Origin: Fibrobacter sp. UWR4
GTDB taxonomy: Bacteria; Fibrobacterota; Fibrobacteria; Fibrobacterales; Fibrobacteraceae
Length of the DNA stretch: 64,000 nt
NCBI RefSeq assembly: GCF_003149045.1
Contig: NZ_QGDU01000001.1
Coordinates: 190,458-254,457, forward strand
Direction: 5' to 3'
Made by a program: the position numbers and the translations under genes. The first letter of the stretch is position 1. The number at the start of each line of letters is the position of its first letter. This document shows positions 1-64,000 of this stretch, one piece after another. The notes beneath the pieces were generated by a model. That model searched no databases and was not told the origin of the DNA. It saw nothing but the letters and a program-made list of their open reading frames with translations.

Positions 1-470
1 TTCCAAAGACGTAAATTGATGTACAAGTCCGGCCGTTCCACGGCAGCCATGCGGCAGAAATCCAGAACGTTTTGCAAATAACTGCGGGCTTCATCCAAAG
101 GCAATTCTGCGTAAGCGTGGGTGGAAAAATTCACTTGACGCACGGCGGAAGAGGCAAGAATGGCTTTCCCTACACGCTCAATGGTGGTGCCGTTGGTGGT
201 GAGTGTTAGTTGTAACTTCTTGTCATTAATTCTGACGCTTGAAACCTGCTCCAATTTTTTAAGGAAATTTCCAAAGCTCGGATGGAGCGTAGGTTCTCCA
301 AGTACATGGAAGTATACTTGTTCTGTAACGGTTGCTGCTTCCCTTAAACAACGTTCAAAAAGTTCCGACGACATGAAGGTTCGCGGCGTAGAATCGGCAC
401 GGGATCCGCAGGGGCAGAAACTGCAGTGCAGATTGCAGACATCCGTGATTTCAATATAAACGCCGTTCAT
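1..470 (-). CDS. Radical SAM protein, partial (N-terminal part)
   Basis: An open frame reads from an ATG at 468-470 off the left edge of the window, giving about 156 residues. The N-terminus carries the radical SAM iron-sulfur signature CNLHCSFC (Cys12, Cys16, Cys19, a CxxxCxxC pattern), followed by a Gly-Glu-Pro strand (VLGEPTLHP) that matches the S-adenosylmethionine-binding GGEP region, and TLTTNGT further on. The family cleaves SAM to make a 5'-deoxyadenosyl radical; the substrate cannot be told from this fragment. It lies 51 bp downstream of the CLC transporter gene on the same strand, so the two may be cotranscribed. No convincing Shine-Dalgarno sequence precedes the ATG. C-terminal domains lie outside the window. 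Confidence 0.85.
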   Translation of the reverse strand, partial: MNGVYIEITDVCNLHCSFCPCGSRADSTPRTFMSSELFERCLREAATVTEQVYFHVLGEPTLHPSFGNFLKKLEQVSSVRINDKKLQLTLTTNGTTIERVGKAILASSAVRQVNFSTHAYAELPLDEARSYLQNVLDFCRMAAVERPDLYINLRLW

Positions 471-493
471 TCTTGAGTGTCTTGCCACAGTGC

Positions 494-519
494 GTCATGC
501 CGAACTTGTTTCGGCATCA
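494..519. repeat. Dispersed palindromic repeat, GTCATGCCGAA family
   Basis: The sequence runs GTCATGCCGAA, CTTG, TTTCGGCATC, an imperfect hairpin between the partial radical SAM gene and the CLC gene. A relative in the opposite orientation is at 51530-51555. It looks like one of several short intergenic repeat families in this genome. Confidence 0.6.
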
Positions 520-521
520 GC

Positions 522-1898
522 TTAAAACTTCAGTTTCAATTTCTTCTGGTTGTAAATGCTTTGGCCACCATTGCAAACGTAGGCTGCAACGCAAGTCACA
601 AAGAATACCGGCAAAGTGTCAAAACCAAAAACTTCGCAACCAATCAAAATGGGGGCCCACAAGGTGTTGGTGGCACTTCCGAATACGGCTGCATAACCAA
701 GTGCTGCAGCCAACGGGAAGGGGAGGCCAAAGGTTGCTGCAGCCACTGCACCGAGGGTTGCGCCAATGCTGAACAACGGGGTTACTTCACCGCCCTGGAA
801 GCCTGCTGCCAAAGTGAGAATCGTCAGCACTACTTTCAAAATCCAGTCATAATTGTGGATGCCGGCGGCGACTCCGTCTGTTCCAATGAAGCTAAGGTCG
901 ATCAAGTTGGTGCCCAGGCCGGAATAACGGCCCTGCCAAAGAAGCAAGAAAATCGCGGAAAGCGAAACGCCCATGATGGCGATGCGCTTGATGGGGTTGG
1001 GAAATTTCTTGGCGAAGAAATTCTTGGCCAGGCTCAACAGCTTTGCGAAACCTCCGCCCACAATGCCAAAGAGAATACCAATCAGCGCAAGTTTTACAAT
1101 AAAGTTCATGTCCAAGGCTCCGTCATTCATAAAGAGCCCTGCTACATCCAGGTTGCCGTTTGCACCAAGTAAATCGTTCAGGTCTACGCTAAATTTTTCA
1201 AGACCCAGCATATTGGAGACCTTGCAAGCTGCAAATGCCGCTACAACAGCCGGAAGCAAGGCTATCAAATCCATGTGACCAACAATCAGGACTTCCAGAG
1301 CGAATGCGGTTGCCGCCAGAGGAATCTGGAAAAGTCCGCTAAAGCCTGCGGCCATGCCTGCCACCAGCAAAATATGACTGGCATTTTCGAAGGGGAACTT
1401 TTTGCTGATGTTGTGACCGAGGGTGGCTCCAATTTGTACTGCGACACCTTCACGGCCGGCACTACCGCCGAACAAATGAGTCACCCATGTGGTTACGGCA
1501 ACCAAGGGAATCAAGCGGAGGGGAATGTTGTTTTCCTTGCCCTGGCCTACTGCAAAAACAAGACCCATGCCACGTTCTGCTCCCTTGCCAAACTTCTTAT
1601 ACAGCAGTACTATGCCTGCACCAGCCAAAGCAAGTGCCGGAATAAAATACAGCGGATTTGCATCACGGAGCCCGCCAACAGCTAGCAGTACCTGGCCAAA
1701 GAAAGCCATCAACGCACCGATGGCTGCACCCATGGCGGCTGCCACGATGGTTAGTACGGGAATGGCGAACCACTTCTTGAAAAATCCGCCTACGCGGGCC
1801 TTCATCTGTTCTTTCGCCATCTTCATCATCTGCTCCTTCATCTCGGGAGACATGCCGGCGAACTGTTCCTTAAACTGATTGTATTTATTAAAATCCAT
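522..1898 (-). CDS. CLC-type anion channel/antiporter, CLC-F-like (fluoride?)
   Basis: The product is a 458-residue polytopic membrane protein of the CLC family. Visible motifs are HLFGGSAGREGVAVQIG (about residues 141-157), with the gating glutamate at about Glu150, and a later GGEVTPLFSIGATLG that corresponds to the second anion-binding loop. The stretch IPLRLIPL just before the first motif, and THLFGGSAGREG itself, resemble the CLC-F (fluoride/proton antiporter) branch rather than E. coli ClcA; that placement is from memory of family patterns and is an inference. The ATG at 1898 is chosen over an upstream TTG at 1952 because the extension is a hydrophobic AT-rich run and GAG lies 6 nt before this ATG. 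The N-terminal 40 residues are Met/Lys/Glu-rich and soluble. No fluoride riboswitch was recognised upstream. Confidence 0.85.
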   Translation of the reverse strand: MDFNKYNQFKEQFAGMSPEMKEQMMKMAKEQMKARVGGFFKKWFAIPVLTIVAAAMGAAIGALMAFFGQVLLAVGGLRDANPLYFIPALALAGAGIVLLYKKFGKGAERGMGLVFAVGQGKENNIPLRLIPLVAVTTWVTHLFGGSAGREGVAVQIGATLGHNISKKFPFENASHILLVAGMAAGFSGLFQIPLAATAFALEVLIVGHMDLIALLPAVVAAFAACKVSNMLGLEKFSVDLNDLLGANGNLDVAGLFMNDGALDMNFIVKLALIGILFGIVGGGFAKLLSLAKNFFAKKFPNPIKRIAIMGVSLSAIFLLLWQGRYSGLGTNLIDLSFIGTDGVAAGIHNYDWILKVVLTILTLAAGFQGGEVTPLFSIGATLGAVAAATFGLPFPLAAALGYAAVFGSATNTLWAPILIGCEVFGFDTLPVFFVTCVAAYVCNGGQSIYNQKKLKLKF

Positions 1899-1984
1899 GC
1901 TAAACTCTTTTTTGTTTTTTCGGAGGAAAATGTAGAAAATGAAAAAGTCCAACGGGGTTTCCGCTGAACTTTTAAATTTGCTTA

Positions 1985-2017
1985 GATTGCCTCGTTACGA
2001 GCGCTCCTCGCAATGAC
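1985..2017. repeat. Dispersed repeat, GATTGCC...CTCGCAATGAC family
   Basis: Arms GATTGCC and GCAATGAC flank a variable GC-rich centre. Related copies are at 25021-25052 (inside trpCF) and 60881-60914 (intergenic). It lies between trpA and the CLC gene. Confidence 0.65.
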
Positions 2018-2089
2018 TTTTCGCAAGGTTTGCGAAGCGCTTGTTAAAGACCGCCCTATTGCAGACCGAATGGTTTAAAGTCCGCTCAA

Positions 2090-2839
2090 TTACAGACCGC
2101 TCAGTTCGCGGGCCTTGGCTTCCACGCCTGCGGTGTCCTTCGGGTCCTTCAGCATGATGTTCACGAAAACGGAACCTGCGACAACTGCATGCACGTGCTT
2201 ACAGAGAACCTTGGACTGTTCGCCGGTACGAATACCGAAACCGCCAAGCACCTTTGCGCCGCCCTTGCCCACGGTGTCCAGGAAGTCGAGAGTTGCCTGG
2301 TCGATGACCGTCTGGGAGCCGGTAGTACCTGCGCGAAGTGCGGCGTAGATGTACTTGAAACTCTTGGATGCCATTTCTTCGAGGCGAGCCTTGGTCATGC
2401 TGGGGGCTGCCACCGGAATGTTATCCATGCCGTACTTGGCGCAAGCGGCGGTGAGACCTTCGTCGTTATCGAAGGGAAGGTCCGGAATGATGCATGCGCT
2501 AACGCCTGCGTCCTTGCACATCTTCACGAAGTTTTCAACGCCCGGAGTAAATGCCAGGGAGCCGTAAGTCATGATGTAGATGGGGGTGTCCGGATGCATG
2601 TCGTGAATCTTCTTCACGATTTCAAGACCCTGCTTGGTGGAGTAGCCTTTTTCCAAAGCTACGGTAGAAGCGGTCTGAATAGCGGGACCGTCGGCGCTGG
2701 GGTCGCTAAAGGCCAACTGAATTTCCAGAATGGAAGCACCACCCTTAACGAGAGCGTCTGCGATGGCAATAGAAGTTTCACCGTCGGGAAAACCGGCGAT
2801 CAAATGGGACATTAAAGTTATCGGAGCTTTAGTTTGCAT
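2090..2839 (-). CDS. trpA: Tryptophan synthase alpha chain
   Basis: The 249-residue protein cleaves indole-3-glycerol phosphate to indole, which is channelled to TrpB. The active-site region reads LEIQLAFSDPSADGP, with the two catalytic acids at Glu39 and Asp50, and the phosphate-binding GGFGIRT is near residue 199. The length is slightly short of the usual 260-270 residues but the TIM-barrel motifs are complete. It follows trpB on the same strand after a 112-bp gap that holds a TAGGGT-type repeat pair. Expression probably depends on the attenuated promoter upstream of trpB. No strong Shine-Dalgarno sequence was seen before the ATG. Confidence 0.97.
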   Translation of the reverse strand: MQTKAPITLMSHLIAGFPDGETSIAIADALVKGGASILEIQLAFSDPSADGPAIQTASTVALEKGYSTKQGLEIVKKIHDMHPDTPIYIMTYGSLAFTPGVENFVKMCKDAGVSACIIPDLPFDNDEGLTAACAKYGMDNIPVAAPSMTKARLEEMASKSFKYIYAALRAGTTGSQTVIDQATLDFLDTVGKGGAKVLGGFGIRTGEQSKVLCKHVHAVVAGSVFVNIMLKDPKDTAGVEAKARELSGL

Positions 2840-2885
2840 ATCAATATCGTTTTGATTAAAAAAATCTCGTGTTTATAGAATTATT

Positions 2886-2951
2886 AGGGGTCAGGGGCTA
2901 GGGTCTAGGGGCTAGTGAAAATTCTGTACCCTATACCCTGTACCCTACACC
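2886..2951. repeat. Inverted (AGGGG/TAGGGTC)n repeat between trpB and trpA
   Basis: A run of GGGGCTAGGGTCTAGG-type units is followed about 20 bp later by CCCTATACCCTGTACCC-type units, that is, the complement of the first arm. The right arm abuts the trpB stop codon. A related inverted pair (AGGGTCTAGAGACTAGG / CTAGTCTCTAATCTC) is at 52469-52601, so this is a dispersed element. Confidence 0.6.
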
Positions 2952-4232
2952 CTATTTATTCATAATCTCTGCGTCGTGGATGTCCTCGTTGTTTTCAAGG
3001 CGCTTCAGTTCAGCTGCCAGGAATTCCTTCCACTTTTCGGGGCGGAACACAGGGCTCGTGATGAAGATGTCCTTGTCGCCGCGGCCACTCATGTTGATGA
3101 TGATGGCCTTGTCCTTGGGGAATTCCTTGGCGATCTTCATGGCGGCGGCACCGGCGTGGGAACTTTCAAGAGCAAAGAGAATGCCTTCGTTCTTGGCGAA
3201 GAAGTTCACGGCTTCCAATGCTTCCTTGTCCAGAATGCTGGTGAATTCCACGCGGCCACATTCGCCGAGGGCTGCAAGCTGCGGGCCAATGCCCATGTAG
3301 TCGAGACCTGCGGAAATGGAGCGTGTGGGCTGAGACTGACCGTCGTCATCTACCAGGAACTTGCTCTTGTAACCCTGAACGATGCCCACCTTGGCGGCAT
3401 TGCCCACCATGCGGGCTGCGTTTTCGCCCAGCTTCGGGCCTACGCCACCGGCTTCTGCGCCGATAAGACGAACGTTCGGATTTTCGATAAACGGGGTGAA
3501 CACGCCGATGGAGTTGGAACCACCGCCTACGCAAGCCACGATGGCTGCAATGTCGATGTTGCGTTCTGCAGCCTGGCGCTTTACTTCTTCACCGATGATG
3601 CTCTGGAAAGTACGGACGATATCGGGGAACGGTGCGGGGCCGAGAGCGGAACCCAGAACGTAGTGGGTGGTAGCGAAGTTGGTTGCCCAGTCGCGCATGG
3701 CTTCGTTCACCGCGTCCTTCAAGGTGCGGCTACCGCTGGTGACAGGCACCACCTTGGCGCCGTAAAGCTCCATGGTGGCAACGTTGGGCTGCTGACGACG
3801 AACATCCACTTCGCCCATGTAAACGATACATTCAAGACCAAGCTTTGCACAAGCGGCTGCAGTGGCGAGACCATGCTGGCCAGCGCCAGTTTCTGCGATA
3901 ATACGGGTCTTGCCCATCTTCTTTGCCAAGAGGCACTGACCGATGGCGTTGTTAATCTTGTGGGCGCCTGTGTTTGCAAGACCTTCCAGCTTGATGTAGA
4001 TCTGTGCGCCGCCCAGAAGTTCTGTTGCGGTAGGGGCATAGTACAGCGGAGTTTCGCGGCCGATGTAGTCGCGCTGGATAATTCGCAATTCTTCCAGGAA
4101 TTCCGGATCCTTGATGTACTTGTTGAAGGCTTCTTCAAGATCGTCCAGAGGGCGACGGATGATTTCGGCTACATACTTGCCGCCGAACTTGTCGAAAAAG
4201 CCGTTATCTGATTCTACCAGAGATTTTGCCAT
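2952..4232 (-). CDS. trpB: Tryptophan synthase beta chain
   Basis: The 426-residue PLP enzyme condenses indole with serine to make tryptophan. The PLP lysine lies in LANTGAHKINNAIG (Lys92), the catalytic glutamate in AETGAGQHG, and the PLP-phosphate loop is CVGGGSNSIG. The protein is somewhat longer than typical TrpB (about 400) through a charged C-terminal tail (EFLAAELKRLENNEDIHDAEIMNK region). AGAGG lies 8 nt before the ATG. Transcription should start at the promoter at 4629-4657 and pass through the Trp attenuator, followed by about 250 nt of untranslated leader with dispersed repeats. trpA follows. Confidence 0.98.
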   Translation of the reverse strand: MAKSLVESDNGFFDKFGGKYVAEIIRRPLDDLEEAFNKYIKDPEFLEELRIIQRDYIGRETPLYYAPTATELLGGAQIYIKLEGLANTGAHKINNAIGQCLLAKKMGKTRIIAETGAGQHGLATAAACAKLGLECIVYMGEVDVRRQQPNVATMELYGAKVVPVTSGSRTLKDAVNEAMRDWATNFATTHYVLGSALGPAPFPDIVRTFQSIIGEEVKRQAAERNIDIAAIVACVGGGSNSIGVFTPFIENPNVRLIGAEAGGVGPKLGENAARMVGNAAKVGIVQGYKSKFLVDDDGQSQPTRSISAGLDYMGIGPQLAALGECGRVEFTSILDKEALEAVNFFAKNEGILFALESSHAGAAAMKIAKEFPKDKAIIINMSGRGDKDIFITSPVFRPEKWKEFLAAELKRLENNEDIHDAEIMNK

Positions 4233-4287
4233 ATGTGGTTCCTCTATGCTGTCGTTCAGAGAAAAACTGCTGATGCATTTTTCCTCT

Positions 4288-4380
4288 GAGTGTCACCCTG
4301 AGCGGAACTGCTGAAGTTCATTCCTCAGAGTGTCATCCTGAGTGGAGGCGAAGCCGTAGCGAAGGATCTAGAATCATCAA
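4288..4380. repeat. Two dispersed GTCAYCCTGAG-type repeats in the trpB leader
   Basis: GTGTCACCCTGAGCGG starts near 4291 and GTGTCATCCTGAGTGG near 4330, the second ending in CGAAGGATCT. The same family occurs at about 34148, at 59340-59385, and inside coding sequence at 27130-27160. It lies between the trp attenuator and trpB. Confidence 0.6.
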
Positions 4381-4488
4381 CTCGCGGGCGCGCAACTCTC
4401 AAAATGACATTTTGTTTTAAACGCCGTAAAAATAGCTTTTTTAGGCGCAGGCCCTGGATTACCTGGAGGATTCTAAATGTCTTTGGGG

Positions 4489-4520
4489 AAAAATAAAAGC
4501 CTCCAGGGAGTCTGGAAGCC
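4489..4520 (-). terminator. Trp attenuator terminator hairpin (segments 3:4) before trpB
   Basis: On the minus strand GGCTTCCAG, loop ACTCC, CTGGAGGC is followed by TTTTATTTTT. The 5' arm contains CCAGACTC, which can instead pair with GAGTCTGG (about 4550-4557) just downstream of the leader peptide, giving an antiterminator. A third pairing between the end of the leader ORF (CGGGCTCTA) and TAGAGTCTG releases the terminator. Past the U-tract, TCCTCCAGG is complementary to segment 4 and is also conserved in the trpE copy. Confidence 0.88.
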
Positions 4521-4562
4521 TTTTGCCTTGATCAACTATACTTGCAAAAACCAGACTCTATG

Positions 4563-4622
4563 TTAGAGCCCGCGCCACCATCGGCCGTCAAAGTTTTCGC
4601 AAAGCACGTTAATCATCTTCAT
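4563..4622 (-). CDS. trpL: trp leader peptide upstream of trpB, tandem Trp codons
   Basis: A 19-residue peptide, MKMINVLCENFDGRWWRGL, is encoded directly upstream of mutually exclusive hairpins and an intrinsic terminator. The adjacent UGG UGG codons (Trp15, Trp16) sit immediately before segment 1 of the attenuator, so a ribosome starved for charged tRNA-Trp would cover segment 1 and favour the antiterminator. The same peptide, with three synonymous changes and the substitutions E9K and G18R, precedes trpE (34374-34433). That pattern shows selection on the peptide sequence. The ATG lies only about 7 nt after a -10-like box, so the mRNA may be leaderless. Confidence 0.9.
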   Translation of the reverse strand: MKMINVLCENFDGRWWRGL

Positions 4623-4628
4623 GTTTAA

Positions 4629-4657
4629 AATTTATGAATATCACAAAAAATTGGCAA
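4629..4657 (-). promoter_or_regulatory. Promoter of the trpBA transcript
   Basis: On the minus strand TTGCCA (4657-4652), a 17-bp spacer and TAAATT (4634-4629). The same boxes with the same spacing occur before the trpE leader. The predicted start would fall at or within a base or two of the leader-peptide ATG. Confidence 0.7.
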
Positions 4658-4707
4658 GGGAATGGGGAGGAATTATAGGGAAAATTTGCTGGAGGTAAGC
4701 TGTAGTT

Positions 4708-4738
4708 CCCCCAGGTTCAAAAAGAGTCTCTATAGGTC
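4708..4738 (+). repeat. Cassette-boundary stem-loop repeat, copy A
   Basis: CCCCCAGGTTC, AAAAA, GAGTC, then TCTATAGG. The arm pair GGTTC/GAGTC pairs with wobbles. The stop codon of the gene at 4730-5236 lies inside it. Preceding AAGCTGTAGTT is shared with copies C and H. Confidence 0.7.
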
Positions 4739-5236
4739 TTTAGGGTTAATTACGTCTTTAGGGTTAATTGATTCTTCGGAACTTTGGCTGTACCACCAGT
4801 CTTTAGGGTTAATTACGTCTTTAGGGTTAATTGATAGTTTAAAGTCTTTGATATTTTCGAAAGCAATGAATTTATATAGGTCTTTGAAAGATTTTGAAAT
4901 GAAAAAAATAAGATATACATAGACGACAAGTAACATAAGAAAGACGGTGCCTAAAAGGATGAAGGGGGTGAAATATGTAAGGATATGTCTATTATTGATT
5001 GATATAAAAGGCTCGTTTTTTAGCTCATCACCTATTAGAATTTTGGCAAGAAAGTTAGTAGGTTTGACTAGGATATGTGCTAAAATAGAGTATAGGATAA
5101 TTAATAGGACAATTAATAGGACAATGAAAAGGAATATAGAATTTAAGTTAAGCTTAGAAAAAACTTTAGGAAGAATCGCTATGAGACTATGAATTAAAAT
5201 TGAACCCAATTTCGGTTTCTCCTTTAGTGTTATCAC
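4730..5236 (-). CDS. Putative membrane protein with C-terminal INPKD repeats
   Basis: The 168-residue product is not recognised. It has two strongly hydrophobic stretches, about residues 31-56 and 90-114, and a C-terminus containing four copies of INPKD (INPKDVINPKD twice), which come from four copies of TCTTTAGGGTTAATT in the DNA at 4737-4832. The start is a GTG at 5236 that overlaps the 3' end of the upstream lipoprotein gene by 50 bp, so translation may be coupled. The frame is AT-rich compared with the core genes. It is the last of four minus-strand genes in the first cassette-like unit. Confidence that it is expressed is moderate. Confidence 0.5.
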   Translation of the reverse strand: MITLKEKPKLGSILIHSLIAILPKVFSKLNLNSIFLFIVLLIVLLIILYSILAHILVKPTNFLAKILIGDELKNEPFISINNRHILTYFTPFILLGTVFLMLLVVYVYLIFFISKSFKDLYKFIAFENIKDFKLSINPKDVINPKDWWYSQSSEESINPKDVINPKDL

Positions 5237-5867
5237 ATATACGTTTTAAATTTTCATTCATATTAGATAAAGTTTTGTTATCAATATCTATTTTATATTG
5301 ACTTTCACCACCTCGTTCCCATCTATCTCTAGCCATTCTAACTCTATCATTCTTTTCAGCCAAAGCATTTATCAATTCGCTATTTTCCGATAAATTCAAA
5401 TTCAATGACGTTAAACATTCTTCCACTTCTTTATTTTGTACAACATCATTAGTTGGTGTTGGTATTGGTGTATAAACATCTTTATTTTTATAAATTCTAT
5501 CAGATACTTGCTTTTCAGTATTAAGTAGTGCTTCAGGTACACCTTCATTATCTGTATTTTCTTTAGTTGCTTCTGAAAGATTCTTAAAATCATCAGATTG
5601 ACCGAACAACGATTCATCTTTTTTCCTTTCCATATATTTTCGGGCAGATGCCATAATGGCGGCCTGATCATCCTTAGACATTGAATATATTTCTTGCTCA
5701 AGCTGGGCGCCGTCTAAGCAAGCTGATAAAGTTCCCGAAAAGCACTTCTCCCATGCATCTGCATATCTTTTAGCAACTACATCGCGAAAATCGCCACCGC
5801 AAGCAGATAAAGCAAGGGTGACGATTAATAAGAAAAATAGATTACGTACAAAACTAAAACAATTCAT
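5187..5867 (-). CDS. Putative lipoprotein of unknown function
   Basis: The 226-residue product begins MNCFSFVRNLFFLLIVTLAL followed by a lipobox LSAC (Cys at about residue 23), so it should be lipid-anchored. The mature part is hydrophilic, with a YTPIPTPTND stretch at about residues 130-140 and no recognised domain. The ATG at 5867 is chosen over longer in-frame starts because it places the signal peptide at the N-terminus; it overlaps the end of the upstream DUF805 gene by 14 bp. The neighbours are two zinc-ribbon membrane proteins (upstream) and a small membrane protein (downstream), suggesting an envelope-related operon of unknown role. Confidence 0.7.
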   Translation of the reverse strand: MNCFSFVRNLFFLLIVTLALSACGGDFRDVVAKRYADAWEKCFSGTLSACLDGAQLEQEIYSMSKDDQAAIMASARKYMERKKDESLFGQSDDFKNLSEATKENTDNEGVPEALLNTEKQVSDRIYKNKDVYTPIPTPTNDVVQNKEVEECLTSLNLNLSENSELINALAEKNDRVRMARDRWERGGESQYKIDIDNKTLSNMNENLKRICDNTKGETEIGFNFNS

Positions 5868-6672
5868 TCTTTGTAACGATTTTGGCATCGCCATTTTTGA
5901 ATACATAGACAACGTCGCCAACAACAGGCTGAAAATCAAGTTCCTTGATGTTAATATCGAAAAAAGACCCGTCGTTGGCACCAATAGAAACTCGATCTTC
6001 TAACACTCGTACAATCTTTGCACATTTTGAAGAATTTGTTTTTACGGCATTGACTGTTGAGTTCGGTATATAAGTTGCGGTAGATTGTTCAAAAGAATTA
6101 TCTTCCTGGTGAAAAGGAACGCCGAAATCATTTTCTTCATCATCTCCACGTTGACAACACAAATAAATGAACCAAAATATGCCAACAATTGGCACTAGGA
6201 TTATAAAATACCACGCACCGCTCCTATTGATATCGTGCATACGACGCCAGGTGAGAGCCAAATGAGGAATAATAGTTGCAAGTGCGAAAAGATAATACAA
6301 AACATCAAAAATATCAGAGATTCTTACAAGAGTCTTGGCCGTCGAAAGGGTAATGTTTCTTGATGAGTACAGCGATTCTGCCAGCCCATAGAAAATACCT
6401 GACATAATCAGAATAGCAAAAACTATAAGGGCGTTGAACAGAACGAACGTCCAAAACTGTTTGCGGGTTGCTCGCCCACTAAACTTGACATATTTTTTGA
6501 ATGCATCAATATAACATGAGAAAGCGGACATGTCACTTGATTCATAAGCCAATAGCGGACTTGCCTGGACATCACCTGTCGCAGCAGAATTTGCAAACGG
6601 TTTTCCACACGCCTTACAAAATTTCACATCGGCATCTTCATGTGCTTGGCCGCAATTTCTACATCTTTTCAT
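5854..6672 (-). CDS. Zinc-ribbon DUF805 membrane protein
   Basis: The 272-residue protein starts with a zinc ribbon (CRNCGQ near residue 4 and CKACGK near residue 19) and continues with a DUF805 domain: FSGRATRKQFWTFVLFN, several membrane segments, WRRMHDINRSGAWYF, then VPIVGIFW and a C-terminal soluble tail. DUF805 proteins resemble E. coli YhaH and have no established function. The ATG at 6672 is preceded by AGGAG with a 5-nt spacer and is preferred over a TTG 18 nt upstream. The downstream lipoprotein gene overlaps its end. Confidence 0.85.
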   Translation of the reverse strand: MKRCRNCGQAHEDADVKFCKACGKPFANSAATGDVQASPLLAYESSDMSAFSCYIDAFKKYVKFSGRATRKQFWTFVLFNALIVFAILIMSGIFYGLAESLYSSRNITLSTAKTLVRISDIFDVLYYLFALATIIPHLALTWRRMHDINRSGAWYFIILVPIVGIFWFIYLCCQRGDDEENDFGVPFHQEDNSFEQSTATYIPNSTVNAVKTNSSKCAKIVRVLEDRVSIGANDGSFFDINIKELDFQPVVGDVVYVFKNGDAKIVTKNELF

Positions 6673-6728
6673 ATTTTCTCCTGTTGACAAACTTGACTGC
6701 TAAATGTGACTAGATTTCGTAAGACATG

Positions 6729-7235
6729 CTACAATCCATAATCGTGCCAGACGAAAAACGCCCCATCGTCGATCATACATGCTATCGCAAATAAACTCGA
6801 CACAATGAAAAATGCGCACGTGAATATGAACAAACGCTGCTTAAACACTTCTGATGCATTAGGGTATAAGGCTTTTCCCCATTTGTCTGCATAAGTTCCT
6901 GATTTCAATTCATAAGAATCAACAATTACCCAAGCATTCAATCCCAATAAGCCAAAATCAAAGACCAGCATGCTAAACACGTAAAGAGCTGCCTTCGCAA
7001 TGCCCTTGGCAACATTTCCCGCATAAAAATCGTGAACGCCAATGGCTCCACACCAAAAGCACAACCACATAGCCGTTTTTTGCTCTTTCAGGGAAGTTTC
7101 CGTATTCGTTAATTCGTCCCCCAGACTATTGGGAGAAGCAACGGCGTCAGATGTTGTTTGTTTTAACGAATTACCACAAGATGTGCAAAATGCAGCATCA
7201 TCTTGAACGGGCGCATCACATTTAGAACAGAACAT
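6729..7235 (-). CDS. Zinc-ribbon TM2-domain protein
   Basis: The 168-residue protein has an N-terminal zinc ribbon (CSKCDAP at residue 3, CTSCGN at residue 17) and then a TM2 domain with the hallmark GAIGVHDFYAGNVAKGIAK between two membrane helices, plus a third hydrophobic segment near residue 135. TM2 proteins are small bacterial membrane proteins of unclear function. It lies 56 bp upstream of the DUF805 gene on the same strand, and both share the same zinc-ribbon/membrane architecture, which suggests functional pairing. Confidence 0.82.
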   Translation of the reverse strand: MFCSKCDAPVQDDAAFCTSCGNSLKQTTSDAVASPNSLGDELTNTETSLKEQKTAMWLCFWCGAIGVHDFYAGNVAKGIAKAALYVFSMLVFDFGLLGLNAWVIVDSYELKSGTYADKWGKALYPNASEVFKQRLFIFTCAFFIVSSLFAIACMIDDGAFFVWHDYGL

Positions 7236-7585
7236 AACATTAAATCCAGAAAATAAACTTCAATGTCAAATGTAAAAAAAAAAAACCAATGTCAAGTTTT
7301 TTTTAAAATTTCAAAGGAAAAAATGAAAAAAAAGCTTTCATCCTAAAAAACCGTTGTTTAAAAACAAAAAAGTTTCAAATAACATTCTGACTATCGGGTA
7401 AATGCGGTTAGATCAATTCCGAGCCGTTTTATTTAGTATTTTCACCGGGTTCAAAAAGAACCCCTATAAGATATCCTTTGCTAAGATGTCAAGAACTCAA
7501 TAAAATCCTTGGCCTTGGGCCAGATTTGAACGCCTTCGGTTTAAAAGAAATACAATGTTGCGATTCAATTTATTATATTAAAGGC
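7236..7585. other. Intergenic, AT-rich, with cassette-boundary repeat B
   Basis: No gene was found. The stretch has long A and T runs after the TM2 gene start (promoter side of that gene), then repeat B and the leader of the MNT gene. About 75 bp of the MNT-proximal part recurs at 11719-12061. Confidence 0.6.
7443..7472 (+). repeat. Cassette-boundary stem-loop repeat, copy B
   Basis: CACCGGGTTC, AAAAA, GAACC, CCTATAAGAT. Perfect 5-bp stem with a five-A loop. It is followed by ATCCTTTGCTAAGAT, which also follows copy G (TCTCCTTTGCTAAGAT), upstream of the second MNT copy. Confidence 0.75.
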
Positions 7586-7873
7586 ATGGTCAATGTTTCC
7601 GATAAATTGCTGCAGCAAATCGTTCAGTTCGCAAAGAAGTGTGAACTGAGTCGTGTGGTGCTGTTTGGCTCCCGCGCCCGCGGAACCAATAGGGATCGTA
7701 GCGACGTTGACCTGGCCGTAACAGGCAAGAACGTTTCCGATTTTCAGTTCATGCTGGAAGATGAGGCTGATTCGCTCCTGTCTTTTGACGTTGTGGATAT
7801 GGAATCGATTATATCGCAAAAGCTGAAGCAGAACATCGAACGTGAGGGGGTTTGCCTCTATGCAGAAGTTTGA
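7586..7873 (+). CDS. MNT nucleotidyltransferase antitoxin (HI0073/MntA-like)
   Basis: The 95-residue minimal nucleotidyltransferase carries GSRARG (residues 28-33) and SDVDLAV (Asp40, Asp42), the pol-beta superfamily metal-binding signature. In type VII HEPN-MNT toxin-antitoxin pairs this protein AMPylates the HEPN toxin on a tyrosine near its active site. The internal ATG at 7586 is chosen because the copy at 12062 aligns from the same point (MANISDK), and the upstream codons are not conserved in quality. The stop overlaps the HEPN start by 14 bp, a typical coupled arrangement. The whole unit, with flanking repeats, recurs at 11.7-12.4 kb. Confidence 0.9.
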   Translation: MVNVSDKLLQQIVQFAKKCELSRVVLFGSRARGTNRDRSDVDLAVTGKNVSDFQFMLEDEADSLLSFDVVDMESIISQKLKQNIEREGVCLYAEV

Positions 7874-8279
7874 AAATTTCAAGAATTGCTTCGAAGTTCT
7901 GAAAAAGTCTGAAAAGGCAAAGGCTTTGGCGGATGAGATTTATAGAACTGGTGTAATAGGCCAGTTTGGTTTGGCTTTTGAGTTGGCCTGGAAAACTCTT
8001 CAAGAGTTGATGCGAACCCATGGAATCGAGGAGGCCGAGAATGGATCTCCTCGAGAAATTCTTCGTGCAGGATTTAAGTATGGATTCCTGAATGATGAAT
8101 CGGTGTGGCTTCAGATGTTGAAGGATCGCAATTCTGCAACGCACATTTACGACGAAGATGCATTTAATGCGGTTTTGGACCGCGTCTATTCAAGTTATAT
8201 TAACTTGTTTGATAACTTCAAGACGATCTTGGAATCCAAGATTTCTGTGCTAGAGAACTCTGCCGAAAATAAGCTGTAG
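7860..8279 (+). CDS. HEPN toxin, HI0074-family (nucleotidyltransferase substrate-binding)
   Basis: The 139-residue, largely helical protein belongs to the HI0074 'nucleotidyltransferase substrate binding' family. The HEPN signature RX4HXY is visible as RNSATHIY (Arg90, His95, Tyr97); in the characterised type VII systems Arg/His form an RNase site and the Tyr is the AMPylated residue. The ATG at 7860 lies inside the MNT gene and gives MQKFENFKNCF, the normal family start. It is downstream of its antitoxin and followed directly by repeat C. The second copy of this gene (12336-12416) has lost 113 internal codons. Confidence 0.9.
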   Translation: MQKFENFKNCFEVLKKSEKAKALADEIYRTGVIGQFGLAFELAWKTLQELMRTHGIEEAENGSPREILRAGFKYGFLNDESVWLQMLKDRNSATHIYDEDAFNAVLDRVYSSYINLFDNFKTILESKISVLENSAENKL

Positions 8280-8280
8280 T

Positions 8281-8312
8281 TTTCCCCGGTTTCGAAACGA
8301 GTTTCTGTAAGA
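8281..8312 (+). repeat. Cassette-boundary stem-loop repeat, copy C (diverged)
   Basis: TTTCCCCGGTTTCGAAACGA then GTTTCTGTAAGAT. The stem is retained as GTTTC/GAAAC although the loop has changed. It follows the HEPN stop codon directly. Confidence 0.55.
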
Positions 8313-8614
8313 TGAATTGACTAAAAAGTCGAACTTTTGTGTTGCTTTGGGGAGGAAAGTATTACCAATCACGCCTATAAGGGGGCAAAGAGGGAGGTGC
8401 GGGGCTCAGGTTATGTATGTTTATGTGTTATGGGTAGTATTTTTCGTTCAGTATTTCAGGAAAAGTATGACCTGTTAAACGAAAATGGATGATAGTTGAG
8501 TTAATTTGTTTGTGAAAAATCATACTTTTGTTGTTGGTTTTTATGAAAAGTATGACTTTTTTGCTCACGAACATGCTGGTAAACGCCATTTCTCGCACAT
8601 GAACGGTATTTTCT

Positions 8615-8646
8615 TTCCCCTGGTTCAAAAAGAACCCCTATAAGAT
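8615..8646 (+). repeat. Cassette-boundary stem-loop repeat, copy D
   Basis: TTCCCCTGGTTC, AAAAA, GAACC, CCTATAAGAT: the consensus form with a perfect stem. Confidence 0.75.
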
Positions 8647-8821
8647 AAATCATCAAGGTATCGATTAGGAACATAGCCAAAAATGCGTATATTCGATAAT
8701 TGGATATACACATTAAAAAAATCGTAATGTCCGTTATCAGGGAGTAAGAAGGGGAGTTTTCTTCATCTTACCATTTGTTTGAGCCGGCTGAATTTGACTC
8801 TAACGAGACTGATTCCTAGAA

Positions 8822-9493
8822 TCAGTCTCCTTCAACATTCTGCGGAGCACGTTCAAAGAAAATCGTAAGCAGATTTACCTTTATAAAAAAGCCCTGTTTA
8901 GCAGCCCGATTTGTCACTTCGAATTGCGCTCCCCCGCCAATATAGACAAGCCCCAAATTCGCCCTTATCCCAAGTTCCTCGGTATAGCCAACTTCTCCAA
9001 AATGGACATTCTTATCGTTATCTTTATAAAACCACCATTCAAAAGCATGGGATTCCATAATAGACAAACCTAGGACATTATTTCCGAACAGATTGAAAAG
9101 TGTAGAACCGGAAGAAAGCCACAATCCACCTACACAAATTTTTCCAAACACGGAATTTGAATCACTAACATTCACCGCATTCAAACCTAAGCCCAAAATA
9201 ACTAGTGCTGATAAGCTCCCAAAAGACACGCGAGAATCAGATTTAAAATCAAGTTGGGGTGCATATTCAAAGGAAATGCGATTCGTTTCAAACGGAGAGA
9301 ATCCAGAGATCGTCAAGCCATTGATTTCACTTCGTCCGCTTGTGGAATAGCCTCCGCCAACAAGAATTATTGCCGGAAGATTTTCCTTATCCCCCATAAA
9401 GCTTTCTTTAGGAGCATCCGCAAAAGCAAACTTTGCGCACAGAAATACCATGGAACCCAAAAGTCTATGCAATCTGAATATCAAATTTTTCAT
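8822..9493 (-). CDS. Exported protein of unknown function
   Basis: The 223-residue product starts MKNLIFRLHRLLGSMVFLCAKFAFA, a plausible Sec signal peptide with an AFA-DAP cleavage site. The mature protein alternates polar and aromatic/aliphatic residues with many Gly (GGGYSTSGRSE, GIRANLGLVYIGGGAQFEV), which is compatible with a small outer-membrane beta-barrel, but no family is recognised. The ATG at 9493 is preferred over a TTG at 9502. It is the only gene between boundary repeats D and E and is on the opposite strand to the repeats. Confidence 0.65.
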   Translation of the reverse strand: MKNLIFRLHRLLGSMVFLCAKFAFADAPKESFMGDKENLPAIILVGGGYSTSGRSEINGLTISGFSPFETNRISFEYAPQLDFKSDSRVSFGSLSALVILGLGLNAVNVSDSNSVFGKICVGGLWLSSGSTLFNLFGNNVLGLSIMESHAFEWWFYKDNDKNVHFGEVGYTEELGIRANLGLVYIGGGAQFEVTNRAAKQGFFIKVNLLTIFFERAPQNVEGD

Positions 9494-9542
9494 TTTTCGC
9501 AAAATGGAATTGCCCTTTTCTGGTTTTGCAAAGTTTACTTGT

Positions 9543-9574
9543 TTTCCCCTGGTTCAAAAAGAACCCTTATAAGA
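9543..9574 (+). repeat. Cassette-boundary stem-loop repeat, copy E
   Basis: TTCCCCTGGTTC, AAAAA, GAACC, CTTATAAGAC. The last codons and stop of the adjacent ATPase gene (GTC TTA TAA on the minus strand) lie within it. Confidence 0.75.
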
Positions 9575-10889
9575 CAAACTCCTTCACCCTAAAACCTTCG
9601 TAAAGCGGCAACATCAAGGTTTCGGTTTCTTCGACACTAGCGGTTCCCGCATTTTTCATGGAAAGTTTTAAACCTTTTTTCGGCTTGAATTTTTTGCAGA
9701 ACTGGTTGTAACTTTTGGCTTTAGTGTGCTTTTCTGCTTTGACTTCGATAGGAATCAATTCGTTCCTGACCTCAAGGAGAAAGTCAAGTTCGGCGGTGTT
9801 TTCTGAACGCCAGAAATAAGGATAGAAGTTTTGCTTTAGAAGTTCGTTTAGAACAAAGTTTTCTGTAAGCGCGCCCTTGAAGGTTGCGTAAAGAGGAGTC
9901 TCGTTAAGGATTGTCTGCGGGTCCAGACCGGATTTTACGCGAAGCAAACCTACATCGCTCATATAGACTTTGAAGATCGATCCTTCTGCGCTGTTTGAAA
10001 GCGGGAGTTCCGCGTTGGTAACGCACTCGAGCTTATGCAGCAGACCTGCGCTGAAAAGCCATTGCAAAGCGTCTTCTAGATCTGCGGCTCGCTTGCCCGC
10101 CTTGACATGGGAGAAGACAAACTTGTTGTTGTCCTTTGCAAGCTGCTTTGGCACGGAATCCCAAATCAGGTGTAGCTTTGGAACGTCGTGAATGGGGGCG
10201 TGCTTTGAAAAGTCGTCGCTGTAATCCTTCAGGATGTTGGAAAGAACCTGGCTGACGGCTTCAAAGTCGTGAGTTTCAAAAAAGGTGGCTACAGCTTCGG
10301 GCATCCCTCCAACAATATAATAGTAGCGCAACAACTTTTCGAGAGGCTCTGCGAAAACAGTTCGTAGCGGTTCAAAAGCTTCAGTGGACTTGACCGCCTG
10401 CAAAAGAGTCTCGCCGTTTTCGCTAGCCATGACGAATTCCTCGAAACTCATGGGGAACATCTGCAGGCGTTCCACCTTGCCCACGGGGAATGAAATTTCT
10501 TGTTGCCGGATGACGACGCCGAGAAGTGAACCCGCGGCAATCACATGGAGTTCCGGCATGTTTTCGCAGAAGTATTTTAGGCTGGTGATTGCCTTGGGAC
10601 ACGCCTGAATTTCATCAAAGAAAAGCAGGGTTTTGCCCACTTCGATTTTTTGACCGGAATAAAGGGTTAGCTCGCGAACGATGCGGTTGACATCCAGATC
10701 GTAATCGAAAATGGATTTCAGGGCTTCGTTGCCTTCAAAATTGATGTAGGCGAAATTTGCAAATTCCTGCGCACCAAATTCCTTGATTGCGTAAGTCTTT
10801 CCGCACTGTCTGGCCCCGGTTATTACCAGTGGCTTTCGCTTAGTTTTGTTTTTCCAATCTAAAAGTTGATTGCTGATGGATCTCTTCAT
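9567..10889 (-). CDS. AAA_14/DUF4143 ATPase no. 1
   Basis: The 440-residue protein has an N-terminal P-loop (GARQCGKT, about residues 25-32), Walker B LLFFDEIQ (about 88-95) and a C-terminal DUF4143 region whose end reads TAELDFLLEV...PIEVKAEK, the E-x-D plus IEVK pattern of a PD-(D/E)XK nuclease-like fold. Members of this family are common in Fibrobacter, Bacteroidetes and archaea; their role is unknown. It is closest in this window to ATPase no. 4 (19570-20862), sharing the TSLKYF/TALKYF and AGSLLG blocks. It alone occupies the unit between repeats E and F. Imperfect direct repeats (TATGAATNNTGC) occur at 10912 and 10944, just before its start. Confidence 0.9.
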   Translation of the reverse strand: MKRSISNQLLDWKNKTKRKPLVITGARQCGKTYAIKEFGAQEFANFAYINFEGNEALKSIFDYDLDVNRIVRELTLYSGQKIEVGKTLLFFDEIQACPKAITSLKYFCENMPELHVIAAGSLLGVVIRQQEISFPVGKVERLQMFPMSFEEFVMASENGETLLQAVKSTEAFEPLRTVFAEPLEKLLRYYYIVGGMPEAVATFFETHDFEAVSQVLSNILKDYSDDFSKHAPIHDVPKLHLIWDSVPKQLAKDNNKFVFSHVKAGKRAADLEDALQWLFSAGLLHKLECVTNAELPLSNSAEGSIFKVYMSDVGLLRVKSGLDPQTILNETPLYATFKGALTENFVLNELLKQNFYPYFWRSENTAELDFLLEVRNELIPIEVKAEKHTKAKSYNQFCKKFKPKKGLKLSMKNAGTASVEETETLMLPLYEGFRVKEFVL

Positions 10890-10911
10890 AGTACTGAAAA
10901 TACATTTTTCC

Positions 10912-10968
10912 TATGAATTTTGCAAATGTTACTGCGTTTTTTATATGAATAATGCGAAAATAACGCTT
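10912..10968. promoter_or_regulatory. Imperfect direct repeats upstream of ATPase no. 1
   Basis: TATGAATTTTGCAAATGTTA at 10912 and TATGAATAATGCGAAAATAA at 10944 (period 32) lie within 60 bp of the ATPase start. They are possible operator sites; compare the period-33 repeats before ATPase no. 4. Confidence 0.35.
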
Positions 10969-10986
10969 TTTGGTTGTAGATTTTGC

Positions 10987-11033
10987 TTTTCCCCAGGTTC
11001 AAAAAGAGCCCCTATAAGATGCCCCTATAAGAT
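10987..11033 (+). repeat. Cassette-boundary stem-loop repeat, copy F
   Basis: TTTTCCCCAGGTTC, AAAAA, GAGCC, CCTATAAGAT with the last 13 bp (GCCCCTATAAGAT) duplicated in tandem. Confidence 0.75.
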
Positions 11034-11120
11034 TGAGGCTGACAGAAGATGATCATAGGAAGAAACTCCTAGAACAGGATCCTAATTTTTATTATAGCGT
11101 GTTTTTCTAGATTATATGAA

Positions 11121-11540
11121 ATGATAATCAAGATGAATTATGACACTATATATGTAAGCGACTATAAGTCTCCAGACCAAATATGCGCACAGGCATCAAG
11201 AATAGTAAAGAATATTGGATGTAGAATAGAAAGGGATTTTTTCTCTAATATTTCTGACATTATTTCGAATTTTATTAGTACACTTGTTTTTCCAATGTTA
11301 GGTTTTTCTTGGTTTAAAGTTTCGTTAGAATCACTTATACAATCAAACAAGGAATATGTTGAGTCAATGAACATGGAATTCAGGAGGCTGGAAAACGGAA
11401 GACTGGACCACGTTCACTTCTACACTGAGGGATTCATTGACTACGTTCCGAAGGACGATGAGATAAGGGCTGACCCTTTGGCCTATGTGGAACACCATTC
11501 CAAGGTAATAAGGAACTTCGCCTTAAGCCTTATATCGTAA
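11121..11540 (+). CDS. Hypothetical protein, 139 residues
   Basis: No family is recognised. The first half is polar (MIIKMNYDTIYVSDYKSPDQ), residues 40-65 hold a hydrophobic stretch (IISNFISTLVFPMLGFSWF), and the C-terminal half is charged and His-containing (LDHVHFYTEGFIDYVPKDDE). A second Met at residue 5 could be the start; neither has a clear Shine-Dalgarno sequence. A strong intrinsic terminator follows 25 bp after the stop, which supports this being a transcribed gene. It is the only gene between repeats F and G. Confidence 0.6.
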   Translation: MIIKMNYDTIYVSDYKSPDQICAQASRIVKNIGCRIERDFFSNISDIISNFISTLVFPMLGFSWFKVSLESLIQSNKEYVESMNMEFRRLENGRLDHVHFYTEGFIDYVPKDDEIRADPLAYVEHHSKVIRNFALSLIS

Positions 11541-11565
11541 CTGTTTTTTCTTATGGATTGATAAG

Positions 11566-11605
11566 GTCCCATCTGCAAAATGCGCAGGTGGGGCTTCTTT
11601 TTTTA
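11566..11605 (+). terminator. Intrinsic terminator
   Basis: CCCATCTGC / GCAGGTGGG (one G-T wobble, loop AAAATGC) followed by GCTTCTTTTTTTT. It ends the transcript of the 139-residue hypothetical gene. Confidence 0.85.
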
Positions 11606-11688
11606 TTCATTAGAAAAATATACGATGAGGTTTTGAGTATAATGCCAGTTTTAAACACGCTTGATATGGTTGCCAACGCAATCAGTAT

Positions 11689-11719
11689 TCCCCTGGTTTA
11701 AAAAGAACCCCTATAAGAT
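11689..11719 (+). repeat. Cassette-boundary stem-loop repeat, copy G
   Basis: TCCCCTGGTTT, AAAAA, GAACC, CCTATAAGAT. One arm base differs but pairs by wobble. The following CTCCTTTGCTAAGAT matches the bases after copy B, marking the left end of the duplicated MNT/HEPN unit. Confidence 0.75.
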
Positions 11720-12061
11720 CTCCTTTGCTAAGATACCTTATTTTATGAGGGTTGGCAAACGATTGTGCGCGAAAAAAATTAGAAAAATTCAATAAAATCC
11801 TTGGCGCTGGGCCAAATTTGGACGCCTTTGGCGTCCGCTCTACGCCTCAGCAATGAAAACAAATGAATTTGTTTTCGCTGCATTCGGCTTGAACGTTTTT
11901 GGGCCAAATTTTGGGCGCCTTAGTAAAGCCAAAATGACTATAGATATCATTGAATTCGCGGTCAGACATGCTGAATAAGCAGACCGTTGATCAAGGCTTA
12001 GTGCTGGGTAAATTCTTTATAGGAAATGCAATGTTGCGATTCAATTTGTTATATTAAAGGC

Positions 12062-12349
12062 ATGGCTAACATTTCCGATAAGTTGCTGCAGCAGATCGTT
12101 CAGTTCGCAAAGAAGTATGAACTGAGTCGTGTGGTGCTGTTTGGTTCCCGCGCCCGCGGAACCAATAGGGAACGTAGCGATGTTGACCTGGCCGTAACTG
12201 GCAAGAATGTTTCCGATTTTCAGTTCATGCTGGAAGATGAGGCTGATTCGCTCCTGTCTTTCGACGTCGTGGATATGGGAACGATTGTGTCGCAAAAGCT
12301 GAAGCAGAACATCGAACGTGAGGGAGTTTGCCTCTATGCAGAAGTTTGA
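12062..12349 (+). CDS. MNT nucleotidyltransferase antitoxin, second copy
   Basis: The 95-residue product is nearly identical to the copy at 7586, keeping GSRARG and SDVDLAV intact; changes are few (for example MVNVSDK to MANISDK, NRDRSD to NRERSD, MESII to MGTIV). The 35 bp before the ATG are also conserved. Its HEPN partner immediately downstream is reduced to a 26-codon remnant, so this is an antitoxin without a toxin unless it acts on the intact toxin 4 kb away. Confidence 0.88.
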   Translation: MANISDKLLQQIVQFAKKYELSRVVLFGSRARGTNRERSDVDLAVTGKNVSDFQFMLEDEADSLLSFDVVDMGTIVSQKLKQNIEREGVCLYAEV

Positions 12350-12416
12350 AAATTTCAAGACGACCTTGGAATCCAAGATTTCTGTGTTAGAGAACTCTGC
12401 AGAAAATAAGCTGTAG
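12336..12416 (+). pseudogene. HEPN toxin remnant with internal 113-codon deletion
   Basis: The frame reads the first eight codons (MQKFENFK) of the intact HEPN gene joined in frame to its last 18 codons (TTLESKISVLENSAENKL). In the intact copy these ends correspond to FENFK and DNFKTILESK, so the deletion is between the two NFK-encoding words (AATTTCAAGA / AACTTCAAGA). The RX4HXY active site is gone. The 14-bp overlap with the MNT gene is preserved. Confidence 0.9.
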
Positions 12417-12438
12417 TTTTCCCGGGGTTCAATAATTC
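12417..12438 (+). repeat. Cassette-boundary repeat, copy H (truncated)
   Basis: TTTTCCCGGGGTTCAATAATTC: only the 5' half is recognisable. AAGCTGTAG before it is shared with copies A and C. It marks the right end of the second MNT/HEPN unit. Confidence 0.55.
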
Positions 12439-12454
12439 GACGACGATTCTTGAA

Positions 12455-13696
12455 TCAAATGGAATCGTTTAACAGGAAGTTGATGATTCCCATGGTCATG
12501 ATGCCGTCGTTATCGTAACGGGGCGTCATTTGCCCTTTGACAACGATGATCTTCTTGAAACTGTCGCGGGTATTCAGGAGGGGTCTCTTTTCCTGAAACT
12601 TTTTTTCGGCATCGTCAATATTCAATGCGGACTGTATGTACAATTTTTCGCCGCCCCGGGTTGTGACAAAATCTACTTCCAGCTGGACTCTGCTGTTTTT
12701 TCCGTTGTTCTGGGTGTTGATTTCTACAATACCTACGTCAACCATGTACCCGCGGAATCTCAGTTCGTTATAGATGATGTTTTCCATCACGTGGGTTTCT
12801 TCTACCTGCCTAAAACCGAGGCGGGCGTTTCGGAGCCCCACATCTTCGAAGTAGTACTTGGACGGGGTGTTGATGTAACGCTTGCCCTTGATGTCGTAAC
12901 GAATCGCCTTGCTGATGAGAAAGGCGTCCTCGAAGTAAGATATGTATTTGCGGATGGTGTTGTCTGAGATGGTCTTGTTTTTGAGACTCTTGAATGTTTT
13001 AGAAAGTTTGATTGGATTGGTCAAGGATCCCACAGACGACGAAAGGATATTCAGGATTTCATCCAGTTCGCTCCCGTTACGAACCTTGTATCGTTCAAGA
13101 ATGTCGGCCACATAGATTTTATCGAAAAGTGACTTGAGGTAATTCGCTTTTTCTTCGGGCGATTCAAAGGATAAGGTCAAGGGCATGCCGCCGAAAAGAA
13201 CATAACTGTCCCAGGCCTCCAGGGCGCTGCCTTTGTATGCCGTTGAAAATTCGCTGAAACTCAACGGGAATACGTGGATTTCGTCGCCGCGACCACGGAA
13301 TGTGGTGATGACATCGCTTGAAAGCAAGTGTGAATTGCTCCCCGTGACATAGACGTCCACATTATCAATGTGCAGAAAACTGTTTAAAACATCTTCGAAT
13401 TCATCCAGGTATTGGATTTCGTCCAGCAGAATATAGTAGGTCTTGGAATCTGCAATTTTGCTCTTGACGAAATCGAGCATGGTGTCGGGATTTCGAAGTT
13501 CCTTGTTCGAACGGTCATCCAGGGCAATTTTTATGATGTGAGCGTCGTCAACGCCTTGTTCCTTGAGTCTTTGGACAAAGAGCTTGAATAGCAGAAAAGA
13601 CTTGCCGGAGCGTCTGCTACCGGTAATGACCTTGATGAGGCTGTTTTCCTTGTGCCTGAGTAGCCTTTCTATATATGAATTACGCTCAATAATCAT
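12455..13696 (-). CDS. AAA_14/DUF4143 ATPase no. 2
   Basis: The 413-residue protein has a P-loop GSRRSGKS (about residues 26-33), Walker B YILLDEIQ (about 88-95), the sensor-like VTGSNSHLLSS and a DUF4143 C-terminus (YYFEDVGLRNAR, then VQLEVDFVTTRGGEKLYIQSA). The latter keeps E-x-D but ends in YIQ rather than IEVK, so the nuclease-like site may be degenerate. It belongs to a different subgroup from nos. 1 and 4 and resembles nos. 3 and 5 (VYVTGSNS/VFITGSNS/VITGSNA). An exact 23-bp direct repeat lies upstream of its start at 13698 and 13771. Confidence 0.9.
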   Translation of the reverse strand: MIIERNSYIERLLRHKENSLIKVITGSRRSGKSFLLFKLFVQRLKEQGVDDAHIIKIALDDRSNKELRNPDTMLDFVKSKIADSKTYYILLDEIQYLDEFEDVLNSFLHIDNVDVYVTGSNSHLLSSDVITTFRGRGDEIHVFPLSFSEFSTAYKGSALEAWDSYVLFGGMPLTLSFESPEEKANYLKSLFDKIYVADILERYKVRNGSELDEILNILSSSVGSLTNPIKLSKTFKSLKNKTISDNTIRKYISYFEDAFLISKAIRYDIKGKRYINTPSKYYFEDVGLRNARLGFRQVEETHVMENIIYNELRFRGYMVDVGIVEINTQNNGKNSRVQLEVDFVTTRGGEKLYIQSALNIDDAEKKFQEKRPLLNTRDSFKKIIVVKGQMTPRYDNDGIMTMGIINFLLNDSI

Positions 13697-13697
13697 T

Positions 13698-13793
13698 CTA
13701 TTGCGAAAAATTGCGGATTTTTACGTTTTTGCTCATTAAATATAAGTAAAAACAAACGCAAATGTTAAACCTATTGCGAAAAATTGCGGATTT
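13698..13793. promoter_or_regulatory. Exact 23-bp direct repeat upstream of ATPase no. 2
   Basis: The word CTATTGCGAAAAATTGCGGA plus TTT occurs at 13698-13720, one base upstream of the ATPase start codon, and again at 13771-13793. It lies between the ATPase and the end of the type IIG gene. Within each copy TTGCG is itself repeated. It is a candidate operator for the ATPase. Confidence 0.55.
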
Positions 13794-13813
13794 GTGTAGA
13801 AATTTTCAATAGG

Positions 13814-16732
13814 CTAATTTTCTGCATTGCCTGAAACTAGCTGCTGGTACATTTTCAGGAGCTGGGCGACGATTTCGGTTTCGGTCATGCTCTTGTTGAA
13901 ACCGTAGGCGGCCATGACTGCGGCGTCGTTGGCCTGGTGGGCTTTGCACAAATCCGTAAGAACAACCATTTTTTCACCATACATTTGTGCAAGAGAGTTG
14001 TTCGGTAGTTTTTGTCTAGCATCAAGAATTGATTTTGCCGCACACTCGATTCTTTCTTTCTGAGAGTCCGTAACGTTTGGCCATGGGAAGTTGTTGTAGA
14101 CGACATCCTTGGAGTAGCGGTAATCAGATTTTAATCGTCCACAAACTGCTCGCATCCAAGCCATGTGTACGGAACTGGTGAGAACTCCGAAATGGAAAAG
14201 GGTTGCATCAGGGATAATTTGAACAGCGTTACTTGAAATGATTTCGGGCCCACAGAATCCAATCGGGACATAGGTTCTGCGTTCTGAAGAAACGCTTGGA
14301 ACAATCAAGAACGATTTGTCATCGGGTTGAGTAAGCTGAGCAAAAAGATGAGGCACCTTGGCATATCCATTCGTGGTTTTCGCTTTTGAAGATTGTCTAA
14401 ATTCACGAACAGCGGAAATTTTCTCGCCAAGTATCTTGCTATTCAAAATGTCTGCAGGTTCAGAGTTCTTCAACCAGATGCAGTAGCGCTTCTTGTTGTT
14501 GATAAATTCCTCGGAACCCATATAAACCTTGATGTATTTTTCAAGATTTGGCTCTTTTTTGAGAATTTCAGTTCTTTCTTCCTCAGTTAAAATCAGATGT
14601 CCACCATCACGGGGCTGATTTCCAAAACACATCTTGGGAACTTCGCACAAAGGAGTGTTTCTTGCAGTAACAAAAGTGTCTGTTCCCGGTTTCAAATATG
14701 GGCTGATATGATCTACAATTTTGAACGATCCCTCAGTCATAGGGTCAAATAATTTTTTATTCGGTAAATCCTTTGCTCCAAAACCAACAATTACACAAAA
14801 TACAGCAGCTTCCTTGTTAGACTCGCTTTCCCATTTAAAAGTCTGATATGCAAAATTGATTGTGACATTCAGTTCGTTTAACAGAACATTCCATAGAACA
14901 GGAACCTGTGCGCCCTGACAAATAGAATTTGTAGAAACAAAAGCAACTTGAGTATCAGTTCCCTGTATCAACATAGCCGCCTTTTTATACCATCCACATA
15001 CATAGTCCAAGTCTTGCACATCTTTTATATCGCCAAACAGGGATTCAATTTCTTTTTTCTGTTCACTGCCTTGAGCCATCAACCTTGCGCCCACAAACGG
15101 CGGATTCCCGATGATGTAATCGAAAGCGGGGCGTTGCGGGGCCGGCGTCTGAGGCCCCGCAGTGGGGGTAGCGCAAGACGGCTCGCCGGCTGGAGCGAGG
15201 GGGATTCCTCCCCCGCATAACGAAGACCAGTCAATTTGCAACGCATTTCCGACGGTGATGTTCCCGTAGCTTTTTAACGGCAAGAATTCCAGATTGCGGT
15301 GAAGAATTTCTGCAGTCTTCTGCATCATCTGGCATTCGGCAATCCACAGGGCGGTCTTTGCAACGGTGGCCGCAAAGTCGTTGATTTCTATGCCATAGAA
15401 CTGGTGGATGTTCACGAAGATTTCGTCGCCCATCACGTCGAGGACAGCCTCGCCATTGTGCTGTTCGGCCAGTGCCTCGTTTTCGAGATTTCGCAGGCTG
15501 ATGTAGGTTTCGGTCAAGAAGTTGCCGCTGCCACAGGCGGGGTCAAAGAAAGTTTCTTCGCCCAAGCTTTTGCGGAATTCCTGCAGCTTTGTGTTGCGTT
15601 CCTTGGTGTTTTTTACGTTCTTGATTTCGGAGAGTTCCGCCTTGCGTGCATCCAGGAAAAGCGGATCGATAACCTTGTGGATATTCTCGATGCTTGTGTA
15701 ATGCATACCGCCCTTGCGACGGGTTTCCGGATTCAAGGTGCTTTCGAAAACAGCTCCGAAAATCGTGGGGCTTATCTCGGACCAGTCAAAGCCAAGGCTC
15801 GCCTGATCCAGGAGGATGTTGGCGGTGGCTTCGGTAATGGTCGGGATGACTTCGCCGGGCTGTTCCGCAAAAAGGTTGCCGTTCACGTAGGGGAATGCCT
15901 TGTACTTTTCTTCAAGGAACGGGTCTCGATTGCAAAGCTTTGTATCCAGAATCCTGAAAAGGTCTTTCAAACCGCCGCGCATATTTTCGGGGCGGAAGCT
16001 TTTCATAAAATGGTAGAACTGGTCCTTGTTGAAAATGCCCGCGTCTTCGGCGTAAAGGCAAAATACTAGTCGCACGCAAAGTACATTTAGGCTGTGCAAA
16101 TCCTCGACCGTCAGGGCTCCAGGCGTTGAGCCGTCGCCGCGGACCTTCGCAAACTCCGCCTTGAACGCGTCATAAATTTTTCCGACAAGTTCTCCCGCCT
16201 TGATAGAAACTTCCAGTTCCTTTTGCAACACATTGGACTCTTCCTGCACAAGGAATTGCAGACGGCTCCATTCCTTCTCCAAGTCTTTCAGGAGAATTTC
16301 CTGGGGTTCTCCGTCGGGCGTTTCCATATCGTAAATCAGGAAACTCTTGAAGTTGCATGTCACCACATAACGAGGGTAAAGACTGCGGGGGAGCTGTGTC
16401 GCGTAACGCTTCGCCTGCTGGAATGGCGTCAGCTCGGAACCGTCGCTCTGGGGGATTTTCTCTCGCAAATCACGCTTGGCGGATTTCTGCTCAATCAAAA
16501 TCTTCGTGGAGGGAATGTAGGCATCGATGTAGCTGGTATGGCTCAGCTTGACGCGGCTCTCGTAGCTAATGACTTCTTCGGGGCGTTCCACGCAAAGGAC
16601 GTCGCGCAAAAGCGCATTCCAAAAACTCTGGGAATACTGTTTTTCGTCGTACTTGGTCGGGTCGGACCACTGTTCAACAAAATGCTTGATGTTCGCCTTG
16701 TGCGCAGTTTTATCAATCTTCATAGAAGCCAT
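13814..16732 (-). CDS. Type IIG restriction-modification enzyme (MmeI-like)
   Basis: The 972-residue protein joins an N-terminal nuclease and an adenine methyltransferase. The nuclease site is visible as Asp70...Glu81-x-Lys83 (YIDAYIPSTKILIEQK), close to the D-x9-ExK of MmeI. The methyltransferase motif I is FDPACGSGNFL (about 396-406) and motif IV is NPPF (543-546). The C-terminal 300 residues should hold target recognition (SSERRTYVPIGF, FPWP). Such enzymes cut at a fixed distance from their site and protect one strand. Residues about 505-535 are a Pro/Ala/Gly-rich insert encoded by GC-rich hairpin DNA and look like a captured repeat just before motif IV. No separate methylase or specificity gene is nearby, as expected for type IIG. 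Confidence 0.92.
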   Translation of the reverse strand: MASMKIDKTAHKANIKHFVEQWSDPTKYDEKQYSQSFWNALLRDVLCVERPEEVISYESRVKLSHTSYIDAYIPSTKILIEQKSAKRDLREKIPQSDGSELTPFQQAKRYATQLPRSLYPRYVVTCNFKSFLIYDMETPDGEPQEILLKDLEKEWSRLQFLVQEESNVLQKELEVSIKAGELVGKIYDAFKAEFAKVRGDGSTPGALTVEDLHSLNVLCVRLVFCLYAEDAGIFNKDQFYHFMKSFRPENMRGGLKDLFRILDTKLCNRDPFLEEKYKAFPYVNGNLFAEQPGEVIPTITEATANILLDQASLGFDWSEISPTIFGAVFESTLNPETRRKGGMHYTSIENIHKVIDPLFLDARKAELSEIKNVKNTKERNTKLQEFRKSLGEETFFDPACGSGNFLTETYISLRNLENEALAEQHNGEAVLDVMGDEIFVNIHQFYGIEINDFAATVAKTALWIAECQMMQKTAEILHRNLEFLPLKSYGNITVGNALQIDWSSLCGGGIPLAPAGEPSCATPTAGPQTPAPQRPAFDYIIGNPPFVGARLMAQGSEQKKEIESLFGDIKDVQDLDYVCGWYKKAAMLIQGTDTQVAFVSTNSICQGAQVPVLWNVLLNELNVTINFAYQTFKWESESNKEAAVFCVIVGFGAKDLPNKKLFDPMTEGSFKIVDHISPYLKPGTDTFVTARNTPLCEVPKMCFGNQPRDGGHLILTEEERTEILKKEPNLEKYIKVYMGSEEFINNKKRYCIWLKNSEPADILNSKILGEKISAVREFRQSSKAKTTNGYAKVPHLFAQLTQPDDKSFLIVPSVSSERRTYVPIGFCGPEIISSNAVQIIPDATLFHFGVLTSSVHMAWMRAVCGRLKSDYRYSKDVVYNNFPWPNVTDSQKERIECAAKSILDARQKLPNNSLAQMYGEKMVVLTDLCKAHQANDAAVMAAYGFNKSMTETEIVAQLLKMYQQLVSGNAEN
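15128..15220. repeat. GC-rich palindromic repeat captured inside the type IIG gene
   Basis: The block contains CGGGGCC...GGCCCCG around 15138-15160 and GCGAGGGGG / CTCCCCCGC around 15194-15216, much richer in G+C than the flanks. In frame it encodes a Pro/Ala-rich loop. No coding role is apparent. Confidence 0.6.
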
Positions 16733-17057
16733 GCGGAAAATATAATAACAAGTTGTTCCCTACAGTTCGGTGCGGTTCTCGTCTTCGTCGGACCAGGGAC
16801 ATAATATATGTTCTTTGTCTGTCGAAATATGTCAATCGTTTTTTTTGATCGTTTTTGTATGTTAGTTTTCCCCAGGCTCAAAAAGAATCCTTATATGGTA
16901 TAAGAGAACACGCCTTTAAATGAATTGTTTCTCCCGAAAATACTTTTAAATGTCAAAATTTGTTATTTATTGAGACTGTCTTTTTAGGTGAAACATCGCG
17001 CTTTTTGAAATCTTGAATTGGATGCTGGTTTCGGGTTCCTCGTCATTGAACCAAAAC
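16733..17057. other. Intergenic with repeat I, no gene
   Basis: It lies between the type IIG gene start and the end of the next minus-strand gene. It contains repeat I at 16866 and AT-rich sequence that probably includes the type IIG promoter. No frame of note was seen. Confidence 0.5.
16866..16899 (+). repeat. Cassette-boundary stem-loop repeat, copy I
   Basis: TTTTCCCCAGGCTC, AAAAA, GAATC, CTTATATGGT: a diverged copy with the same orientation; last of the series. Confidence 0.6.
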
Positions 17058-17654
17058 TTAGTAGTCTTCAGCTAATCGATACCTATCAGGCGAAAAAATT
17101 TGGATTAAAGTATTTCCCTGGTAAACCGTATAGAATTCTTGTCCGTTAAATGCTGCGTTAAATTTTTTTGAACCCACCATAAATGAGGAACCGCTGTTAA
17201 ATAGCAAGTGGTAGGAGGTTCCACTTTTTGATCCATGGGACTTATACTTATCGACGACAAATTCTTTATGGAGTCTAGGTTCTGCCTTTAACCTTGTGGG
17301 AAAATCCAGGTTAGGGGCGATAGATGCAAAAAAGCCTATAACAGGAAACACAATGAGAGAGCAAGCCAGATTCCATTTTTTGTGATTCTCTTCGAATCTT
17401 GGGAACTTGTATTTGAGGGCGATGTAAATGCAAATAGCGATTCCAAAAGTGACTGCAAGTACTGCGGATGAATCCTGGATGATTTCGTAATTTTCGTACT
17501 GGACCAGCAACTTCAAAAAGTCGTCGTTGATTACATACCCAAGTTCTGGCAAGGAATGAATTTTCAAAGTCGCAACAAGACAAATTACGCTACAGACCGC
17601 AATCACCATGGCATAGGCGATGACAAAAGGATCTTTAGTAATTCTATTCTTCAT
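17058..17654 (-). CDS. Putative membrane protein of unknown function
   Basis: The 198-residue product has three hydrophobic segments (about residues 10-30, 60-80 and 95-115) and a soluble C-terminal domain of about 80 residues (KSHGSKSGTSYHLLFNSGSSF...EFYTVYQGNTLIQIFSPD). No family is recognised. The ATG at 17654 is chosen because the longer frame begins with TTG at 17717 and would abut the divergent DUF1810 start; an ATG at 17693 is also possible. The gene is divergent from the DUF1810 gene. Confidence 0.55.
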   Translation of the reverse strand: MKNRITKDPFVIAYAMVIAVCSVICLVATLKIHSLPELGYVINDDFLKLLVQYENYEIIQDSSAVLAVTFGIAICIYIALKYKFPRFEENHKKWNLACSLIVFPVIGFFASIAPNLDFPTRLKAEPRLHKEFVVDKYKSHGSKSGTSYHLLFNSGSSFMVGSKKFNAAFNGQEFYTVYQGNTLIQIFSPDRYRLAEDY

Positions 17655-17718
17655 ACGGTTGTAAATATAATCCCTTCGCCCTACAAGAGTCATTGAAAAA
17701 TAGAGTATATTTATCAAT

Positions 17719-18150
17719 ATGAGTTTCGATTTGCAAAGGTTTAAAGACGCCCAGGAATCCGATTATCCAGTCGCGCTGAATGAAATTAAGGCAGGTAGCA
17801 AAGAAAGCCATTGGATTTGGTATATCTTTCCTCAGCTGAAGGAACTTGGATATAGCCCAACGGCAAAATACTACGGATTGACGAAGGACGAGGCCAGGGC
17901 TTACATTGCAGATGATGTTTTAAGAATGCGCCTTGTTGAAATTTCAGAGGCATTGCTGGCGTTGGAAAATAACAATGCAACAGAAGTCATGGGGTATCCC
18001 GACGATCTGAAACTGAGATCGAGCATGACTCTGTTCATGGAAGTGGCGCCCGAAATCGAAGTCTTCGGCAAGGTCCTTGAGAAATTCTTTTCGGGAGAAA
18101 AGGACTCCAGAACTTTGGATCTGCTTGGTTTAAAAGGCGATTCTATATAA
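17719..18150 (+). CDS. DUF1810 family protein
   Basis: The 143-residue product matches DUF1810 throughout: LQRFKDAQESDYPVALNEIK at residues 5-24, the hallmark HWIWYIFPQLKELGYS at about 31-46, then YGLTKDEARAYI and LKLRSSMTLF near 97-106. This small soluble family has no established biochemical role. It is read divergently from the membrane protein to its left and ends 41 bp before a 15-bp inverted repeat that precedes ATPase no. 3. Confidence 0.85.
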   Translation: MSFDLQRFKDAQESDYPVALNEIKAGSKESHWIWYIFPQLKELGYSPTAKYYGLTKDEARAYIADDVLRMRLVEISEALLALENNNATEVMGYPDDLKLRSSMTLFMEVAPEIEVFGKVLEKFFSGEKDSRTLDLLGLKGDSI

Positions 18151-18190
18151 TCATTGATTTTGAACCGATTTTGGTTTTATTTGATTTTTT

Positions 18191-18232
18191 CTACTGAAAA
18201 CTTTTGTATATTTTAGAAAAAGTTTTCAGTAG
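18191..18232. repeat. 15-bp inverted repeat CTACTGAAAACTTTT, copy 1
   Basis: Perfect arms CTACTGAAAACTTTT (18191-18205) and AAAAGTTTTCAGTAG (18218-18232) with a 12-bp spacer. It lies 10 bp before ATPase no. 3, and the sequence just after the right arm (AGAGG) serves as its ribosome-binding site. Copies 2 and 3 are at 19535 and 24610. Confidence 0.85.
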
Positions 18233-18241
18233 AGGTTTAGG

Positions 18242-19504
18242 GTGATTTCAAGAGAAAAGTATATTGTTCCGATTCGTGATTTTTATAAATCCGACTTAAT
18301 CAAGATTATTACTGGGATTCGCCGCTGCGGAAAGTCCGTGATTCTTATGCAGGTCATGGAAGAGATTTCCACTAAGTCATCTAATCTAATTTACCTTAAC
18401 TTTGAAAATGTCGTCAATGTTCCGAATATAAAGAATGGCGATGACTTAATCAATTTTGTTTTGAAAAAGAAGAAGCGGGGGCTTTGCTATGTCTTTCTTG
18501 ATGAAGTGCAAACCATCGATGGATGGCAACTTGCGTGCAAGACCTTGCGCCTGAATCAATGTTCTGTATTTATTACAGGTTCAAATTCAAAACTGCTTTC
18601 TAGTGAATTTACCAAAGAACTAAGCGGTCGCTATGTTTCCTTCAGGGTTCGTCCTTTTATTTACAAGGAAATTTTGAAGATAGCCAAGGAGAAAAGGAAA
18701 AAGATTTCAATTTCCGATTACCTAATCTGGGGTGGCTTTCCAAACCGATTCTACATGAAAAATCAAGAGGCTCAGGATTTATATCTTAATGACCTCAAGG
18801 AAACCATTGTCATTAATGACCTGGTAAACCGTTACGGCATTAGAAAGCGTGCGCTCTTTGAAAGCCTTGTTACTTTTATACTGCGTTCCAATAGCCGCAT
18901 TTTCTCGGCCAAGGCTATTCGTGATTACGTAAAACAGGAACACGACAAGTGTTCTGTCAATACAATCATGAAATACATTGCCTACTTAAAGGAAGCTTAC
19001 GTCATTTGCGGATTGCCGCAATTTTCCACTAAGGTCAAACGGGAACTTTCATTCTACGAAAAAATCTACAACGAAGACGTTGCCCTCAATTCTATCCATG
19101 CCTCCTCGGGTCGTTATGACATTACCCACAATCTGGAAAACATTGTCTATAATGAACTTGTCTATATGGGCTACGAATTATTTGTGTACAATAACAAGGG
19201 GAAAGAAATTGATTTCCTTGCACAAAAGGGAAACAAAAATTACCTAATACAGGTTGCCTACAGCGTTGCCGAAGAAAAGGCTTATGCTAGGGAATTTAAT
19301 GCATTCAATGGCGTCGAAGGTGATTTCCAGAAAATCATTATCACAAACGATGATGTTGATTATTCCTCAAGTACGGTAAGGCATATCATGCTCAAGGATT
19401 TCTTGACTATGGATTCTCTGGAAGTGATGCCTAAGGCAATGACTTTGGCAGAAGCACAAGCAGCCTACAACGTGTGGTTGCAATACAAAAAAGAGCATTC
19501 CTAG
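18242..19504 (+). CDS. AAA_14/DUF4143 ATPase no. 3
   Basis: The 420-residue protein has a P-loop GIRRCGKS (about residues 25-32), Walker B YVFLDEVQ (about 80-87), VFITGSNSKLLSSEF, and a DUF4143 C-terminus with KGKEIDFLAQKGNKNYLIQVAYS, in which the usual IEVK is replaced by LIQV. The start is GTG at 18242, supported by AGAGG 6 nt upstream. It is bracketed by copies 1 and 2 of the 15-bp inverted repeat, so repeat-gene-repeat forms a compact unit. Partner and function are unknown. Confidence 0.9.
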   Translation: MISREKYIVPIRDFYKSDLIKIITGIRRCGKSVILMQVMEEISTKSSNLIYLNFENVVNVPNIKNGDDLINFVLKKKKRGLCYVFLDEVQTIDGWQLACKTLRLNQCSVFITGSNSKLLSSEFTKELSGRYVSFRVRPFIYKEILKIAKEKRKKISISDYLIWGGFPNRFYMKNQEAQDLYLNDLKETIVINDLVNRYGIRKRALFESLVTFILRSNSRIFSAKAIRDYVKQEHDKCSVNTIMKYIAYLKEAYVICGLPQFSTKVKRELSFYEKIYNEDVALNSIHASSGRYDITHNLENIVYNELVYMGYELFVYNNKGKEIDFLAQKGNKNYLIQVAYSVAEEKAYAREFNAFNGVEGDFQKIIITNDDVDYSSSTVRHIMLKDFLTMDSLEVMPKAMTLAEAQAAYNVWLQYKKEHS

Positions 19505-19534
19505 AATGGAACGCTCTTTAGTAAATTGAAATTC

Positions 19535-19576
19535 CTACTGAAAACTTTTGCTTAATTTGGAAAAAGTTTTCAGTAG
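19535..19576. repeat. 15-bp inverted repeat CTACTGAAAACTTTT, copy 2
   Basis: Arms at 19535-19549 and 19562-19576, extendable to 17 bp, spacer GCTTAATTTGGA. It lies between the convergent ends of ATPases 3 and 4; the TGA stop of no. 4 is read from the right arm. It could act as a bidirectional terminator. Confidence 0.85.
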
Positions 19577-20862
19577 GAGAATCTACCGGCGGCATAAAGG
19601 GGAATGTTCGTCATCCAGTCTTGTTCACGATACTTGGACATGGAAATTCGTATTCCCTTGATACCTTCGTGTTCCAGGACGAACTGTCGCAATGACTTTG
19701 CTCGCAGATTTTCTTCTGCCTTGACCTCGATGGGAACAAGCTTGCCGTTCATTTGCAAGATAAAGTCCAGTTCCTGCTTGGAATCGTCGGCGCTGAAATA
19801 GAATGGCGTAGCTTCCAAGGTGGCCTTGAATTGCTGTAGAACGAACAGTTCTGTGAAGGCTCCTTTGTATTCCTCGAAAATCTTGCTGCCGATTAGAATG
19901 TCTTCTGGCGGGGTATCTGAAAAAGCGCCCATCAAGCCGCAGTCCAAAAAGAACAGCTTGAACGCTTCGGCATCTTCGTAGAACTTCAGTGGAATTCCCG
20001 CTTTACGGATTCGGTTCACCTTGTAAACGATACCCGCATCCAGCAGCCACTGAATGGCGGATTCAAACTCCTTTGCTCGCGCGCCAGTCCTTATTGCCCC
20101 ATAGACAAACTTCTTGTTTTCCTTGGCAAGCTGTTGTGGAATAGAATTCCAGACCTGGTGGATTCGCTGGATGTCCTTGGTTTCGGCGTGCTTAGAAATA
20201 TCCTTGTTGTACGAATAGAGGATTGCATTCTGGATTGTTCTGATATCTGCGATGCTCTTTCCGTTTGCGAAGGCTTGCACCGCCTCGGGCATGCCCCCTA
20301 CAAAATAGTACTGGCGCAAAAGTTCAACAAATGTCTCGTGAAATGTTTCAAGCTTGTCTAGGGGGTCCTTGGTCAAAATGTCGTAGAAGTTGTCGCCTTT
20401 TACGGCCAAGACAAATTCGGCAAAATCCATGGGAAAAATTTTTAGAATGTCAACTTTCCCCACGGGGAAGCCTGTGCCCGAGTGTAGCGATAAACCCAAC
20501 AGCGAACCTGCGCATGCGATATAAAGTTCAGGTAACTGTTCCTGAAAATACTTTAAGGCGGTAAGGACTACAGGGGTCTCCTGAATTTCATCAAAGATGA
20601 TTAGGGTGTCTCCGGTTACCGGCTTGCCGGCCAACGCCTCGAGATTCCTTAGGACGATGTCTTTTTCAAAATTTTTCTTGAAAATTTCTTCAAGCTGCGT
20701 GTTTCTGTCGCAGTTGAAATAGGCTACACTTGAAAACTCGCTTTTCCCGAATTCCTGGAGAATCCAGGTCTTTCCGACTTGCCTGGCTCCATCCAAAATC
20801 AAAGGCTTTCGGTTATCGGAATGTTTCCATTGCTTTAGATTTTCAATAATTCGTCTTTTCAT
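19570..20862 (-). CDS. AAA_14/DUF4143 ATPase no. 4
   Basis: The 430-residue protein carries P-loop GARQVGKT (about residues 25-32), Walker B LIIFDEIQ and a C-terminal ELDFILQMNGKLVPIEVKAEE, the full E-x-D/IEVK nuclease-like pattern. It is the paralogue of ATPase no. 1 (same block order and length). The ATG at 20862 aligns with the start of no. 1 and is preferred to an upstream GTG. The last residues (SY) and the stop are encoded by the inverted repeat at 19535. A 22-bp direct repeat (19 of 22 matches, period 33) lies 13 bp and 46 bp upstream of the start. Confidence 0.9.
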   Translation of the reverse strand: MKRRIIENLKQWKHSDNRKPLILDGARQVGKTWILQEFGKSEFSSVAYFNCDRNTQLEEIFKKNFEKDIVLRNLEALAGKPVTGDTLIIFDEIQETPVVLTALKYFQEQLPELYIACAGSLLGLSLHSGTGFPVGKVDILKIFPMDFAEFVLAVKGDNFYDILTKDPLDKLETFHETFVELLRQYYFVGGMPEAVQAFANGKSIADIRTIQNAILYSYNKDISKHAETKDIQRIHQVWNSIPQQLAKENKKFVYGAIRTGARAKEFESAIQWLLDAGIVYKVNRIRKAGIPLKFYEDAEAFKLFFLDCGLMGAFSDTPPEDILIGSKIFEEYKGAFTELFVLQQFKATLEATPFYFSADDSKQELDFILQMNGKLVPIEVKAEENLRAKSLRQFVLEHEGIKGIRISMSKYREQDWMTNIPLYAAGRFSY

Positions 20863-20874
20863 GTGTTGTAATAT

Positions 20875-20929
20875 ACATAAAAACACCCGAACTTTGTGTG
20901 GATTTTAACATAAAAACGCCTGAATGTTG
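20875..20929. promoter_or_regulatory. Direct repeats upstream of ATPase no. 4
   Basis: ACATAAAAACACCCGAACTT at 20875 and ACATAAAAACGCCTGAATGT at 20908, each continuing with TG, spaced by 33 bp. They fill the promoter region of the ATPase and are candidate operator sites. Confidence 0.5.
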
Positions 20930-21087
20930 TTTTTTTAGAAATGTAGTTGACCGTTCCCAAAAAAATTTGACGCTTTTGAGGGGCGCAAAACTATTGAAAT
21001 GCCCTAAAAAACGACGTTTCTGAAAATTTACTTGACTTTGTTTTTTTTTGTTTACATTTGAAGGCCGGCGAAATTAAAAAAAATAAC

Positions 21088-21969
21088 ATGCAAGAATCTG
21101 TTTTTGAGTTATTAGGAAAGAGAGAAACTGCTTTAACCAGAAGCCTGGCCATTTTGCTTAAGGCGAAGCCTGACTTGCTTTTGAAACTTTACAATAAAGC
21201 AAAGAAAACTAGTCAAAGTCAGCCACTCATGACCAAAAAGAGCCTTGATAAACTTGTCGTAAGTGCAGAGAATACAGAAAATGACGATGAAAAAACGAGT
21301 CGTTTTGATATTCGCTGTAGCAATAGTAAATGGGATGTTGTGGTAGAAGCCAAAGTTGGGAACAATTCTGTTGAAAATGCGCAAATATCAAAGTATAAGA
21401 GCATTTTGGAAAAATCCGATGCCCAAAACAAGGTATTGCTTACGTTGACAGAAGTTCCTCAACGCTTGAATCCCATTAAAAATGTAGTTACAGGGACCTT
21501 GCGTTGGCTTGATGTTCTTGAAATCTTAAAAAATGAAAAATGCCAAGTGGATCTTGCTGAACACATGAAGAATTTACTGAAGGTGAGGTGCATGAATTTT
21601 CATGACATAGAGGTGTGGGCAGTCTCTATTAAGGAGAAATCCCAAAAAGAAAACTTAGAAAACGGCTTTTATATTCATGACGGCTTACCGCACAATCCGA
21701 TGATGATTGCGCCTCGTGAAGAAAAGAAAATTTTTGGTGGGAAAACACGTTCTTGCATTGAACGGCTTTACCCCGTTATTGAAGTGTTTGAGAAGGAATC
21801 TCCTGAATGGAATTCTCTGGTAAATACTTTAAAGGATTGTGGCAGCAATTTTCATATCTACAAATTAGGAAATCCCATTGAATTGAAAAAAAAGATGGGC
21901 CGTGAAAAACCTTTTAGCCAGTCGTCTGCAATTTCTGTGAAATTTCAGGAATTGATAGATCTTGAATAA
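21088..21969 (+). CDS. PD-(D/E)XK-like protein of unknown function
   Basis: The 293-residue product has a central SRFDIRCSNSKWDVVVEAKVGN (about residues 71-92): Asp followed by a strand and E-x-K, the core of PD-(D/E)XK nuclease-like proteins that are common in defence loci. A Lys-rich N-terminus (LLKAKPDLLLKLYNKAKK) and a C-terminal half with no known domain follow. The ATG at 21088 is preferred over a TTG at 21058; no strong Shine-Dalgarno sequence was seen. It is followed 27 bp later by a FISUMP gene. Nuclease activity is not shown. Confidence 0.65.
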   Translation: MQESVFELLGKRETALTRSLAILLKAKPDLLLKLYNKAKKTSQSQPLMTKKSLDKLVVSAENTENDDEKTSRFDIRCSNSKWDVVVEAKVGNNSVENAQISKYKSILEKSDAQNKVLLTLTEVPQRLNPIKNVVTGTLRWLDVLEILKNEKCQVDLAEHMKNLLKVRCMNFHDIEVWAVSIKEKSQKENLENGFYIHDGLPHNPMMIAPREEKKIFGGKTRSCIERLYPVIEVFEKESPEWNSLVNTLKDCGSNFHIYKLGNPIELKKKMGREKPFSQSSAISVKFQELIDLE

Positions 21970-21996
21970 ACAACCTAATATAGAAAGGATTCAACC

Positions 21997-22683
21997 ATGA
22001 AATTATCCTCTATTGTTCTATGTTCGCTACTCTTGTCGGCTTTCTCTTTCGCTGAGACGATAAAAGATTCACAAGGGAATGAATACACCACTGTAAAAAT
22101 TGGTGACCAAGTCTGGATGGCACAAAACCTCAATGTAAAAACAGACCGTTCCTATTGTTACGACAACGATCCAGCCAACTGCGAAATGTATGGACGACTT
22201 TACACTTGGGCGGCTGCAATGAAATTGCCAGAATACTGTAACGATAACTATAACGATCCGCGTAAAGATTCTAGATGTAAAACACCGGATCCTTGGCAGG
22301 GGATTTGTCCGGACGGCTTTAAAGTTCCAAATCAAAGAGACTTTATTTATCTTGATGATTTTTTTGCGGAGGGGGGGGCCGGTAAGTATTTGAAATCTTC
22401 TAAAGGATGGAAAAATAATGGCAATGGTAACGATCGTTTTGGATTCGCTCTTCTTCCTGCTGGAAGTCGCATAAAAAACGGAGAGTACTCTGACAAAGGA
22501 AACGATGCGATTCTGTGGACTAGTGACATTGTTATCGCAAGACAGTGGAGTGGTCAGGATAAAATCCGAGCATACGCGGTTTTTTTCGATGCTAATTCCC
22601 AAGGTTTGAATTTCGAAGATATTGGCAGACCGAATGGCTTTTCTCTCCGCTGCATAAAAGTAATGCGTGCTGAGGACTATTAA
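21997..22683 (+). CDS. FISUMP-domain exported protein
   Basis: The 228-residue product has a Sec signal peptide (MKLSSIVLCSLLLSAFSFA) and one FISUMP domain: YTTVKIGDQVWMAQNLNV (about 31-48), CYDNDPANCEMYGRLYTWAAA, ICPDGFKVP, FGFALLPAG and a terminal SLRCIK. These domains are abundant in Fibrobacter and are thought to be surface or secreted modules; their function is unproven. AGAAAGGA precedes the ATG. A run of eight G (22371-22378) lies in frame within the coding region. First of three tandem FISUMP genes. Confidence 0.88.
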   Translation: MKLSSIVLCSLLLSAFSFAETIKDSQGNEYTTVKIGDQVWMAQNLNVKTDRSYCYDNDPANCEMYGRLYTWAAAMKLPEYCNDNYNDPRKDSRCKTPDPWQGICPDGFKVPNQRDFIYLDDFFAEGGAGKYLKSSKGWKNNGNGNDRFGFALLPAGSRIKNGEYSDKGNDAILWTSDIVIARQWSGQDKIRAYAVFFDANSQGLNFEDIGRPNGFSLRCIKVMRAEDY

Positions 22684-22729
22684 AGAACAGTTTTTTTCAA
22701 GTGCTGTTTATTTAAAACCAGAGGAATTT

Positions 22730-23863
22730 ATGAAATCGAAAATAATGAAGATGGTAATAGCTGCATTTGTCTTGTCGGCTTTTGGCTTGATGGGCTGTGG
22801 TTCTGAAAAATCCGAAATGATTCCTGGTCCGAATGTGACTGATGCCGACGGAAACGAGTATCCTACGGTAAAAATCGGTAATCAACTTTGGATGGCTAAA
22901 AATCTGAATGTGAATGTTCATGGGTCAGTGTGCTATGACAAGGATCCTGCCAACTGTGAAAAGTTCGGCCGCCTATACACCTGGGGGGCTGCAAAGATGG
23001 CTTGTCCCAGTGGCTGGCACTTGCCTAGCAGGGAGGAGTTTGACAGCTTTCTGGCTACCGTAGGGGCTTCTGAAAAAGAACGATCTAAAAATCTACGCGC
23101 AGGTAGTTGGGAAAACGGAAAAGACAAATACGGATTTTCCGCTCTCCCTGCTGGCGAGTACGCCAGCAGGGAGAAGTTCAACGAATTGGGCGACTTCACC
23201 AGATTTTGGTCTTCTACGGCGGACGGTGACACCGGCGCCTACTACCTGATCATCGTCCCCTACGCGGACGTCTCCCACGACAACGAGTACCACAGACGAC
23301 TCTCGGTGCGTTGTCTCCAGGACTCTAACGAGGGTGGCGAAGCATCCTCGCAGCCACCGAGCGGAACTTTAAAGGATTCCCGTGATGGTCAGGCTTACAA
23401 GACTGTGAAAATTGGCAATCAGGTTTGGATGGCGAAGAACCTGAATGTGGATGTGCCGGGTTCCATGTGCTATGGCAACGATCCTGACAACTGTGTAAAA
23501 TACGGTCGCCTGTACACCTCCTGGGAGGTTGCAAAGATGGCTTGTCCCAGTGGCTGGCACTTGCCTAGTAGGGGAGAATTTGAAAGTCTTCTGACTACTG
23601 TAGGGGCTTCTGCTAAAAATCTACGCGCAGGTAGTTGGGAAAACGGAAAAGACAAGTATGGCTTTTCCGCTCTCCCTGCTGGCTACTACCACGGCACCTA
23701 CAAGCAGTGCGATGGTTTGGACTACGAAACCATATTTTGTTCTTCTACGGAGGACGGTGACCCCGGCGCCTACTACCTGAGCATCGCCGACTACAATGCG
23801 GGCGTCCACAGCTACGGCAAGGGCATCGGATGCTCGGTGCGTTGTATCCAGGACTCAAATTAG
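22730..23863 (+). CDS. Lipoprotein with two FISUMP domains
   Basis: The 377-residue product starts with a lipoprotein signal (MVIAAFVLSAFGLMGC; lipobox LMGC). Two FISUMP domains follow, each beginning YPTVKIGNQLWMAKNLNV or YKTVKIGNQVWMAKNLNV and ending SVRCLQDSN or SVRCIQDSN, joined by a short Gly/Ser linker (GGEASSQPPSG). The two domains share long nearly identical stretches (ACPSGWHLPSR; LRAGSWENGKDKYGFSALPAG), which indicates recent internal duplication. The ATG at 22730 has GAGG 5 nt upstream, better than the longer frame from 22667, which overlaps the preceding gene. Confidence 0.88.
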   Translation: MKSKIMKMVIAAFVLSAFGLMGCGSEKSEMIPGPNVTDADGNEYPTVKIGNQLWMAKNLNVNVHGSVCYDKDPANCEKFGRLYTWGAAKMACPSGWHLPSREEFDSFLATVGASEKERSKNLRAGSWENGKDKYGFSALPAGEYASREKFNELGDFTRFWSSTADGDTGAYYLIIVPYADVSHDNEYHRRLSVRCLQDSNEGGEASSQPPSGTLKDSRDGQAYKTVKIGNQVWMAKNLNVDVPGSMCYGNDPDNCVKYGRLYTSWEVAKMACPSGWHLPSRGEFESLLTTVGASAKNLRAGSWENGKDKYGFSALPAGYYHGTYKQCDGLDYETIFCSSTEDGDPGAYYLSIADYNAGVHSYGKGIGCSVRCIQDSN

Positions 23864-23922
23864 GCTCATTTCGAGGGTAGTAAATTAAAAAAAATCTGAA
23901 ATGCTTCGCTAAAGGAAAAAAT

Positions 23923-24513
23923 ATGAAAATAGAAATGATGATGAATAAAATCTTTATAGCTATTGGTATGCTGGTTGTGTGCTCCATGGCAGGAATGTTT
24001 AAGGATTCCCGTGATGGTCAAATGTACAAGACTGTGAAAATCGGTGGCCGTGAATGGATGGCACAAAATCTGAATGTGGAGGTGCCGGGTTCCATGTGCT
24101 ATGATAACAACCCGGCCAATTGCGAAAAGTATGGCCGTTTGTACACCTGGGATGCAGCAAAGAATGCATGCCCTACGGGCTGGCATCTGCCCAGTAAGAG
24201 GGAATTTAATGCCTTTTTGGTAAATTTTGGAACTACGGGTAAAGAACGGTCTAGTAATTTGCGTGTCGGCAACTGGAAGAATGGAATGGATGAGTATGGC
24301 TTTTCTGTTCTCCCTGCAGGCCTCTATTTTAATGACGAGACTCTAACAGCTTTTGGTTATTTGGGCGAACAAACTTTCTTTTGGTCTTCTACGGAAGATG
24401 ACTTTGGTTTAGCCAATGGCGGCGCCCACCTCTTGGGTGTAGATTATGGCGTTGCAGGCATCTATGTCGGCGATAAGGAATATGGGCGTTCAGTTCGTTG
24501 TATCCGAAATTAA
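23923..24513 (+). CDS. FISUMP-domain exported protein
   Basis: The 196-residue product has a short hydrophobic N-terminus (MNKIFIAIGMLVVCSMAG) and a single FISUMP domain: YKTVKIGGREWMAQNLNV, GRLYTWDAAKNACPTGWHLPS, YGFSVLPAG, FWSSTEDD, SVRCIRN. AAAGGA lies 6 nt before the ATG. It is the third of the tandem FISUMP genes and is followed by a strong terminator. Whether the N-terminus is cleaved or retained is unclear. Confidence 0.85.
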   Translation: MKIEMMMNKIFIAIGMLVVCSMAGMFKDSRDGQMYKTVKIGGREWMAQNLNVEVPGSMCYDNNPANCEKYGRLYTWDAAKNACPTGWHLPSKREFNAFLVNFGTTGKERSSNLRVGNWKNGMDEYGFSVLPAGLYFNDETLTAFGYLGEQTFFWSSTEDDFGLANGGAHLLGVDYGVAGIYVGDKEYGRSVRCIRN

Positions 24514-24540
24514 AGCGATAACAAGTATTTAAAGAAACAT

Positions 24541-24575
24541 CCCCCAAAAGAGTCAATCTTTTGGGGGTATTTTTG
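24541..24575 (+). terminator. Intrinsic terminator after the FISUMP cluster
   Basis: CCCCCAAAAGA / TCTTTTGGGGG, 11-bp perfect stem with loop GTCAA, followed by TATTTTTG. Confidence 0.92.
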
Positions 24576-24609
24576 TGGACTAGATTGGCTACGATCTTGT
24601 TTGAATTTT

Positions 24610-24651
24610 CTACTGAAAACTTTTGCTTAATTTTGAAAAAGTTTTCAGTAG
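24610..24651. repeat. 15-bp inverted repeat CTACTGAAAACTTTT, copy 3
   Basis: Arms at 24610-24624 and 24637-24651, spacer GCTTAATTTTGA (one base different from copy 2). It lies 15 bp beyond the trpCF stop codon and marks the right end of the first island. Confidence 0.85.
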
Positions 24652-24666
24652 GAAGAGCTCTGTTTT

Positions 24667-26298
24667 TTACAAACTATTGATTGCTTCGAACAGCTGCATC
24701 ATCTTTTCTGCGTTCTTGATGCCGGGAGCGTCTTCCACGCCGCTGGAAACATCGATAAGTTCCGGGGAGAACTTGCTGCAGATTTCAGCAACATTCTCGG
24801 GAGTGATGCCGCCGGCGAGCCAGAAGGGTGTTTCGCCTGCTTTTTCGCGGAGCAGTTCTTCGGGAATGCGCTGGCCTGATCCGCCGGGGATGCCTTCTAC
24901 CTTGGCGTCCAGGAGAACGCGGGGCTCGCCGTGCTTGCGGATGGCGGCAAAGTTTTCGAAGTCTTCTGCGGAACCGATGCGAAGGGCGTTGTAGCAGGGG
25001 AGTGTTGCTGGGACTGCCTGGATTGCCGCGTCGCTGCGCTCCTCGCAATGACATGCAAGATTATCAAGCGCTTCAGCGCAATTGCATGTGGAATCAAATG
25101 CGGGGGCTGCAAATCCGTGGAACTGCACTGCGTCCAGAACGCCTTCGGCCGCAAGCTTAATGGCGGTCTTGCCTTCTTCTGTGGTGGTCTCGGTAATGAC
25201 GCCAATAAACAGGGGGCAAAGCTTTCCTTCGGCTTCGTATTCGCTACGGAGCAACTGGGTAAAGTCGCGGACGAACTTTTCGTTGGTCAGACGCTTGGTG
25301 TTGCTGAAAACGAAGCCCAACATGTCGGCGCCCATTTCGGCGGCGGCAAAGCCGTCCTCTTCGCGAGTGATGCCGCAAATCTTGACCATGGGAATCTGTG
25401 CGCCGTAGGCGGCGCGCTTGGCGTCTCGGCGTTCTGCAAAGGTCTTCCAGAAATCTCCGCGGCGGTTATCTTCGGCGGCGCCAAATGCGGCAACCAGCTT
25501 TGCTGCCAGAGGCGGGTTCTTTGCCACGGCTTCGCCAACGAGAATTCCCTTGAAGCCAAGGCTGCGGGCGAATGCGGCGTCGGCAGGAGTGTGCACGCCA
25601 CTTTCAAAGACAGCTTTTGCCGGCAGCTTGTTGCGGATAGCTGCAGGAACCATGGGGTCGATGTGGAAGGTTGCCAGGTCGCGGGAATTTACGCCTGCAA
25701 CGATGGTGCGTTCGGCACTTTTCGCAGCGTCCCCAGCGGCTTCCTTGTCCAACGTTTCCAAAACAAGATTCAGCTTTCTTAGATCATCTGGTTCGCGTAC
25801 TTCCACAAAAGCCTGCATCTCGAAACTCTGGGCGCGCTTGGCCATCTTGATCAGCTGTTCGTCATCCAGAATGCGGGCTATCAAAAGAACCGCATCGGCG
25901 CCGCAGCGGTAGGCGATATCGATTTCATCTTCGAACAGCAAGAAGTCCTTACGGAGCACGGCGCACTTCTTGGTTCCATCGCCATTATCCACGGCCTTGG
26001 CCACCGTAATCAAGTCAGCCAAAGTTCCCTTGAAGTAGTTGGTTTCTGTAAGCACTGAAATCGCCTGTGCGCCGGCGGCGGCATAGGTGCATGCCAAATC
26101 TGCAGGAACCAAGTCCGGGGCAATGTCCCCCTTGGAGGGCGAAGCTCGCTTGACTTCCAAAATTGGACCCGGGCGGCCGAGGAATTCGCAACGGCCAACG
26201 GTACGCTTTTCGGGAATGTCAAAGCCAAAGGTGAGACCAAGACGTTCAATGTCTGCACGCCTGCGGTCAACAATCTTCTTTAAAATATCTTCGCTCAT
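24667..26298 (-). CDS. trpCF: Indole-3-glycerol phosphate synthase / phosphoribosylanthranilate isomerase fusion
   Basis: The 543-residue fusion catalyses two consecutive steps of tryptophan synthesis. TrpC (about 1-275) shows EVKRASPSKG (Lys50), LRKDFL and VGEAVAK; TrpF (about 302-543) shows the catalytic Cys in KICGIT (Cys308) and Asp in LLDAKVEG (Asp464), plus GGITPENV. In the TrpF part, residues about 402-437 are an insert containing CHCEERSDAAIQ, a translated dispersed intergenic repeat. The ATG at 26298 has GGAG 7 nt upstream. Unlike trpE and trpB it has no recognisable Trp leader; it is separated from its operon partners by islands on both sides, so its promoter is uncertain. Confidence 0.95.
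   Translation of the reverse strand: MSEDILKKIVDRRRADIERLGLTFGFDIPEKRTVGRCEFLGRPGPILEVKRASPSKGDIAPDLVPADLACTYAAAGAQAISVLTETNYFKGTLADLITVAKAVDNGDGTKKCAVLRKDFLLFEDEIDIAYRCGADAVLLIARILDDEQLIKMAKRAQSFEMQAFVEVREPDDLRKLNLVLETLDKEAAGDAAKSAERTIVAGVNSRDLATFHIDPMVPAAIRNKLPAKAVFESGVHTPADAAFARSLGFKGILVGEAVAKNPPLAAKLVAAFGAAEDNRRGDFWKTFAERRDAKRAAYGAQIPMVKICGITREEDGFAAAEMGADMLGFVFSNTKRLTNEKFVRDFTQLLRSEYEAEGKLCPLFIGVITETTTEEGKTAIKLAAEGVLDAVQFHGFAAPAFDSTCNCAEALDNLACHCEERSDAAIQAVPATLPCYNALRIGSAEDFENFAAIRKHGEPRVLLDAKVEGIPGGSGQRIPEELLREKAGETPFWLAGGITPENVAEICSKFSPELIDVSSGVEDAPGIKNAEKMMQLFEAINSL
25021..25052. repeat. Dispersed GATTGCC...CTCGCAATGAC repeat captured inside trpCF
   Basis: Copy of the intergenic family seen at 1985 and 60881, here read in frame as CHCEERSDAAIQ within the TrpF domain. 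It falls between the VQFHG strand and the LLDA strand, presumably in a surface loop. Confidence 0.85.
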
Positions 26299-26700
26299 AT
26301 ATAGGCTCCAGGTTCGAGGCACGAGGCGCGAGGCTCCAGGTACGAGGTTTGATGCTCAAAGTGCTGGGCACGGGGCTTAAAATTTTACCTGTAAAATTTA
26401 GAAAAAAAGATAAATGAAAAATTGCGTTTGGAAATCGGCTTGCGTTGTTTTGTTGAAATAGTTATTTTACCGATTATCCGTGCTTGCCGTGCCGAAAAAA
26501 TAAAGAGGTTTGTCAATACGAAGTTATTGACAACAAAATAATTTACTCCATTGTCAAGAATAACCTAAGCGATTTTGTTGAATTTGCTGCGAGCATTGCC
26601 CGCTTGTAAGGGCTGAGTTAGCACTTGTCTGTTGTGCTTATCTAAAAAAAGCGTATATTTCTATTTATAGACAACCTCCATTTCGCCCTAGGAGTTTTAT
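26299..26700. other. Intergenic between trpCF and the FISUMP lipoprotein (divergent)
   Basis: The trpCF side holds tandem CGAGGNNCGAGG-type repeats (26312-26346; a relative lies at 32556-32580). The other half has a perfect inverted repeat TTGTCAATA-CGAAGT-TATTGACAA (26510-26533), a possible operator, and the leader of the FISUMP gene with AGGAG before its ATG. No leader peptide with Trp codons was found. Confidence 0.6.
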
Positions 26701-28132
26701 ATGCGTAAAAAGATTTCGCTGATGCTTCCGCTGCTTTGTGCACCACTGGCTTTTTGGGCCTGCGGTGACGGCGAGTCCAATTCCGGGACCTCTGCAAATG
26801 GTTCTGTTTCCGAGTCCGATTTGGTTGTTGCGACTTTCGATGACTTGCCTGTTTGCAGCGGCAAGCGTGAGGGCGCTACCGCCTACGTGAAGAATGAAAA
26901 GACCGCCTACATCTGCGAAGACGGCAAATGGATTTCCGATGACGAAACGGACGGCGACGATTCCTCGTCGAGTGTCAAGCCGGGCAGTTCCTCTTCTTCT
27001 GTCAACCCAGGCTCTTCCAGTAGCAAGAAGGACGACCCGATGTCCAGTAGCAGTGTAGTTAGCTCTAGTAGCGAAAAGTCTTCTAGCTCTGTAAATTCTT
27101 CGTCATCGATTGAATCCAGTTCTTCTTCAAGTGTCACCCTGAGCGAAGTCGAAGGGTCTAGTTCCTCCAGTGTCATTCCGGGCTCCGACCCGGAATCCAG
27201 CAGCAGCGATGGTAATGACGATGGCAAGTCCTCGTCCTCTAGCACGGCTAAGTCCAGCAGTAGCGTAGAATCCAGTTCCAGTGTCATTCCGGGCTCCGAC
27301 CCGGAATCCAGCAGCAGCGACGGTAATGACGATGGCAAGTCCTCGTCCTCCAGCAAGGCGAAGTCCAGCAGCAGCGTAGAATCTAGTTCCAGCGTCATTG
27401 CGAGTAGTTCTTCTGAAGAACTGGTCAGTTCCAGCAGTTTCAATAAATCCTCCAGCAGCAGTCGTGGCCTTTTTGAGATGTCGAAGGATGAATTCTTGAA
27501 TCCGAAGGTTTCGTATGGCGAGATGACAGACACTCGCGACAATAAGACCTACAAGACTGTAAAAATCGGTGACCAGGTGTGGATGGCGGAGAACCTGAAC
27601 TACTATTACAACAAGGGAACGGCCAAGAGCTATTGTTACGGCGGCATAGAAGCCAACTGCGAAGTGACTGGTCGCCTTTACACTTGGGCTGCGGCCATTG
27701 ACTCCGTTGCTTTGGCGAACGATGCTGATAATCCTCAGACTTGCGGTTATGGTGAGAACTGTACGCTGCCGACAGTTGTTCAAGGCGTGTGCCCCGAAGG
27801 CTGGCACCTGCCGAGTTATGACGAATGGCAGACCTTGTTCACAGCGGTGGGTGACTCTAGTAAGGCGGGTACGGCACTCAAGTCGCAGACCGGCTGGAAA
27901 TCGCAGACGGGGCGATGCTGCCGATAGGGATGCCTACGGCTTCTCCGCGCTCCCTGCAGGCCGCAACTACAACGGTTTCAACGATGCCGGCTACGGCGCC
28001 TACTTCTGGTCTGCTAGCGTGTACGGTAGCTACCTCGCCGACGACATGTACTTGTACTACGACGGCAAGGGTGCCAGCATGGGCAGCAACTATAGGAACC
28101 GCGGCTTCTCTGTTCGTTGTCTCCAGAACTAA
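26701..28132 (+). pseudogene. FISUMP lipoprotein with poly-serine linker, frameshifted
   Basis: The gene encodes a lipoprotein signal (lipobox FWAC, Cys21), a Ser-rich linker (about 83-260) and a FISUMP domain (YKTVKIGDQVWMAENLNY onward). The frame breaks in GGGG at 27909-27912: removing one G joins it to a second frame that continues DAADRDAYGFSALPAG and ends SVRCLQN, giving 476 residues. The linker contains translated dispersed repeats (VTLSEVEG; VIPGSDPE twice) and a 111-bp tandem duplication (27171 and 27282). AGGAG lies 6 nt before the ATG. The break may be a real mutation, phase variation or a sequencing error; otherwise the gene looks intact. Confidence 0.85.
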
Positions 28133-28206
28133 AGCAAACCGAGGGTTGAAAAAACAAGCTTGCTTGTTTTTATAACCGAGGTGCAGCGAAGTGGCGTGAG
28201 AACGCC

Positions 28207-28236
28207 ACTCTAACTAAACTTTTACCTAAAATAGGT
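28207..28236. repeat. 30-bp direct repeat flanking ATPase no. 5, left copy
   Basis: ACTCTAACTAAACTTTTACC then TAAAATAGGT; 28 of 30 bases match the copy at 29594-29623, so the ATPase gene is bracketed. Confidence 0.85.
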
Positions 28237-28298
28237 TGTCTAATTAAACTCTGTTCGGACTCTCATAGAAAGATTCATTTTGTTCAATTTGCTTGCTG

Positions 28299-28331
28299 TA
28301 TTGAATAAAAATTAACCTTTTTTATTCAATA
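28299..28331. promoter_or_regulatory. 12-bp inverted repeat upstream of ATPase no. 5
   Basis: TATTGAATAAAA / TTTTATTCAATA with a 9-bp spacer, ending 37 bp before the ATPase start codon. It is a candidate operator for the gene. Confidence 0.55.
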
Positions 28332-28368
28332 TGATTATTTTGCTGACTAAAAATGCTATTTTTAAGGC

Positions 28369-29571
28369 ATGAAAAGTGCCATGCTCAATCAGCGAAAAGA
28401 ACGGGACCGCCTTTTGGCGGAGCCTTACCTTACACGTCAAACGGTGTATGATTTTGATGCTTTGCTCCAGAGCCCGAACATAAAGTTGTTAACGGGGCCT
28501 CGTCGCGTGGGGAAATCCACCCAGGCTATTTTGATGCTGCGCGGGAAGAATTTTGCTTACCTGAATTTCGATGACAATGAATTGCTAAAAGGCTGGAACG
28601 AGGAACAGGCGGAAATGCTGCTGAACGAGGTGTACCCGAATTTTCAGTACCTTTTGCTTGATGAAGTCCAAAATGTAAGTGGCTGGGATGTTTGGGTCGG
28701 CAAGCTTTTTCGTCGTGGGTACAACCTGGTTATAACAGGTAGTAACGCCAACATGCTTTCGGGAGAAATGGCAACAGTGCTTACGGGCCGATATCTTGAA
28801 ATCAAGATGCTGCCTTTTAGTTTGTTTGAAACGAACGCGTTTAATCGGGAATTGACCAAGGACGATTATCTTAAAAACGGGGGCTATCCAGAAACGGTGT
28901 CGCAACGGGCCATAACGCAAACATACTTGCAGACACTGTTCGATTCCATTGTGTACAAGGATGTGGTTCGCAGGCACAAAATCCGAAATGTTACGGACCT
29001 GAATAATGTGGCTACTTTCCTTCTTGCAAATTTTACGGGAACATTCAGCTACAACGATGTGGCGGACGACCTTGGCCTATCCAGCGTTGCCACGACAAAA
29101 AAGTTCATGGACTATTTGCATGAGCCATTCCTGTTCTATTATCTGGATAGATACAACAACAAATTAAAACTGATGAAAAAGGCTCCGCGCAAGGTCTATG
29201 TGGTTGACAATGGCTTTGTTTCGTCGAGGGCGTTTAGTCTTAGCGAAAATCTGGGAAAACTTCTGGAAAATCAAGTCTTTATTGAATTGCTTCGCCGTGG
29301 GTACGATACCGAAAAATCCTTGTTCTACTACCATTCCCGTAATGACAAGGAAACGGATTTTGTAGTTCGTGAAGGTAACAAGGTAAAGCAGCTAATTCAA
29401 GTTTGTTACGAGATGTCGAACGAAAAAAAAGAAAAGCGAGAGGTGGGTAGCCTTGTGGAATGCGCCGGCGAACTGAAGTGCGATAACCTTACCATTGTAA
29501 CATGGAATGATGAACGGCTCATTGAAAAGAACGGGTATGTTATTAAGGTCGTGCCCGTGGAAAAATTTTGA
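28369..29571 (+). CDS. AAA_14/DUF4143 ATPase no. 5
   Basis: The 400-residue protein has a P-loop GPRRVGKS (about residues 45-52), Walker B YLLLDEVQ, VITGSNANMLSGE and a C-terminal DUF4143 region with DKETDFVVREGNKVKQLIQVCYE, again E-x-D followed by LIQV. It resembles nos. 2 and 3. It lies between two 30-bp direct repeats. Immediately after it (29584-29604) are codons for CLQDSN and a stop, the typical end of a FISUMP gene, suggesting the ATPase replaced or interrupted a FISUMP gene there. Confidence 0.9.
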   Translation: MKSAMLNQRKERDRLLAEPYLTRQTVYDFDALLQSPNIKLLTGPRRVGKSTQAILMLRGKNFAYLNFDDNELLKGWNEEQAEMLLNEVYPNFQYLLLDEVQNVSGWDVWVGKLFRRGYNLVITGSNANMLSGEMATVLTGRYLEIKMLPFSLFETNAFNRELTKDDYLKNGGYPETVSQRAITQTYLQTLFDSIVYKDVVRRHKIRNVTDLNNVATFLLANFTGTFSYNDVADDLGLSSVATTKKFMDYLHEPFLFYYLDRYNNKLKLMKKAPRKVYVVDNGFVSSRAFSLSENLGKLLENQVFIELLRRGYDTEKSLFYYHSRNDKETDFVVREGNKVKQLIQVCYEMSNEKKEKREVGSLVECAGELKCDNLTIVTWNDERLIEKNGYVIKVVPVEKF

Positions 29572-29583
29572 ATGAGATTTTAT

Positions 29584-29604
29584 TGTCTCCAAGACTCCAA
29601 CTAA
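29584..29604 (+). pseudogene. FISUMP 3'-end remnant
   Basis: TGT CTC CAA GAC TCC AAC TAA encodes CLQDSN-stop, identical to the C-terminus of the first domain in the FISUMP lipoprotein at 22730. No FISUMP coding sequence precedes it; the ATPase gene does. It overlaps the right 30-bp direct repeat. Confidence 0.6.
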
Positions 29605-29623
29605 ACTTTTACCTAAAACAGGT
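29594..29623. repeat. 30-bp direct repeat flanking ATPase no. 5, right copy
   Basis: ACTCCAACTAAACTTTTACC then TAAAACAGGT; pairs with 28207-28236. Confidence 0.85.
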
Positions 29624-29700
29624 CTTTTAGAACTAAATGTTTGTAAAAAGGTGGTTGTTTGACTACCTTTTTAGTGAAATTTTTGCTATTTTCAGGTGGT

Positions 29701-30774
29701 ATGAGATACCTAACATTGGAAAAAGCCCTTGATGCGTGGAGAAAACTCCTGCCTGTTTCAGATGAAAATAGGGCTCGTCTTGCTCGTCGTTTTTCCGTTG
29801 ACTTCAACTATAACAGCAACCATATCGAGGGGAACACCCTTACTTATGGACAGACGGAAATCCTTTTGCTGTTCGGGAAGGTGATTGGTGAAGCGAACGT
29901 GCGGAGCGTTCAGGAGATGGTGGCCAGCGAAGTGTCTCTCAAGATGATGGTGGCTGAAGCTAAAATCAAGGAAACTCCACTTACACAAAATTTTATACGA
30001 GGCCTGCATCATACTCTACTGCGGGAGGATTATTCCGTTCATCGGGAACTGCCTGGTGGAATGCAAGTCGGGTATGTGGTTCACGCAGGGCAATACAAGA
30101 CCCGCCCAAATAGTGTCATTACGCGTTATGGAGATCGGTTCGACTATGCGTCACCAGAAGAAACTCCTGCACTGATGACGGATTTGGTGGATTGGTATAA
30201 TGCTGCAGAAAAAGAGGGGAAGTTGTCCCCTGTGGAATTGGCTGCGCTGTTCCATTATCGGTATATTAGAATCCACCCATTCGAAGATGGAAATGGTCGA
30301 ATCGCTCGTTTGCTAGTCAATTACATTTTGGCGAAACATGATATTCCCATGGTAGTTGTTCGCAGTCGAAAGAAAGACGAATATCTAGAAGCCTTGCATG
30401 CGACTGATCTGGCTGTAGGTGCTGCGCCGACATTAGGCGCGAATGCCTCGTTGCGAACTATCGCTCCATTTCTCAAGTATTTTAAGAATATGGTGGCGCA
30501 AGAAATTGATGGCGATGTTCGCTTTCTTACAAAGTGTGGTGAAAATATCTGGTGGTATGATGGCGAGTGCGTTGAATTTCGCACCCCGAATTATGGCCGT
30601 ATTTTGAACCTTATGCAAAGTGAACCGGTTTTGACGCTAGCCGATATTCAGCGAAAAATTGGTATTCGAATTTCAGCTGTTAACAAGCTGGTTCAGCACC
30701 TTCTTGATTGCCATTATATTGAACGCGGGAAAGATGTTGGCAAATGGCATGTGTTTATCGTGCCGTCAGTTTAG
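29701..30774 (+). CDS. Fic/DOC family protein
   Basis: The 357-residue protein has the Fic core HPFEDGNGRIAR (His192 onward), which in this family transfers AMP or another phosphate-containing group to target proteins. An N-terminal SNHIEG (Ser39-Gly44) matches the (S/T)xxxE(G/N) inhibitory helix of self-regulated class II Fic proteins. The C-terminal 80 residues (LNLMQSEPVLTLADIQRKIGIRISAVNKLVQHL) look like a winged helix. The ATG at 29701 is chosen over a TTG at 29659, which overlaps the island repeats. A bidirectional hairpin terminator follows. Confidence 0.9.
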   Translation: MRYLTLEKALDAWRKLLPVSDENRARLARRFSVDFNYNSNHIEGNTLTYGQTEILLLFGKVIGEANVRSVQEMVASEVSLKMMVAEAKIKETPLTQNFIRGLHHTLLREDYSVHRELPGGMQVGYVVHAGQYKTRPNSVITRYGDRFDYASPEETPALMTDLVDWYNAAEKEGKLSPVELAALFHYRYIRIHPFEDGNGRIARLLVNYILAKHDIPMVVVRSRKKDEYLEALHATDLAVGAAPTLGANASLRTIAPFLKYFKNMVAQEIDGDVRFLTKCGENIWWYDGECVEFRTPNYGRILNLMQSEPVLTLADIQRKIGIRISAVNKLVQHLLDCHYIERGKDVGKWHVFIVPSV

Positions 30775-30800
30775 AGACTTTGCAATATTAAAAATGCAAA

Positions 30801-30840
30801 AAAAGGACCTGAGTTTTCTCAGGTCCTTTCTGTTTCTAGA
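30801..30840 (+). terminator. Intrinsic terminator
   Basis: GGACCTGAG / CTCAGGTCC with a TTTT loop, an A-run before and TTTCTGTTTCT after. It ends the Fic transcript; the A-run upstream could also let it serve trpGD reading from the right. Confidence 0.85.
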
Positions 30841-30948
30841 TCCTGCTCCTTTGAACCTAAGAATTGTAAGGAACTAAAGTTCCAACAATTCTATATCGCT
30901 AACGCTCAGGATGACACCGTGAGGCACATGGTCTCCGCGATGTTCTAA

Positions 30949-32544
30949 TTAGGAATTACTAGCAACCTTCACTGCTTCGATGGTCTTCAGTACGGAGCCG
31001 TCTTCGATTGCCTTCATGGCCATGTCGTAGCCTTCCTTGATGGTGGCGGCCTTCTTGCTAATGTAGAGGGCGGCGCCAGCGTTCAGGGCGCAAGCGTACT
31101 TGATGCCCGGACGGCCCTTGCCGTTCAACATGTCCAGACCCAGCTTGAAGTTTTCTTCGCCGGTGCCACCTGCCAAGTCGTCTTCATCCACAGCGGGGAT
31201 GCCGAAGTCCTTGGGGTCGATGCGGTAAGTCTTGTACACGCCATCTTCCAGAATTTCTGCGATGGTGGTGGGGACGCAGGGAGAAATTTCATCGTAGCCG
31301 TCGTCGCTCAAGGCTACCATGACACGCTTTGCACCCAGGGCATGTGCTGCCTTGGTAAAGGGTTCCAGCACAGCTTCGCTGTAAACGCCCATGCAAAGGT
31401 ACTTGGCTTCTGCCGGGTTGGTGAGAGGTCCGATGAGGTTCATGATGGTCTTGATGCCAAGGCACTGGCGGACAGGACCTGCGAAACGCATGGCGCTGTG
31501 ATAGACGGGAGCCATGAGGAAGGCGAAGCCGGTCTTCTGCAGAACTTCTGCAGCCTTTTCCGGAGTCATGTCCAGCTTGAAGCCTGCGGCGGTGTAGAAG
31601 TTTGCTGCACCGGACTTGCTGGAAACGGCGCGGTTGCCGTGCTTTGCAATCTTACAACCGCAGGTTGCTGCGATAAGGCCAGACATGGAGCTCACATTGA
31701 AGCTGCCCTTGCCGTCGCCACCGGTACCCACGATGTCGGTGAGCTCGTCGCCAGCAATGGGGAACTTGCGCTTCTTACGGCTGAGCACTGCGGCGCAGCC
31801 TGCGATTTCGTCGGCCACGGGACCCTTGCAGGAAAGGCCAGTAAGGATAGCAGCCATCTGGCGTTCGTCCATGATGCCGTCGGTCAGGTCGTCCATGAAC
31901 ATTTCAGCAGTTTCGCGAGTCAGGTCCTTGCCAACCATGAGGGTGTTCAGGATGCCGCGAACGTCCAGAGGTTCGCGACGGTAGTTGAGGAATGCCTTGA
32001 AGAATTCGGCTTCCTTGCCGCTGGCGATGGATTCCGGGTGGAACTGTACGCCTTCGATATCCATGGTCTTGTGACGGATGCCCATGATGTCGCCGTCGTC
32101 GGCGCGGGCGGTCACTTCGAATTCCGGCGGGAGGGTAGATTCGTCGATAACCAGGCTGTGGTAGCGGGTGAAGGGGTTCTTCTTGCCGATGGTGCGGAAG
32201 AGGCCGCGGCCGTCGGTGTTGATTTCTTCGACGATGCCGTGCTTGATGAACTTTGCGCCTACGATCTTTGCGCCGAAGGCGTAACCGATGGCCTGGTGAC
32301 CAAGGCACACGCCCAGAATGGGGAGCTTGCCTGCGAAGTGCTTGATGGCTTCAACAGAAATGCCTGCGTCTTCGGGGCGGCCGGGGCCCGGGCTTACAAT
32401 GAGGCGGCTGGGGTTCAGTACTTCGATGTCAGCGATGGTGCATTCCTTGCTGCGGAGCACGCGGATTTCTTCGTTGGTGATCTTGGCCAGAGCCTGGTAA
32501 ACGTTATAAGTGAAAGAATCGTAGTTGTCAATTAAAACGATCAT
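30949..32544 (-). CDS. trpGD: Anthranilate synthase amidotransferase / anthranilate phosphoribosyltransferase fusion
   Basis: The 531-residue fusion supplies ammonia to TrpE and transfers anthranilate to PRPP. TrpG (about 1-195) has the nucleophile in LGVCLGHQ (Cys80) and the His-Glu pair in QFHPES (His169, Glu171). TrpD (about 197-531) has the PRPP loop GTGGDGKGSFN (273-283), a KHGNRAVSSKSGAAN block and GPLTNPA. The ATG at 32544, with AGGA 6 nt upstream, gives the usual MIVLIDNYDSFTYN start. It follows trpE by about 166 bp containing GC-rich repeats, and should be transcribed from the attenuated trpE promoter. Confidence 0.96.
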   Translation of the reverse strand: MIVLIDNYDSFTYNVYQALAKITNEEIRVLRSKECTIADIEVLNPSRLIVSPGPGRPEDAGISVEAIKHFAGKLPILGVCLGHQAIGYAFGAKIVGAKFIKHGIVEEINTDGRGLFRTIGKKNPFTRYHSLVIDESTLPPEFEVTARADDGDIMGIRHKTMDIEGVQFHPESIASGKEAEFFKAFLNYRREPLDVRGILNTLMVGKDLTRETAEMFMDDLTDGIMDERQMAAILTGLSCKGPVADEIAGCAAVLSRKKRKFPIAGDELTDIVGTGGDGKGSFNVSSMSGLIAATCGCKIAKHGNRAVSSKSGAANFYTAAGFKLDMTPEKAAEVLQKTGFAFLMAPVYHSAMRFAGPVRQCLGIKTIMNLIGPLTNPAEAKYLCMGVYSEAVLEPFTKAAHALGAKRVMVALSDDGYDEISPCVPTTIAEILEDGVYKTYRIDPKDFGIPAVDEDDLAGGTGEENFKLGLDMLNGKGRPGIKYACALNAGAALYISKKAATIKEGYDMAMKAIEDGSVLKTIEAVKVASNS

Positions 32545-32710
32545 GATAAATCCTTTAGGTTCGAGGTTTGAGGTCGTTCGCCCCACAAGGGGGCTCTCTT
32601 TGAGGGCGGCCTTCGGCCTTTGAGTTTTAAGTTACGCGGCGTAGCCGCCATTATCTAGCTCAAAGCGCCTTCGGCGCGACCTCGTAGCTGAAAGCGTAGC
32701 GACCTCGCGC
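32545..32710. repeat. GC-rich repeats between trpE and trpGD
   Basis: Includes AGGTTCGAGGTTTGAGGTCG (32556), GGCGGCCTTCGGCCTTTGAG and CGCCTTCGGCGCGACCTCG near 32668, several with TTCG loops. No gene was found. They could affect readthrough from trpE to trpGD. Confidence 0.5.
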
Positions 32711-34123
32711 CTACTTGCTTCCTTCCAGGACTGCGCGGACAGCGCCCAGCTTTTCGTTAGTTTCTTCAAATTCGCGTTCTGCGTTGGAGGCGGCCACAAT
32801 GCCACCACCAGCCTGCAGGCTAATCTTCTTGCCCTGCTTGAGGCAGCAACGGATAGAAATGCAGAAGTCCAGGTCGCCATCGGATTCGATGTAGCCCACG
32901 GCGCCAGCGTAGAAACGGCGCTTGACCTTTTCCAGGCCAGAAAGGATTTCGATGGCGCTGATCTTGGGAGCGCCGCTCACCGTACCTGCGGGGAAACTGG
33001 AACGGAGCACTTCGATAGACTTCTTGAGGGGGCTGACCTTGCCTTGGACGTCGGAAACCAGGTGGATCACATGGCTGTACTTTTCGCATTCCATGTACTT
33101 TACGGTGTCAACAGTGCCGGCGGAGCAGACGCGGCCCAGGTCGTTACGAGCCAAGTCAACCAGCATCAGGTGTTCTGCGCGTTCCTTGGGGTCGGCCTTC
33201 AGTTCCTTCATCAATTCTTCATCTTCCAGGTCGTTCTTGCCGCGGCGGCGGGTACCTGCGATGGGGTGGATGGTGGCAATACCGTCACGGACGCGTACCA
33301 AGCTTTCTGGAGATGCGCCAATGAACTGGTGGGTACCGTAATCCAGGTAGAACATGTACGGAGACGGGTTCACGGAACGGAGACGGCGGTAAATGTCCAG
33401 AGCCTCGATGTCGCTTTCGAACTGGATGCGGCGAGAAGGCACGGCCTGGACGATGTCGCCGGCCACGATGTGCTTCTGAAGTTCCACCACCTTGGCGGAG
33501 TATTCTTCCTTGGACTTGGAAAGATCGGTAACGGTAACGCCCTTGGCCACTTCCTGTTCCGGAGCCAGGTAGCTGAAGTCCATGTCGGCCAGACGCTTCT
33601 TCACGTTGTTGATGGCGGCCGGCAGGTCAATCTGGTGTTCTTCATAGTTCAGAGCGAACAGGTGAAGCTTTTCGGTGTAGTGGTCGAACACGATGTAGAT
33701 GTGGCCCACCATGAATTCAGCTTCAGGAATGTTCAGTTCATCCACCTGGGGTGCCAGGTGAATGGTATCGCAGCGTGCGCAGAATTCGTAACCCAGGTAG
33801 CCCACGCCAGAGGAGGGAATGGGAATCTGGTTAGGAGGCACGGTGTTTTCTGCAGAAATCTTCAGGAGGGCATCCAGGATATCGCCTTCGCCTTCCTTGA
33901 GGAATTCCTTTTCCTGACCGTCAACCACGATGGTCACGTTCTTTTCGTTCTGGCGAAGACGGAAACCTTCGTCCACCATGAGGGTGGAATAGCGGCTCTT
34001 GCCATGGGCAAAGCTTGCGGATTCAAAGATTGCCTTTGCACCCAGTTTCTTACCCAGGGAGAAAGGTGTATAACGTTCGCCGGGGAGGGCAACGTAGATG
34101 CTATCGGTACGAGGTTCTGTCAT
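32711..34123 (-). CDS. trpE: Anthranilate synthase component I
   Basis: The 470-residue enzyme makes anthranilate from chorismate with ammonia from TrpG. Conserved chorismate-binding blocks are visible: VQAVPSRR, GASPESLVR, HPIAGTRRRG, LVDLARNDLGRV, FPAGTVSGAPK and LQAGGGIVAAS. An N-terminal IFESA (about residues 33-37) lies where the feedback-binding LLES motif is found in other TrpE, so tryptophan inhibition is plausible. It is the first gene of the trpE-GD block and is preceded by a leader with a Trp attenuator; about 165 nt separate the attenuator U-tract from the start. Confidence 0.97.
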   Translation of the reverse strand: MTEPRTDSIYVALPGERYTPFSLGKKLGAKAIFESASFAHGKSRYSTLMVDEGFRLRQNEKNVTIVVDGQEKEFLKEGEGDILDALLKISAENTVPPNQIPIPSSGVGYLGYEFCARCDTIHLAPQVDELNIPEAEFMVGHIYIVFDHYTEKLHLFALNYEEHQIDLPAAINNVKKRLADMDFSYLAPEQEVAKGVTVTDLSKSKEEYSAKVVELQKHIVAGDIVQAVPSRRIQFESDIEALDIYRRLRSVNPSPYMFYLDYGTHQFIGASPESLVRVRDGIATIHPIAGTRRRGKNDLEDEELMKELKADPKERAEHLMLVDLARNDLGRVCSAGTVDTVKYMECEKYSHVIHLVSDVQGKVSPLKKSIEVLRSSFPAGTVSGAPKISAIEILSGLEKVKRRFYAGAVGYIESDGDLDFCISIRCCLKQGKKISLQAGGGIVAASNAEREFEETNEKLGAVRAVLEGSK

Positions 34124-34299
34124 TTTTCAATCCTCTGTTTTTCTTCGTCACCCTGAGTGAAACGAAGGGTCCAGTGCGGAATGGATTCTTCGCTGCGCTC
34201 AGAATGACGCTTTTACTTCTAAAAAATAGCTTTTCAGGCGCTGGCTTACTGGCGGCACGGATCGCGTTCACCGTCCTGGAGGATTTCAAATGTAAGGGG

Positions 34300-34331
34300 A
34301 AAAATAAAAGCCTCCAGGGAGTCTGGAAGCC
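34300..34331 (-). terminator. Trp attenuator terminator hairpin (segments 3:4) before trpE
   Basis: Minus strand GGCTTCCAG, loop ACTCC, CTGGAGGC then TTTTATTTTT, identical to the trpB copy. The competing antiterminator is GAGTCTGG (about 34361-34368) with CCAGACTC in the 5' arm (8 bp). The protecting hairpin CAGACTC / GAGTCTG (7 bp, perfect here) begins directly after the tandem Trp codons. Confidence 0.9.
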
Positions 34332-34373
34332 TTTGCCTTGATTAAATATACGTGCAAAAAACCAGACTCAATG

Positions 34374-34433
34374 TTAGAGTCTGCGCCACCATCGGCCATC
34401 AAAGTTCTTGCAAAGTACATTAATCATCTTCAT
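34374..34433 (-). CDS. trpL: trp leader peptide upstream of trpE, tandem Trp codons
   Basis: A 19-residue peptide MKMINVLCKNFDGRWWRRL with adjacent UGG codons at positions 15 and 16, followed in the RNA by the 1:2, 2:3 and 3:4 pairings of a classical attenuator. Compared with the trpB copy, codons for Asn5, Val6 and Asp12 differ only synonymously, and Glu9/Lys9 and Gly18/Arg18 differ. The spacing of Trp codons to segment 1 is the same in both. The ATG is about 7 nt past the -10-like box. Confidence 0.92.
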   Translation of the reverse strand: MKMINVLCKNFDGRWWRRL

Positions 34434-34440
34434 GTGCAAA

Positions 34441-34469
34441 AATTTATGAATATCCCTACGGATTGGCAA
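34441..34469 (-). promoter_or_regulatory. Promoter of the trpE-GD transcript
   Basis: TTGCCA (34469-34464), 17-bp spacer, TAAATT (34446-34441) on the minus strand. Boxes and spacing match the trpB promoter although half of the spacer differs, which supports function. Confidence 0.72.
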
Positions 34470-34510
34470 GGGAAAATGCCCGAATTAAATAAAAAATTTC
34501 ATTTCAAATA

Positions 34511-34541
34511 AAACGAAGCCCCTTGGAGAACCAAGAGGCTT
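34511..34541 (-). terminator. Intrinsic terminator of the nuo operon
   Basis: Minus strand AAGCCTCTTGG, loop TTCT, CCAAGGGGCTT (one wobble) followed by CGTTTTATTT, 25 bp past the nuoN stop and just before the trpE promoter. Confidence 0.88.
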
Positions 34542-34566
34542 ATATTTTTTACGAATTTCGTAATTA

Positions 34567-36003
34567 CTAGAACGTGAATCCCGTGAACACGTTATTGCTC
34601 AGGAACGGCAGAACCCCAAGTAAAAGGGTCGCAACCATCAGGGCGATAATTGCAAAACGCTGGCGCTTGACCATGCGGATGGGGGATAGTTCTCCTTCTG
34701 CATCGTCTGTCCATGCGCTCTTGATGACTTGCAAGTAGTAGTAAAGAGCCAGGACGTTGTTCAGTACGGCAAATGCAACCACGAAGTAGTGGCCGGTAGA
34801 TGCCCCGCTGAAGAACAGGTGGAACTTACCGAAGAAACCTGCAAGAGGCGGAATGCCGGCAAGGCTGAACATGGCCGCTGCAAGAGCTACGGCAAGTAGG
34901 GTGTTCTGTTTAGAGAGACCGCGGAGAGAATCAAAACTTTCTTCGCGATAGTGACCGATGACGCCGAAGACAAAGAAGGCCAGGTAGTTTGCTACTGCAT
35001 AGACGAAGATGTAGTAGACAATGGCTGTCTTGGTCATTTCCTCAGGACCAAGCAGGGCAATCATGATGTAGCCTGCCTGAGCGATGGAACTGTATGCCAT
35101 AAAGCGGCGGAGTCTGCTCTGCTTCAGTGCGCCCAGGTTTCCCACAAAGAGAGTGACGCAGGCGAGAAGCGCGATGAGAGGTGCTACCTGTTCCTGGATT
35201 GCTGCCAGAGGGCCGTAAATCAGCACCACCAGGAATGCGATTGCTGTTGCCTTGGAGGTTACGGACAGAACGGCGGTCACAGGGGACGGTGCGCCTTCGT
35301 AAACATCCGGAGCCCAGGTGTAGAAGGGGAACAGGGTCAGCTTGAAACCAATTCCGCAGAAGATGAACAGAATTGCAATCCACAGCAGGGGATTGGTACC
35401 GGCGCTGACGGCGGCAAGAATCTGGTCAAAATGGATTGAACCGGCAAAACCGTACAGATAGCTGAAACCGAACAATTCAAATGCGGTTGCTACAGAACCC
35501 ATCAGGATGTATTTGGTGGCTGCCTCGGATCCGTACTGATCCTTCTTGTTCCAGGCGGTCAAGGCGTACATGGGGATGGTCGCCATTTCAAGACCCAGGA
35601 AGAGGGTCAGCATGTCACAGGCGGATACCACGATAAAGCCGCCGAAGGTGGCGAACATCAATGTTCCCACGAATTCAGCGAGATGCATCATGGCGGGCTT
35701 GCCGTCGGCACCATGGTTGAAATAATCCTTGGCAAGCCAGGTCCCAAGAATAGCACTCAGAACGAACACTTCACGCATCAGCACACCGAAGTCGTCCACT
35801 CGCCAGTTGCTCAGGAAATAAGAACCCGAGTTGTTTGTCAGAGGAATCAAATTCAGCAGGATGAAGGTTGCCACCAGGCCCAGGTTGGCGAGGCGCCAGG
35901 GAATGGATGATGATTTCTTGCAAACCAGTCGGGCTCCGATCACCAGGATGGGGAGCACCAGCAGGAGAACGTCGGGAATCAGATAATTGGGAAGAGTATA
36001 CAT
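34567..36003 (-). CDS. nuoN: NADH-quinone oxidoreductase subunit N
   Basis: The 478-residue antiporter-like subunit has about 14 predicted membrane helices, with LFLGLEMATIPMYAL (the conserved transmembrane Glu), a Lys in GIGFKLTLFPFYTWAPDVYEGAP and a second Lys near SVTSKATAIAF. These form the proton path of complex I. It is the last gene of the nuo set, 1 bp after nuoM, and is followed by a terminator. Confidence 0.95.
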   Translation of the reverse strand: MYTLPNYLIPDVLLLVLPILVIGARLVCKKSSSIPWRLANLGLVATFILLNLIPLTNNSGSYFLSNWRVDDFGVLMREVFVLSAILGTWLAKDYFNHGADGKPAMMHLAEFVGTLMFATFGGFIVVSACDMLTLFLGLEMATIPMYALTAWNKKDQYGSEAATKYILMGSVATAFELFGFSYLYGFAGSIHFDQILAAVSAGTNPLLWIAILFIFCGIGFKLTLFPFYTWAPDVYEGAPSPVTAVLSVTSKATAIAFLVVLIYGPLAAIQEQVAPLIALLACVTLFVGNLGALKQSRLRRFMAYSSIAQAGYIMIALLGPEEMTKTAIVYYIFVYAVANYLAFFVFGVIGHYREESFDSLRGLSKQNTLLAVALAAAMFSLAGIPPLAGFFGKFHLFFSGASTGHYFVVAFAVLNNVLALYYYLQVIKSAWTDDAEGELSPIRMVKRQRFAIIALMVATLLLGVLPFLSNNVFTGFTF

Positions 36004-36004
36004 G

Positions 36005-37534
36005 TTAACCTCCTACCACGGGTGCAGCCGCTTGGGAAATTTTTGCGAAGATCGGTGCGATGCTCTGGTCCAGCAGGTCGCAAATCCAACCCGGGAAAAT
36101 ACCGATGAGCAGCAGGCACAAGACGAGAACCACAACCACCAACTTTTCACGGAAACAGCCGTCGGTCAAGGTTTCGTACTTGGCCGGCATATTGCCGTGA
36201 AGCATGCGGTTTGCGGTCTGCAGAATGTAGACTGCGGTGGTGGTGATGGAAAGAATGGCAAGAATGGTCACGATGCGGGTGACGGTATCTTCCTGCTGGA
36301 AGGCGCCGATAAAGATGTTGCTTTCTGCAACGAAACCGCTGAAGCCTGGCAGACCGAGACCTGCAAAACCTGCAATCACGAAACCTACGCCCAGGAAGGG
36401 AATCTTTCTCATGATGCCGCCCATCTGAGTGATGTCACGGGTATGGGTACGTTCGTAAATCATACCGATGGTTGCAAAGAACAGGCCTGTCAGGAAACCA
36501 TGGGAAATCATCTGGAGGGAAGCGCCGCGAAGACCCACCGGAGTGAGGGCAGCAAGACCTAGGAAGATAAGGCCCAGATGGCTAATGGAGCTGTATGCGG
36601 TAATGTACTTCAGATCCTTATGACGCAGGGCAATGAAAGGTCCGAGTACCACGTTAAAGATCAGGAGCAGGACCACATAGGGAAGCCAGATCTTTGCAGC
36701 CTCAGGCATGAGGAAAAGTGCAATGCGGAGACATCCGTATGCGCCCATCTTCATCATAACGCCTGCTGCCAGCATGGAAACTGCAGTAGGAGCGGAGGCG
36801 TGACCATCGGGACTCCAGAAATGGAACGGGAAAAGGGAGGAACTGACTGCAAAACCCATGAACAGCAGGGGGAATGCCCACATCTGGAAATCCATGGGAA
36901 GAGTCACCTTGGAAAGTTCAACGATGCTCCAACTGTTTACACCACCTTCGAAGTAAATTCCAAAGAGAGTGGCGAGAATCATGGAAGAGCCGAATGCCAG
37001 GGTAAGGGTCAATTTCTTACCACCATAGTCCTTACGTCCGGAACCATAGCAGGCAATCATCAGGTACATGCACAGGGCTTCCATTTCGTAGAACACGAAG
37101 AACAAAACCAAGTCCATGCTCATGAACACGCCGTAGACGCTGGTTGCGAGCAGTTGGATCAAGGCGAAGAATACCTTCTGGTTTCCCTTGATGTTATAGC
37201 TGACTAGGATACCGCCCCATACGATTACGGCGGTGAGCAACAGCAGGAATATGTTCAAACCGTCTGCGCCCACGATATAGTGGACGTTGAAGGCGTTGAG
37301 CCAGGGTATGTCCGTGAAGAATCGGAGCAGCAGAGGTGCTGCGGATTCGTGTGCCGGAGTGCCGCTAATGGTGTACAGATGATAGGCCAGATAGCCTACC
37401 AGCGCAAGCACCAGGGTTCCAGAAAAAGTATGGATGGCTTTCAGTACGTTTGTCTTGGAACCGGGAACCGGAATGCAGACAAGTACGGTAAGAATTGGGA
37501 TGAGCCAAATCAGGTTAAAAAGTAAAGTTTCCAT
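36005..37534 (-). CDS. nuoM: NADH-quinone oxidoreductase subunit M
   Basis: The 509-residue antiporter-like subunit carries FVFYEMEALCMYLMI (conserved Glu), FPFHFWSPDGHASAPTAVSMLAAGVMMKMGAYG and ITAYSSISHLG, all standard for NuoM. It works as one of three proton-pumping units in the membrane arm. It lies 15 bp downstream of nuoL and its stop is 1 bp from the nuoN start. Confidence 0.95.
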   Translation of the reverse strand: METLLFNLIWLIPILTVLVCIPVPGSKTNVLKAIHTFSGTLVLALVGYLAYHLYTISGTPAHESAAPLLLRFFTDIPWLNAFNVHYIVGADGLNIFLLLLTAVIVWGGILVSYNIKGNQKVFFALIQLLATSVYGVFMSMDLVLFFVFYEMEALCMYLMIACYGSGRKDYGGKKLTLTLAFGSSMILATLFGIYFEGGVNSWSIVELSKVTLPMDFQMWAFPLLFMGFAVSSSLFPFHFWSPDGHASAPTAVSMLAAGVMMKMGAYGCLRIALFLMPEAAKIWLPYVVLLLIFNVVLGPFIALRHKDLKYITAYSSISHLGLIFLGLAALTPVGLRGASLQMISHGFLTGLFFATIGMIYERTHTRDITQMGGIMRKIPFLGVGFVIAGFAGLGLPGFSGFVAESNIFIGAFQQEDTVTRIVTILAILSITTTAVYILQTANRMLHGNMPAKYETLTDGCFREKLVVVVLVLCLLLIGIFPGWICDLLDQSIAPIFAKISQAAAPVVGG

Positions 37535-37549
37535 ATTGTAACCTATAAC

Positions 37550-39502
37550 CTAAAAGGGAAGATGCCCGATGAAACGCCACAGGATGACGCCGACGATCAG
37601 CGTTCCCAGATAGAATGTCAGGTGACCACCCTGAGCTGCGCGAACGAGTGCTCCCAGGCGATGGACGAACCATACAGCAAATGCGACAACGCCTTCAACA
37701 ATATAGTCCTGGATGAAACGGGCTGCACGAGCGATTCCGCCAATAAGGAACTGACGGACCACGCAGTAGTACATTTCATCGAAGTAGAACTTGTGGTAGA
37801 TGGTCTTGTAGATTCCACCACGATTTACGTCATCCAGGGCGCGTTCAACATTTGCCTTGGGGCTTGCGTAAAGGAACCATGCTATCAGCAATGCGATAAC
37901 AGCGGCTCCGATAGCTACGAATGGAATCCAGTGAGCTTCCGGTACCAGCATCAGCTGGGGAACGCGAATCTTGCCCGGAACAAAGAAATTTTCAAAGAGT
38001 CCCTTTGTTGCAATACCGCTGAATAGCACGGGAACAGCAAGAATGGCAATGGGAAGGGTCATGGCGAAGTCTTCATGGACATGACCTTCTGCGACCGCAT
38101 GGCAACGGGGTTTTCCGTGAAATGCCAGGAAGAACAGGCGGAACATGTAGAAGGTTGTTAGGCCGCTGGTAAGGAGTGCCAAAACGAATACAACGTAATG
38201 CTGACCCTGGAATGCTGCCAGGATGATTTCGTCCTTGGAGAAGAATCCGGAGAAGGGCGGAATACCGGAAATTGCCAGGATGGAAATCAATGCGCAAACG
38301 TAAGTAATCGGCATCTTCTTGCGGAGACCACCCATAGCGTCCAGGTCATTGGTATGAACCTGATGAATCAAGCTGCCTGCAATAAGGAACAGACTGCACT
38401 TGAAGAAGGCATGAGTAAAGATGTGGAAGGTAGATGCGGTCCAGCCTGTGGTGATCACGACATCGCCGATCTTGCAGGTTCCAAGGGCGAACATCATGTA
38501 TCCCAACTGGGAAAGAGTTGAGTAGGCGAGGATGCGCTTGATATCCTTCTGTGTGCAGGCGATAACGGCTGCAAATACCATCGTGAATGCGCCAACCCAC
38601 ATGATGAGAGTCAGGGTGTTGCCACAGACAGCAAAGAAGGGGAACAGACGGGCTACCAGGTATACGCCAGCCACCACCATGGTTGCACTATGGATGATAG
38701 AGGAAACCGGGGTCGGACCTTCCATGGCGTTGGGGAGCCAGATGTGCATGGGGAACATGGCGGACTTGCCCCAGCCACCGGTGAAAATCAGCACGGCGCC
38801 GATGGTGAGGGCTGTGGCCTTGCTTACTTCCATAATGCCAAGGTTAATGGTCTGGTTGGCGAACATGCCCAGCGTGATTCCGTTCAGGTTGCCAAAGTCG
38901 AAAGTCTGTACCACGTAGCTGACAAGGACGATACCCAACAGGAAGAAACTGTCGGCAAAGCGGGTCAAGATGAAAGCCTGCTTGGAAGCGCTTACTGCGG
39001 AAGGCTTATGGTACCAGAAGCCGATGAGCAGGTAGCTGGATACACCCACCAGTTCCCAGAAGATGAACATCTGGAAAAGGTTTGTTGCAGCCACAAGGCC
39101 AAGCATGCTGAAACTGAAGAGGGACAGCAGTGCGAAGAATCGACCTTCTGCACGGTCGCCTCGCATGTAGCCCACGCTGTAGATGTTCACCATGAAGGCG
39201 ATGAAGGTTACAACTACCAGCATCATGATGGACAGCGGATCCACCAAAAGGCCGATATTTGCCACAAAGCTTTCGGCAAACTTCAGGAAGGGAACTTCAA
39301 AGGCAATCACCTTCTGAGGGGCTGTGCCAGAGGTGAAGTAACCTACGGCAAGAGCCAAGGCAGATGCAAAAGCAACGCCGTTGAGAATGATTGCCAAAGC
39401 GGCTGCGCCCTTTGCGGAACGCTTTCCCAGGAAAAGCCCGTTGATGAGAAATGTCAGAAGGGGCATGAGGAAAATAAGATAGCTGATGGATATGTTAGTC
39501 AT
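37550..39502 (-). CDS. nuoL: NADH-quinone oxidoreductase subunit L
   Basis: The 650-residue distal antiporter-like subunit shows FWELVGVSSYLLIGFWYHKPSA, the MFPMHIWLPNAMEGPTPVSSIIHSATMVVAGVYL block and ILAYSTLSQLGYMMFALG. The C-terminal part (about 540-650) holds the lateral helix and final membrane segment. The start overlaps nuoK by 8 bp. Confidence 0.96.
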   Translation of the reverse strand: MTNISISYLIFLMPLLTFLINGLFLGKRSAKGAAALAIILNGVAFASALALAVGYFTSGTAPQKVIAFEVPFLKFAESFVANIGLLVDPLSIMMLVVVTFIAFMVNIYSVGYMRGDRAEGRFFALLSLFSFSMLGLVAATNLFQMFIFWELVGVSSYLLIGFWYHKPSAVSASKQAFILTRFADSFFLLGIVLVSYVVQTFDFGNLNGITLGMFANQTINLGIMEVSKATALTIGAVLIFTGGWGKSAMFPMHIWLPNAMEGPTPVSSIIHSATMVVAGVYLVARLFPFFAVCGNTLTLIMWVGAFTMVFAAVIACTQKDIKRILAYSTLSQLGYMMFALGTCKIGDVVITTGWTASTFHIFTHAFFKCSLFLIAGSLIHQVHTNDLDAMGGLRKKMPITYVCALISILAISGIPPFSGFFSKDEIILAAFQGQHYVVFVLALLTSGLTTFYMFRLFFLAFHGKPRCHAVAEGHVHEDFAMTLPIAILAVPVLFSGIATKGLFENFFVPGKIRVPQLMLVPEAHWIPFVAIGAAVIALLIAWFLYASPKANVERALDDVNRGGIYKTIYHKFYFDEMYYCVVRQFLIGGIARAARFIQDYIVEGVVAFAVWFVHRLGALVRAAQGGHLTFYLGTLIVGVILWRFIGHLPF

Positions 39503-39800
39503 GGAGATCCCTCAACTGTTCTACGTCAAGGCTCTTGTGACGGCGATACATGCTCACGATAATAGCGAGAGCGATAGCCATTTCACAGGCGGTGACTGCA
39601 ATGACGAAAGCGCTGAAAATACTACCGGAAGTAGAATCGCCGGGAGTAAAGTAGGCAAATGCAATGAAATTGATGTTCGCTGCGTTCAGCATCAGTTCCA
39701 TGGAAATCAGCATGCCCACCAAATGGCGGCGCTGTATAAGTCCCCATACGCCAATGCCAAAAAGCAGGAATGCCAGGATAAGGCAGTTCAATAATGTCAT
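39495..39800 (-). CDS. nuoK: NADH-quinone oxidoreductase subunit K
   Basis: The 101-residue, three-helix subunit has GLIQRRHLVGMLISMELMLNAANINFIAF (the conserved membrane Glu) and AFVIAVTACEMAIALAIIVSMYRR (the second Glu). It overlaps nuoJ by 4 bp and nuoL by 8 bp, indicating translational coupling. Confidence 0.95.
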   Translation of the reverse strand: MTLLNCLILAFLLFGIGVWGLIQRRHLVGMLISMELMLNAANINFIAFAYFTPGDSTSGSIFSAFVIAVTACEMAIALAIIVSMYRRHKSLDVEQLRDLHD

Positions 39801-40366
39801 TTCTTTTCCTCCTTTTCCTTATGGGCGATGGTTACTGCTGCAATCAAGGTCATCAGCAGGAGCACGCTCACGATTTCGAAAGGAATGATGAAACCGTTGG
39901 GACCATAGTCCAGCAGGCGCAAGGCAAATGACTTAAGACTTGCAAAGCCTTCCGGAGCGGCGGCCTGCATCGAGACGAGTTCTGGCATGGGCAACAGGCA
40001 CTTGACCATTACCGCAATAAAAGCTGCACTTAAGATGAATGCAGCGGAAATGCGGGGGATGTTCACGGAGAAGTTGTCTTCTCCCAGGTGGCTGGTAAGT
40101 AGGATGGTGAACACCACGAAGATGACCACACCTCCCACATAAACCATGATCTGAGCCAGGGCGATAAATTCAGCCTGCAGGAGCATGTAGAGAATTGCTG
40201 TTCCTACGAAGGTGAAAATCAAGAAGACGGCGCTCTTTAAGACGCTCTTGACGGCGACCGTACAAATGGCCATGACGATCATGACAAAAGCAACCGCATA
40301 GAAAGCGATATCTACACCACTATGGGGGAATGCCTGTGGAATACTATTAAGCAGGTTTTCAAGCAT
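39797..40366 (-). CDS. nuoJ: NADH-quinone oxidoreductase subunit J
   Basis: The 189-residue subunit has five membrane helices, including FTFVGTAILYMLLQAEFIALAQIMVYVGGVVIFVVFTILL, the conserved TM3 region of NuoJ. It begins on the last base of nuoI and ends 4 bp inside nuoK. Confidence 0.94.
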   Translation of the reverse strand: MLENLLNSIPQAFPHSGVDIAFYAVAFVMIVMAICTVAVKSVLKSAVFLIFTFVGTAILYMLLQAEFIALAQIMVYVGGVVIFVVFTILLTSHLGEDNFSVNIPRISAAFILSAAFIAVMVKCLLPMPELVSMQAAAPEGFASLKSFALRLLDYGPNGFIIPFEIVSVLLLMTLIAAVTIAHKEKEEKK

Positions 40367-40839
40367 TAGCCTTGTCCCTCCTTCTTATTCAAGATCATTT
40401 CCAAAGTGGTTGCATCTGTAGTTGCCACTTCAAATTCGGGAGTCATTTCGATGGCTCCGAAGGGGCATGCTTCCACGCAGAGACCGCATTGGGTGCAGCT
40501 TGCAAAATGATAAACGTAGCGGCCAAGGACCTTCTTGCCTGCGATGTTCTTGGTGGGAAGCACCGTGATACTGGAGTTGGGACAGGCTCGTTCGCACATG
40601 CCGCAAGCGGTACAGTGGTTGTTGCCTTCTGCATCTTCCACCATCGAGAGACGGCCGCGGTAGCGTTCGTGCATCTTCAAGGTCTTGCGATTTTCCGGAT
40701 ATTGTTCCGTAACGATGCGCTTGGGATTAAAGAAGTACTTGAGAGATACGGACAGACCGCAAAGCAGGCTCCAGGGGCCCGTAATGCACTTCTTCAGGTA
40801 GCGCTTGATGTAGTGAGATGTTGAAATATTTTTTGACAT
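40366..40839 (-). CDS. nuoI: NADH-quinone oxidoreductase subunit I (two 4Fe-4S clusters)
   Basis: The 157-residue protein carries two ferredoxin motifs, CTACGMCERACP (about 76-87) and CTQCGLCVEACPFGAIE (about 115-131), which ligate clusters N6a and N6b. RGRLSMVEDAEGNNHC leads into the first. Since no NuoE/F/G is encoded here, these clusters may receive electrons from another donor such as ferredoxin; that is inference. Confidence 0.95.
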   Translation of the reverse strand: MSKNISTSHYIKRYLKKCITGPWSLLCGLSVSLKYFFNPKRIVTEQYPENRKTLKMHERYRGRLSMVEDAEGNNHCTACGMCERACPNSSITVLPTKNIAGKKVLGRYVYHFASCTQCGLCVEACPFGAIEMTPEFEVATTDATTLEMILNKKEGQG

Positions 40840-40857
40840 TTTAAATCTCTCTGGTCA

Positions 40858-41979
40858 TTAGCCTACAAAAATGATCCATATGGCACCTGCAACCAGAAGA
40901 AGCAGGTTTACCGGCAACATAAACTTCCATTCAAAACTCATGAGCTGGTCAACGCGGGGGCGGACAAAGGTCCAGCGAACCATCATGTAGCACCAGATGA
41001 GGAAGTAAATCTTGGCGAACATCCATACGAAACCAGGGACCTGCATCATCAGGTTATCTACGGCTTCGATACCGATGCAAGGTGCATTGAAACCGCCCAG
41101 GAAACAGGTTGCTGCCAAAGCGGAATTGGTAACCAGTGCGATGTATTCTGCCAGGTAGAACATGGCGAAGGGGGTGCCCGTATATTCAGTATGGTAACCA
41201 CCGGTCAGTTCCTGTTCCGCTTCTGCAATGTCAAACGGTGCACGGTTCATTTCTGCAGTAGAGGAAATGAAGAACAGGATGAAGGCGATAAAGCCAAGAA
41301 CGGGAACCTTGAAAATCATCCAGTTGGCGACCGTTCCGGACTGGCTAGTGGCAATGTCCATCAAGTTTGTGGAACCGGACATCATGACTACGAACAGAAG
41401 GATCAACGCGAAAGAAATTTCGTAGCTGATCATCTGAGCGCCACTACGGAGGGAGCCCATCAGAGAGTACTTGTTGTTGCTGGACCAACCACCCAGCAAA
41501 ATGCCGAGAACGCCAAAGCCGTTTACGGCAATAATCAGGGGAATGCCCAAATCAACGTTAGCTACCACCAGGTTGCTGCCGAAAGGAATGAGGGCTGTTA
41601 CCATGAAGGGGGCAATCAGAGCGATCATGGGAGCTACATAGAAGAGAACCTTGTCGGCGCTTCCGGGGGAGTAGACTTCCTTGAAAAGCATCTTCAGCAC
41701 GTCGGCGATGGTCTGGATGGTTCCGTGCCAGCCAAGGCGCATGGGGCCTAGACGGCACTGCACATGGGCGCAAACCTTACGTTCCATGTAGATAAGGATA
41801 GGTGCGTTGCCGATATTTACCAGGCAGACCGCCACAATGCAGATGACTGCATTGATCAAAAAGGCGACAATGTTATTGAGTAGGTCGGACTGGAGTGCTG
41901 CGGGCAGGTAAGCTGCCAGCTGAGGCACCCATTCGCGAACGACGTCGCCGATAGGATTTGGAATTGAAGGTACGAACAT
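40858..41979 (-). CDS. nuoH: NADH-quinone oxidoreductase subunit H
   Basis: The 373-residue membrane subunit forms part of the quinone chamber. Visible are IYMERKVCAHVQCRLGPMRLGWHG, a GSLRSGAQMISYEISFAL block, FISSTAEMNRAPFDIAEAEQELTGGYHTEYTG and RWTFVRPRVDQLMSFEWKFMLP. It is 12 bp downstream of nuoD and 18 bp upstream of nuoI. Confidence 0.96.
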   Translation of the reverse strand: MFVPSIPNPIGDVVREWVPQLAAYLPAALQSDLLNNIVAFLINAVICIVAVCLVNIGNAPILIYMERKVCAHVQCRLGPMRLGWHGTIQTIADVLKMLFKEVYSPGSADKVLFYVAPMIALIAPFMVTALIPFGSNLVVANVDLGIPLIIAVNGFGVLGILLGGWSSNNKYSLMGSLRSGAQMISYEISFALILLFVVMMSGSTNLMDIATSQSGTVANWMIFKVPVLGFIAFILFFISSTAEMNRAPFDIAEAEQELTGGYHTEYTGTPFAMFYLAEYIALVTNSALAATCFLGGFNAPCIGIEAVDNLMMQVPGFVWMFAKIYFLIWCYMMVRWTFVRPRVDQLMSFEWKFMLPVNLLLLVAGAIWIIFVG

Positions 41980-41991
41980 ATTACTTACCTA

Positions 41992-43131
41992 CTATCTATC
42001 AATTTCAGGAATCACGGGGTCCAGAGTTGCCATGACAACCACCAGGTCGGAAATCTTTCCACCCTGGCACATCTTGTTGAGGGCGCCTACGTGAGGAAAG
42101 CTGGGGCCGCGTGTATGAATGCGGTAAGGCTTGTCGCCTGCAGCAGCCACCACGTAAGTTCCGTAAAGACCCTTGGCAGTTTCGATTTCGCTGTAATAGC
42201 GGCCGGGATTCAGCTTGACAGGCTTTTCCTTACTGCGGTAGGGACCTTCCTTGGGGAACTTGTCGACGCACTGGCGCAAAATCTTCATGGATTCATGGAT
42301 TTCTGCAATACGAATCTTGTAACGGTCGTAGCAGTCACCATTGTGGAATACCGGAACGTCGAAATCCATCTGGTCGTAAATGCTATAGGGGTTTGCTCTA
42401 CGGACGTCAAAGTCTACGCCACTAGCACGGAGAACTGGACCGGAGCAGCCCAGGGAAATTGCATCTTCCCTAGAGAGAACGCCTATGCCTACGCTTCGTT
42501 CCAGAACGATGATGTTCTTGGAAAGGAAACGCTCGTAATCCTTCATGGTATCTTCCAGGTGGTCCAGGAAAGACTTTACACGAGGAATGAAATTTTCAGG
42601 AACATCGAAACGGCTTCCGCCGGGGCGGAAGAAGTTGGTGGTCAAGCGGGAGCCTGTCACTTCTTCCAGCATGTCGTGAATCATTTCACGTTCCTTGAAG
42701 CCGAACAGCAAGCAGGTTTGACCGCCCAGGTCGCCGCCGAAGCAGCCAAAGAACACCAGGTGGCTTGCAATACGTCCCAGTTCCGAAAGCATGACGCGGA
42801 TGTATTCCGCCTTCTCGGGAACGCCGATGTTCATGCCCTTTTCGTAGGCGAGAACGAGACCCAGGTTGTTTTGAATAGCGGTCAGGTAGTCCTGACGGTC
42901 ACTCATGGGAATATACTGCAGGTAAGTCATGGACTCGCCCTGCTTTTCCATGCCACGATGGATGTAGCCAAAGTGGGGCACGATTTCCACGATGTTTTCG
43001 CCATCCATACGGAGAGCAAGGCGCAATGCACCGTGGGTACTGGGGTGCTGAGGCCCCATGTTAATGAAAAATTCTTCGGAATCAGTTTCCCGGGTGATTT
43101 TGAATCCCGGAGGGAGCTGTGTCATACTCAT
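41992..43131 (-). CDS. nuoD: NADH-quinone oxidoreductase subunit D
   Basis: The 379-residue 49-kDa subunit homologue contains the quinone-site loop [16 protein letters not shown] (about 29-44), [22 protein letters not shown] and a C-terminus ending [18 protein letters not shown], related to [NiFe]-hydrogenase large subunits but without their metal cysteines. It overlaps the nuoBC stop by 4 bp. In contrast to E. coli, it is not fused to nuoC. Confidence 0.96.
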
Positions 43132-44378
43132 ACCGGCCTCTTCATCATGTTGGGGTTTGTAAAGTCCTTACGGAGAGGATAGCCTTCGAATTGTGGATCC
43201 AGGAAGATGCGACGCAAATCCTGGTGACCTTCAAACTTTATGCCGAACATATCGTAAACTTCACGTTCCTTAAGATCCGCAGTTGCGTAAAGATCACTGA
43301 TAGAGGGGATGCTTGCAAGGAGGCTTGTTGCTTTCTTTTCCTCGGCAACTTCTGCCTTAGGCAGGGGCGTGCAGAAGAATACCTTGTGGCCTTTTTCCAG
43401 GCTGCGAAGCATGGTAACCAGTTCGAATCGATCCGGATAGTCGATGGCGGTAATGTCAATGAGGTAATCCATCTTGAGTGCTGGATCAGCCTTGGCAAAT
43501 TCAATGGCGGCTCTGTAGTCTTCCTTGTTCAAGCGGATTTCCAGGGGGCTATCTGCAGGGATGTTTTCCAGTTCGCCTTCAATGGATGCGCTGGGGAACT
43601 TTTCCTGAATCTTGGAAAGCATTTGGGCTTGATTCAGGCCCTTGCCGAATTTTTCAGCCAGGGAAAGTTCGTGTTCGCGGGTGACTTCGGGGAAAGTTTC
43701 CTTTACGACTCGAACCGGCTTGAAAGCGCTCTTGTAGTCAGGGTTTTCTTCCTTGAACTTGGCTCTTGCTTCAGCCATTTCTTCGTCCTTGATCTTTTCA
43801 AGTTCGGCCCAGGCCTTGGTGGCTTCGCGGTAACGGTCGTAATTGGCGGTATCCTTAGTTTCCCCTTCGTGCCACGGATCGCGGCAGGTTTCCTTGAGAA
43901 TCTTTTCGCGCAGGGTCAGCAGACCGTGGAAAAGTGCTTCGGGGCGGGGAGGGCAACCTGGAACAAATACGTCCACAGGAATCAGGTTTTCTGCTCCACG
44001 GACCACGGCGTAGTTGTCATACTTGAAAGGGCCACCGCTAATGGTGCATGCGCCCATGGCAAGAACATACTTGGGACCGGGCATCTGTTCGTAAAGCATC
44101 TGAAGCGCAGGTGCCATACGGCGGGTCACGGTACCTGCAATAATGAACAGGTCCGCCTGTCTCGGGGAAGCTCGGAACACTTCGGAACCGAAACGAGAAA
44201 TATCGTAACGGGCCATGGAGCTACTCATCATTTCGATAGCGCAGCAGCTGGTACCGTAGGTGAGAGGCCAAATAGAGTTGGCTCGAGCCCAGTTGACTAC
44301 GTAGTCAATGGCGTTCACCACATACTTGCCGCCCGGAATGGGGTCAAGTATCTTAGGCGCAAAGTTGATTATTCCCAT
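43128..44378 (-). CDS. nuoBC: NADH-quinone oxidoreductase subunits B and C, fused
   Basis: The 416-residue protein joins NuoB (about 1-165) and NuoC (about 255-416). NuoB carries the N2 cluster ligands: the tandem Cys45-Cys46 in [10 protein letters not shown], Cys111 in GACTISGG and Cys142 in [11 protein letters not shown]. NuoC is seen in [18 protein letters not shown] and [24 protein letters not shown]. The two are joined by a charged linker of about 90 residues ([20 protein letters not shown]). Fusion of B with C is unusual; C-D fusion is the common one. It overlaps nuoA by 10 bp and nuoD by 4 bp. Confidence 0.94.
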
Positions 44379-44749
44379 TTAAGAACTCCCTTCTTCCAGG
44401 CATAGAGAAGGCCTGCAATCAGAATTGCTAAGAAAATGACTAGGTCGATTACCACTACCACAGGGGAGAGGAAGGTGTTTCCTGCCATGATTTCCTTGAA
44501 ATTTGCAAAGACGGGTAGCAAGAAAAGGGCTTCCACATCAAAAACCAGGAAAAGGAGGGCGAAAATGTAATAGCCCACCTTAAACTGAATACGAGCGTTT
44601 CCGTAGGTCTCCATACCGCATTCGTAGGGAGCTTCCTTATTCTTGCTCTTCTTGGTGCGATAGCCTAACAGCAGACCCGTAATAGTAGCCGCCGCCGCGA
44701 TAAACGCTCCTAGAAAGAGAAATATGGATAGAATGATGTATTCTGACAT
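44369..44749 (-). CDS. nuoA: NADH-quinone oxidoreductase subunit A
   Basis: The 126-residue, three-helix subunit has [38 protein letters not shown], the signature of NuoA. It starts 11 bp after the upstream unknown gene and overlaps nuoBC by 10 bp. Confidence 0.95.
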
Positions 44750-44760
44750 ATTTTCCTCGA

Positions 44761-45354
44761 TTAATAGAAATTCTGCAGTTCCTGGATGGTTCCAAAGAGG
44801 GTGTTTCCAATTTGGAATCTTTCCAGAACATGTCTTAACAAGTCCTTAAATTCGTCAATAGTGGCTGCGTTCATGGCGTTCAGCTTCTGCTGGATGGCGT
44901 TCACGTAACCAGAACCGACGGGCTTTGTTTTCATATCCTGCATTTCTCCGCTCCACTGCTGCAGCATGTGGTCCGTTTCGATTCGGGCGATGACGTAGCG
45001 CGTGGTCGATAAAAGTTCCTGCAAAAAGTGTACCATGAAGATTTCTTCCTGCAGGATACCCCATCTTTTGTCCTTGGAATAGAGGGAGGCATTTTCGGCC
45101 TTCCCGTAAAAAACAGCAGCCTGGGCATATTCAAGACAGGTCATGAGCAGTCGTTCATAACGCTTGATTTCTCGACCAAGGTGCTGGAACCAGACGGTGT
45201 CGGCTACCTGGTTCGTTTCTTTGCGGTCAGCCACGTCGTTCGGAAACAGGGCTCTGAACGCATAATAGACTTCCTCGTAATAGCGATTGCGCATTCGGCA
45301 GTTGAATGCACGATTTTTTAAAGTATAGTCGCTGTGGTGGAGGGTTGTAATCAT
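44761..45354 (-). CDS. Unknown helical protein between rsh and nuoA
   Basis: The 197-residue product is not recognised. It is charged, mostly helical in composition, with aromatic-rich patches (RMRNRYYEEVYYAFRALFP; EEIFMVHFLQELLSTTRYVIAR) and no signal peptide or membrane segment. Its ATG overlaps the rsh stop (4 bp, ATGA) and its stop is 11 bp from nuoA, so it is embedded in a tightly packed gene string. A role linked to either the stringent response or complex I is possible but unsupported. Confidence 0.75.
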   Translation of the reverse strand: MITTLHHSDYTLKNRAFNCRMRNRYYEEVYYAFRALFPNDVADRKETNQVADTVWFQHLGREIKRYERLLMTCLEYAQAAVFYGKAENASLYSKDKRWGILQEEIFMVHFLQELLSTTRYVIARIETDHMLQQWSGEMQDMKTKPVGSGYVNAIQQKLNAMNAATIDEFKDLLRHVLERFQIGNTLFGTIQELQNFY

Positions 45355-47498
45355 GATTTAACCACCTGGCGTACGCCGGGAACTTTCCTGAGGTTTGCAA
45401 TGAGACTATCCACCTGCTCCTTGCGGTAGGCCTTAAAGACCAGGCGCACGCGGCCGGAATAGCTTTCACCTACGGAGGAAATGCGGTCCATGAACAGATT
45501 TTCATCCTTCAGGACCTTCAGAATGTCGTAAGTGAAGTTCTTGCGGTTGTCGTTTTCAATAGATAAATGGACTTCGAAGGCGTGTGTGGACTGTTCACTC
45601 CACTGGACGGCGATTTGCTGGCCGTCGGTAAGTTTTTTCAGTTCCTCGCATTCCTCGTTATGGACTTCGATACCGATCTGGGGACGAAGTACACCTACAA
45701 TCTTGTCGCCAGGGACAGGGGCGCAGCACTTTGCAAAATGAATCATCAGACTGGTTTCTCGGCCAATCTGCAGGGGCATATCGTCGTCGTTTTCAGCCTT
45801 TTTATCCCTATTGAAGGTGGGGAAGAATTTCAGGGACTTGGTGTCTCTGTGGGTGGGGGCGGAGTCGCCACCCAGGAATCTCTGGATGTCTGCCAGGGGC
45901 AGTTCGCCTTGACCCAGGCGTTCGTAGAAGTCTTCGAAACTGGTGACGCCGAAATACTTCGTTACGGATTCCTCGTCTGGACGCTTGTCCTTTTCAATTT
46001 TTGCCAGTCGAAGTTCGCGAATCCAGATTTCCTTACCCAGTTCACGGGACTGCTGGATCATGCTGTTTCGCATCCAGCGGCGCAGTTCCTGCTTGGCCTT
46101 TACAGTTTTCACCATTTCAAGCCATTCGGGACTGGGTTCCTGGTGCGGACTCTTCAAAATCTGGACCGTGGCACCATGCGTTATTACCGTATCCAGGTTT
46201 ACCACTTCATCGTTAATTTTTGCGCCAATACAGTGGAGGCCTAGTTCCGTGTGGACGGCAAAGGCGAAGTCCAGGACGATAGCGCCCTGCGGCAGTTCCA
46301 CGGAAGTGCCCTTGGGGGTGAATACGGTCATGCCGCTAGGCTTAAGGTCCACCCTCAGGAAATCCAGGTATTCCTTGGAGTCGGAAATTTCGGACTGGAG
46401 CTTTACCATGTGGTTCAGCCAGGCTAGTTCCTCGCCTTCGTGCTGGGTTTCCAGCTTGTAGGCCCAGTGTGCAGCAAAGCCCTTTTCTGCGGTCTGGTCC
46501 ATGTCCTTTGTACGGATCTGGACTTCCACCAGCTTGTTTTCGGGACCGATCACCGTGGTGTGGATGCTCTGGTAAAGGTTGGGCTTAGGCGTTGCAATGT
46601 AGTCCTTGAAACGACTCTGCATGGGGGTCCAGAGGTTATGGACATAGCCCAGCGCCAAGTAGCATTCCGGGATGGAGTCCACGATAATGCGGATGGCAAA
46701 GATGTCGAAGATATCCTCGAACTGGCATCCTCGGCTAATCATCTTGTTGTAGATGCTGTAAATGTTCTTGGTTCGACCTTGGATTGTGCAGTCAAGGTCT
46801 TCCAATGCCATCTTCATCTGGAGAGGCATAATCACGGACTGGACGTATTTTTCGCGAGATTCCTTATTTTCGATAAGGGCGTCCACCAGTTTCTGGTATT
46901 CATCCGGGTTTACGTACTTGAAGCTTAGATCTTCAAGTTCGTTTTTAAGCTTGTAGAGACCGAATCGATGGGTCAAGGGGATGTAGATGTCCAGGGTTTC
47001 CTGGGCAATGGCCTGGCGACGTTCCGGCTTCATATACCGCATGGTACGCATGTTGTGGATTCGGTCCGCGATCTTGATCATGATCACGCGAGGATCCTTT
47101 GCCATGGCGATAATCAACTTACGGTAGGTTTCTGCCTTCTGCGCAGTCTTATTGGCTTCCTGGGCGGCGGTGATTTTGGTGACCGCGTCCACCATGAAGG
47201 CGACGTCCTGACCGAACATCTCGGTAAGCTGTTCTAGGGTATAATCGGTGTCTTCCACAACGTCGTGCAAAAGCCCCGCAAGAACGGTGGGTTGGTCCTG
47301 TTTAAGGTCCGCCAGAATTTTTGCCACTTCGTAGGGATGTTCTGTGTATGGCATGCCGCTTTTGCGATACTGCCCTTCGTGAGCCTGGGCAATGAAGACA
47401 ACAGCCTTGGTAAGAATCTCGCGGTTCAGGTCGGGATTCTTCTTGATTAGCACGTCAATAATGTGCTCTTGATTCGATGTAAGCTCTACTTGATCCAT
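45351..47498 (-). CDS. rsh: Bifunctional (p)ppGpp synthetase/hydrolase, RelA/SpoT family
   Basis: The 715-residue protein has an N-terminal HD hydrolase (GLLHDVVEDT with His78-Asp79), a synthetase domain (KPNLYQSIHTTV and ...EVQIRTKDMD), a TGS domain (MTVFTPKGTSVELPQGAIVLDFAF) and a C-terminal ACT domain (about 640-715). Both catalytic halves look intact, so it should make and degrade (p)ppGpp. The ATG at 47498 is chosen over a TTG 9 nt upstream. It heads a minus-strand string that continues directly into the nuo genes. Confidence 0.95.
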   Translation of the reverse strand: MDQVELTSNQEHIIDVLIKKNPDLNREILTKAVVFIAQAHEGQYRKSGMPYTEHPYEVAKILADLKQDQPTVLAGLLHDVVEDTDYTLEQLTEMFGQDVAFMVDAVTKITAAQEANKTAQKAETYRKLIIAMAKDPRVIMIKIADRIHNMRTMRYMKPERRQAIAQETLDIYIPLTHRFGLYKLKNELEDLSFKYVNPDEYQKLVDALIENKESREKYVQSVIMPLQMKMALEDLDCTIQGRTKNIYSIYNKMISRGCQFEDIFDIFAIRIIVDSIPECYLALGYVHNLWTPMQSRFKDYIATPKPNLYQSIHTTVIGPENKLVEVQIRTKDMDQTAEKGFAAHWAYKLETQHEGEELAWLNHMVKLQSEISDSKEYLDFLRVDLKPSGMTVFTPKGTSVELPQGAIVLDFAFAVHTELGLHCIGAKINDEVVNLDTVITHGATVQILKSPHQEPSPEWLEMVKTVKAKQELRRWMRNSMIQQSRELGKEIWIRELRLAKIEKDKRPDEESVTKYFGVTSFEDFYERLGQGELPLADIQRFLGGDSAPTHRDTKSLKFFPTFNRDKKAENDDDMPLQIGRETSLMIHFAKCCAPVPGDKIVGVLRPQIGIEVHNEECEELKKLTDGQQIAVQWSEQSTHAFEVHLSIENDNRKNFTYDILKVLKDENLFMDRISSVGESYSGRVRLVFKAYRKEQVDSLIANLRKVPGVRQVVKS

Positions 47499-47774
47499 CA
47501 GTAACAAGTATACCTAATAAATGGGGCGTTTGTATACCCAAAATGCCGAAAATAAGCGAAAAAACAGGTGTTTCGAATTTTACATTTTATTCCAAATTGG
47601 AATAGAATTTTTACATAAATTGTAATGAGACGTTGTGCATTTGAGAAAAACTGCCTGTAGATTTTTTTACAACGGAAAGTTTTCAAACGTGTGAGGAATG
47701 TCACAAAAGGATATTATATTGGTTGCAACCTTAATCTCAAATGGTTGGGATGAGGGATTGTTTATGGATTGGAT
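47499..47774. other. Divergent intergenic region, rsh / CE15 lipoprotein
   Basis: AT-rich. It contains a near-perfect palindrome ATTCCAA-A-TTGGAAT at 47589-47603, a possible operator. No gene was found. Promoters for both flanking genes must lie here. Confidence 0.5.
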
Positions 47775-49344
47775 ATGAAAAAAAATAAAATGCTGGCAGC
47801 ATCTGCCATCGCAGTCTTTGGATTGTTCTTCTTGAACGCCTGTTCTGACGATAAAAGTTCAGTAACAAACCCCATTGACTCGGGGGGAAACCACTGTTTC
47901 TAGTGATAGTACAGTGCCTGATGAAGGTCTTTCAAGTTCTCTTGAGAGTACTATGAGTTCTGCAACAGAAAGTCCGGCAAGTTCTGCATCAGAAATTTCG
48001 GGTAGTTCTGCAGTGGAAAATCCGGTTAGTTCTTCCGCAATTGCGTTGTCTAGTTCATCTGTAGAGGTTCCTGCAAGTTCCTCCGCAGAAACGCCTGTGA
48101 GTTCTTCCGCAGAGGCTCCTGCAAGTTCCTCCGCGGTTGTGGTTTCCAGCTCCTCGGAAATTGCAATGGCTCCTACCTTCAAGGAAGACTACCGTAGCGA
48201 ATGCTCCATTGGTGAAATTCCCACCAGCATCAACAATGCAAAGCTGCCGGACCCGTTTAAGACTTTGGCTGGCACACGAATTTCCTCCAAGGCCGAATGG
48301 ACCTGCCGCCGCGAAGAAATCGGCGCTATGTACGAAAAGATTATGTACGGTGACAAGCCTCGTAACCCCGAAAAGGTGGAAGGTAAACTTGCAGGAAGCA
48401 CCTTTACGGTGACCGTGACCGACAAGGGTAAATCCGCTTCCTTCGCTGTAGCCATCAATGGCGCAGGCACCAAGGATAAGCCCAAGCCCGCCATGATCGG
48501 CTTTGGCGGTGGCTTTATGGGCAATACCTGTGGTAGCCTGGGTGGCTCCCTCTCTGGTCTTGACATTGCTCAGATTATTTTTAACCCCGATAACGTGGCT
48601 CCCGAAAGTAATCGTGGAAGCGGCAAGTTCTACGACATTTACGGATCCAATGCCAGCGCCGGTACCATCATGGCCTGGGCATGGGGCGTTAGCCGCTTGA
48701 TTGACGCTCTGGAGAAAACCCCTGAAGCAGGCATTGATGTGAAGCATCTGGGCATTACAGGCTGTTCCCGCTGGGGCAAGGGTTCTCTTGCTGCAGGCGC
48801 CTTCGACTCCCGAATCGCCCTGGTTATTCCTCAGGAATCCGGTTCCGGTGGCGCCTCCCTCTGGCGCGTTGGCGCACAGGTCAATAAGCAGAAGGGCAAA
48901 CAGTTTGTCCAGGGCTTGAACAGCGCAGGCTCCGAAGGCAACTGGATGAAGACAACCTTCAAGAACTACGATGGTCGCGAAAACACTCTGCCCTTCGACC
49001 AGCACATGCTTGTGGCTATGGTGGCTCCCCGTCCCTTGCTGATCATTGACAATGCCGGACAGGAATGGCTTGGCGAAGTTCCTTCCAACTATTGCGGCCA
49101 GGCTTCCAAGGAAGTGTACGACGCCCTTGGCGTAAGTGAAAACTACACCTACAGCCAGGAGGGCGGTCACGCCCACTGCTCTTTGCCCAACGGCCAGTTT
49201 GACGAAGTCAAGGACTTCATCAACAAGTTCCTGGTGGGTAAGGATGGAATCAAGACCGGTAAGATCGACTACACCAAGAATTCTGAGTTGATCAAGTGGA
49301 ACAAGTCTGATTGGATCGACTGGGAAACGCCGACTCTAAAGTAA
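47775..49344 (+). pseudogene. Glucuronoyl esterase-like (CE15) lipoprotein with Ser-rich linker, frameshifted
   Basis: A lipoprotein signal (MKKNKMLAASAIAVFGLFFL, lipobox LNAC) starts at 47775 but its frame ends at 47914; the rest continues one frame over from GGGGGG at 47882-47887. Dropping one G gives a 522-residue protein: signal, Ser/Ala/Pro/Glu linker, then a CE15 domain with the nucleophile motif GCSRWGKG (Ser about 331), an acidic residue in PQESGSGG (about Glu354) and His in EGGHAHCS (about 465). CE15 enzymes cleave lignin-glucuronoxylan esters, fitting a fibre degrader. It could be a real knock-out, phase variable, or a sequencing error. A strong terminator follows. Confidence 0.85.
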
Positions 49345-49364
49345 TCTATAGAATTCGAAAAAAG

Positions 49365-49400
49365 AAAGCTGTTCCCCAAAAAATGGGAACAGCTTTTTTT
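49365..49400. terminator. Bidirectional intrinsic terminator
   Basis: AAAGCTGTTCCC / GGGAACAGCTTT (12 bp, loop CAAAAAAT) followed by TTTT on the plus strand and by TTCTTTTTTCG on the minus. It separates the CE15 gene from the convergent radical SAM gene. Confidence 0.92.
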
Positions 49401-49420
49401 GATATCTGTTTTTAGGGAGA

Positions 49421-50497
49421 TTAGGCCCCGGCATCTTCAAGACGCTTTACGTGGCAGTATGCAAGTTCCTTGGTCTTCTCGTCGCGGAGGTGAAGGCTGG
49501 AACCTTCGCAATAACGCCAGTACTTGCAGGTCTTGCAGTCGCCTAGGCGTGTCCACTTGCGGTCGCGCATGATCTGGTACTTGTTCTGCCAAACATCCCA
49601 GATGTCATCCTTGTAGATATTTCCTTGGATGTAGTCGCCACGAAGGCTTGGGCATGCGGAAATGTCACCGTTGGCAAGAACGGATCCCACGTTCACGCCG
49701 GCGCGGCAGAAGAACGGGTAATTGCGGGCTTCCTTTTCGTAGCTGCCCAGGAATCCCTCGCAGCCGTAGTTCACATTGATGACGCCCATCCTCTTGGTTT
49801 CGCGGATGAAGTCAAAGACCTGCTTGAATTCCTTGTTGGTCAGTTGGAAAAGCGGGTTGTCCTTGGCTCGGCCCTTGGGGAAGACGGTGGCGATACGCCA
49901 GCGCTTGACTCCCATCTTGACCAGCATATCGCGGATTTCCGGAAGTTCCGGCAGGTTCTGCTTATTGACGCAGGTCATGGTGTCAAAGGTAAGTCCCGGT
50001 GTGTGGGCGGCCATGTTGATGGCGCGAATGGCGTTGTCGAAACTGTTGGGACTGCCGCGGAAGTGGTTGTGGCTGTCGTGGAGACCGTCGAGGCTGATAG
50101 TCAAGGAACGAAGGCCTGCGTTCAGCAAGTCCACGAACTTCTGGGGAGTCATGGCGAGAGCGTTGCTGACCATGCCCCAGGGGTAACCTCGTTTCTTGAT
50201 TTCCTGACCGCATTCCACCAGGTCCTGGCGCATCAGCGGTTCGCCGCCGGTAATGACCACCATAAAATGCTTGGGGTCGATGTGGGGAGCCAGGTGGTCA
50301 AGTACCGCCATGAAGTCTTCCCGAGGCATGTCGGGGATGGCATCCTTCAGACAGTCGCTACCGCAGTGCAGGCAATGCAGGTTGCAGCGCAGGGTGCATT
50401 CCCAGAAGAAATACGTCAGCGGGTGGGTCTTGATTTCGTTATGACGGTAAAGTCGGTAGAATTCCAGTGCCAGCCGCTTCTTCAAGCCTAGCTTCAT
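49421..50497 (-). CDS. Radical SAM/SPASM protein of an rSAM-lipoprotein pair
   Basis: The 358-residue enzyme has the radical SAM motif CNLHCLHC (Cys38, Cys42, Cys45), ITGGEPLM, and a C-terminal SPASM region: FCRAGVNVGSVLANGDISACPSLRG, NIYKDDIWDVWQN, then CKTCKYWRYCEGSS and a final YCHVKR, which would ligate auxiliary clusters. SPASM proteins usually modify peptides or proteins. It starts 5 bp after the stop of a Cys-rich lipoprotein gene, and this pairing matches what I recall as the 'rSAM/lipoprotein system' (TIGR04133-type). The target residue is unknown. Confidence 0.88.
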   Translation of the reverse strand: MKLGLKKRLALEFYRLYRHNEIKTHPLTYFFWECTLRCNLHCLHCGSDCLKDAIPDMPREDFMAVLDHLAPHIDPKHFMVVITGGEPLMRQDLVECGQEIKKRGYPWGMVSNALAMTPQKFVDLLNAGLRSLTISLDGLHDSHNHFRGSPNSFDNAIRAINMAAHTPGLTFDTMTCVNKQNLPELPEIRDMLVKMGVKRWRIATVFPKGRAKDNPLFQLTNKEFKQVFDFIRETKRMGVINVNYGCEGFLGSYEKEARNYPFFCRAGVNVGSVLANGDISACPSLRGDYIQGNIYKDDIWDVWQNKYQIMRDRKWTRLGDCKTCKYWRYCEGSSLHLRDEKTKELAYCHVKRLEDAGA

Positions 50498-50502
50498 CGG
50501 GA

Positions 50503-51150
50503 CTACTCCTTTTCTTCGGTGCTGGGAACGTCGTTACATGTCCCGTTGAAAAAACAAGGAGGACCATAAACTGCAGGCTGGTCGATGAAGGCTGTATCCT
50601 TGACGAAGGGTGGCTCGTCAATGCCCATGGAACTGCTAGAGTTATCTTCCCTGGAATTGTTCTGTTCAGCCGCGCCATTAGGATTGCATTCTCTTGCTGC
50701 ATCAGCATCAACATTAAAGAGGTCTGAAAATTGTTCCAGAGTGTAGAAACTGCCGTCACTGCAGTCGCAACCTTCCGTTTTCACAATTTCAACTCCGTAA
50801 TCCGGGCAGATTTCGTCGTGACAAGGTGGAATCGAATAGCTTTCGACCACGGATGGCTTACAGGCCTGCGGCTGCAACGGTCCCTGCATCACACCATACA
50901 TCGGTACAATCAAAGGTATAGAGGAACTGCTTAACGGGCGAATCTCATTTCTACTGTCGCTGGATGCCGGAACCATTTCGCTGCTGGAACCAGGGGTGGT
51001 CTCACTGGAACTAGACGTTGTTGCGTCGGAACTAGAGCTCGGCTCGTCATAAACAGGCTGTGCGGTTGATTCCGAATCGCTGCAGCTGGCCCAAAAACTG
51101 GAGAATGAGGCAATGATGAACTTTTGCCAATGCTTCTTTAATAAAGTCAT
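50503..51150 (-). CDS. Cys-rich lipoprotein, likely partner of the radical SAM enzyme
   Basis: The 215-residue product has a lipoprotein signal (lipobox WASC, Cys about 23), a Ser-rich linker (about 37-80) and a mature domain with paired cysteines: CHDEICPDYGVEIVKTEGCDCSDG (about 110-133), ECNPNG and, at the end, AVYGPPCFFNGTCND. The YGPP and PMYG words and the Cys pairs are candidate sites for radical SAM modification. AGGAG precedes the ATG by 7 nt. It lies between a YbjQ-like gene and the radical SAM gene on the same strand, with gaps of 24 and 5 bp. No other homology is recognised. Confidence 0.8.
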   Translation of the reverse strand: MTLLKKHWQKFIIASFSSFWASCSDSESTAQPVYDEPSSSSDATTSSSSETTPGSSSEMVPASSDSRNEIRPLSSSSIPLIVPMYGVMQGPLQPQACKPSVVESYSIPPCHDEICPDYGVEIVKTEGCDCSDGSFYTLEQFSDLFNVDADAARECNPNGAAEQNNSREDNSSSSMGIDEPPFVKDTAFIDQPAVYGPPCFFNGTCNDVPSTEEKE

Positions 51151-51174
51151 ATTTTGTCTCCTAACCGAATGAGG

Positions 51175-51489
51175 TTACTTCTTGATTTTTACGGCAGTTC
51201 CGTAAACGATGATTTCCGCTGCTCCTGCCATAACTGCCGATGTCATGAAGCGTACGCCGATAATGGCGTCTGCTCCGACGTTATGGGCTTCGATTTCCAT
51301 CCGGTGAGTAGCTTCCTGGCGTGCTTCGTTCAGCATTTCGGTGTATCCAGCCAGCTCACCTCCAATGATGGACTTGAGTCCTGCGAATACATCACGGACG
51401 ACGTTCTTGCTAAAAACGACGCTACCTTTTACCATGCAAATGGTTTCTATGTCCTTGCCAGAAATAAAATCTGTAGTAAACAGACGCAT
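51175..51489 (-). CDS. YbjQ/UPF0145 family protein
   Basis: The 104-residue product matches the YbjQ family across its length: FSKNVVRDVFAGLKSIIGGELAGYTEML, ARQEATHRMEIEAHNVGADAIIGVRF, then AEIIVYGTAVKI. Family members form pentamers and have no proven activity. The ATG at 51489 has GAGG 7 nt upstream and is preferred over a TTG two codons earlier. It is the first gene of the string YbjQ-like, lipoprotein, radical SAM. Confidence 0.88.
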   Translation of the reverse strand: MRLFTTDFISGKDIETICMVKGSVVFSKNVVRDVFAGLKSIIGGELAGYTEMLNEARQEATHRMEIEAHNVGADAIIGVRFMTSAVMAGAAEIIVYGTAVKIKK

Positions 51490-51835
51490 ATACAAACCTC
51501 CACTGCCCTAAATATATGCAAAAAAAACTGATGCCGAAATGAATTCGGTATGACATGCAAGAAAAAAAAGGCCCTCCAGCGTAACTGGAGAGCCTATATA
51601 GAACAACTTGTTTCTTATACGGAACGAACTGCTCGAACGGTCTTAGTGAACCGAAGGAGACTTGTAAAAAACAAGTCTTCGTAGGCGAGAGTGAGAGCAA
51701 TGCGTAGGTTCTTTAACTGATGTACAGCTCGAACGGTCTTGGTGAACCGAAGGAGACTTGTAAAAAAACAAGTCTTCGTAGGCGAGAGTGAGAGCAATGC
51801 GTAGGTTCTTTAACTGATGTACAGCTCGAACGGTC
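51490..51835. other. Intergenic with terminator, dispersed repeat and 96-bp tandem repeats
   Basis: From left to right: the YbjQ promoter side, a GTCATGCCGAA-family repeat (51530-51555), an intrinsic terminator for the minus strand and the 96-bp tandem array. Minus-strand frames here only translate the repeat units and are not taken as genes. Confidence 0.65.
51562..51594 (-). terminator. Intrinsic terminator after thrH
   Basis: Minus strand GGCTCTCCAG, loop TTACG, CTGGAGGGCC followed by TTTTTTTTC. The tandem repeats lie between it and the thrH stop. Confidence 0.88.
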
Positions 51836-51838
51836 TTA
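51631..51838. repeat. 96/97-bp tandem repeat, two units plus a partial third
   Basis: Units start GCTCGAACGGTCTT at 51631, 51727 and 51824; the third stops after about 15 bp at the thrH stop codon, which it supplies (TTATAA on the minus strand). Units differ mainly by one A. Each contains the perfect hairpin GACTTGT-AAAAA-ACAAGTC and the word GGTTCTTTAACTGATGTACA. Confidence 0.88.
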
Positions 51839-52453
51839 TAAAGTATCCTGGAACTTGTGGAACTTTTCCAGAAGTTCTGCGTAAGTCTTGGTAGCTTCCA
51901 GCTGCGGAAACTGGGCAACGATGGAATCCGGAGCGCAGAAGAAGCAACCCTTGTCAGCTTGCTTCAGCATACCGGTGTCGTTGAAGGAGTCGCCGCTGGC
52001 GAACACCTTGAAGTTCAGGTCCTGCAGGGACTTGACCACCTTGGTCTTCTGGTCGTTGAGACGCAGGTGGTAACCCTTGATCATGTCGTTTTCCACAATC
52101 AAGTTGTGGCAGAAGATAGTGGGCATGCCTAGGTTCTTCATGATGGGGTAGGCGAATTCCTGGAAGGTGTCGGAAAGAATGATCACCTGGGCTTCGTCGC
52201 GGAGAGTGTCCATGAAGTCACGGGCGCCTTCCAAGAGGCCCAGGTTTCCGATCACGTTCTGGATGTCGGAAAGCTTGATGCCCTCACGTTCAAGAATCTT
52301 GATACGACCCTTCATCAGCACATCGTAGTCCGGAATGTCGCGGGTAGTGAGGCGCAGGTCGGCGATACCGGTCTTTTCTGCTACAGCGATCCAGATTTCG
52401 GGGGCGAGAACGCCTTCCAGGTCTAGGGTTACAACACATTGCTTAGTAAACAT
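51836..52453 (-). CDS. thrH: ThrH-type phosphoserine phosphatase / homoserine phosphotransferase
   Basis: The 205-residue HAD enzyme matches ThrH: LDLEGVLAPEIWIAVAEKTGI with the nucleophile Asp11 and Glu13 in place of the second Asp, TTRDIPDYDVLM, VIILSDTFQEF and ASGDSFNDTGML. Pseudomonas ThrH dephosphorylates phosphoserine and can pass phosphate to homoserine. It probably supplies serine, a TrpB substrate, though no link to trp is visible. It is monocistronic, with tandem repeats and a terminator downstream. Confidence 0.93.
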   Translation of the reverse strand: MFTKQCVVTLDLEGVLAPEIWIAVAEKTGIADLRLTTRDIPDYDVLMKGRIKILEREGIKLSDIQNVIGNLGLLEGARDFMDTLRDEAQVIILSDTFQEFAYPIMKNLGMPTIFCHNLIVENDMIKGYHLRLNDQKTKVVKSLQDLNFKVFASGDSFNDTGMLKQADKGCFFCAPDSIVAQFPQLEATKTYAELLEKFHKFQDTL

Positions 52454-52468
52454 AAATATCCTTTTATT

Positions 52469-52601
52469 TAGGGTCTAGAGACTAGGTTCTAGGGGCTAGG
52501 GCCGCAGGATGCAAGTACATGCTATTTAAAGAGAGTTTCATCTTTATATCTCAAGCAGAACCTTCCTGGCAACCCTAATCTCTAGTTTCTAGTCTCTAAT
52601 C
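52469..52601. repeat. Inverted TAGGGTC/CTAGAGACTAG-type repeat pair
   Basis: AGGGTCTAGAGACTAGG (52470) and, in opposite orientation, CTAGTTTCTAGTCTCTAATC (about 52583) lie either side of about 65 bp without a gene. Similar to 2886-2951. Confidence 0.6.
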
Positions 52602-52602
52602 T

Positions 52603-53523
52603 CTATTTCTCTCTTTCCTTAATCAAATTTCTCAAGTCGTCCAGTGTAATGGTGTACTTGTTGCGGCAGAAGTCGCAGACCATTTCAAGATCCTTGCCTT
52701 CCTTTTCCAAGTCCTTCAAGTCGCTGAGAGGCAGTGCTGCCAGGGAGCTGATGGTGCGTTCCTTGCTGCAGGGGCAGTAGGCCTTGGCGCCAAATTCCTT
52801 GATGACTTCAATTTCGTAAGGGCCTTCGAACTGGAAAAGCAGTTCGTCCACCATGGTCTTGCCACCGTTCTGCTGGGCTGCATACATGTCGGAGAACTTG
52901 GGGAGGTTCAGCACCACCTGTTCCAGGATGGTGGTGTCCTTTTCTTCCATTTCGGGGAAGGCTTCCACGTAGAAACCGATGGCGTAGTCCAGCTTGCTGG
53001 GATCTTCCTTGTTGAACTGGGCCTCGATGCCCACTGCGGAGAGGATCTGCTCGGACTGGTACAAGTAGGTGGCCAGGTTCTGGCCCATGGAGGCGCTGAC
53101 AGCCTGGACCACGCTTTCGTGGACGCGCTTGCCGTATTCGTTCAGCTTCACCACCTGGTAGTTCTGGGGAATCAGGGCCGGTTCGTCGCCCTTGATAGCC
53201 TGCAGGTCGTCCTGGGGGATCATGGCGCGAACGAAGTAGTAGGATTCCTCGTCTTCCTTGCGGCTAATGAGGGGGCTGGTATCTGCCTTGGCGTAGGAAA
53301 TTTCACCACCAAAGGTGGCGGTGACGCTAACGGTACCCTTCATCTTGAGACTGCTGCTCAAAAAGATGGAGGAAATGGCGGTTTCAGCCAGCAATTTCAG
53401 GGAATAAGACTGTGCGCCGTGCTTTGCGCCGATTTCGTTCATTGTGTTGGTAATATCCACAAGAACAAGGCGGAAGGGTGCCTGCTTACCCGTAGATCGA
53501 ATAATGCGGTCTTTAAAATTCAT
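52603..53523 (-). CDS. hslO: Hsp33 redox-regulated chaperone
   Basis: The 306-residue protein matches Hsp33: an N-terminal domain (KDRIIRSTGKQAPFRLVLVDIT), YQSEQ...GIEAQF, and the C-terminal zinc site CPCSKER...VCDFCRNKY (CxC and CxxC, about 251-286). Oxidation of these cysteines releases zinc and activates its holdase function under oxidative stress. It is separated from thrH by a repeat pair and is divergent from the OmpA-family gene. Confidence 0.95.
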   Translation of the reverse strand: MNFKDRIIRSTGKQAPFRLVLVDITNTMNEIGAKHGAQSYSLKLLAETAISSIFLSSSLKMKGTVSVTATFGGEISYAKADTSPLISRKEDEESYYFVRAMIPQDDLQAIKGDEPALIPQNYQVVKLNEYGKRVHESVVQAVSASMGQNLATYLYQSEQILSAVGIEAQFNKEDPSKLDYAIGFYVEAFPEMEEKDTTILEQVVLNLPKFSDMYAAQQNGGKTMVDELLFQFEGPYEIEVIKEFGAKAYCPCSKERTISSLAALPLSDLKDLEKEGKDLEMVCDFCRNKYTITLDDLRNLIKEREK

Positions 53524-53612
53524 GACTCAAATTTAATAAATATTGCAAATACTCCAAACGGTTTATATCTTTATGACGGGGGTGTTCTCATTTTTTATAA
53601 GAAGGAAAAATC

Positions 53613-55469
53613 GTGGAACACAAAAATTTGGCTGTTTTGGTCCTGCTTGTGGCGGGAATATCATTTGCGCAGACTGGCCTTATGGGCGGTTCTGACGGTA
53701 TCCATCAACAGAGTACAAAGACTTTGGGCCAGTGGCATTTCACTGCTGGTACGGGCGGTAACGTTTCTCTGGATCCTTGGGCGCAGACTCGCGGTGGCGT
53801 TTTCTATGAAAATGGCGAACGCATCAAGATGCATGATGTGAAATTGTCCGCTACGGGTAACTTCTTTGCTGCACTGGGCTTTTCCGATCGTGTGGATGTA
53901 GGTGTTGCGGCTGAAATCAACTACGACCGCACTGATGCCCAGGATATTGATGAGGCTACCCAAAGCATCCGTCCCGGTGATATGGATTTCTGGATCAAGG
54001 CCCGAGCCCCTTTTGTTAGTGATGAAAGTGTATTCTCCTTGGCTGCCCAATTGGATGTCTTTATGCCTACGGGAGAAAAGGTGACGGGTACTCGCCCTCG
54101 CCATGCCTGGTTTATTAAGGGGAGAGAAGCTACTAATCCATTTACCGCTGATGAAGTGGTGATTGGCGCAACAGGCATTTTTACGGTTGACCTGGGAAAG
54201 ATTGATATTCCGTTCCGCTGGAATGCTGCTGCTGGATTTGTGTACGCAAGCCAAGGTGCAAATACTTTGGTGTACAATACAGGCCTTAACTGGGATATGT
54301 CTTACTGGATTACCGCCTTTGTGGAATACTCCGGTGAGTTCCGCGTCGAAAACAACGGTATGCCCATCGACTTCTTTGAAGATCCCATGCATGTGACTCC
54401 GGGCATTCGTTTACACCTGCCACAAAATATTGACTTGGTGGGTGGCATCGACTTGTCTACCCGTATGCTGCGAGTGGGGTACAACCGCAAGGAAGAACTT
54501 AAGAATATCGAAAAGTACACTATCGGTTATGACGATGACCATGGACATTCCAAACGGTATGGTTACACTCCTGGAGCTACCTATGCATTGACTGGCCTTA
54601 TTTCCTGGACCTTTGGCGGTGACCACAAATCCTATAAGACCGCAAGGGACGATCAGCCTGTAATGGATACGGTCCAGCTGGCAAGAACCGATACTGTATT
54701 TGTCGTGGATACTATCGTTAAGTCGGATACTCTGATCAAGGTAGATACCATCTTTAAGTATGAATCCTTCACTGTTGTGGATACAATGCCCGATGCAGAC
54801 CAGGATGGGGTATCCGATGATCTGGATTTGTGCCCCAATTCACCTCCGGGAATTGTGGTGAACCGTAATGGATGCCCAAGAGACTTTGATGGGGATGGTA
54901 TTCCTGATTACCTGGACCAGTGCCCTAATACCAAGCCCGGTACAAGTGTTGATTCCACTGGTTGTGCAGTGAACTTTGATCTCAATGGGCTTGAGAAGAA
55001 CATTGTTTTCAAGAGCAAGTCTACGGCTTTGGACAAGTCCAGCCATAAGACTCTGGATGAACTGGTGTTCCTGATGATTGCTCGTCCTACTATGGGTGTA
55101 GAAATTCAGTGCCATATGGAAAAATTCGGCAAGGAAGGCAAGGCTCAGACTATTGCCCAGAGTCGCGCTCAGTCTGCTGTAGATTATCTTGTTCGTAAAG
55201 GTATTGAGGCCAATCGCCTTCGTGCCACAGGTCTTGTAGTTGAAAAAACTGCTGCAGAAACAAAGACCAAATCTAAGAAGAAGGCTGAGCCTAATTGTGC
55301 TGTAAAACTTGTAATCTTCCAGGTGGCAGATGAAGAAGTGAAATCTGATAACAAGACAGAAGAAGCGGACGTGAATCCTGCAGAAGAGAATAAACCTGCA
55401 AGTGCACCGGATAAGAAAGACGTGAAGGCCGAAACAAAGAAGGCTGATGTCGAAAAGAAAGCGGAATAA
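53613..55469 (+). CDS. OmpA-family outer-membrane protein with calcium-binding repeats
   Basis: The 618-residue protein has a signal peptide (LAVLVLLVAGISFAQ), an N-terminal beta-barrel-like domain (about 20-350), a stretch of DTVQLARTDTVFVVDTIVKSDTLIKVDTI heptad-like repeats, two thrombospondin type-3-like repeats (DADQDGVSDDLDLCPNSPPG, DFDGDGIPDYLDQCPN) and an OmpA-like peptidoglycan-binding domain (about 450-570, QSRAQSAVDYLVRKGIEANRLRATG). A charged Lys/Glu tail ends it. The start is GTG, supported by AAGGA 6 nt upstream. It probably anchors the outer membrane to the cell wall. Confidence 0.88.
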   Translation: MEHKNLAVLVLLVAGISFAQTGLMGGSDGIHQQSTKTLGQWHFTAGTGGNVSLDPWAQTRGGVFYENGERIKMHDVKLSATGNFFAALGFSDRVDVGVAAEINYDRTDAQDIDEATQSIRPGDMDFWIKARAPFVSDESVFSLAAQLDVFMPTGEKVTGTRPRHAWFIKGREATNPFTADEVVIGATGIFTVDLGKIDIPFRWNAAAGFVYASQGANTLVYNTGLNWDMSYWITAFVEYSGEFRVENNGMPIDFFEDPMHVTPGIRLHLPQNIDLVGGIDLSTRMLRVGYNRKEELKNIEKYTIGYDDDHGHSKRYGYTPGATYALTGLISWTFGGDHKSYKTARDDQPVMDTVQLARTDTVFVVDTIVKSDTLIKVDTIFKYESFTVVDTMPDADQDGVSDDLDLCPNSPPGIVVNRNGCPRDFDGDGIPDYLDQCPNTKPGTSVDSTGCAVNFDLNGLEKNIVFKSKSTALDKSSHKTLDELVFLMIARPTMGVEIQCHMEKFGKEGKAQTIAQSRAQSAVDYLVRKGIEANRLRATGLVVEKTAAETKTKSKKKAEPNCAVKLVIFQVADEEVKSDNKTEEADVNPAEENKPASAPDKKDVKAETKKADVEKKAE

Positions 55470-55480
55470 GAAATAAAACA

Positions 55481-55511
55481 AAAGGTCAGGCGTTGTGCCT
55501 GACCTTTTGTA
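55481..55511. terminator. Bidirectional intrinsic terminator
   Basis: AAAAGGTCAGGC / GCCTGACCTTTT, 12-bp perfect stem, loop GTTGT, between the convergent OmpA-family and DUF1353 genes. Confidence 0.92.
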
Positions 55512-55530
55512 TCTCAAATGTTCAAAAGAA

Positions 55531-56079
55531 TTACTGGTACTTGAATTTTGCTTTGAACAGGTACTTGCAATCCAAGGCGTCGTCGCCCCAGTGTTTGCTG
55601 GATCCTGCTACCAGGTGGATGCCGACGTCTGCGATACCTGCGATGGCGCGGCTCATATTGGCACAACGCCAAATGCCTCGGAGAACGTCGTCACATTCCT
55701 CGCGGGTGAGGTTTGCTCCATCAATTTCGCCACGGAGAATGTATAGACCGTCGTGAATGAAGGGCGCGGCGTTGTAGGTGTCGTTACCCTGCTTGATGTG
55801 GGGAACGATGCAACTTAAAATTTCGGGAGCGGACGCACCGTCGGTCATGAATCCCTTTTTAAAAGTACAGGTCATGACGAAATTGCGGGTCTTCTTGTCG
55901 GACTTGGTGTAGCGAGTGCCCTTGACGTACACGATGCAGTCCTTTGTAAACCAATAGGTTTTGTCCCCTTCGAATTCAAGGGGATAATCCTGGCTTACGG
56001 ATTCTACGGTGATTGAATTTTTATCCTTTTTTTTTGACGAGCCGCCAAAAAGGCTTGAAAAAAAACTAGCGATACCCAT
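55531..56079 (-). CDS. DUF1353 family protein
   Basis: The 182-residue product fits DUF1353: FKKGFMTDGASAPEILSCIVP (about 74-94), NAAPFIHDGLYI, LTREECDDVLRGIWRCANMS and VGIHLVAGSSKHW. The family is often phage-encoded, but no phage genes are near. The N-terminus (FFSSLFGGSSKKKDK) is Ser/Lys-rich without a clear signal peptide. Function is unknown. Confidence 0.8.
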   Translation of the reverse strand: MGIASFFSSLFGGSSKKKDKNSITVESVSQDYPLEFEGDKTYWFTKDCIVYVKGTRYTKSDKKTRNFVMTCTFKKGFMTDGASAPEILSCIVPHIKQGNDTYNAAPFIHDGLYILRGEIDGANLTREECDDVLRGIWRCANMSRAIAGIADVGIHLVAGSSKHWGDDALDCKYLFKAKFKYQ

Positions 56080-56226
56080 TTATTACTCCTTTTTTATGGG
56101 ATTTTCTTGTTTTTACCCCCCAAACTAGGGCTTTACGCTAGTAATCTACATATTACGTTGTTGAAAGTATCATTGTAAAAAATTATTTTAGAAAGGAGTT
56201 ATTTTTGAATAAAGTACATCGGATTT

Positions 56227-58371
56227 ATGAAAGAAACTGTTGCAACTCCTGTTACTCCCACGACGATAAACCTGACTGGGATTCAAAATATCAAGCCGAA
56301 TGGATCCTTCTCCTTGGTTAAAGCCATCGAAACTTTATGGAAAGAACGTTGGCTGTTGTTGATGTTTATCCTGGTGGGGGCCGCTGTAGGTGTTTTCATC
56401 GGAAATTGGGCTCGTCCTCAATATAGTAGCGATGCCTTGCTGAAATTGGAAGTGAAAAGTGCCAAGTCTAGCAAGCCTACAGATGTCCTGGATTTCTTTT
56501 TTGAGAAGGCGAGTCCTGCTGATGCTGAAATTGAAATGATTAAGAGCCGCAAGGTTCTTAGTTATGTGGTCGATGCTGAAGGCTTGTGCTTCAACGCAGT
56601 TCCGGTGGGAATTGTGGATCGTCTTCGCAATAACGAAGGCCGTATGGATGTGCAAAGCCTGGTCCTTCCTGCTGAGCGCCGCAAGGGGTGGACCGCAAAG
56701 ATCGTGAACGACCGCTCTTACGTAGTATATGGTCCGGATGGCAACTCTGTCATGAAGGGTGAGGTCGGTAAGGAATCTGTGGGTAAATTTAAGGGGGACT
56801 CCGTATCCATCCTGGTAAGCAAGATCAAGGGACAGCCTGGTCAGGAATTTGATTTGCAAATTACCACCCCGCTGAAGGCCGCCCGTAGTTTGGCTCAACA
56901 GTTGAAGATTGAAGAAAAGGGCAAATTGACAGGCATTATCGGCATTACCTACGCTCATCGTTATCCGGATCGTGCCATGTCCGTACTGAATTCCTTGACG
57001 GATGTGTACCTGAATCAGAATATTGAAATGCGCAGTGCAGAGGCTGCAAAAACCTTGCAGTTCCTGGAAGAGCAGCTGCCTAGTGTAAAAGCTCGTCTGG
57101 ATTCGTCTGAAAAGAAACTGGCAGACTACCGCCAGAGCATTGGTTCCGTTGATGTATCTGTTGAATCTCAGGCCTTGATGAAGAAGGAACACGACTTAAA
57201 CGTCCAGATTATGAACCTGGAAGCGAAGCGTCAGGAGGCAACCCGCCTGTTCAAAAGTGAACATCCTTCTGTTCAGACGATTACCCGTCAGTTGAGCAGA
57301 CTTCGTAATGAATTGAGCAAATTGAAAACTGATGCAGAAAAGATGCCTCTGACTCAGCAGGAAATCTTGACCATGCAGGAAGAAGTTGCCGCTAATAACG
57401 CACAGTATACCTCCATGCTGAACAATATCCAGCAACTTCGTACGGTCCGTGCGGGGGAAGTCGGTACTGCAAGCGTGGTGGATTACGCTGTGGAAGACTC
57501 TGAACAAATAAAACCTCGTAAGGCGGTTATCTTCCTGTGGTCAGTAGCTATCGCATTTGCGATTGGAGTCCTTCTGGTTGTGTTTATTCGTTTGTTCCGT
57601 AATGGCGTTCGTAATTCCCTGGAAATTGAACGTCGAACAGGTATTAGCGTGTATGCCAAGGTACCGGAATCTGGTAACCGCGACCTGAAGAAGAAGGACC
57701 GCAAGGGAACTCTCCCGCTGGTGTGCAGCAATCCGGAAGATCCTGCAAGCGAGGCTCTCCGCAGCGTATTTACCTCGGTGGAATTCTCCGCTACAGCAGA
57801 CCATCCGGTAATTATGGTTGCTGGTCTTGTTGCTGGAGTGGGTAAGTCTTTTGTGTCTCGCAATCTGGCTGCCCTTTACGCAAACTTTGGCAAGAAGGTA
57901 CTGCTGATCGATGTGGACATGCGTCGTGGTGTTGTGTATAGCAAGAATGCTCAAGGCCTTGCTGATATTCTTTCTGGAAAGAGATCCTTTGACGAATGCC
58001 TTTCAAAGACGGATGTGGAGGGCATGTGGGTGATTGGCTCTGGCAAGCCTCTGCAGGCTCCAACGGACTTGCTCCATGGGGAAACCTTTGCTGAACTGCT
58101 AAAGTTTGCTAAGCAAAATTTTGACGTTATCGTGTTGGATACTCCGCCCATTAATCTAGTGGCGGATACTGAACTGGTACTCCCGCTGGTTGATTTCTCC
58201 CTGTATGTGCTGCACTACGGCCGCCACACTATGGATGAAATCGACGAGGCTGTCAATAAGATTGAACGCCTTAGCGAAGCACCTAGAGCATTCGTCATGA
58301 ACCATTGTGATCGAGACCTTGGATCTCGATACTATTACAATGGTTACGGCTACGGTTTTAAGAAAAAATAA
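56227..58371 (+). CDS. Polysaccharide co-polymerase / tyrosine autokinase (Wzc-like)
   Basis: The 714-residue protein has an N-terminal Wzz domain with a first membrane helix (about 38-58), a periplasmic coiled-coil region (about 270-400), a second helix (about 436-458) and a cytoplasmic BY-kinase: Walker A AGVGKSF (about 539-545), Walker A' LLIDVDMRRG and Walker B VIVLDTPP. The C-terminus is a Tyr cluster (RYYYNGYGYGF), the usual autophosphorylation site. It controls export or chain length of surface polysaccharide. No glycan genes are adjacent. AGGAG lies about 25 nt before the ATG, further than normal. Confidence 0.93.
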   Translation: MKETVATPVTPTTINLTGIQNIKPNGSFSLVKAIETLWKERWLLLMFILVGAAVGVFIGNWARPQYSSDALLKLEVKSAKSSKPTDVLDFFFEKASPADAEIEMIKSRKVLSYVVDAEGLCFNAVPVGIVDRLRNNEGRMDVQSLVLPAERRKGWTAKIVNDRSYVVYGPDGNSVMKGEVGKESVGKFKGDSVSILVSKIKGQPGQEFDLQITTPLKAARSLAQQLKIEEKGKLTGIIGITYAHRYPDRAMSVLNSLTDVYLNQNIEMRSAEAAKTLQFLEEQLPSVKARLDSSEKKLADYRQSIGSVDVSVESQALMKKEHDLNVQIMNLEAKRQEATRLFKSEHPSVQTITRQLSRLRNELSKLKTDAEKMPLTQQEILTMQEEVAANNAQYTSMLNNIQQLRTVRAGEVGTASVVDYAVEDSEQIKPRKAVIFLWSVAIAFAIGVLLVVFIRLFRNGVRNSLEIERRTGISVYAKVPESGNRDLKKKDRKGTLPLVCSNPEDPASEALRSVFTSVEFSATADHPVIMVAGLVAGVGKSFVSRNLAALYANFGKKVLLIDVDMRRGVVYSKNAQGLADILSGKRSFDECLSKTDVEGMWVIGSGKPLQAPTDLLHGETFAELLKFAKQNFDVIVLDTPPINLVADTELVLPLVDFSLYVLHYGRHTMDEIDEAVNKIERLSEAPRAFVMNHCDRDLGSRYYYNGYGYGFKKK

Positions 58372-58417
58372 ACCCGCAGCTTCTGCGGGCTAGTGTGAAT
58401 CTGAAATTCGCAATGAT

Positions 58418-58456
58418 AATCCTGAATGTCGTGAAGAACGAATTCAGGATTTTTTT
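58418..58456 (+). terminator. Intrinsic terminator after the tyrosine kinase
   Basis: AATCCTGAAT / ATTCAGGATT (10-bp perfect stem) followed by TTTTTTATCG. A shorter hairpin CCCGCAG-CTT-CTGCGGG (58373-58389) precedes it directly after the stop codon. Confidence 0.82.
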
Positions 58457-59012
58457 ATCGTGCTACGACCTGGTTGCGGATCTTTTCGGAGATGTCGCGA
58501 TTGGCAGCCTGTGCCAGGCATTCGAAGGCGAATTCCTCTGCAGTGCCTGCGCCACGGCTGGTGATGACATTTCCATCGACCACGACGCGATCTGTAAGGA
58601 ACTGCTTGCAGTCCAGCTCGACTTCGCAGCCCGGGAAACAGGTGCACTTGCGGGTCTTGAGGAGGCCTGCCTTGGAAAGCACCAGGGGAGCGGCGCAGAT
58701 GGCGAAAATCCACTTGCCGGCGGCGTCGAATTGCTTGAGAACTTCTGCGACGGCTGCGGATGCCTTCAGGTTCTGCACGCCAGGACCGCCACCGGGGAGG
58801 CAGACTGCGTCGAATTCAGCCAGCTTGCCGCTTGCGGTAATGTTGCTGAGGAGAACGTTTGCCTTGATGGCAAGACCGTGGGCGCCCACCACGTCAAGAC
58901 TGTCACTGATGGAGGCCAAAGTCACGTTGAGGCCGCCGCGCTGCCAGTAGTCGAAGGGGGTGACGAATTCGGTTTCTTCGAAACCATTTGCCAGAAGGAA
59001 AAGAACGTTCAT
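58455..59012 (-). CDS. DJ-1/PfpI family protein
   Basis: The 185-residue product has the DJ-1 fold signatures: LLANGFEETEFVTPFD (with the conserved Glu), LPGGGPGVQNL and the nucleophile elbow FAICAAPLVLSKAG (Cys about 103). Relatives include DJ-1/YajL glyoxalase or protein-repair enzymes and the ThiJ group. The ATG at 59012 has AGGT 5 nt upstream and is chosen over a 38-codon extension. Five TGTCACTAA-like half-sites lie upstream. Confidence 0.92.
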   Translation of the reverse strand: MNVLFLLANGFEETEFVTPFDYWQRGGLNVTLASISDSLDVVGAHGLAIKANVLLSNITASGKLAEFDAVCLPGGGPGVQNLKASAAVAEVLKQFDAAGKWIFAICAAPLVLSKAGLLKTRKCTCFPGCEVELDCKQFLTDRVVVDGNVITSRGAGTAEEFAFECLAQAANRDISEKIRNQVVAR

Positions 59013-59394
59013 AAATACCTCTGTTTTTGCCGCTAAAATAACAAATGCTGGACAAAAATTGAGTAGTCTTTTGAAATTTGAACGTTTGAAAGGACTGTAT
59101 TCGCGAAATTGTGTCACCAAATCCAAGAAAATGTGTGTTTAGTGACAGAAATTTCAAACAAAGTAATTGAAAATGGCGGATTATTTGTTAGTTGTAATAA
59201 AAAAGACTCTTTGTTTGTCACTAATTAGGTCTTTTTGATGATTTGGTGATAAAACTTTTAAAGTTACTTTGCAGACAAAGTAAAAATCATATCACTAAAC
59301 TTAGAGAAATTCACGTTTAGTGACAAAAAATATGGAAATGGATCCTTCGCTTCGCTCAGGATGACGCGCGAGGTCGCTCAGGATGATGCACGAT
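59013..59394. other. Intergenic, five TGTCACTAA-like sites, no gene
   Basis: Half-sites are at about 59112 (TGTCACCAA), 59138 (TTTAGTGACA), 59216 (TGTCACTAA), 59291 (ATCACTAAA) and 59316 (TTTAGTGACA); the last two form an inverted repeat TCACTAAAC / GTTTAGTGA with a 14-bp spacer. Downstream of them GATCCTTCGCTTCGCTCAGG (about 59341) is a dispersed repeat. The sites may control the DJ-1 gene. Confidence 0.5.
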
Positions 59395-60810
<1,416 letters not shown>

Positions 60811-60880
60811 TTAAAAACCTATGGATTAATTCGCGGACAAATATACAAAAATTGTAGGGAACGCAGGTTGGGACAGCTTC

Positions 60881-60914
60881 GATTGCCACGCCTGCTGCGC
60901 AGGCTCGCAATGAC
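60881..60914. repeat. Dispersed repeat, GATTGCC...CTCGCAATGAC family
   Basis: GATTGCCACGCCTGCTGCGC then AGGCTCGCAATGAC, between sufB and the NSS transporter. Third copy in the window. Confidence 0.65.
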
Positions 60915-60971
60915 AATAGGGCGGGATTTATTATCTTTCACTCACACAATGCTTATCTTCGAGGCTAGGAA

Positions 60972-62381
60972 ATGAAGGAAAGAGAAAACTTTGCATCTCG
61001 TTTAGGTTTTATTCTGATTGCGGCCGGTTGCGCCATCGGTATTGGTAACGTTTGGCGATTCCCCTTTATTACGGGTCAGTACGGCGGCGCCGCATTCATT
61101 CTTATCTATTTGTTCTTCCTGGTGATTTTGGGCCTTCCTGCTTTGATTGCAGAATTTGCCGTGGGCCGCGGAAGTAAGCGCGGTATCGGCCGTTCTTTCG
61201 AGGAACTGGAGCCTGCAGGGACCAAGTGGCACTGGGCCAAGTATCCCATGATTGTCGGGGACTACTTGCTCATGATGTTCTACACCACTGTGAGTGGCTG
61301 GATGATGTATTACTTCTACCACATGGCGGTGGAAGGGGATATTCACGGCTTGACTCCCGCCCAGGTAGGGGAACGCTTCGGAACCATGCTGGGTAACCCC
61401 AGTGTTCAAGTTGGCTGGATGGCCATTGCCACAATTCTTGGCCTCGGCATTGTCTCCCTTGGCCTCCAGAAGGGTGTGGAACGTGTTACCAAGACCATGA
61501 TGTCCCTCCTGTTTGTCATCATGATTATCCTTGCCATCCGCGCCGTGACTCTCCCTGGTGCTGATGAAGGTCTGAAGTTCTACTTGCTTCCGGACTTTAC
61601 CCGCCTTCAGCAGCAGGGGATTACCGAAGTAATCTTTGCCGCCATGGGCCAGGCATTCTTTACCTTGAGTATCGGTATCGGCTCCATGTCCATTCTGGGA
61701 AGCTACATCGGCAAAAAGCATTCTCTGGCTAAGGAAGCCGTCAATATCTGCGCCCTGGATACCATTGTCGCCCTGCTTGCAGGTTTGATCATCATCCCGA
61801 GTTGCTTTGCCTTCGGTGTTGAACCGGGTGCTGGTCCTGGCCTTGTATTCGTGACCCTCCCCAATATCTTTAGCCAGATGCCTGCTGGCCGCTGGTGCGG
61901 TGTTGCCTTCTTCCTGTTCATGAGCTTTGCTGCCCTTTCCACTCTGGTGGCCGTGTTCGAAAACATTGTGGCCTTCTGGATGGACCTGAAGGGCTTTGAC
62001 CGCAAGAAGGTGGTGACCTGGAATATTGTTGCCATTATCCTCCTGTCCTTGCCTTGTGCATTGGGCTTTAACGTCCTTTCCGGATTCCAGCCTTTTGGTG
62101 CCGGTAGCGGTGTCCTTGACTTGGAAGACTTCCTGGTGTCCAACACCTTGCTTCCGTTGGGAGCGATGTTCTTCGTAGTGTTCTGCAACATCCGTTATGG
62201 CTGGGGTCAGAAGAACTTCTATGATGAAGTCAATACCGGCAAGGGCATGAAGATGCCTGGAAATGCTGTGGTCCGTTTCTACATCAAGTGGGTTCTTCCC
62301 CTGATTGTGCTGGTAATCTTTGCGATGGGTTATATCCAGAAGTTTGCCCCTGATTTTTATAACCAGATTTTGGGTAAGTAA
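60972..62381 (+). CDS. Sodium-dependent neurotransmitter-symporter (NSS) family transporter
   Basis: The 469-residue protein has about 11-12 membrane helices and the NSS hallmarks: GFILIAAGCAIGIGNVWRFPF (helix 1, with the unwound substrate and Na+ site), GQYGGAAFILIYLFFLVILGLPALIAEFAVGRGS and AFFTLSIGIGSMSILGSYIGKK (helix 6-7 region). It probably imports an amino acid with sodium; the substrate is not predictable. AGGA lies close before the ATG. A terminator follows. Confidence 0.92.
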   Translation: MKERENFASRLGFILIAAGCAIGIGNVWRFPFITGQYGGAAFILIYLFFLVILGLPALIAEFAVGRGSKRGIGRSFEELEPAGTKWHWAKYPMIVGDYLLMMFYTTVSGWMMYYFYHMAVEGDIHGLTPAQVGERFGTMLGNPSVQVGWMAIATILGLGIVSLGLQKGVERVTKTMMSLLFVIMIILAIRAVTLPGADEGLKFYLLPDFTRLQQQGITEVIFAAMGQAFFTLSIGIGSMSILGSYIGKKHSLAKEAVNICALDTIVALLAGLIIIPSCFAFGVEPGAGPGLVFVTLPNIFSQMPAGRWCGVAFFLFMSFAALSTLVAVFENIVAFWMDLKGFDRKKVVTWNIVAIILLSLPCALGFNVLSGFQPFGAGSGVLDLEDFLVSNTLLPLGAMFFVVFCNIRYGWGQKNFYDEVNTGKGMKMPGNAVVRFYIKWVLPLIVLVIFAMGYIQKFAPDFYNQILGK

Positions 62382-62416
62382 TTACACCGCATAAATAAAT
62401 AAGCTTGTAACAAAGA

Positions 62417-62452
62417 GAGCCGACGGAATCAACCGTCGACTTTTCTTTTTTT
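62417..62452 (+). terminator. Intrinsic terminator after the transporter
   Basis: CGACGG / CCGTCG with outer pairs beyond one mismatch, loop AATCAA, then TTTTCTTTTTTT. Confidence 0.82.
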
Positions 62453-62469
62453 ATAGTTTATGTCATTTA

Positions 62470-62498
62470 TTGACATTGTTTTAAACCTATATTTATCT
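62470..62498 (+). promoter_or_regulatory. Promoter for the small membrane protein
   Basis: TTGACA (62470-62475), 17-bp spacer, TTATCT (62493-62498). A small hairpin GCCGC-ACCATA-GCGGC (about 62512-62527) lies in the predicted 5' leader. Confidence 0.6.
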
Positions 62499-62548
62499 GC
62501 GTAACAAAAAGAGCCGCACCATAGCGGCAAAGGTAATTAGGTTTAGAC

Positions 62549-62722
62549 ATGCGTTATATCATCAGTGCTTCCCGCTCCGCTTCCCGTGCAATCTTCCCCG
62601 TAGCAATGGCTCTTACTCCTGCTGTTTTTGCGGGAATGTTCTTCCTGTCCGGTAGTGCCCTTGCTGCCACCGCTGTGGCTGTTGCCTATGCCAGCGTTAT
62701 TTTGGGTGAAAAAATAGGCTAA
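62549..62722 (+). CDS. Small membrane protein, 57 residues
   Basis: An ATG frame of 57 codons with a good promoter upstream and AGG 7 nt before the start. The N-terminus is Ser/Arg-rich (MRYIISASRSASRAI), followed by two hydrophobic segments, about residues 16-34 (PVAMALTPAVFAGMFFL) and 37-52 (ALAATAVAVAYASVIL), and a short GEKIG tail. It could be a small helical-hairpin membrane protein. No family is recognised. Confidence 0.65.
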   Translation: MRYIISASRSASRAIFPVAMALTPAVFAGMFFLSGSALAATAVAVAYASVILGEKIG

Positions 62723-62791
62723 AAAGAGTGCTTTGGGGTAGGTGCCTGCTTAAGAAAAAACTGCATCTTTTATATATTATAAGGGGTGTTT

Positions 62792-62821
62792 ATGAGTTTG
62801 GCGAAAGTTAGGTACCTATGA
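62792..62821 (+). CDS. Possible 9-codon leader ORF coupled to the next gene
   Basis: ATG at 62792, preceded by AAGGGG 4 nt upstream, encodes MSLAKVRYL and stops at TGA 62819-62821, overlapping the next ATG (62818) as ATGA. The strong ribosome-binding site before this mini-ORF suggests translational coupling. Confidence 0.4.
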   Translation: MSLAKVRYL

Positions 62822-64000
62822 GAATATTAGGCGTTCTTGCCATATTGCTTTTTTCAATTACGGGCTTTGCTAGCCCGACTTACTCCATTTTTGTGAAAGA
62901 TGCTGCTGAATTGCAGAATTTGCAGCAGAATCTTGAAAGCCTGAAAACGGAACTGGGTGCTGATAACCCTCAGGTTGACTCCTTGATAGCCCGCGCAAGT
63001 AGAATTGCGGAAATGAATAACCGCTGTTCCATGATCTCCATCAATGACGTGTTGGATGAGGAATGCGGGCATTTCTACTCTGTGGACTTGCCGGAATTCG
63101 AAGCTCAGTATATGGACCTTACTGGTGAACTTCGTCTGAACTCAGTGAAGTTGGGTTCTTCGCTGGCGGAACGTACGGAGCAGATTCAGGTCTGTGCTAA
63201 TGCTCTTGGTGGTATTCTCGTCTCCAAGGAAAAACTGCTGAAGTTGGATGGTTCCGTTGATCTTGAACCGCTGGATTTGGCTGGCGCTTTTGACGCAACC
63301 TATGACTTTAACCTGTACTTCGATGCAAATCGCATGAACCAGCAGAAAAATCTGATGGAACGTTGGGTTGAAAAGTGTAGCGAAGTTGTTATTCGCAAGG
63401 CTCACGATGAATTTGCACCACTGTTTGTGGATCGCATCAAGGCGGTAAATGACTCCCTGGCAAAAACTAGCGCCAATGTGCGGATTGTTCTTGAACCGGA
63501 GTACCTTGATTTCTATCTGGATTTGAACAAGACTGTTGCTGGAGCTTACTTCCTGAATGGTGCACAGCTTTTTAATGTGGAAGCTTTGCCTATGGGCCGT
63601 AGCTATTCCCATATCATCGTAAGCATTCTGGACAAGAAGGTGGAGATGCCTCTTGGTACTGACGGTAAAATGCAGAACTTTAGAGGCCGCGTGGAATTCA
63701 CCGCCGCCTATCAGGAAAGAGACTTGATGGGCCGTTGGTTCTGGGGGAATAAAAAGGCTATTAATCGGGCTCGTGTGAAGGGTGAAATTTCTTCTATCGC
63801 CATTGTCGGCGATTCTACAAGACCTGCTCCTATCGTTAAAAAACTTGCTTCTCTTGATACGACCGCTTTGATCAGCTCCAAGGCAGATCCTGTTGTGCAG
63901 GACGCTGCGAATGCTGCCGCAAAGGACGCTAGCGCTGCAAAGGATTCCGGTTCCAAGAAGTCTTGGATTCCTCCTGCAATTGCAGGAGCAGTCATGATTG
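62818..64000 (+). CDS. Exported protein of unknown function, partial
   Basis: The frame is open to the right edge (about 394 residues). It begins with a signal peptide (MRILGVLAILLFSITGFA) cleaved before SPTYS. The mature part has a helical segment (DAAELQNLQQNLESLKTELG), several cysteines (NNRCSMIS, EECGHF, QVCANAL, EKCSEVV), RWFWGNKKAINRARV, an Ala/Lys/Asp-rich stretch and then WIPPAIAGAVMI, which looks like the beginning of a membrane helix near residue 385. No family is recognised. It could be a periplasmic protein with a C-terminal anchor. Confidence 0.75.
   Translation, partial: MRILGVLAILLFSITGFASPTYSIFVKDAAELQNLQQNLESLKTELGADNPQVDSLIARASRIAEMNNRCSMISINDVLDEECGHFYSVDLPEFEAQYMDLTGELRLNSVKLGSSLAERTEQIQVCANALGGILVSKEKLLKLDGSVDLEPLDLAGAFDATYDFNLYFDANRMNQQKNLMERWVEKCSEVVIRKAHDEFAPLFVDRIKAVNDSLAKTSANVRIVLEPEYLDFYLDLNKTVAGAYFLNGAQLFNVEALPMGRSYSHIIVSILDKKVEMPLGTDGKMQNFRGRVEFTAAYQERDLMGRWFWGNKKAINRARVKGEISSIAIVGDSTRPAPIVKKLASLDTTALISSKADPVVQDAANAAAKDASAAKDSGSKKSWIPPAIAGAVMI

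Follow-up and report, generated by a model that had tools for sequence, protein, structure and literature searches.

Classical trp attenuators have been described in Proteobacteria and Actinobacteria, and in Corynebacterium diphtheriae candidate attenuators precede both trpB1EDGC and trpB2A (PMC1262725). In Sinorhizobium meliloti, the 5' end of the trpL leader RNA is the AUG itself and trpE is attenuated, with attenuation being found at only trpE(G) among the three trp operons (PMC7298713). For mycobacteria, a leaderless polycysteine short ORF with control codons is given the role of an attenuator (Canestrari 2020, cited in PMC9031893). The mechanism itself, that of the E. coli trp type, is known. 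Some trp attenuator predictions were reportedly extended to Bacteroidetes/Chlorobi by Vitreschak in 2004. A literature search, to which the main reviews did not belong, found no report of trp attenuators in Fibrobacter, and an earlier prediction is possible. Accordingly limited, the lineage, the presence of two copies and the systematic, predicted leaderless design appear to be new.

The locus considered here lies in a stretch of 64,000 nucleotides from Fibrobacter sp. UWR4, in the following called the window. An earlier note on this DNA had claimed a ribosome-mediated trp attenuator upstream of trpE, with a 19-codon ORF ending in GRWWRRL, and this ORF does exist on the minus strand, where it is flanked by nuoN (34567-36003) and trpE (Table 1). 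It leads into the series CAGACTC (segment 1), GAGTCTGG (segment 2), CCAGACTC (segment 3) and CTGGAGGC (segment 4), followed by a T-tract. As in the class of ribosome-mediated trp attenuators, a short ORF with tandem Trp codons near its stop stands upstream of trp genes, and the antiterminator and terminator are mutually exclusive structures sharing segment 3, between which the position of a ribosome can select. The 501 bases scanned contain three terminator-like sites, compared with 0.6 expected, one of the three being the terminator of nuoN. The 1:2 hairpin, which is followed by T6, scores terminator-like in its own right; similar T-tracts after segment 2 also occur in several relatives (L043, L046, L050). 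A palindromic repeat of the type GTCATTCTGAGC...TCAGGGTGAC is situated between each attenuator and its gene (34211-34147 and about 4411-4290) and is missing at the equivalent place in the close relative L026. An Rfam scan of the leader gave no match to RF00513 Trp_leader at E up to 10 and none to any trp or T-box family; a sub-threshold match to Phe_leader (18.5 bits vs 55) lay mainly over the terminator.

Table 1. Positions of the two predicted trp attenuators, of the genes downstream and of the candidate leu leader (window coordinates unless a contig is named).
Feature	Position	Strand	Remark
Predicted promoter: -35 TTGCCA 34469-34464, 17-nt spacer, -10 TAAATT 34446-34441	34441..34469	-	Spacing kept in relatives
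trp leader peptide ORF MKMINVLCKNFDGRWWRRL, then stop	34433-34374	-	19 codons, end GRWWRRL; kept in relatives
Tandem Trp codons UGGUGG, control codons	34386..34391	-	Columns invariant in alignment
Segment 1, CAGACTC	34383-34377	-	Partner: segment 2
1:2 hairpin with the T6 that follows it	34383-34356	-	Terminator-like score
Segment 2, GAGTCTGG	34369-34362	-	Partner: segment 1 or 3; T6 after it
Terminator hairpin 3:4	34334-34306, with U-tract to 34300	-	Hairpin scan, folding
Segment 3, CCAGACTC	34326-34319	-	Antiterminator partner of segment 2; also terminator 5' arm and loop
trpE, anthranilate synthase component I	32711..34123	-	Own Shine-Dalgarno-like AGAGGA
trpGD fusion (glutamine amidotransferase / anthranilate phosphoribosyltransferase)	30949..32586	-	
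Second promoter: TTGCCA, 17 nt, TAAATT	4629..4657	-	6 nt before AUG
Second trp leader peptide ORF MKMINVLCENFDGRWWRGL, then stop	4622-4563	-	DNA 91% identical to first
Second segment 1, CGGGCTC	4572-4566	-	
Second segment 2, GAGTCTGG	4558-4551	-	
Second segment 3, CCAGACTC	4515-4508	-	
Second terminator and U-tract	4488..4522	-	Region including segment 3
trpB, tryptophan synthase beta	2952..4232	-	
trpA, tryptophan synthase alpha	2090..2839	-	
leu leader MKKILDLRLLLCIALRDTEARF (L131/L217)	G000 contig C40, about 4690-4830		Upstream of isopropylmalate synthase gene

It is very probable that the window holds two copies of a ribosome-mediated transcription attenuator, one before trpE-trpGD and one before trpBA. 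In the proposed mechanism, transcription by RNA polymerase would begin at the leader AUG or beside it, giving a leaderless 5' end on which a ribosome would load. When charged tRNA-Trp is scarce, the ribosome would stall on UGGUGG and cover segment 1, whereupon segment 2 would pair with segment 3, the terminator would be blocked and the trp genes would be transcribed. With plentiful tryptophan, a ribosome at the UAA would cover segment 2, 3:4 would form and transcription would stop. If the leader stays untranslated, 1:2 would form, and 3:4 would again terminate.

The RNA folding that the earlier note had named as a check speaks for this switch: the leader (34440 to 34296) folds with z = -3.9 and the 3:4 hairpin with z = -3.5, in both cases with 0 of 200 dinucleotide shuffles being as good, and the predicted states alternate as expected in nine representatives. 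In these folds, the stalled state, modelled by masking segment 1 and leaving off segment 4 as still to be transcribed, gives 2:3, a ribosome at the stop gives the 3:4 terminator, and the ribosome-free RNA gives 3:4, accompanied by 1:2 in most of them. Once segment 4 is included, thermodynamic folding favours 3:4 over 2:3, and the antiterminator therefore depends on forming first. Taken alone, the 2:3 match of the window is equalled by 35 of 3000 linker shuffles and lies within chance for some single sequences (1082/3000 in L060, 588/3000 in L003). Among 21 aligned leaders, 95.2% of the cells of the 2:3 helix are standard-paired, compared with 22-59% when the helix is slid, and its covariation score is reached by none of 500 shuffles, with changes on both sides in only two of the eight pairs in this alignable set. 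Helices were searched independently in each leader. Together with the covariation and the three-state folds, these helices bear out the earlier claim that 1:2, 2:3 and 3:4 exclude one another. The decisive evidence for the predicted switch is its conservation and covariation in relatives.

For this comparison, TrpE was searched in 151 genomes of the phylum, and the DNA upstream of trpE was then examined; the nearest named relatives of the TrpE of the window are those of Fibrobacter MAGs (97% identity). Of the 53 Fibrobacter loci, 51 have a leader with WW or WWW directly before trpE; in the remaining two, where trpE belongs to a trpB-trpA-trpE operon, a WWW leader of the same architecture precedes trpB. 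Such leaders were also found upstream of trpE in 14 loci of other genera and a sister family, including MNYTIITLNGNNWWWRTSKSEYAC, MNFICNNNAWWWQTQ, MNNANLTFRRWWWPL and MKNATIALTRFWWRWNSK. The WWW leaders of the other genera have very different stem sequences and retain the pairings. Thus, the tandem UGG codons and the attenuator expected before trpE recur in Fibrobacter and neighbouring genera in GRWW, RRWW and WWW leaders, and all sequence predictions of the initial claim hold. The partners of the 2:3 helix change together, as in GAGTCTGG/CCAGACTC of the window, ATCGGAGT/GCTCCGAT and GGGCCTGCG/CGCGGGTCC, with further helices in relatives being AGAGTCCGG/TCGGACTCT and GGAGTCTGG/CCGGACTCC. An intrinsic terminator with U-tract precedes the first structural gene, the T-tract being weak in two sister-family loci (L052 and L053). 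A large clade, with the trpE leaders of most Fibrobacter (e.g., L003), has GAGCCCGG as segment 2; throughout this clade, the fourth pair of 1:2 and likewise that of 2:3 thereby becomes an A-C mismatch, which weakens 2:3. When about 1.4 kb before trpE was scanned in other Fibrobacterota classes and in genus g7 of the same family, none of the candidates for a WW leader was convincing. Fibrobacter and Treponema TrpE are 61% identical, and the Treponema relatives have no WW leader within 700 bases. Besides, a Spirochaetia MAG (L187, about 1745-1900), whose TrpE is 51% identical to that of the window, carries the WW leader MNDSIHSNSWWRLISYGRSSVRWT, whose AUG is immediately preceded by TTGACA/17/TAGATT/6 nt and which has a strong hairpin and T7 downstream; it is a possible leaderless trp attenuator.

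The second copy (4622-4485, minus strand) is situated upstream of trpBA, repeats all four segments, and its DNA is 91% identical to the first. Comparing DNA over the whole genome, only these two places match and no third trp leader copy was found; likewise, no leader was seen before trpC/trpF. Most other Fibrobacter have another leader peptide, MKMNSAIRFNRWWWGSTK, before trpB, in an arrangement that follows the same logic, so that trpE-GD and trpBA each carry a predicted attenuator in this genus. The window species and G075 have a trpB copy of the trpE (DGRWW) type, which suggests that this copy arose by duplication or gene conversion.

Nearly all trp leaders have a predicted promoter made up of CCCTTGCCA, about 17 nt and TAnnnT, with 6-7 nt between it and the AUG. 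Among 79 distinct leaders, about 75 show this TTGCC/17/TAnnnT arrangement abutting the leader AUG. In nearly all of the 79 distinct upstream sequences, the AUG follows the start of the -35 element by 35-37 nt and the end of the -10 element by 6-8 nt, with the sequence of the spacer varying; the -35 match is missing in three, including L030, in which the ATG was assigned too early. A Shine-Dalgarno-like 4-mer occurs in none of the 79. Genome-wide, the strict promoter pattern has 11 matches, whereas its reversed control has 5; the trpE, trpB and leuA leaders account for three of the 11. Promoters of the sigma-70 type start transcription about 7 nt after the -10 element. Considering where the -10 element ends, the transcript start is therefore expected at or beside the AUG, and since a Shine-Dalgarno sequence is also lacking, the leader mRNA is probably leaderless.

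The same attenuator could be preceded by an ordinary untranslated 5' leader, with the conserved -35 and -10 elements marking something else or the start lying further upstream, and with 30S initiation proceeding without a Shine-Dalgarno sequence. As a clear Shine-Dalgarno is found in just 20 of 46 proxy genes of the window, its absence alone is no proof of a leaderless start, and many genes resemble the leaders in this respect. Nevertheless, this alternative is unlikely in view of the near-constant spacing to the AUG despite the variable spacer, and of the rarity of the arrangement: a loosely similar promoter stands at the AUG in just two of the 46 proxy genes, and the strict pattern has two matches in the window, only at the two trp leaders.

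The nascent peptide instead of tRNA-Trp charging might stall the ribosome, as Trp-dependent arrest peptides such as TnaC do. Within the genus, leaders keep the C-terminal RWWR(G/R)L, as would suit such a peptide, but the conservation of the R-G/R-L residues is explained by the RNA of segment 1. Between genera, the residues after the Trp codons differ (WWRGL, WWWGSTK, WWWRTSKSEYAC, WWWQTQ, WWWPL) and only the Trp codons are constant. Moreover, antitermination at high Trp would have the wrong sign for biosynthetic genes, which makes an arrest peptide highly improbable. The chance is slimmer still that the region, being 3' of nuoN, is simply the terminator of the upstream nuo operon beside a fortuitous ORF, with no regulation. 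For nuoN has its own separate terminator at 34541-34516, and the leader, Trp codons and pairings stand before trpE or trpB in differing gene neighbourhoods.

Beyond the trp genes, a leucine-rich leader, MKKILDLRLLLCIALRDTEARF, precedes the isopropylmalate synthase gene (leuA) of the window genome, with an abutting promoter of the same kind and a terminator. It is conserved genus-wide (e.g., MKKTLNLLLLLRLACGARF), and its folded states in the window genome fit attenuation, the 2:3 match there being statistically weak (263 of 3000 shuffles as good). It is accordingly named here a candidate leu attenuator. By a simple codon-repeat scan, neither a His leader before hisG nor a Phe leader before the prephenate dehydratase gene was found. 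On a broader hypothesis, to which about even credence is given, the amino-acid attenuators of Fibrobacter would form a standard leaderless module, whose promoter would set the transcript start on the leader AUG and so synchronise ribosome and polymerase from nucleotide 1; this module would have been duplicated and moved among trpE, trpB and leuA, the last of these having leucine codons; the 1:2 hairpin and U-tract of the window species would serve as an extra first terminator when no ribosome loads.

On comparative evidence, classical Trp attenuation is extended to the Fibrobacterota, which degrade cellulose in the rumen and gut and about whose gene regulation little is known. As the leaderless arrangement is predicted for the trpE, trpB and leuA leaders and has been reported for Sinorhizobium trpL and a mycobacterial attenuator, initiation of this kind may be a solution to which attenuators have come repeatedly. 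Moreover, the question of ribosome-polymerase synchronisation becomes testable in a compact system.

Compared with known systems, the Fibrobacter leaders share with the E. coli trp operon attenuator (trpL, RF00513) the short leader with tandem UGG, the 1:2/2:3/3:4 logic, the U-tract and the location before trpE. They differ from it in lacking a match to the Rfam model and a Shine-Dalgarno sequence, in the two copies per genome, the promoter at the AUG and the phylum, and, in the window species, in the T6 following the 1:2 hairpin. The trpLE(G) attenuator of Sinorhizobium meliloti (rnTrpL / peTrpL) is similar in attenuating trpE and in its leaderless start, which is predicted here, whereas this Alphaproteobacterium has an attenuator at trpE(G) only and Fibrobacter at both trpE-GD and trpBA. 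The attenuators of Corynebacterium and Streptomyces are likewise of the classical type with double or triple UGG; in contrast, they belong to Actinobacteria with another gene order, and a leaderless start is not mentioned for them (PMC1262725). The mycobacterial polycysteine short ORFs share the control codons, the role as attenuator and a short ORF with a leaderless start, which is predicted here, but sense cysteine and belong to another phylum and other genes (PMC9031893).
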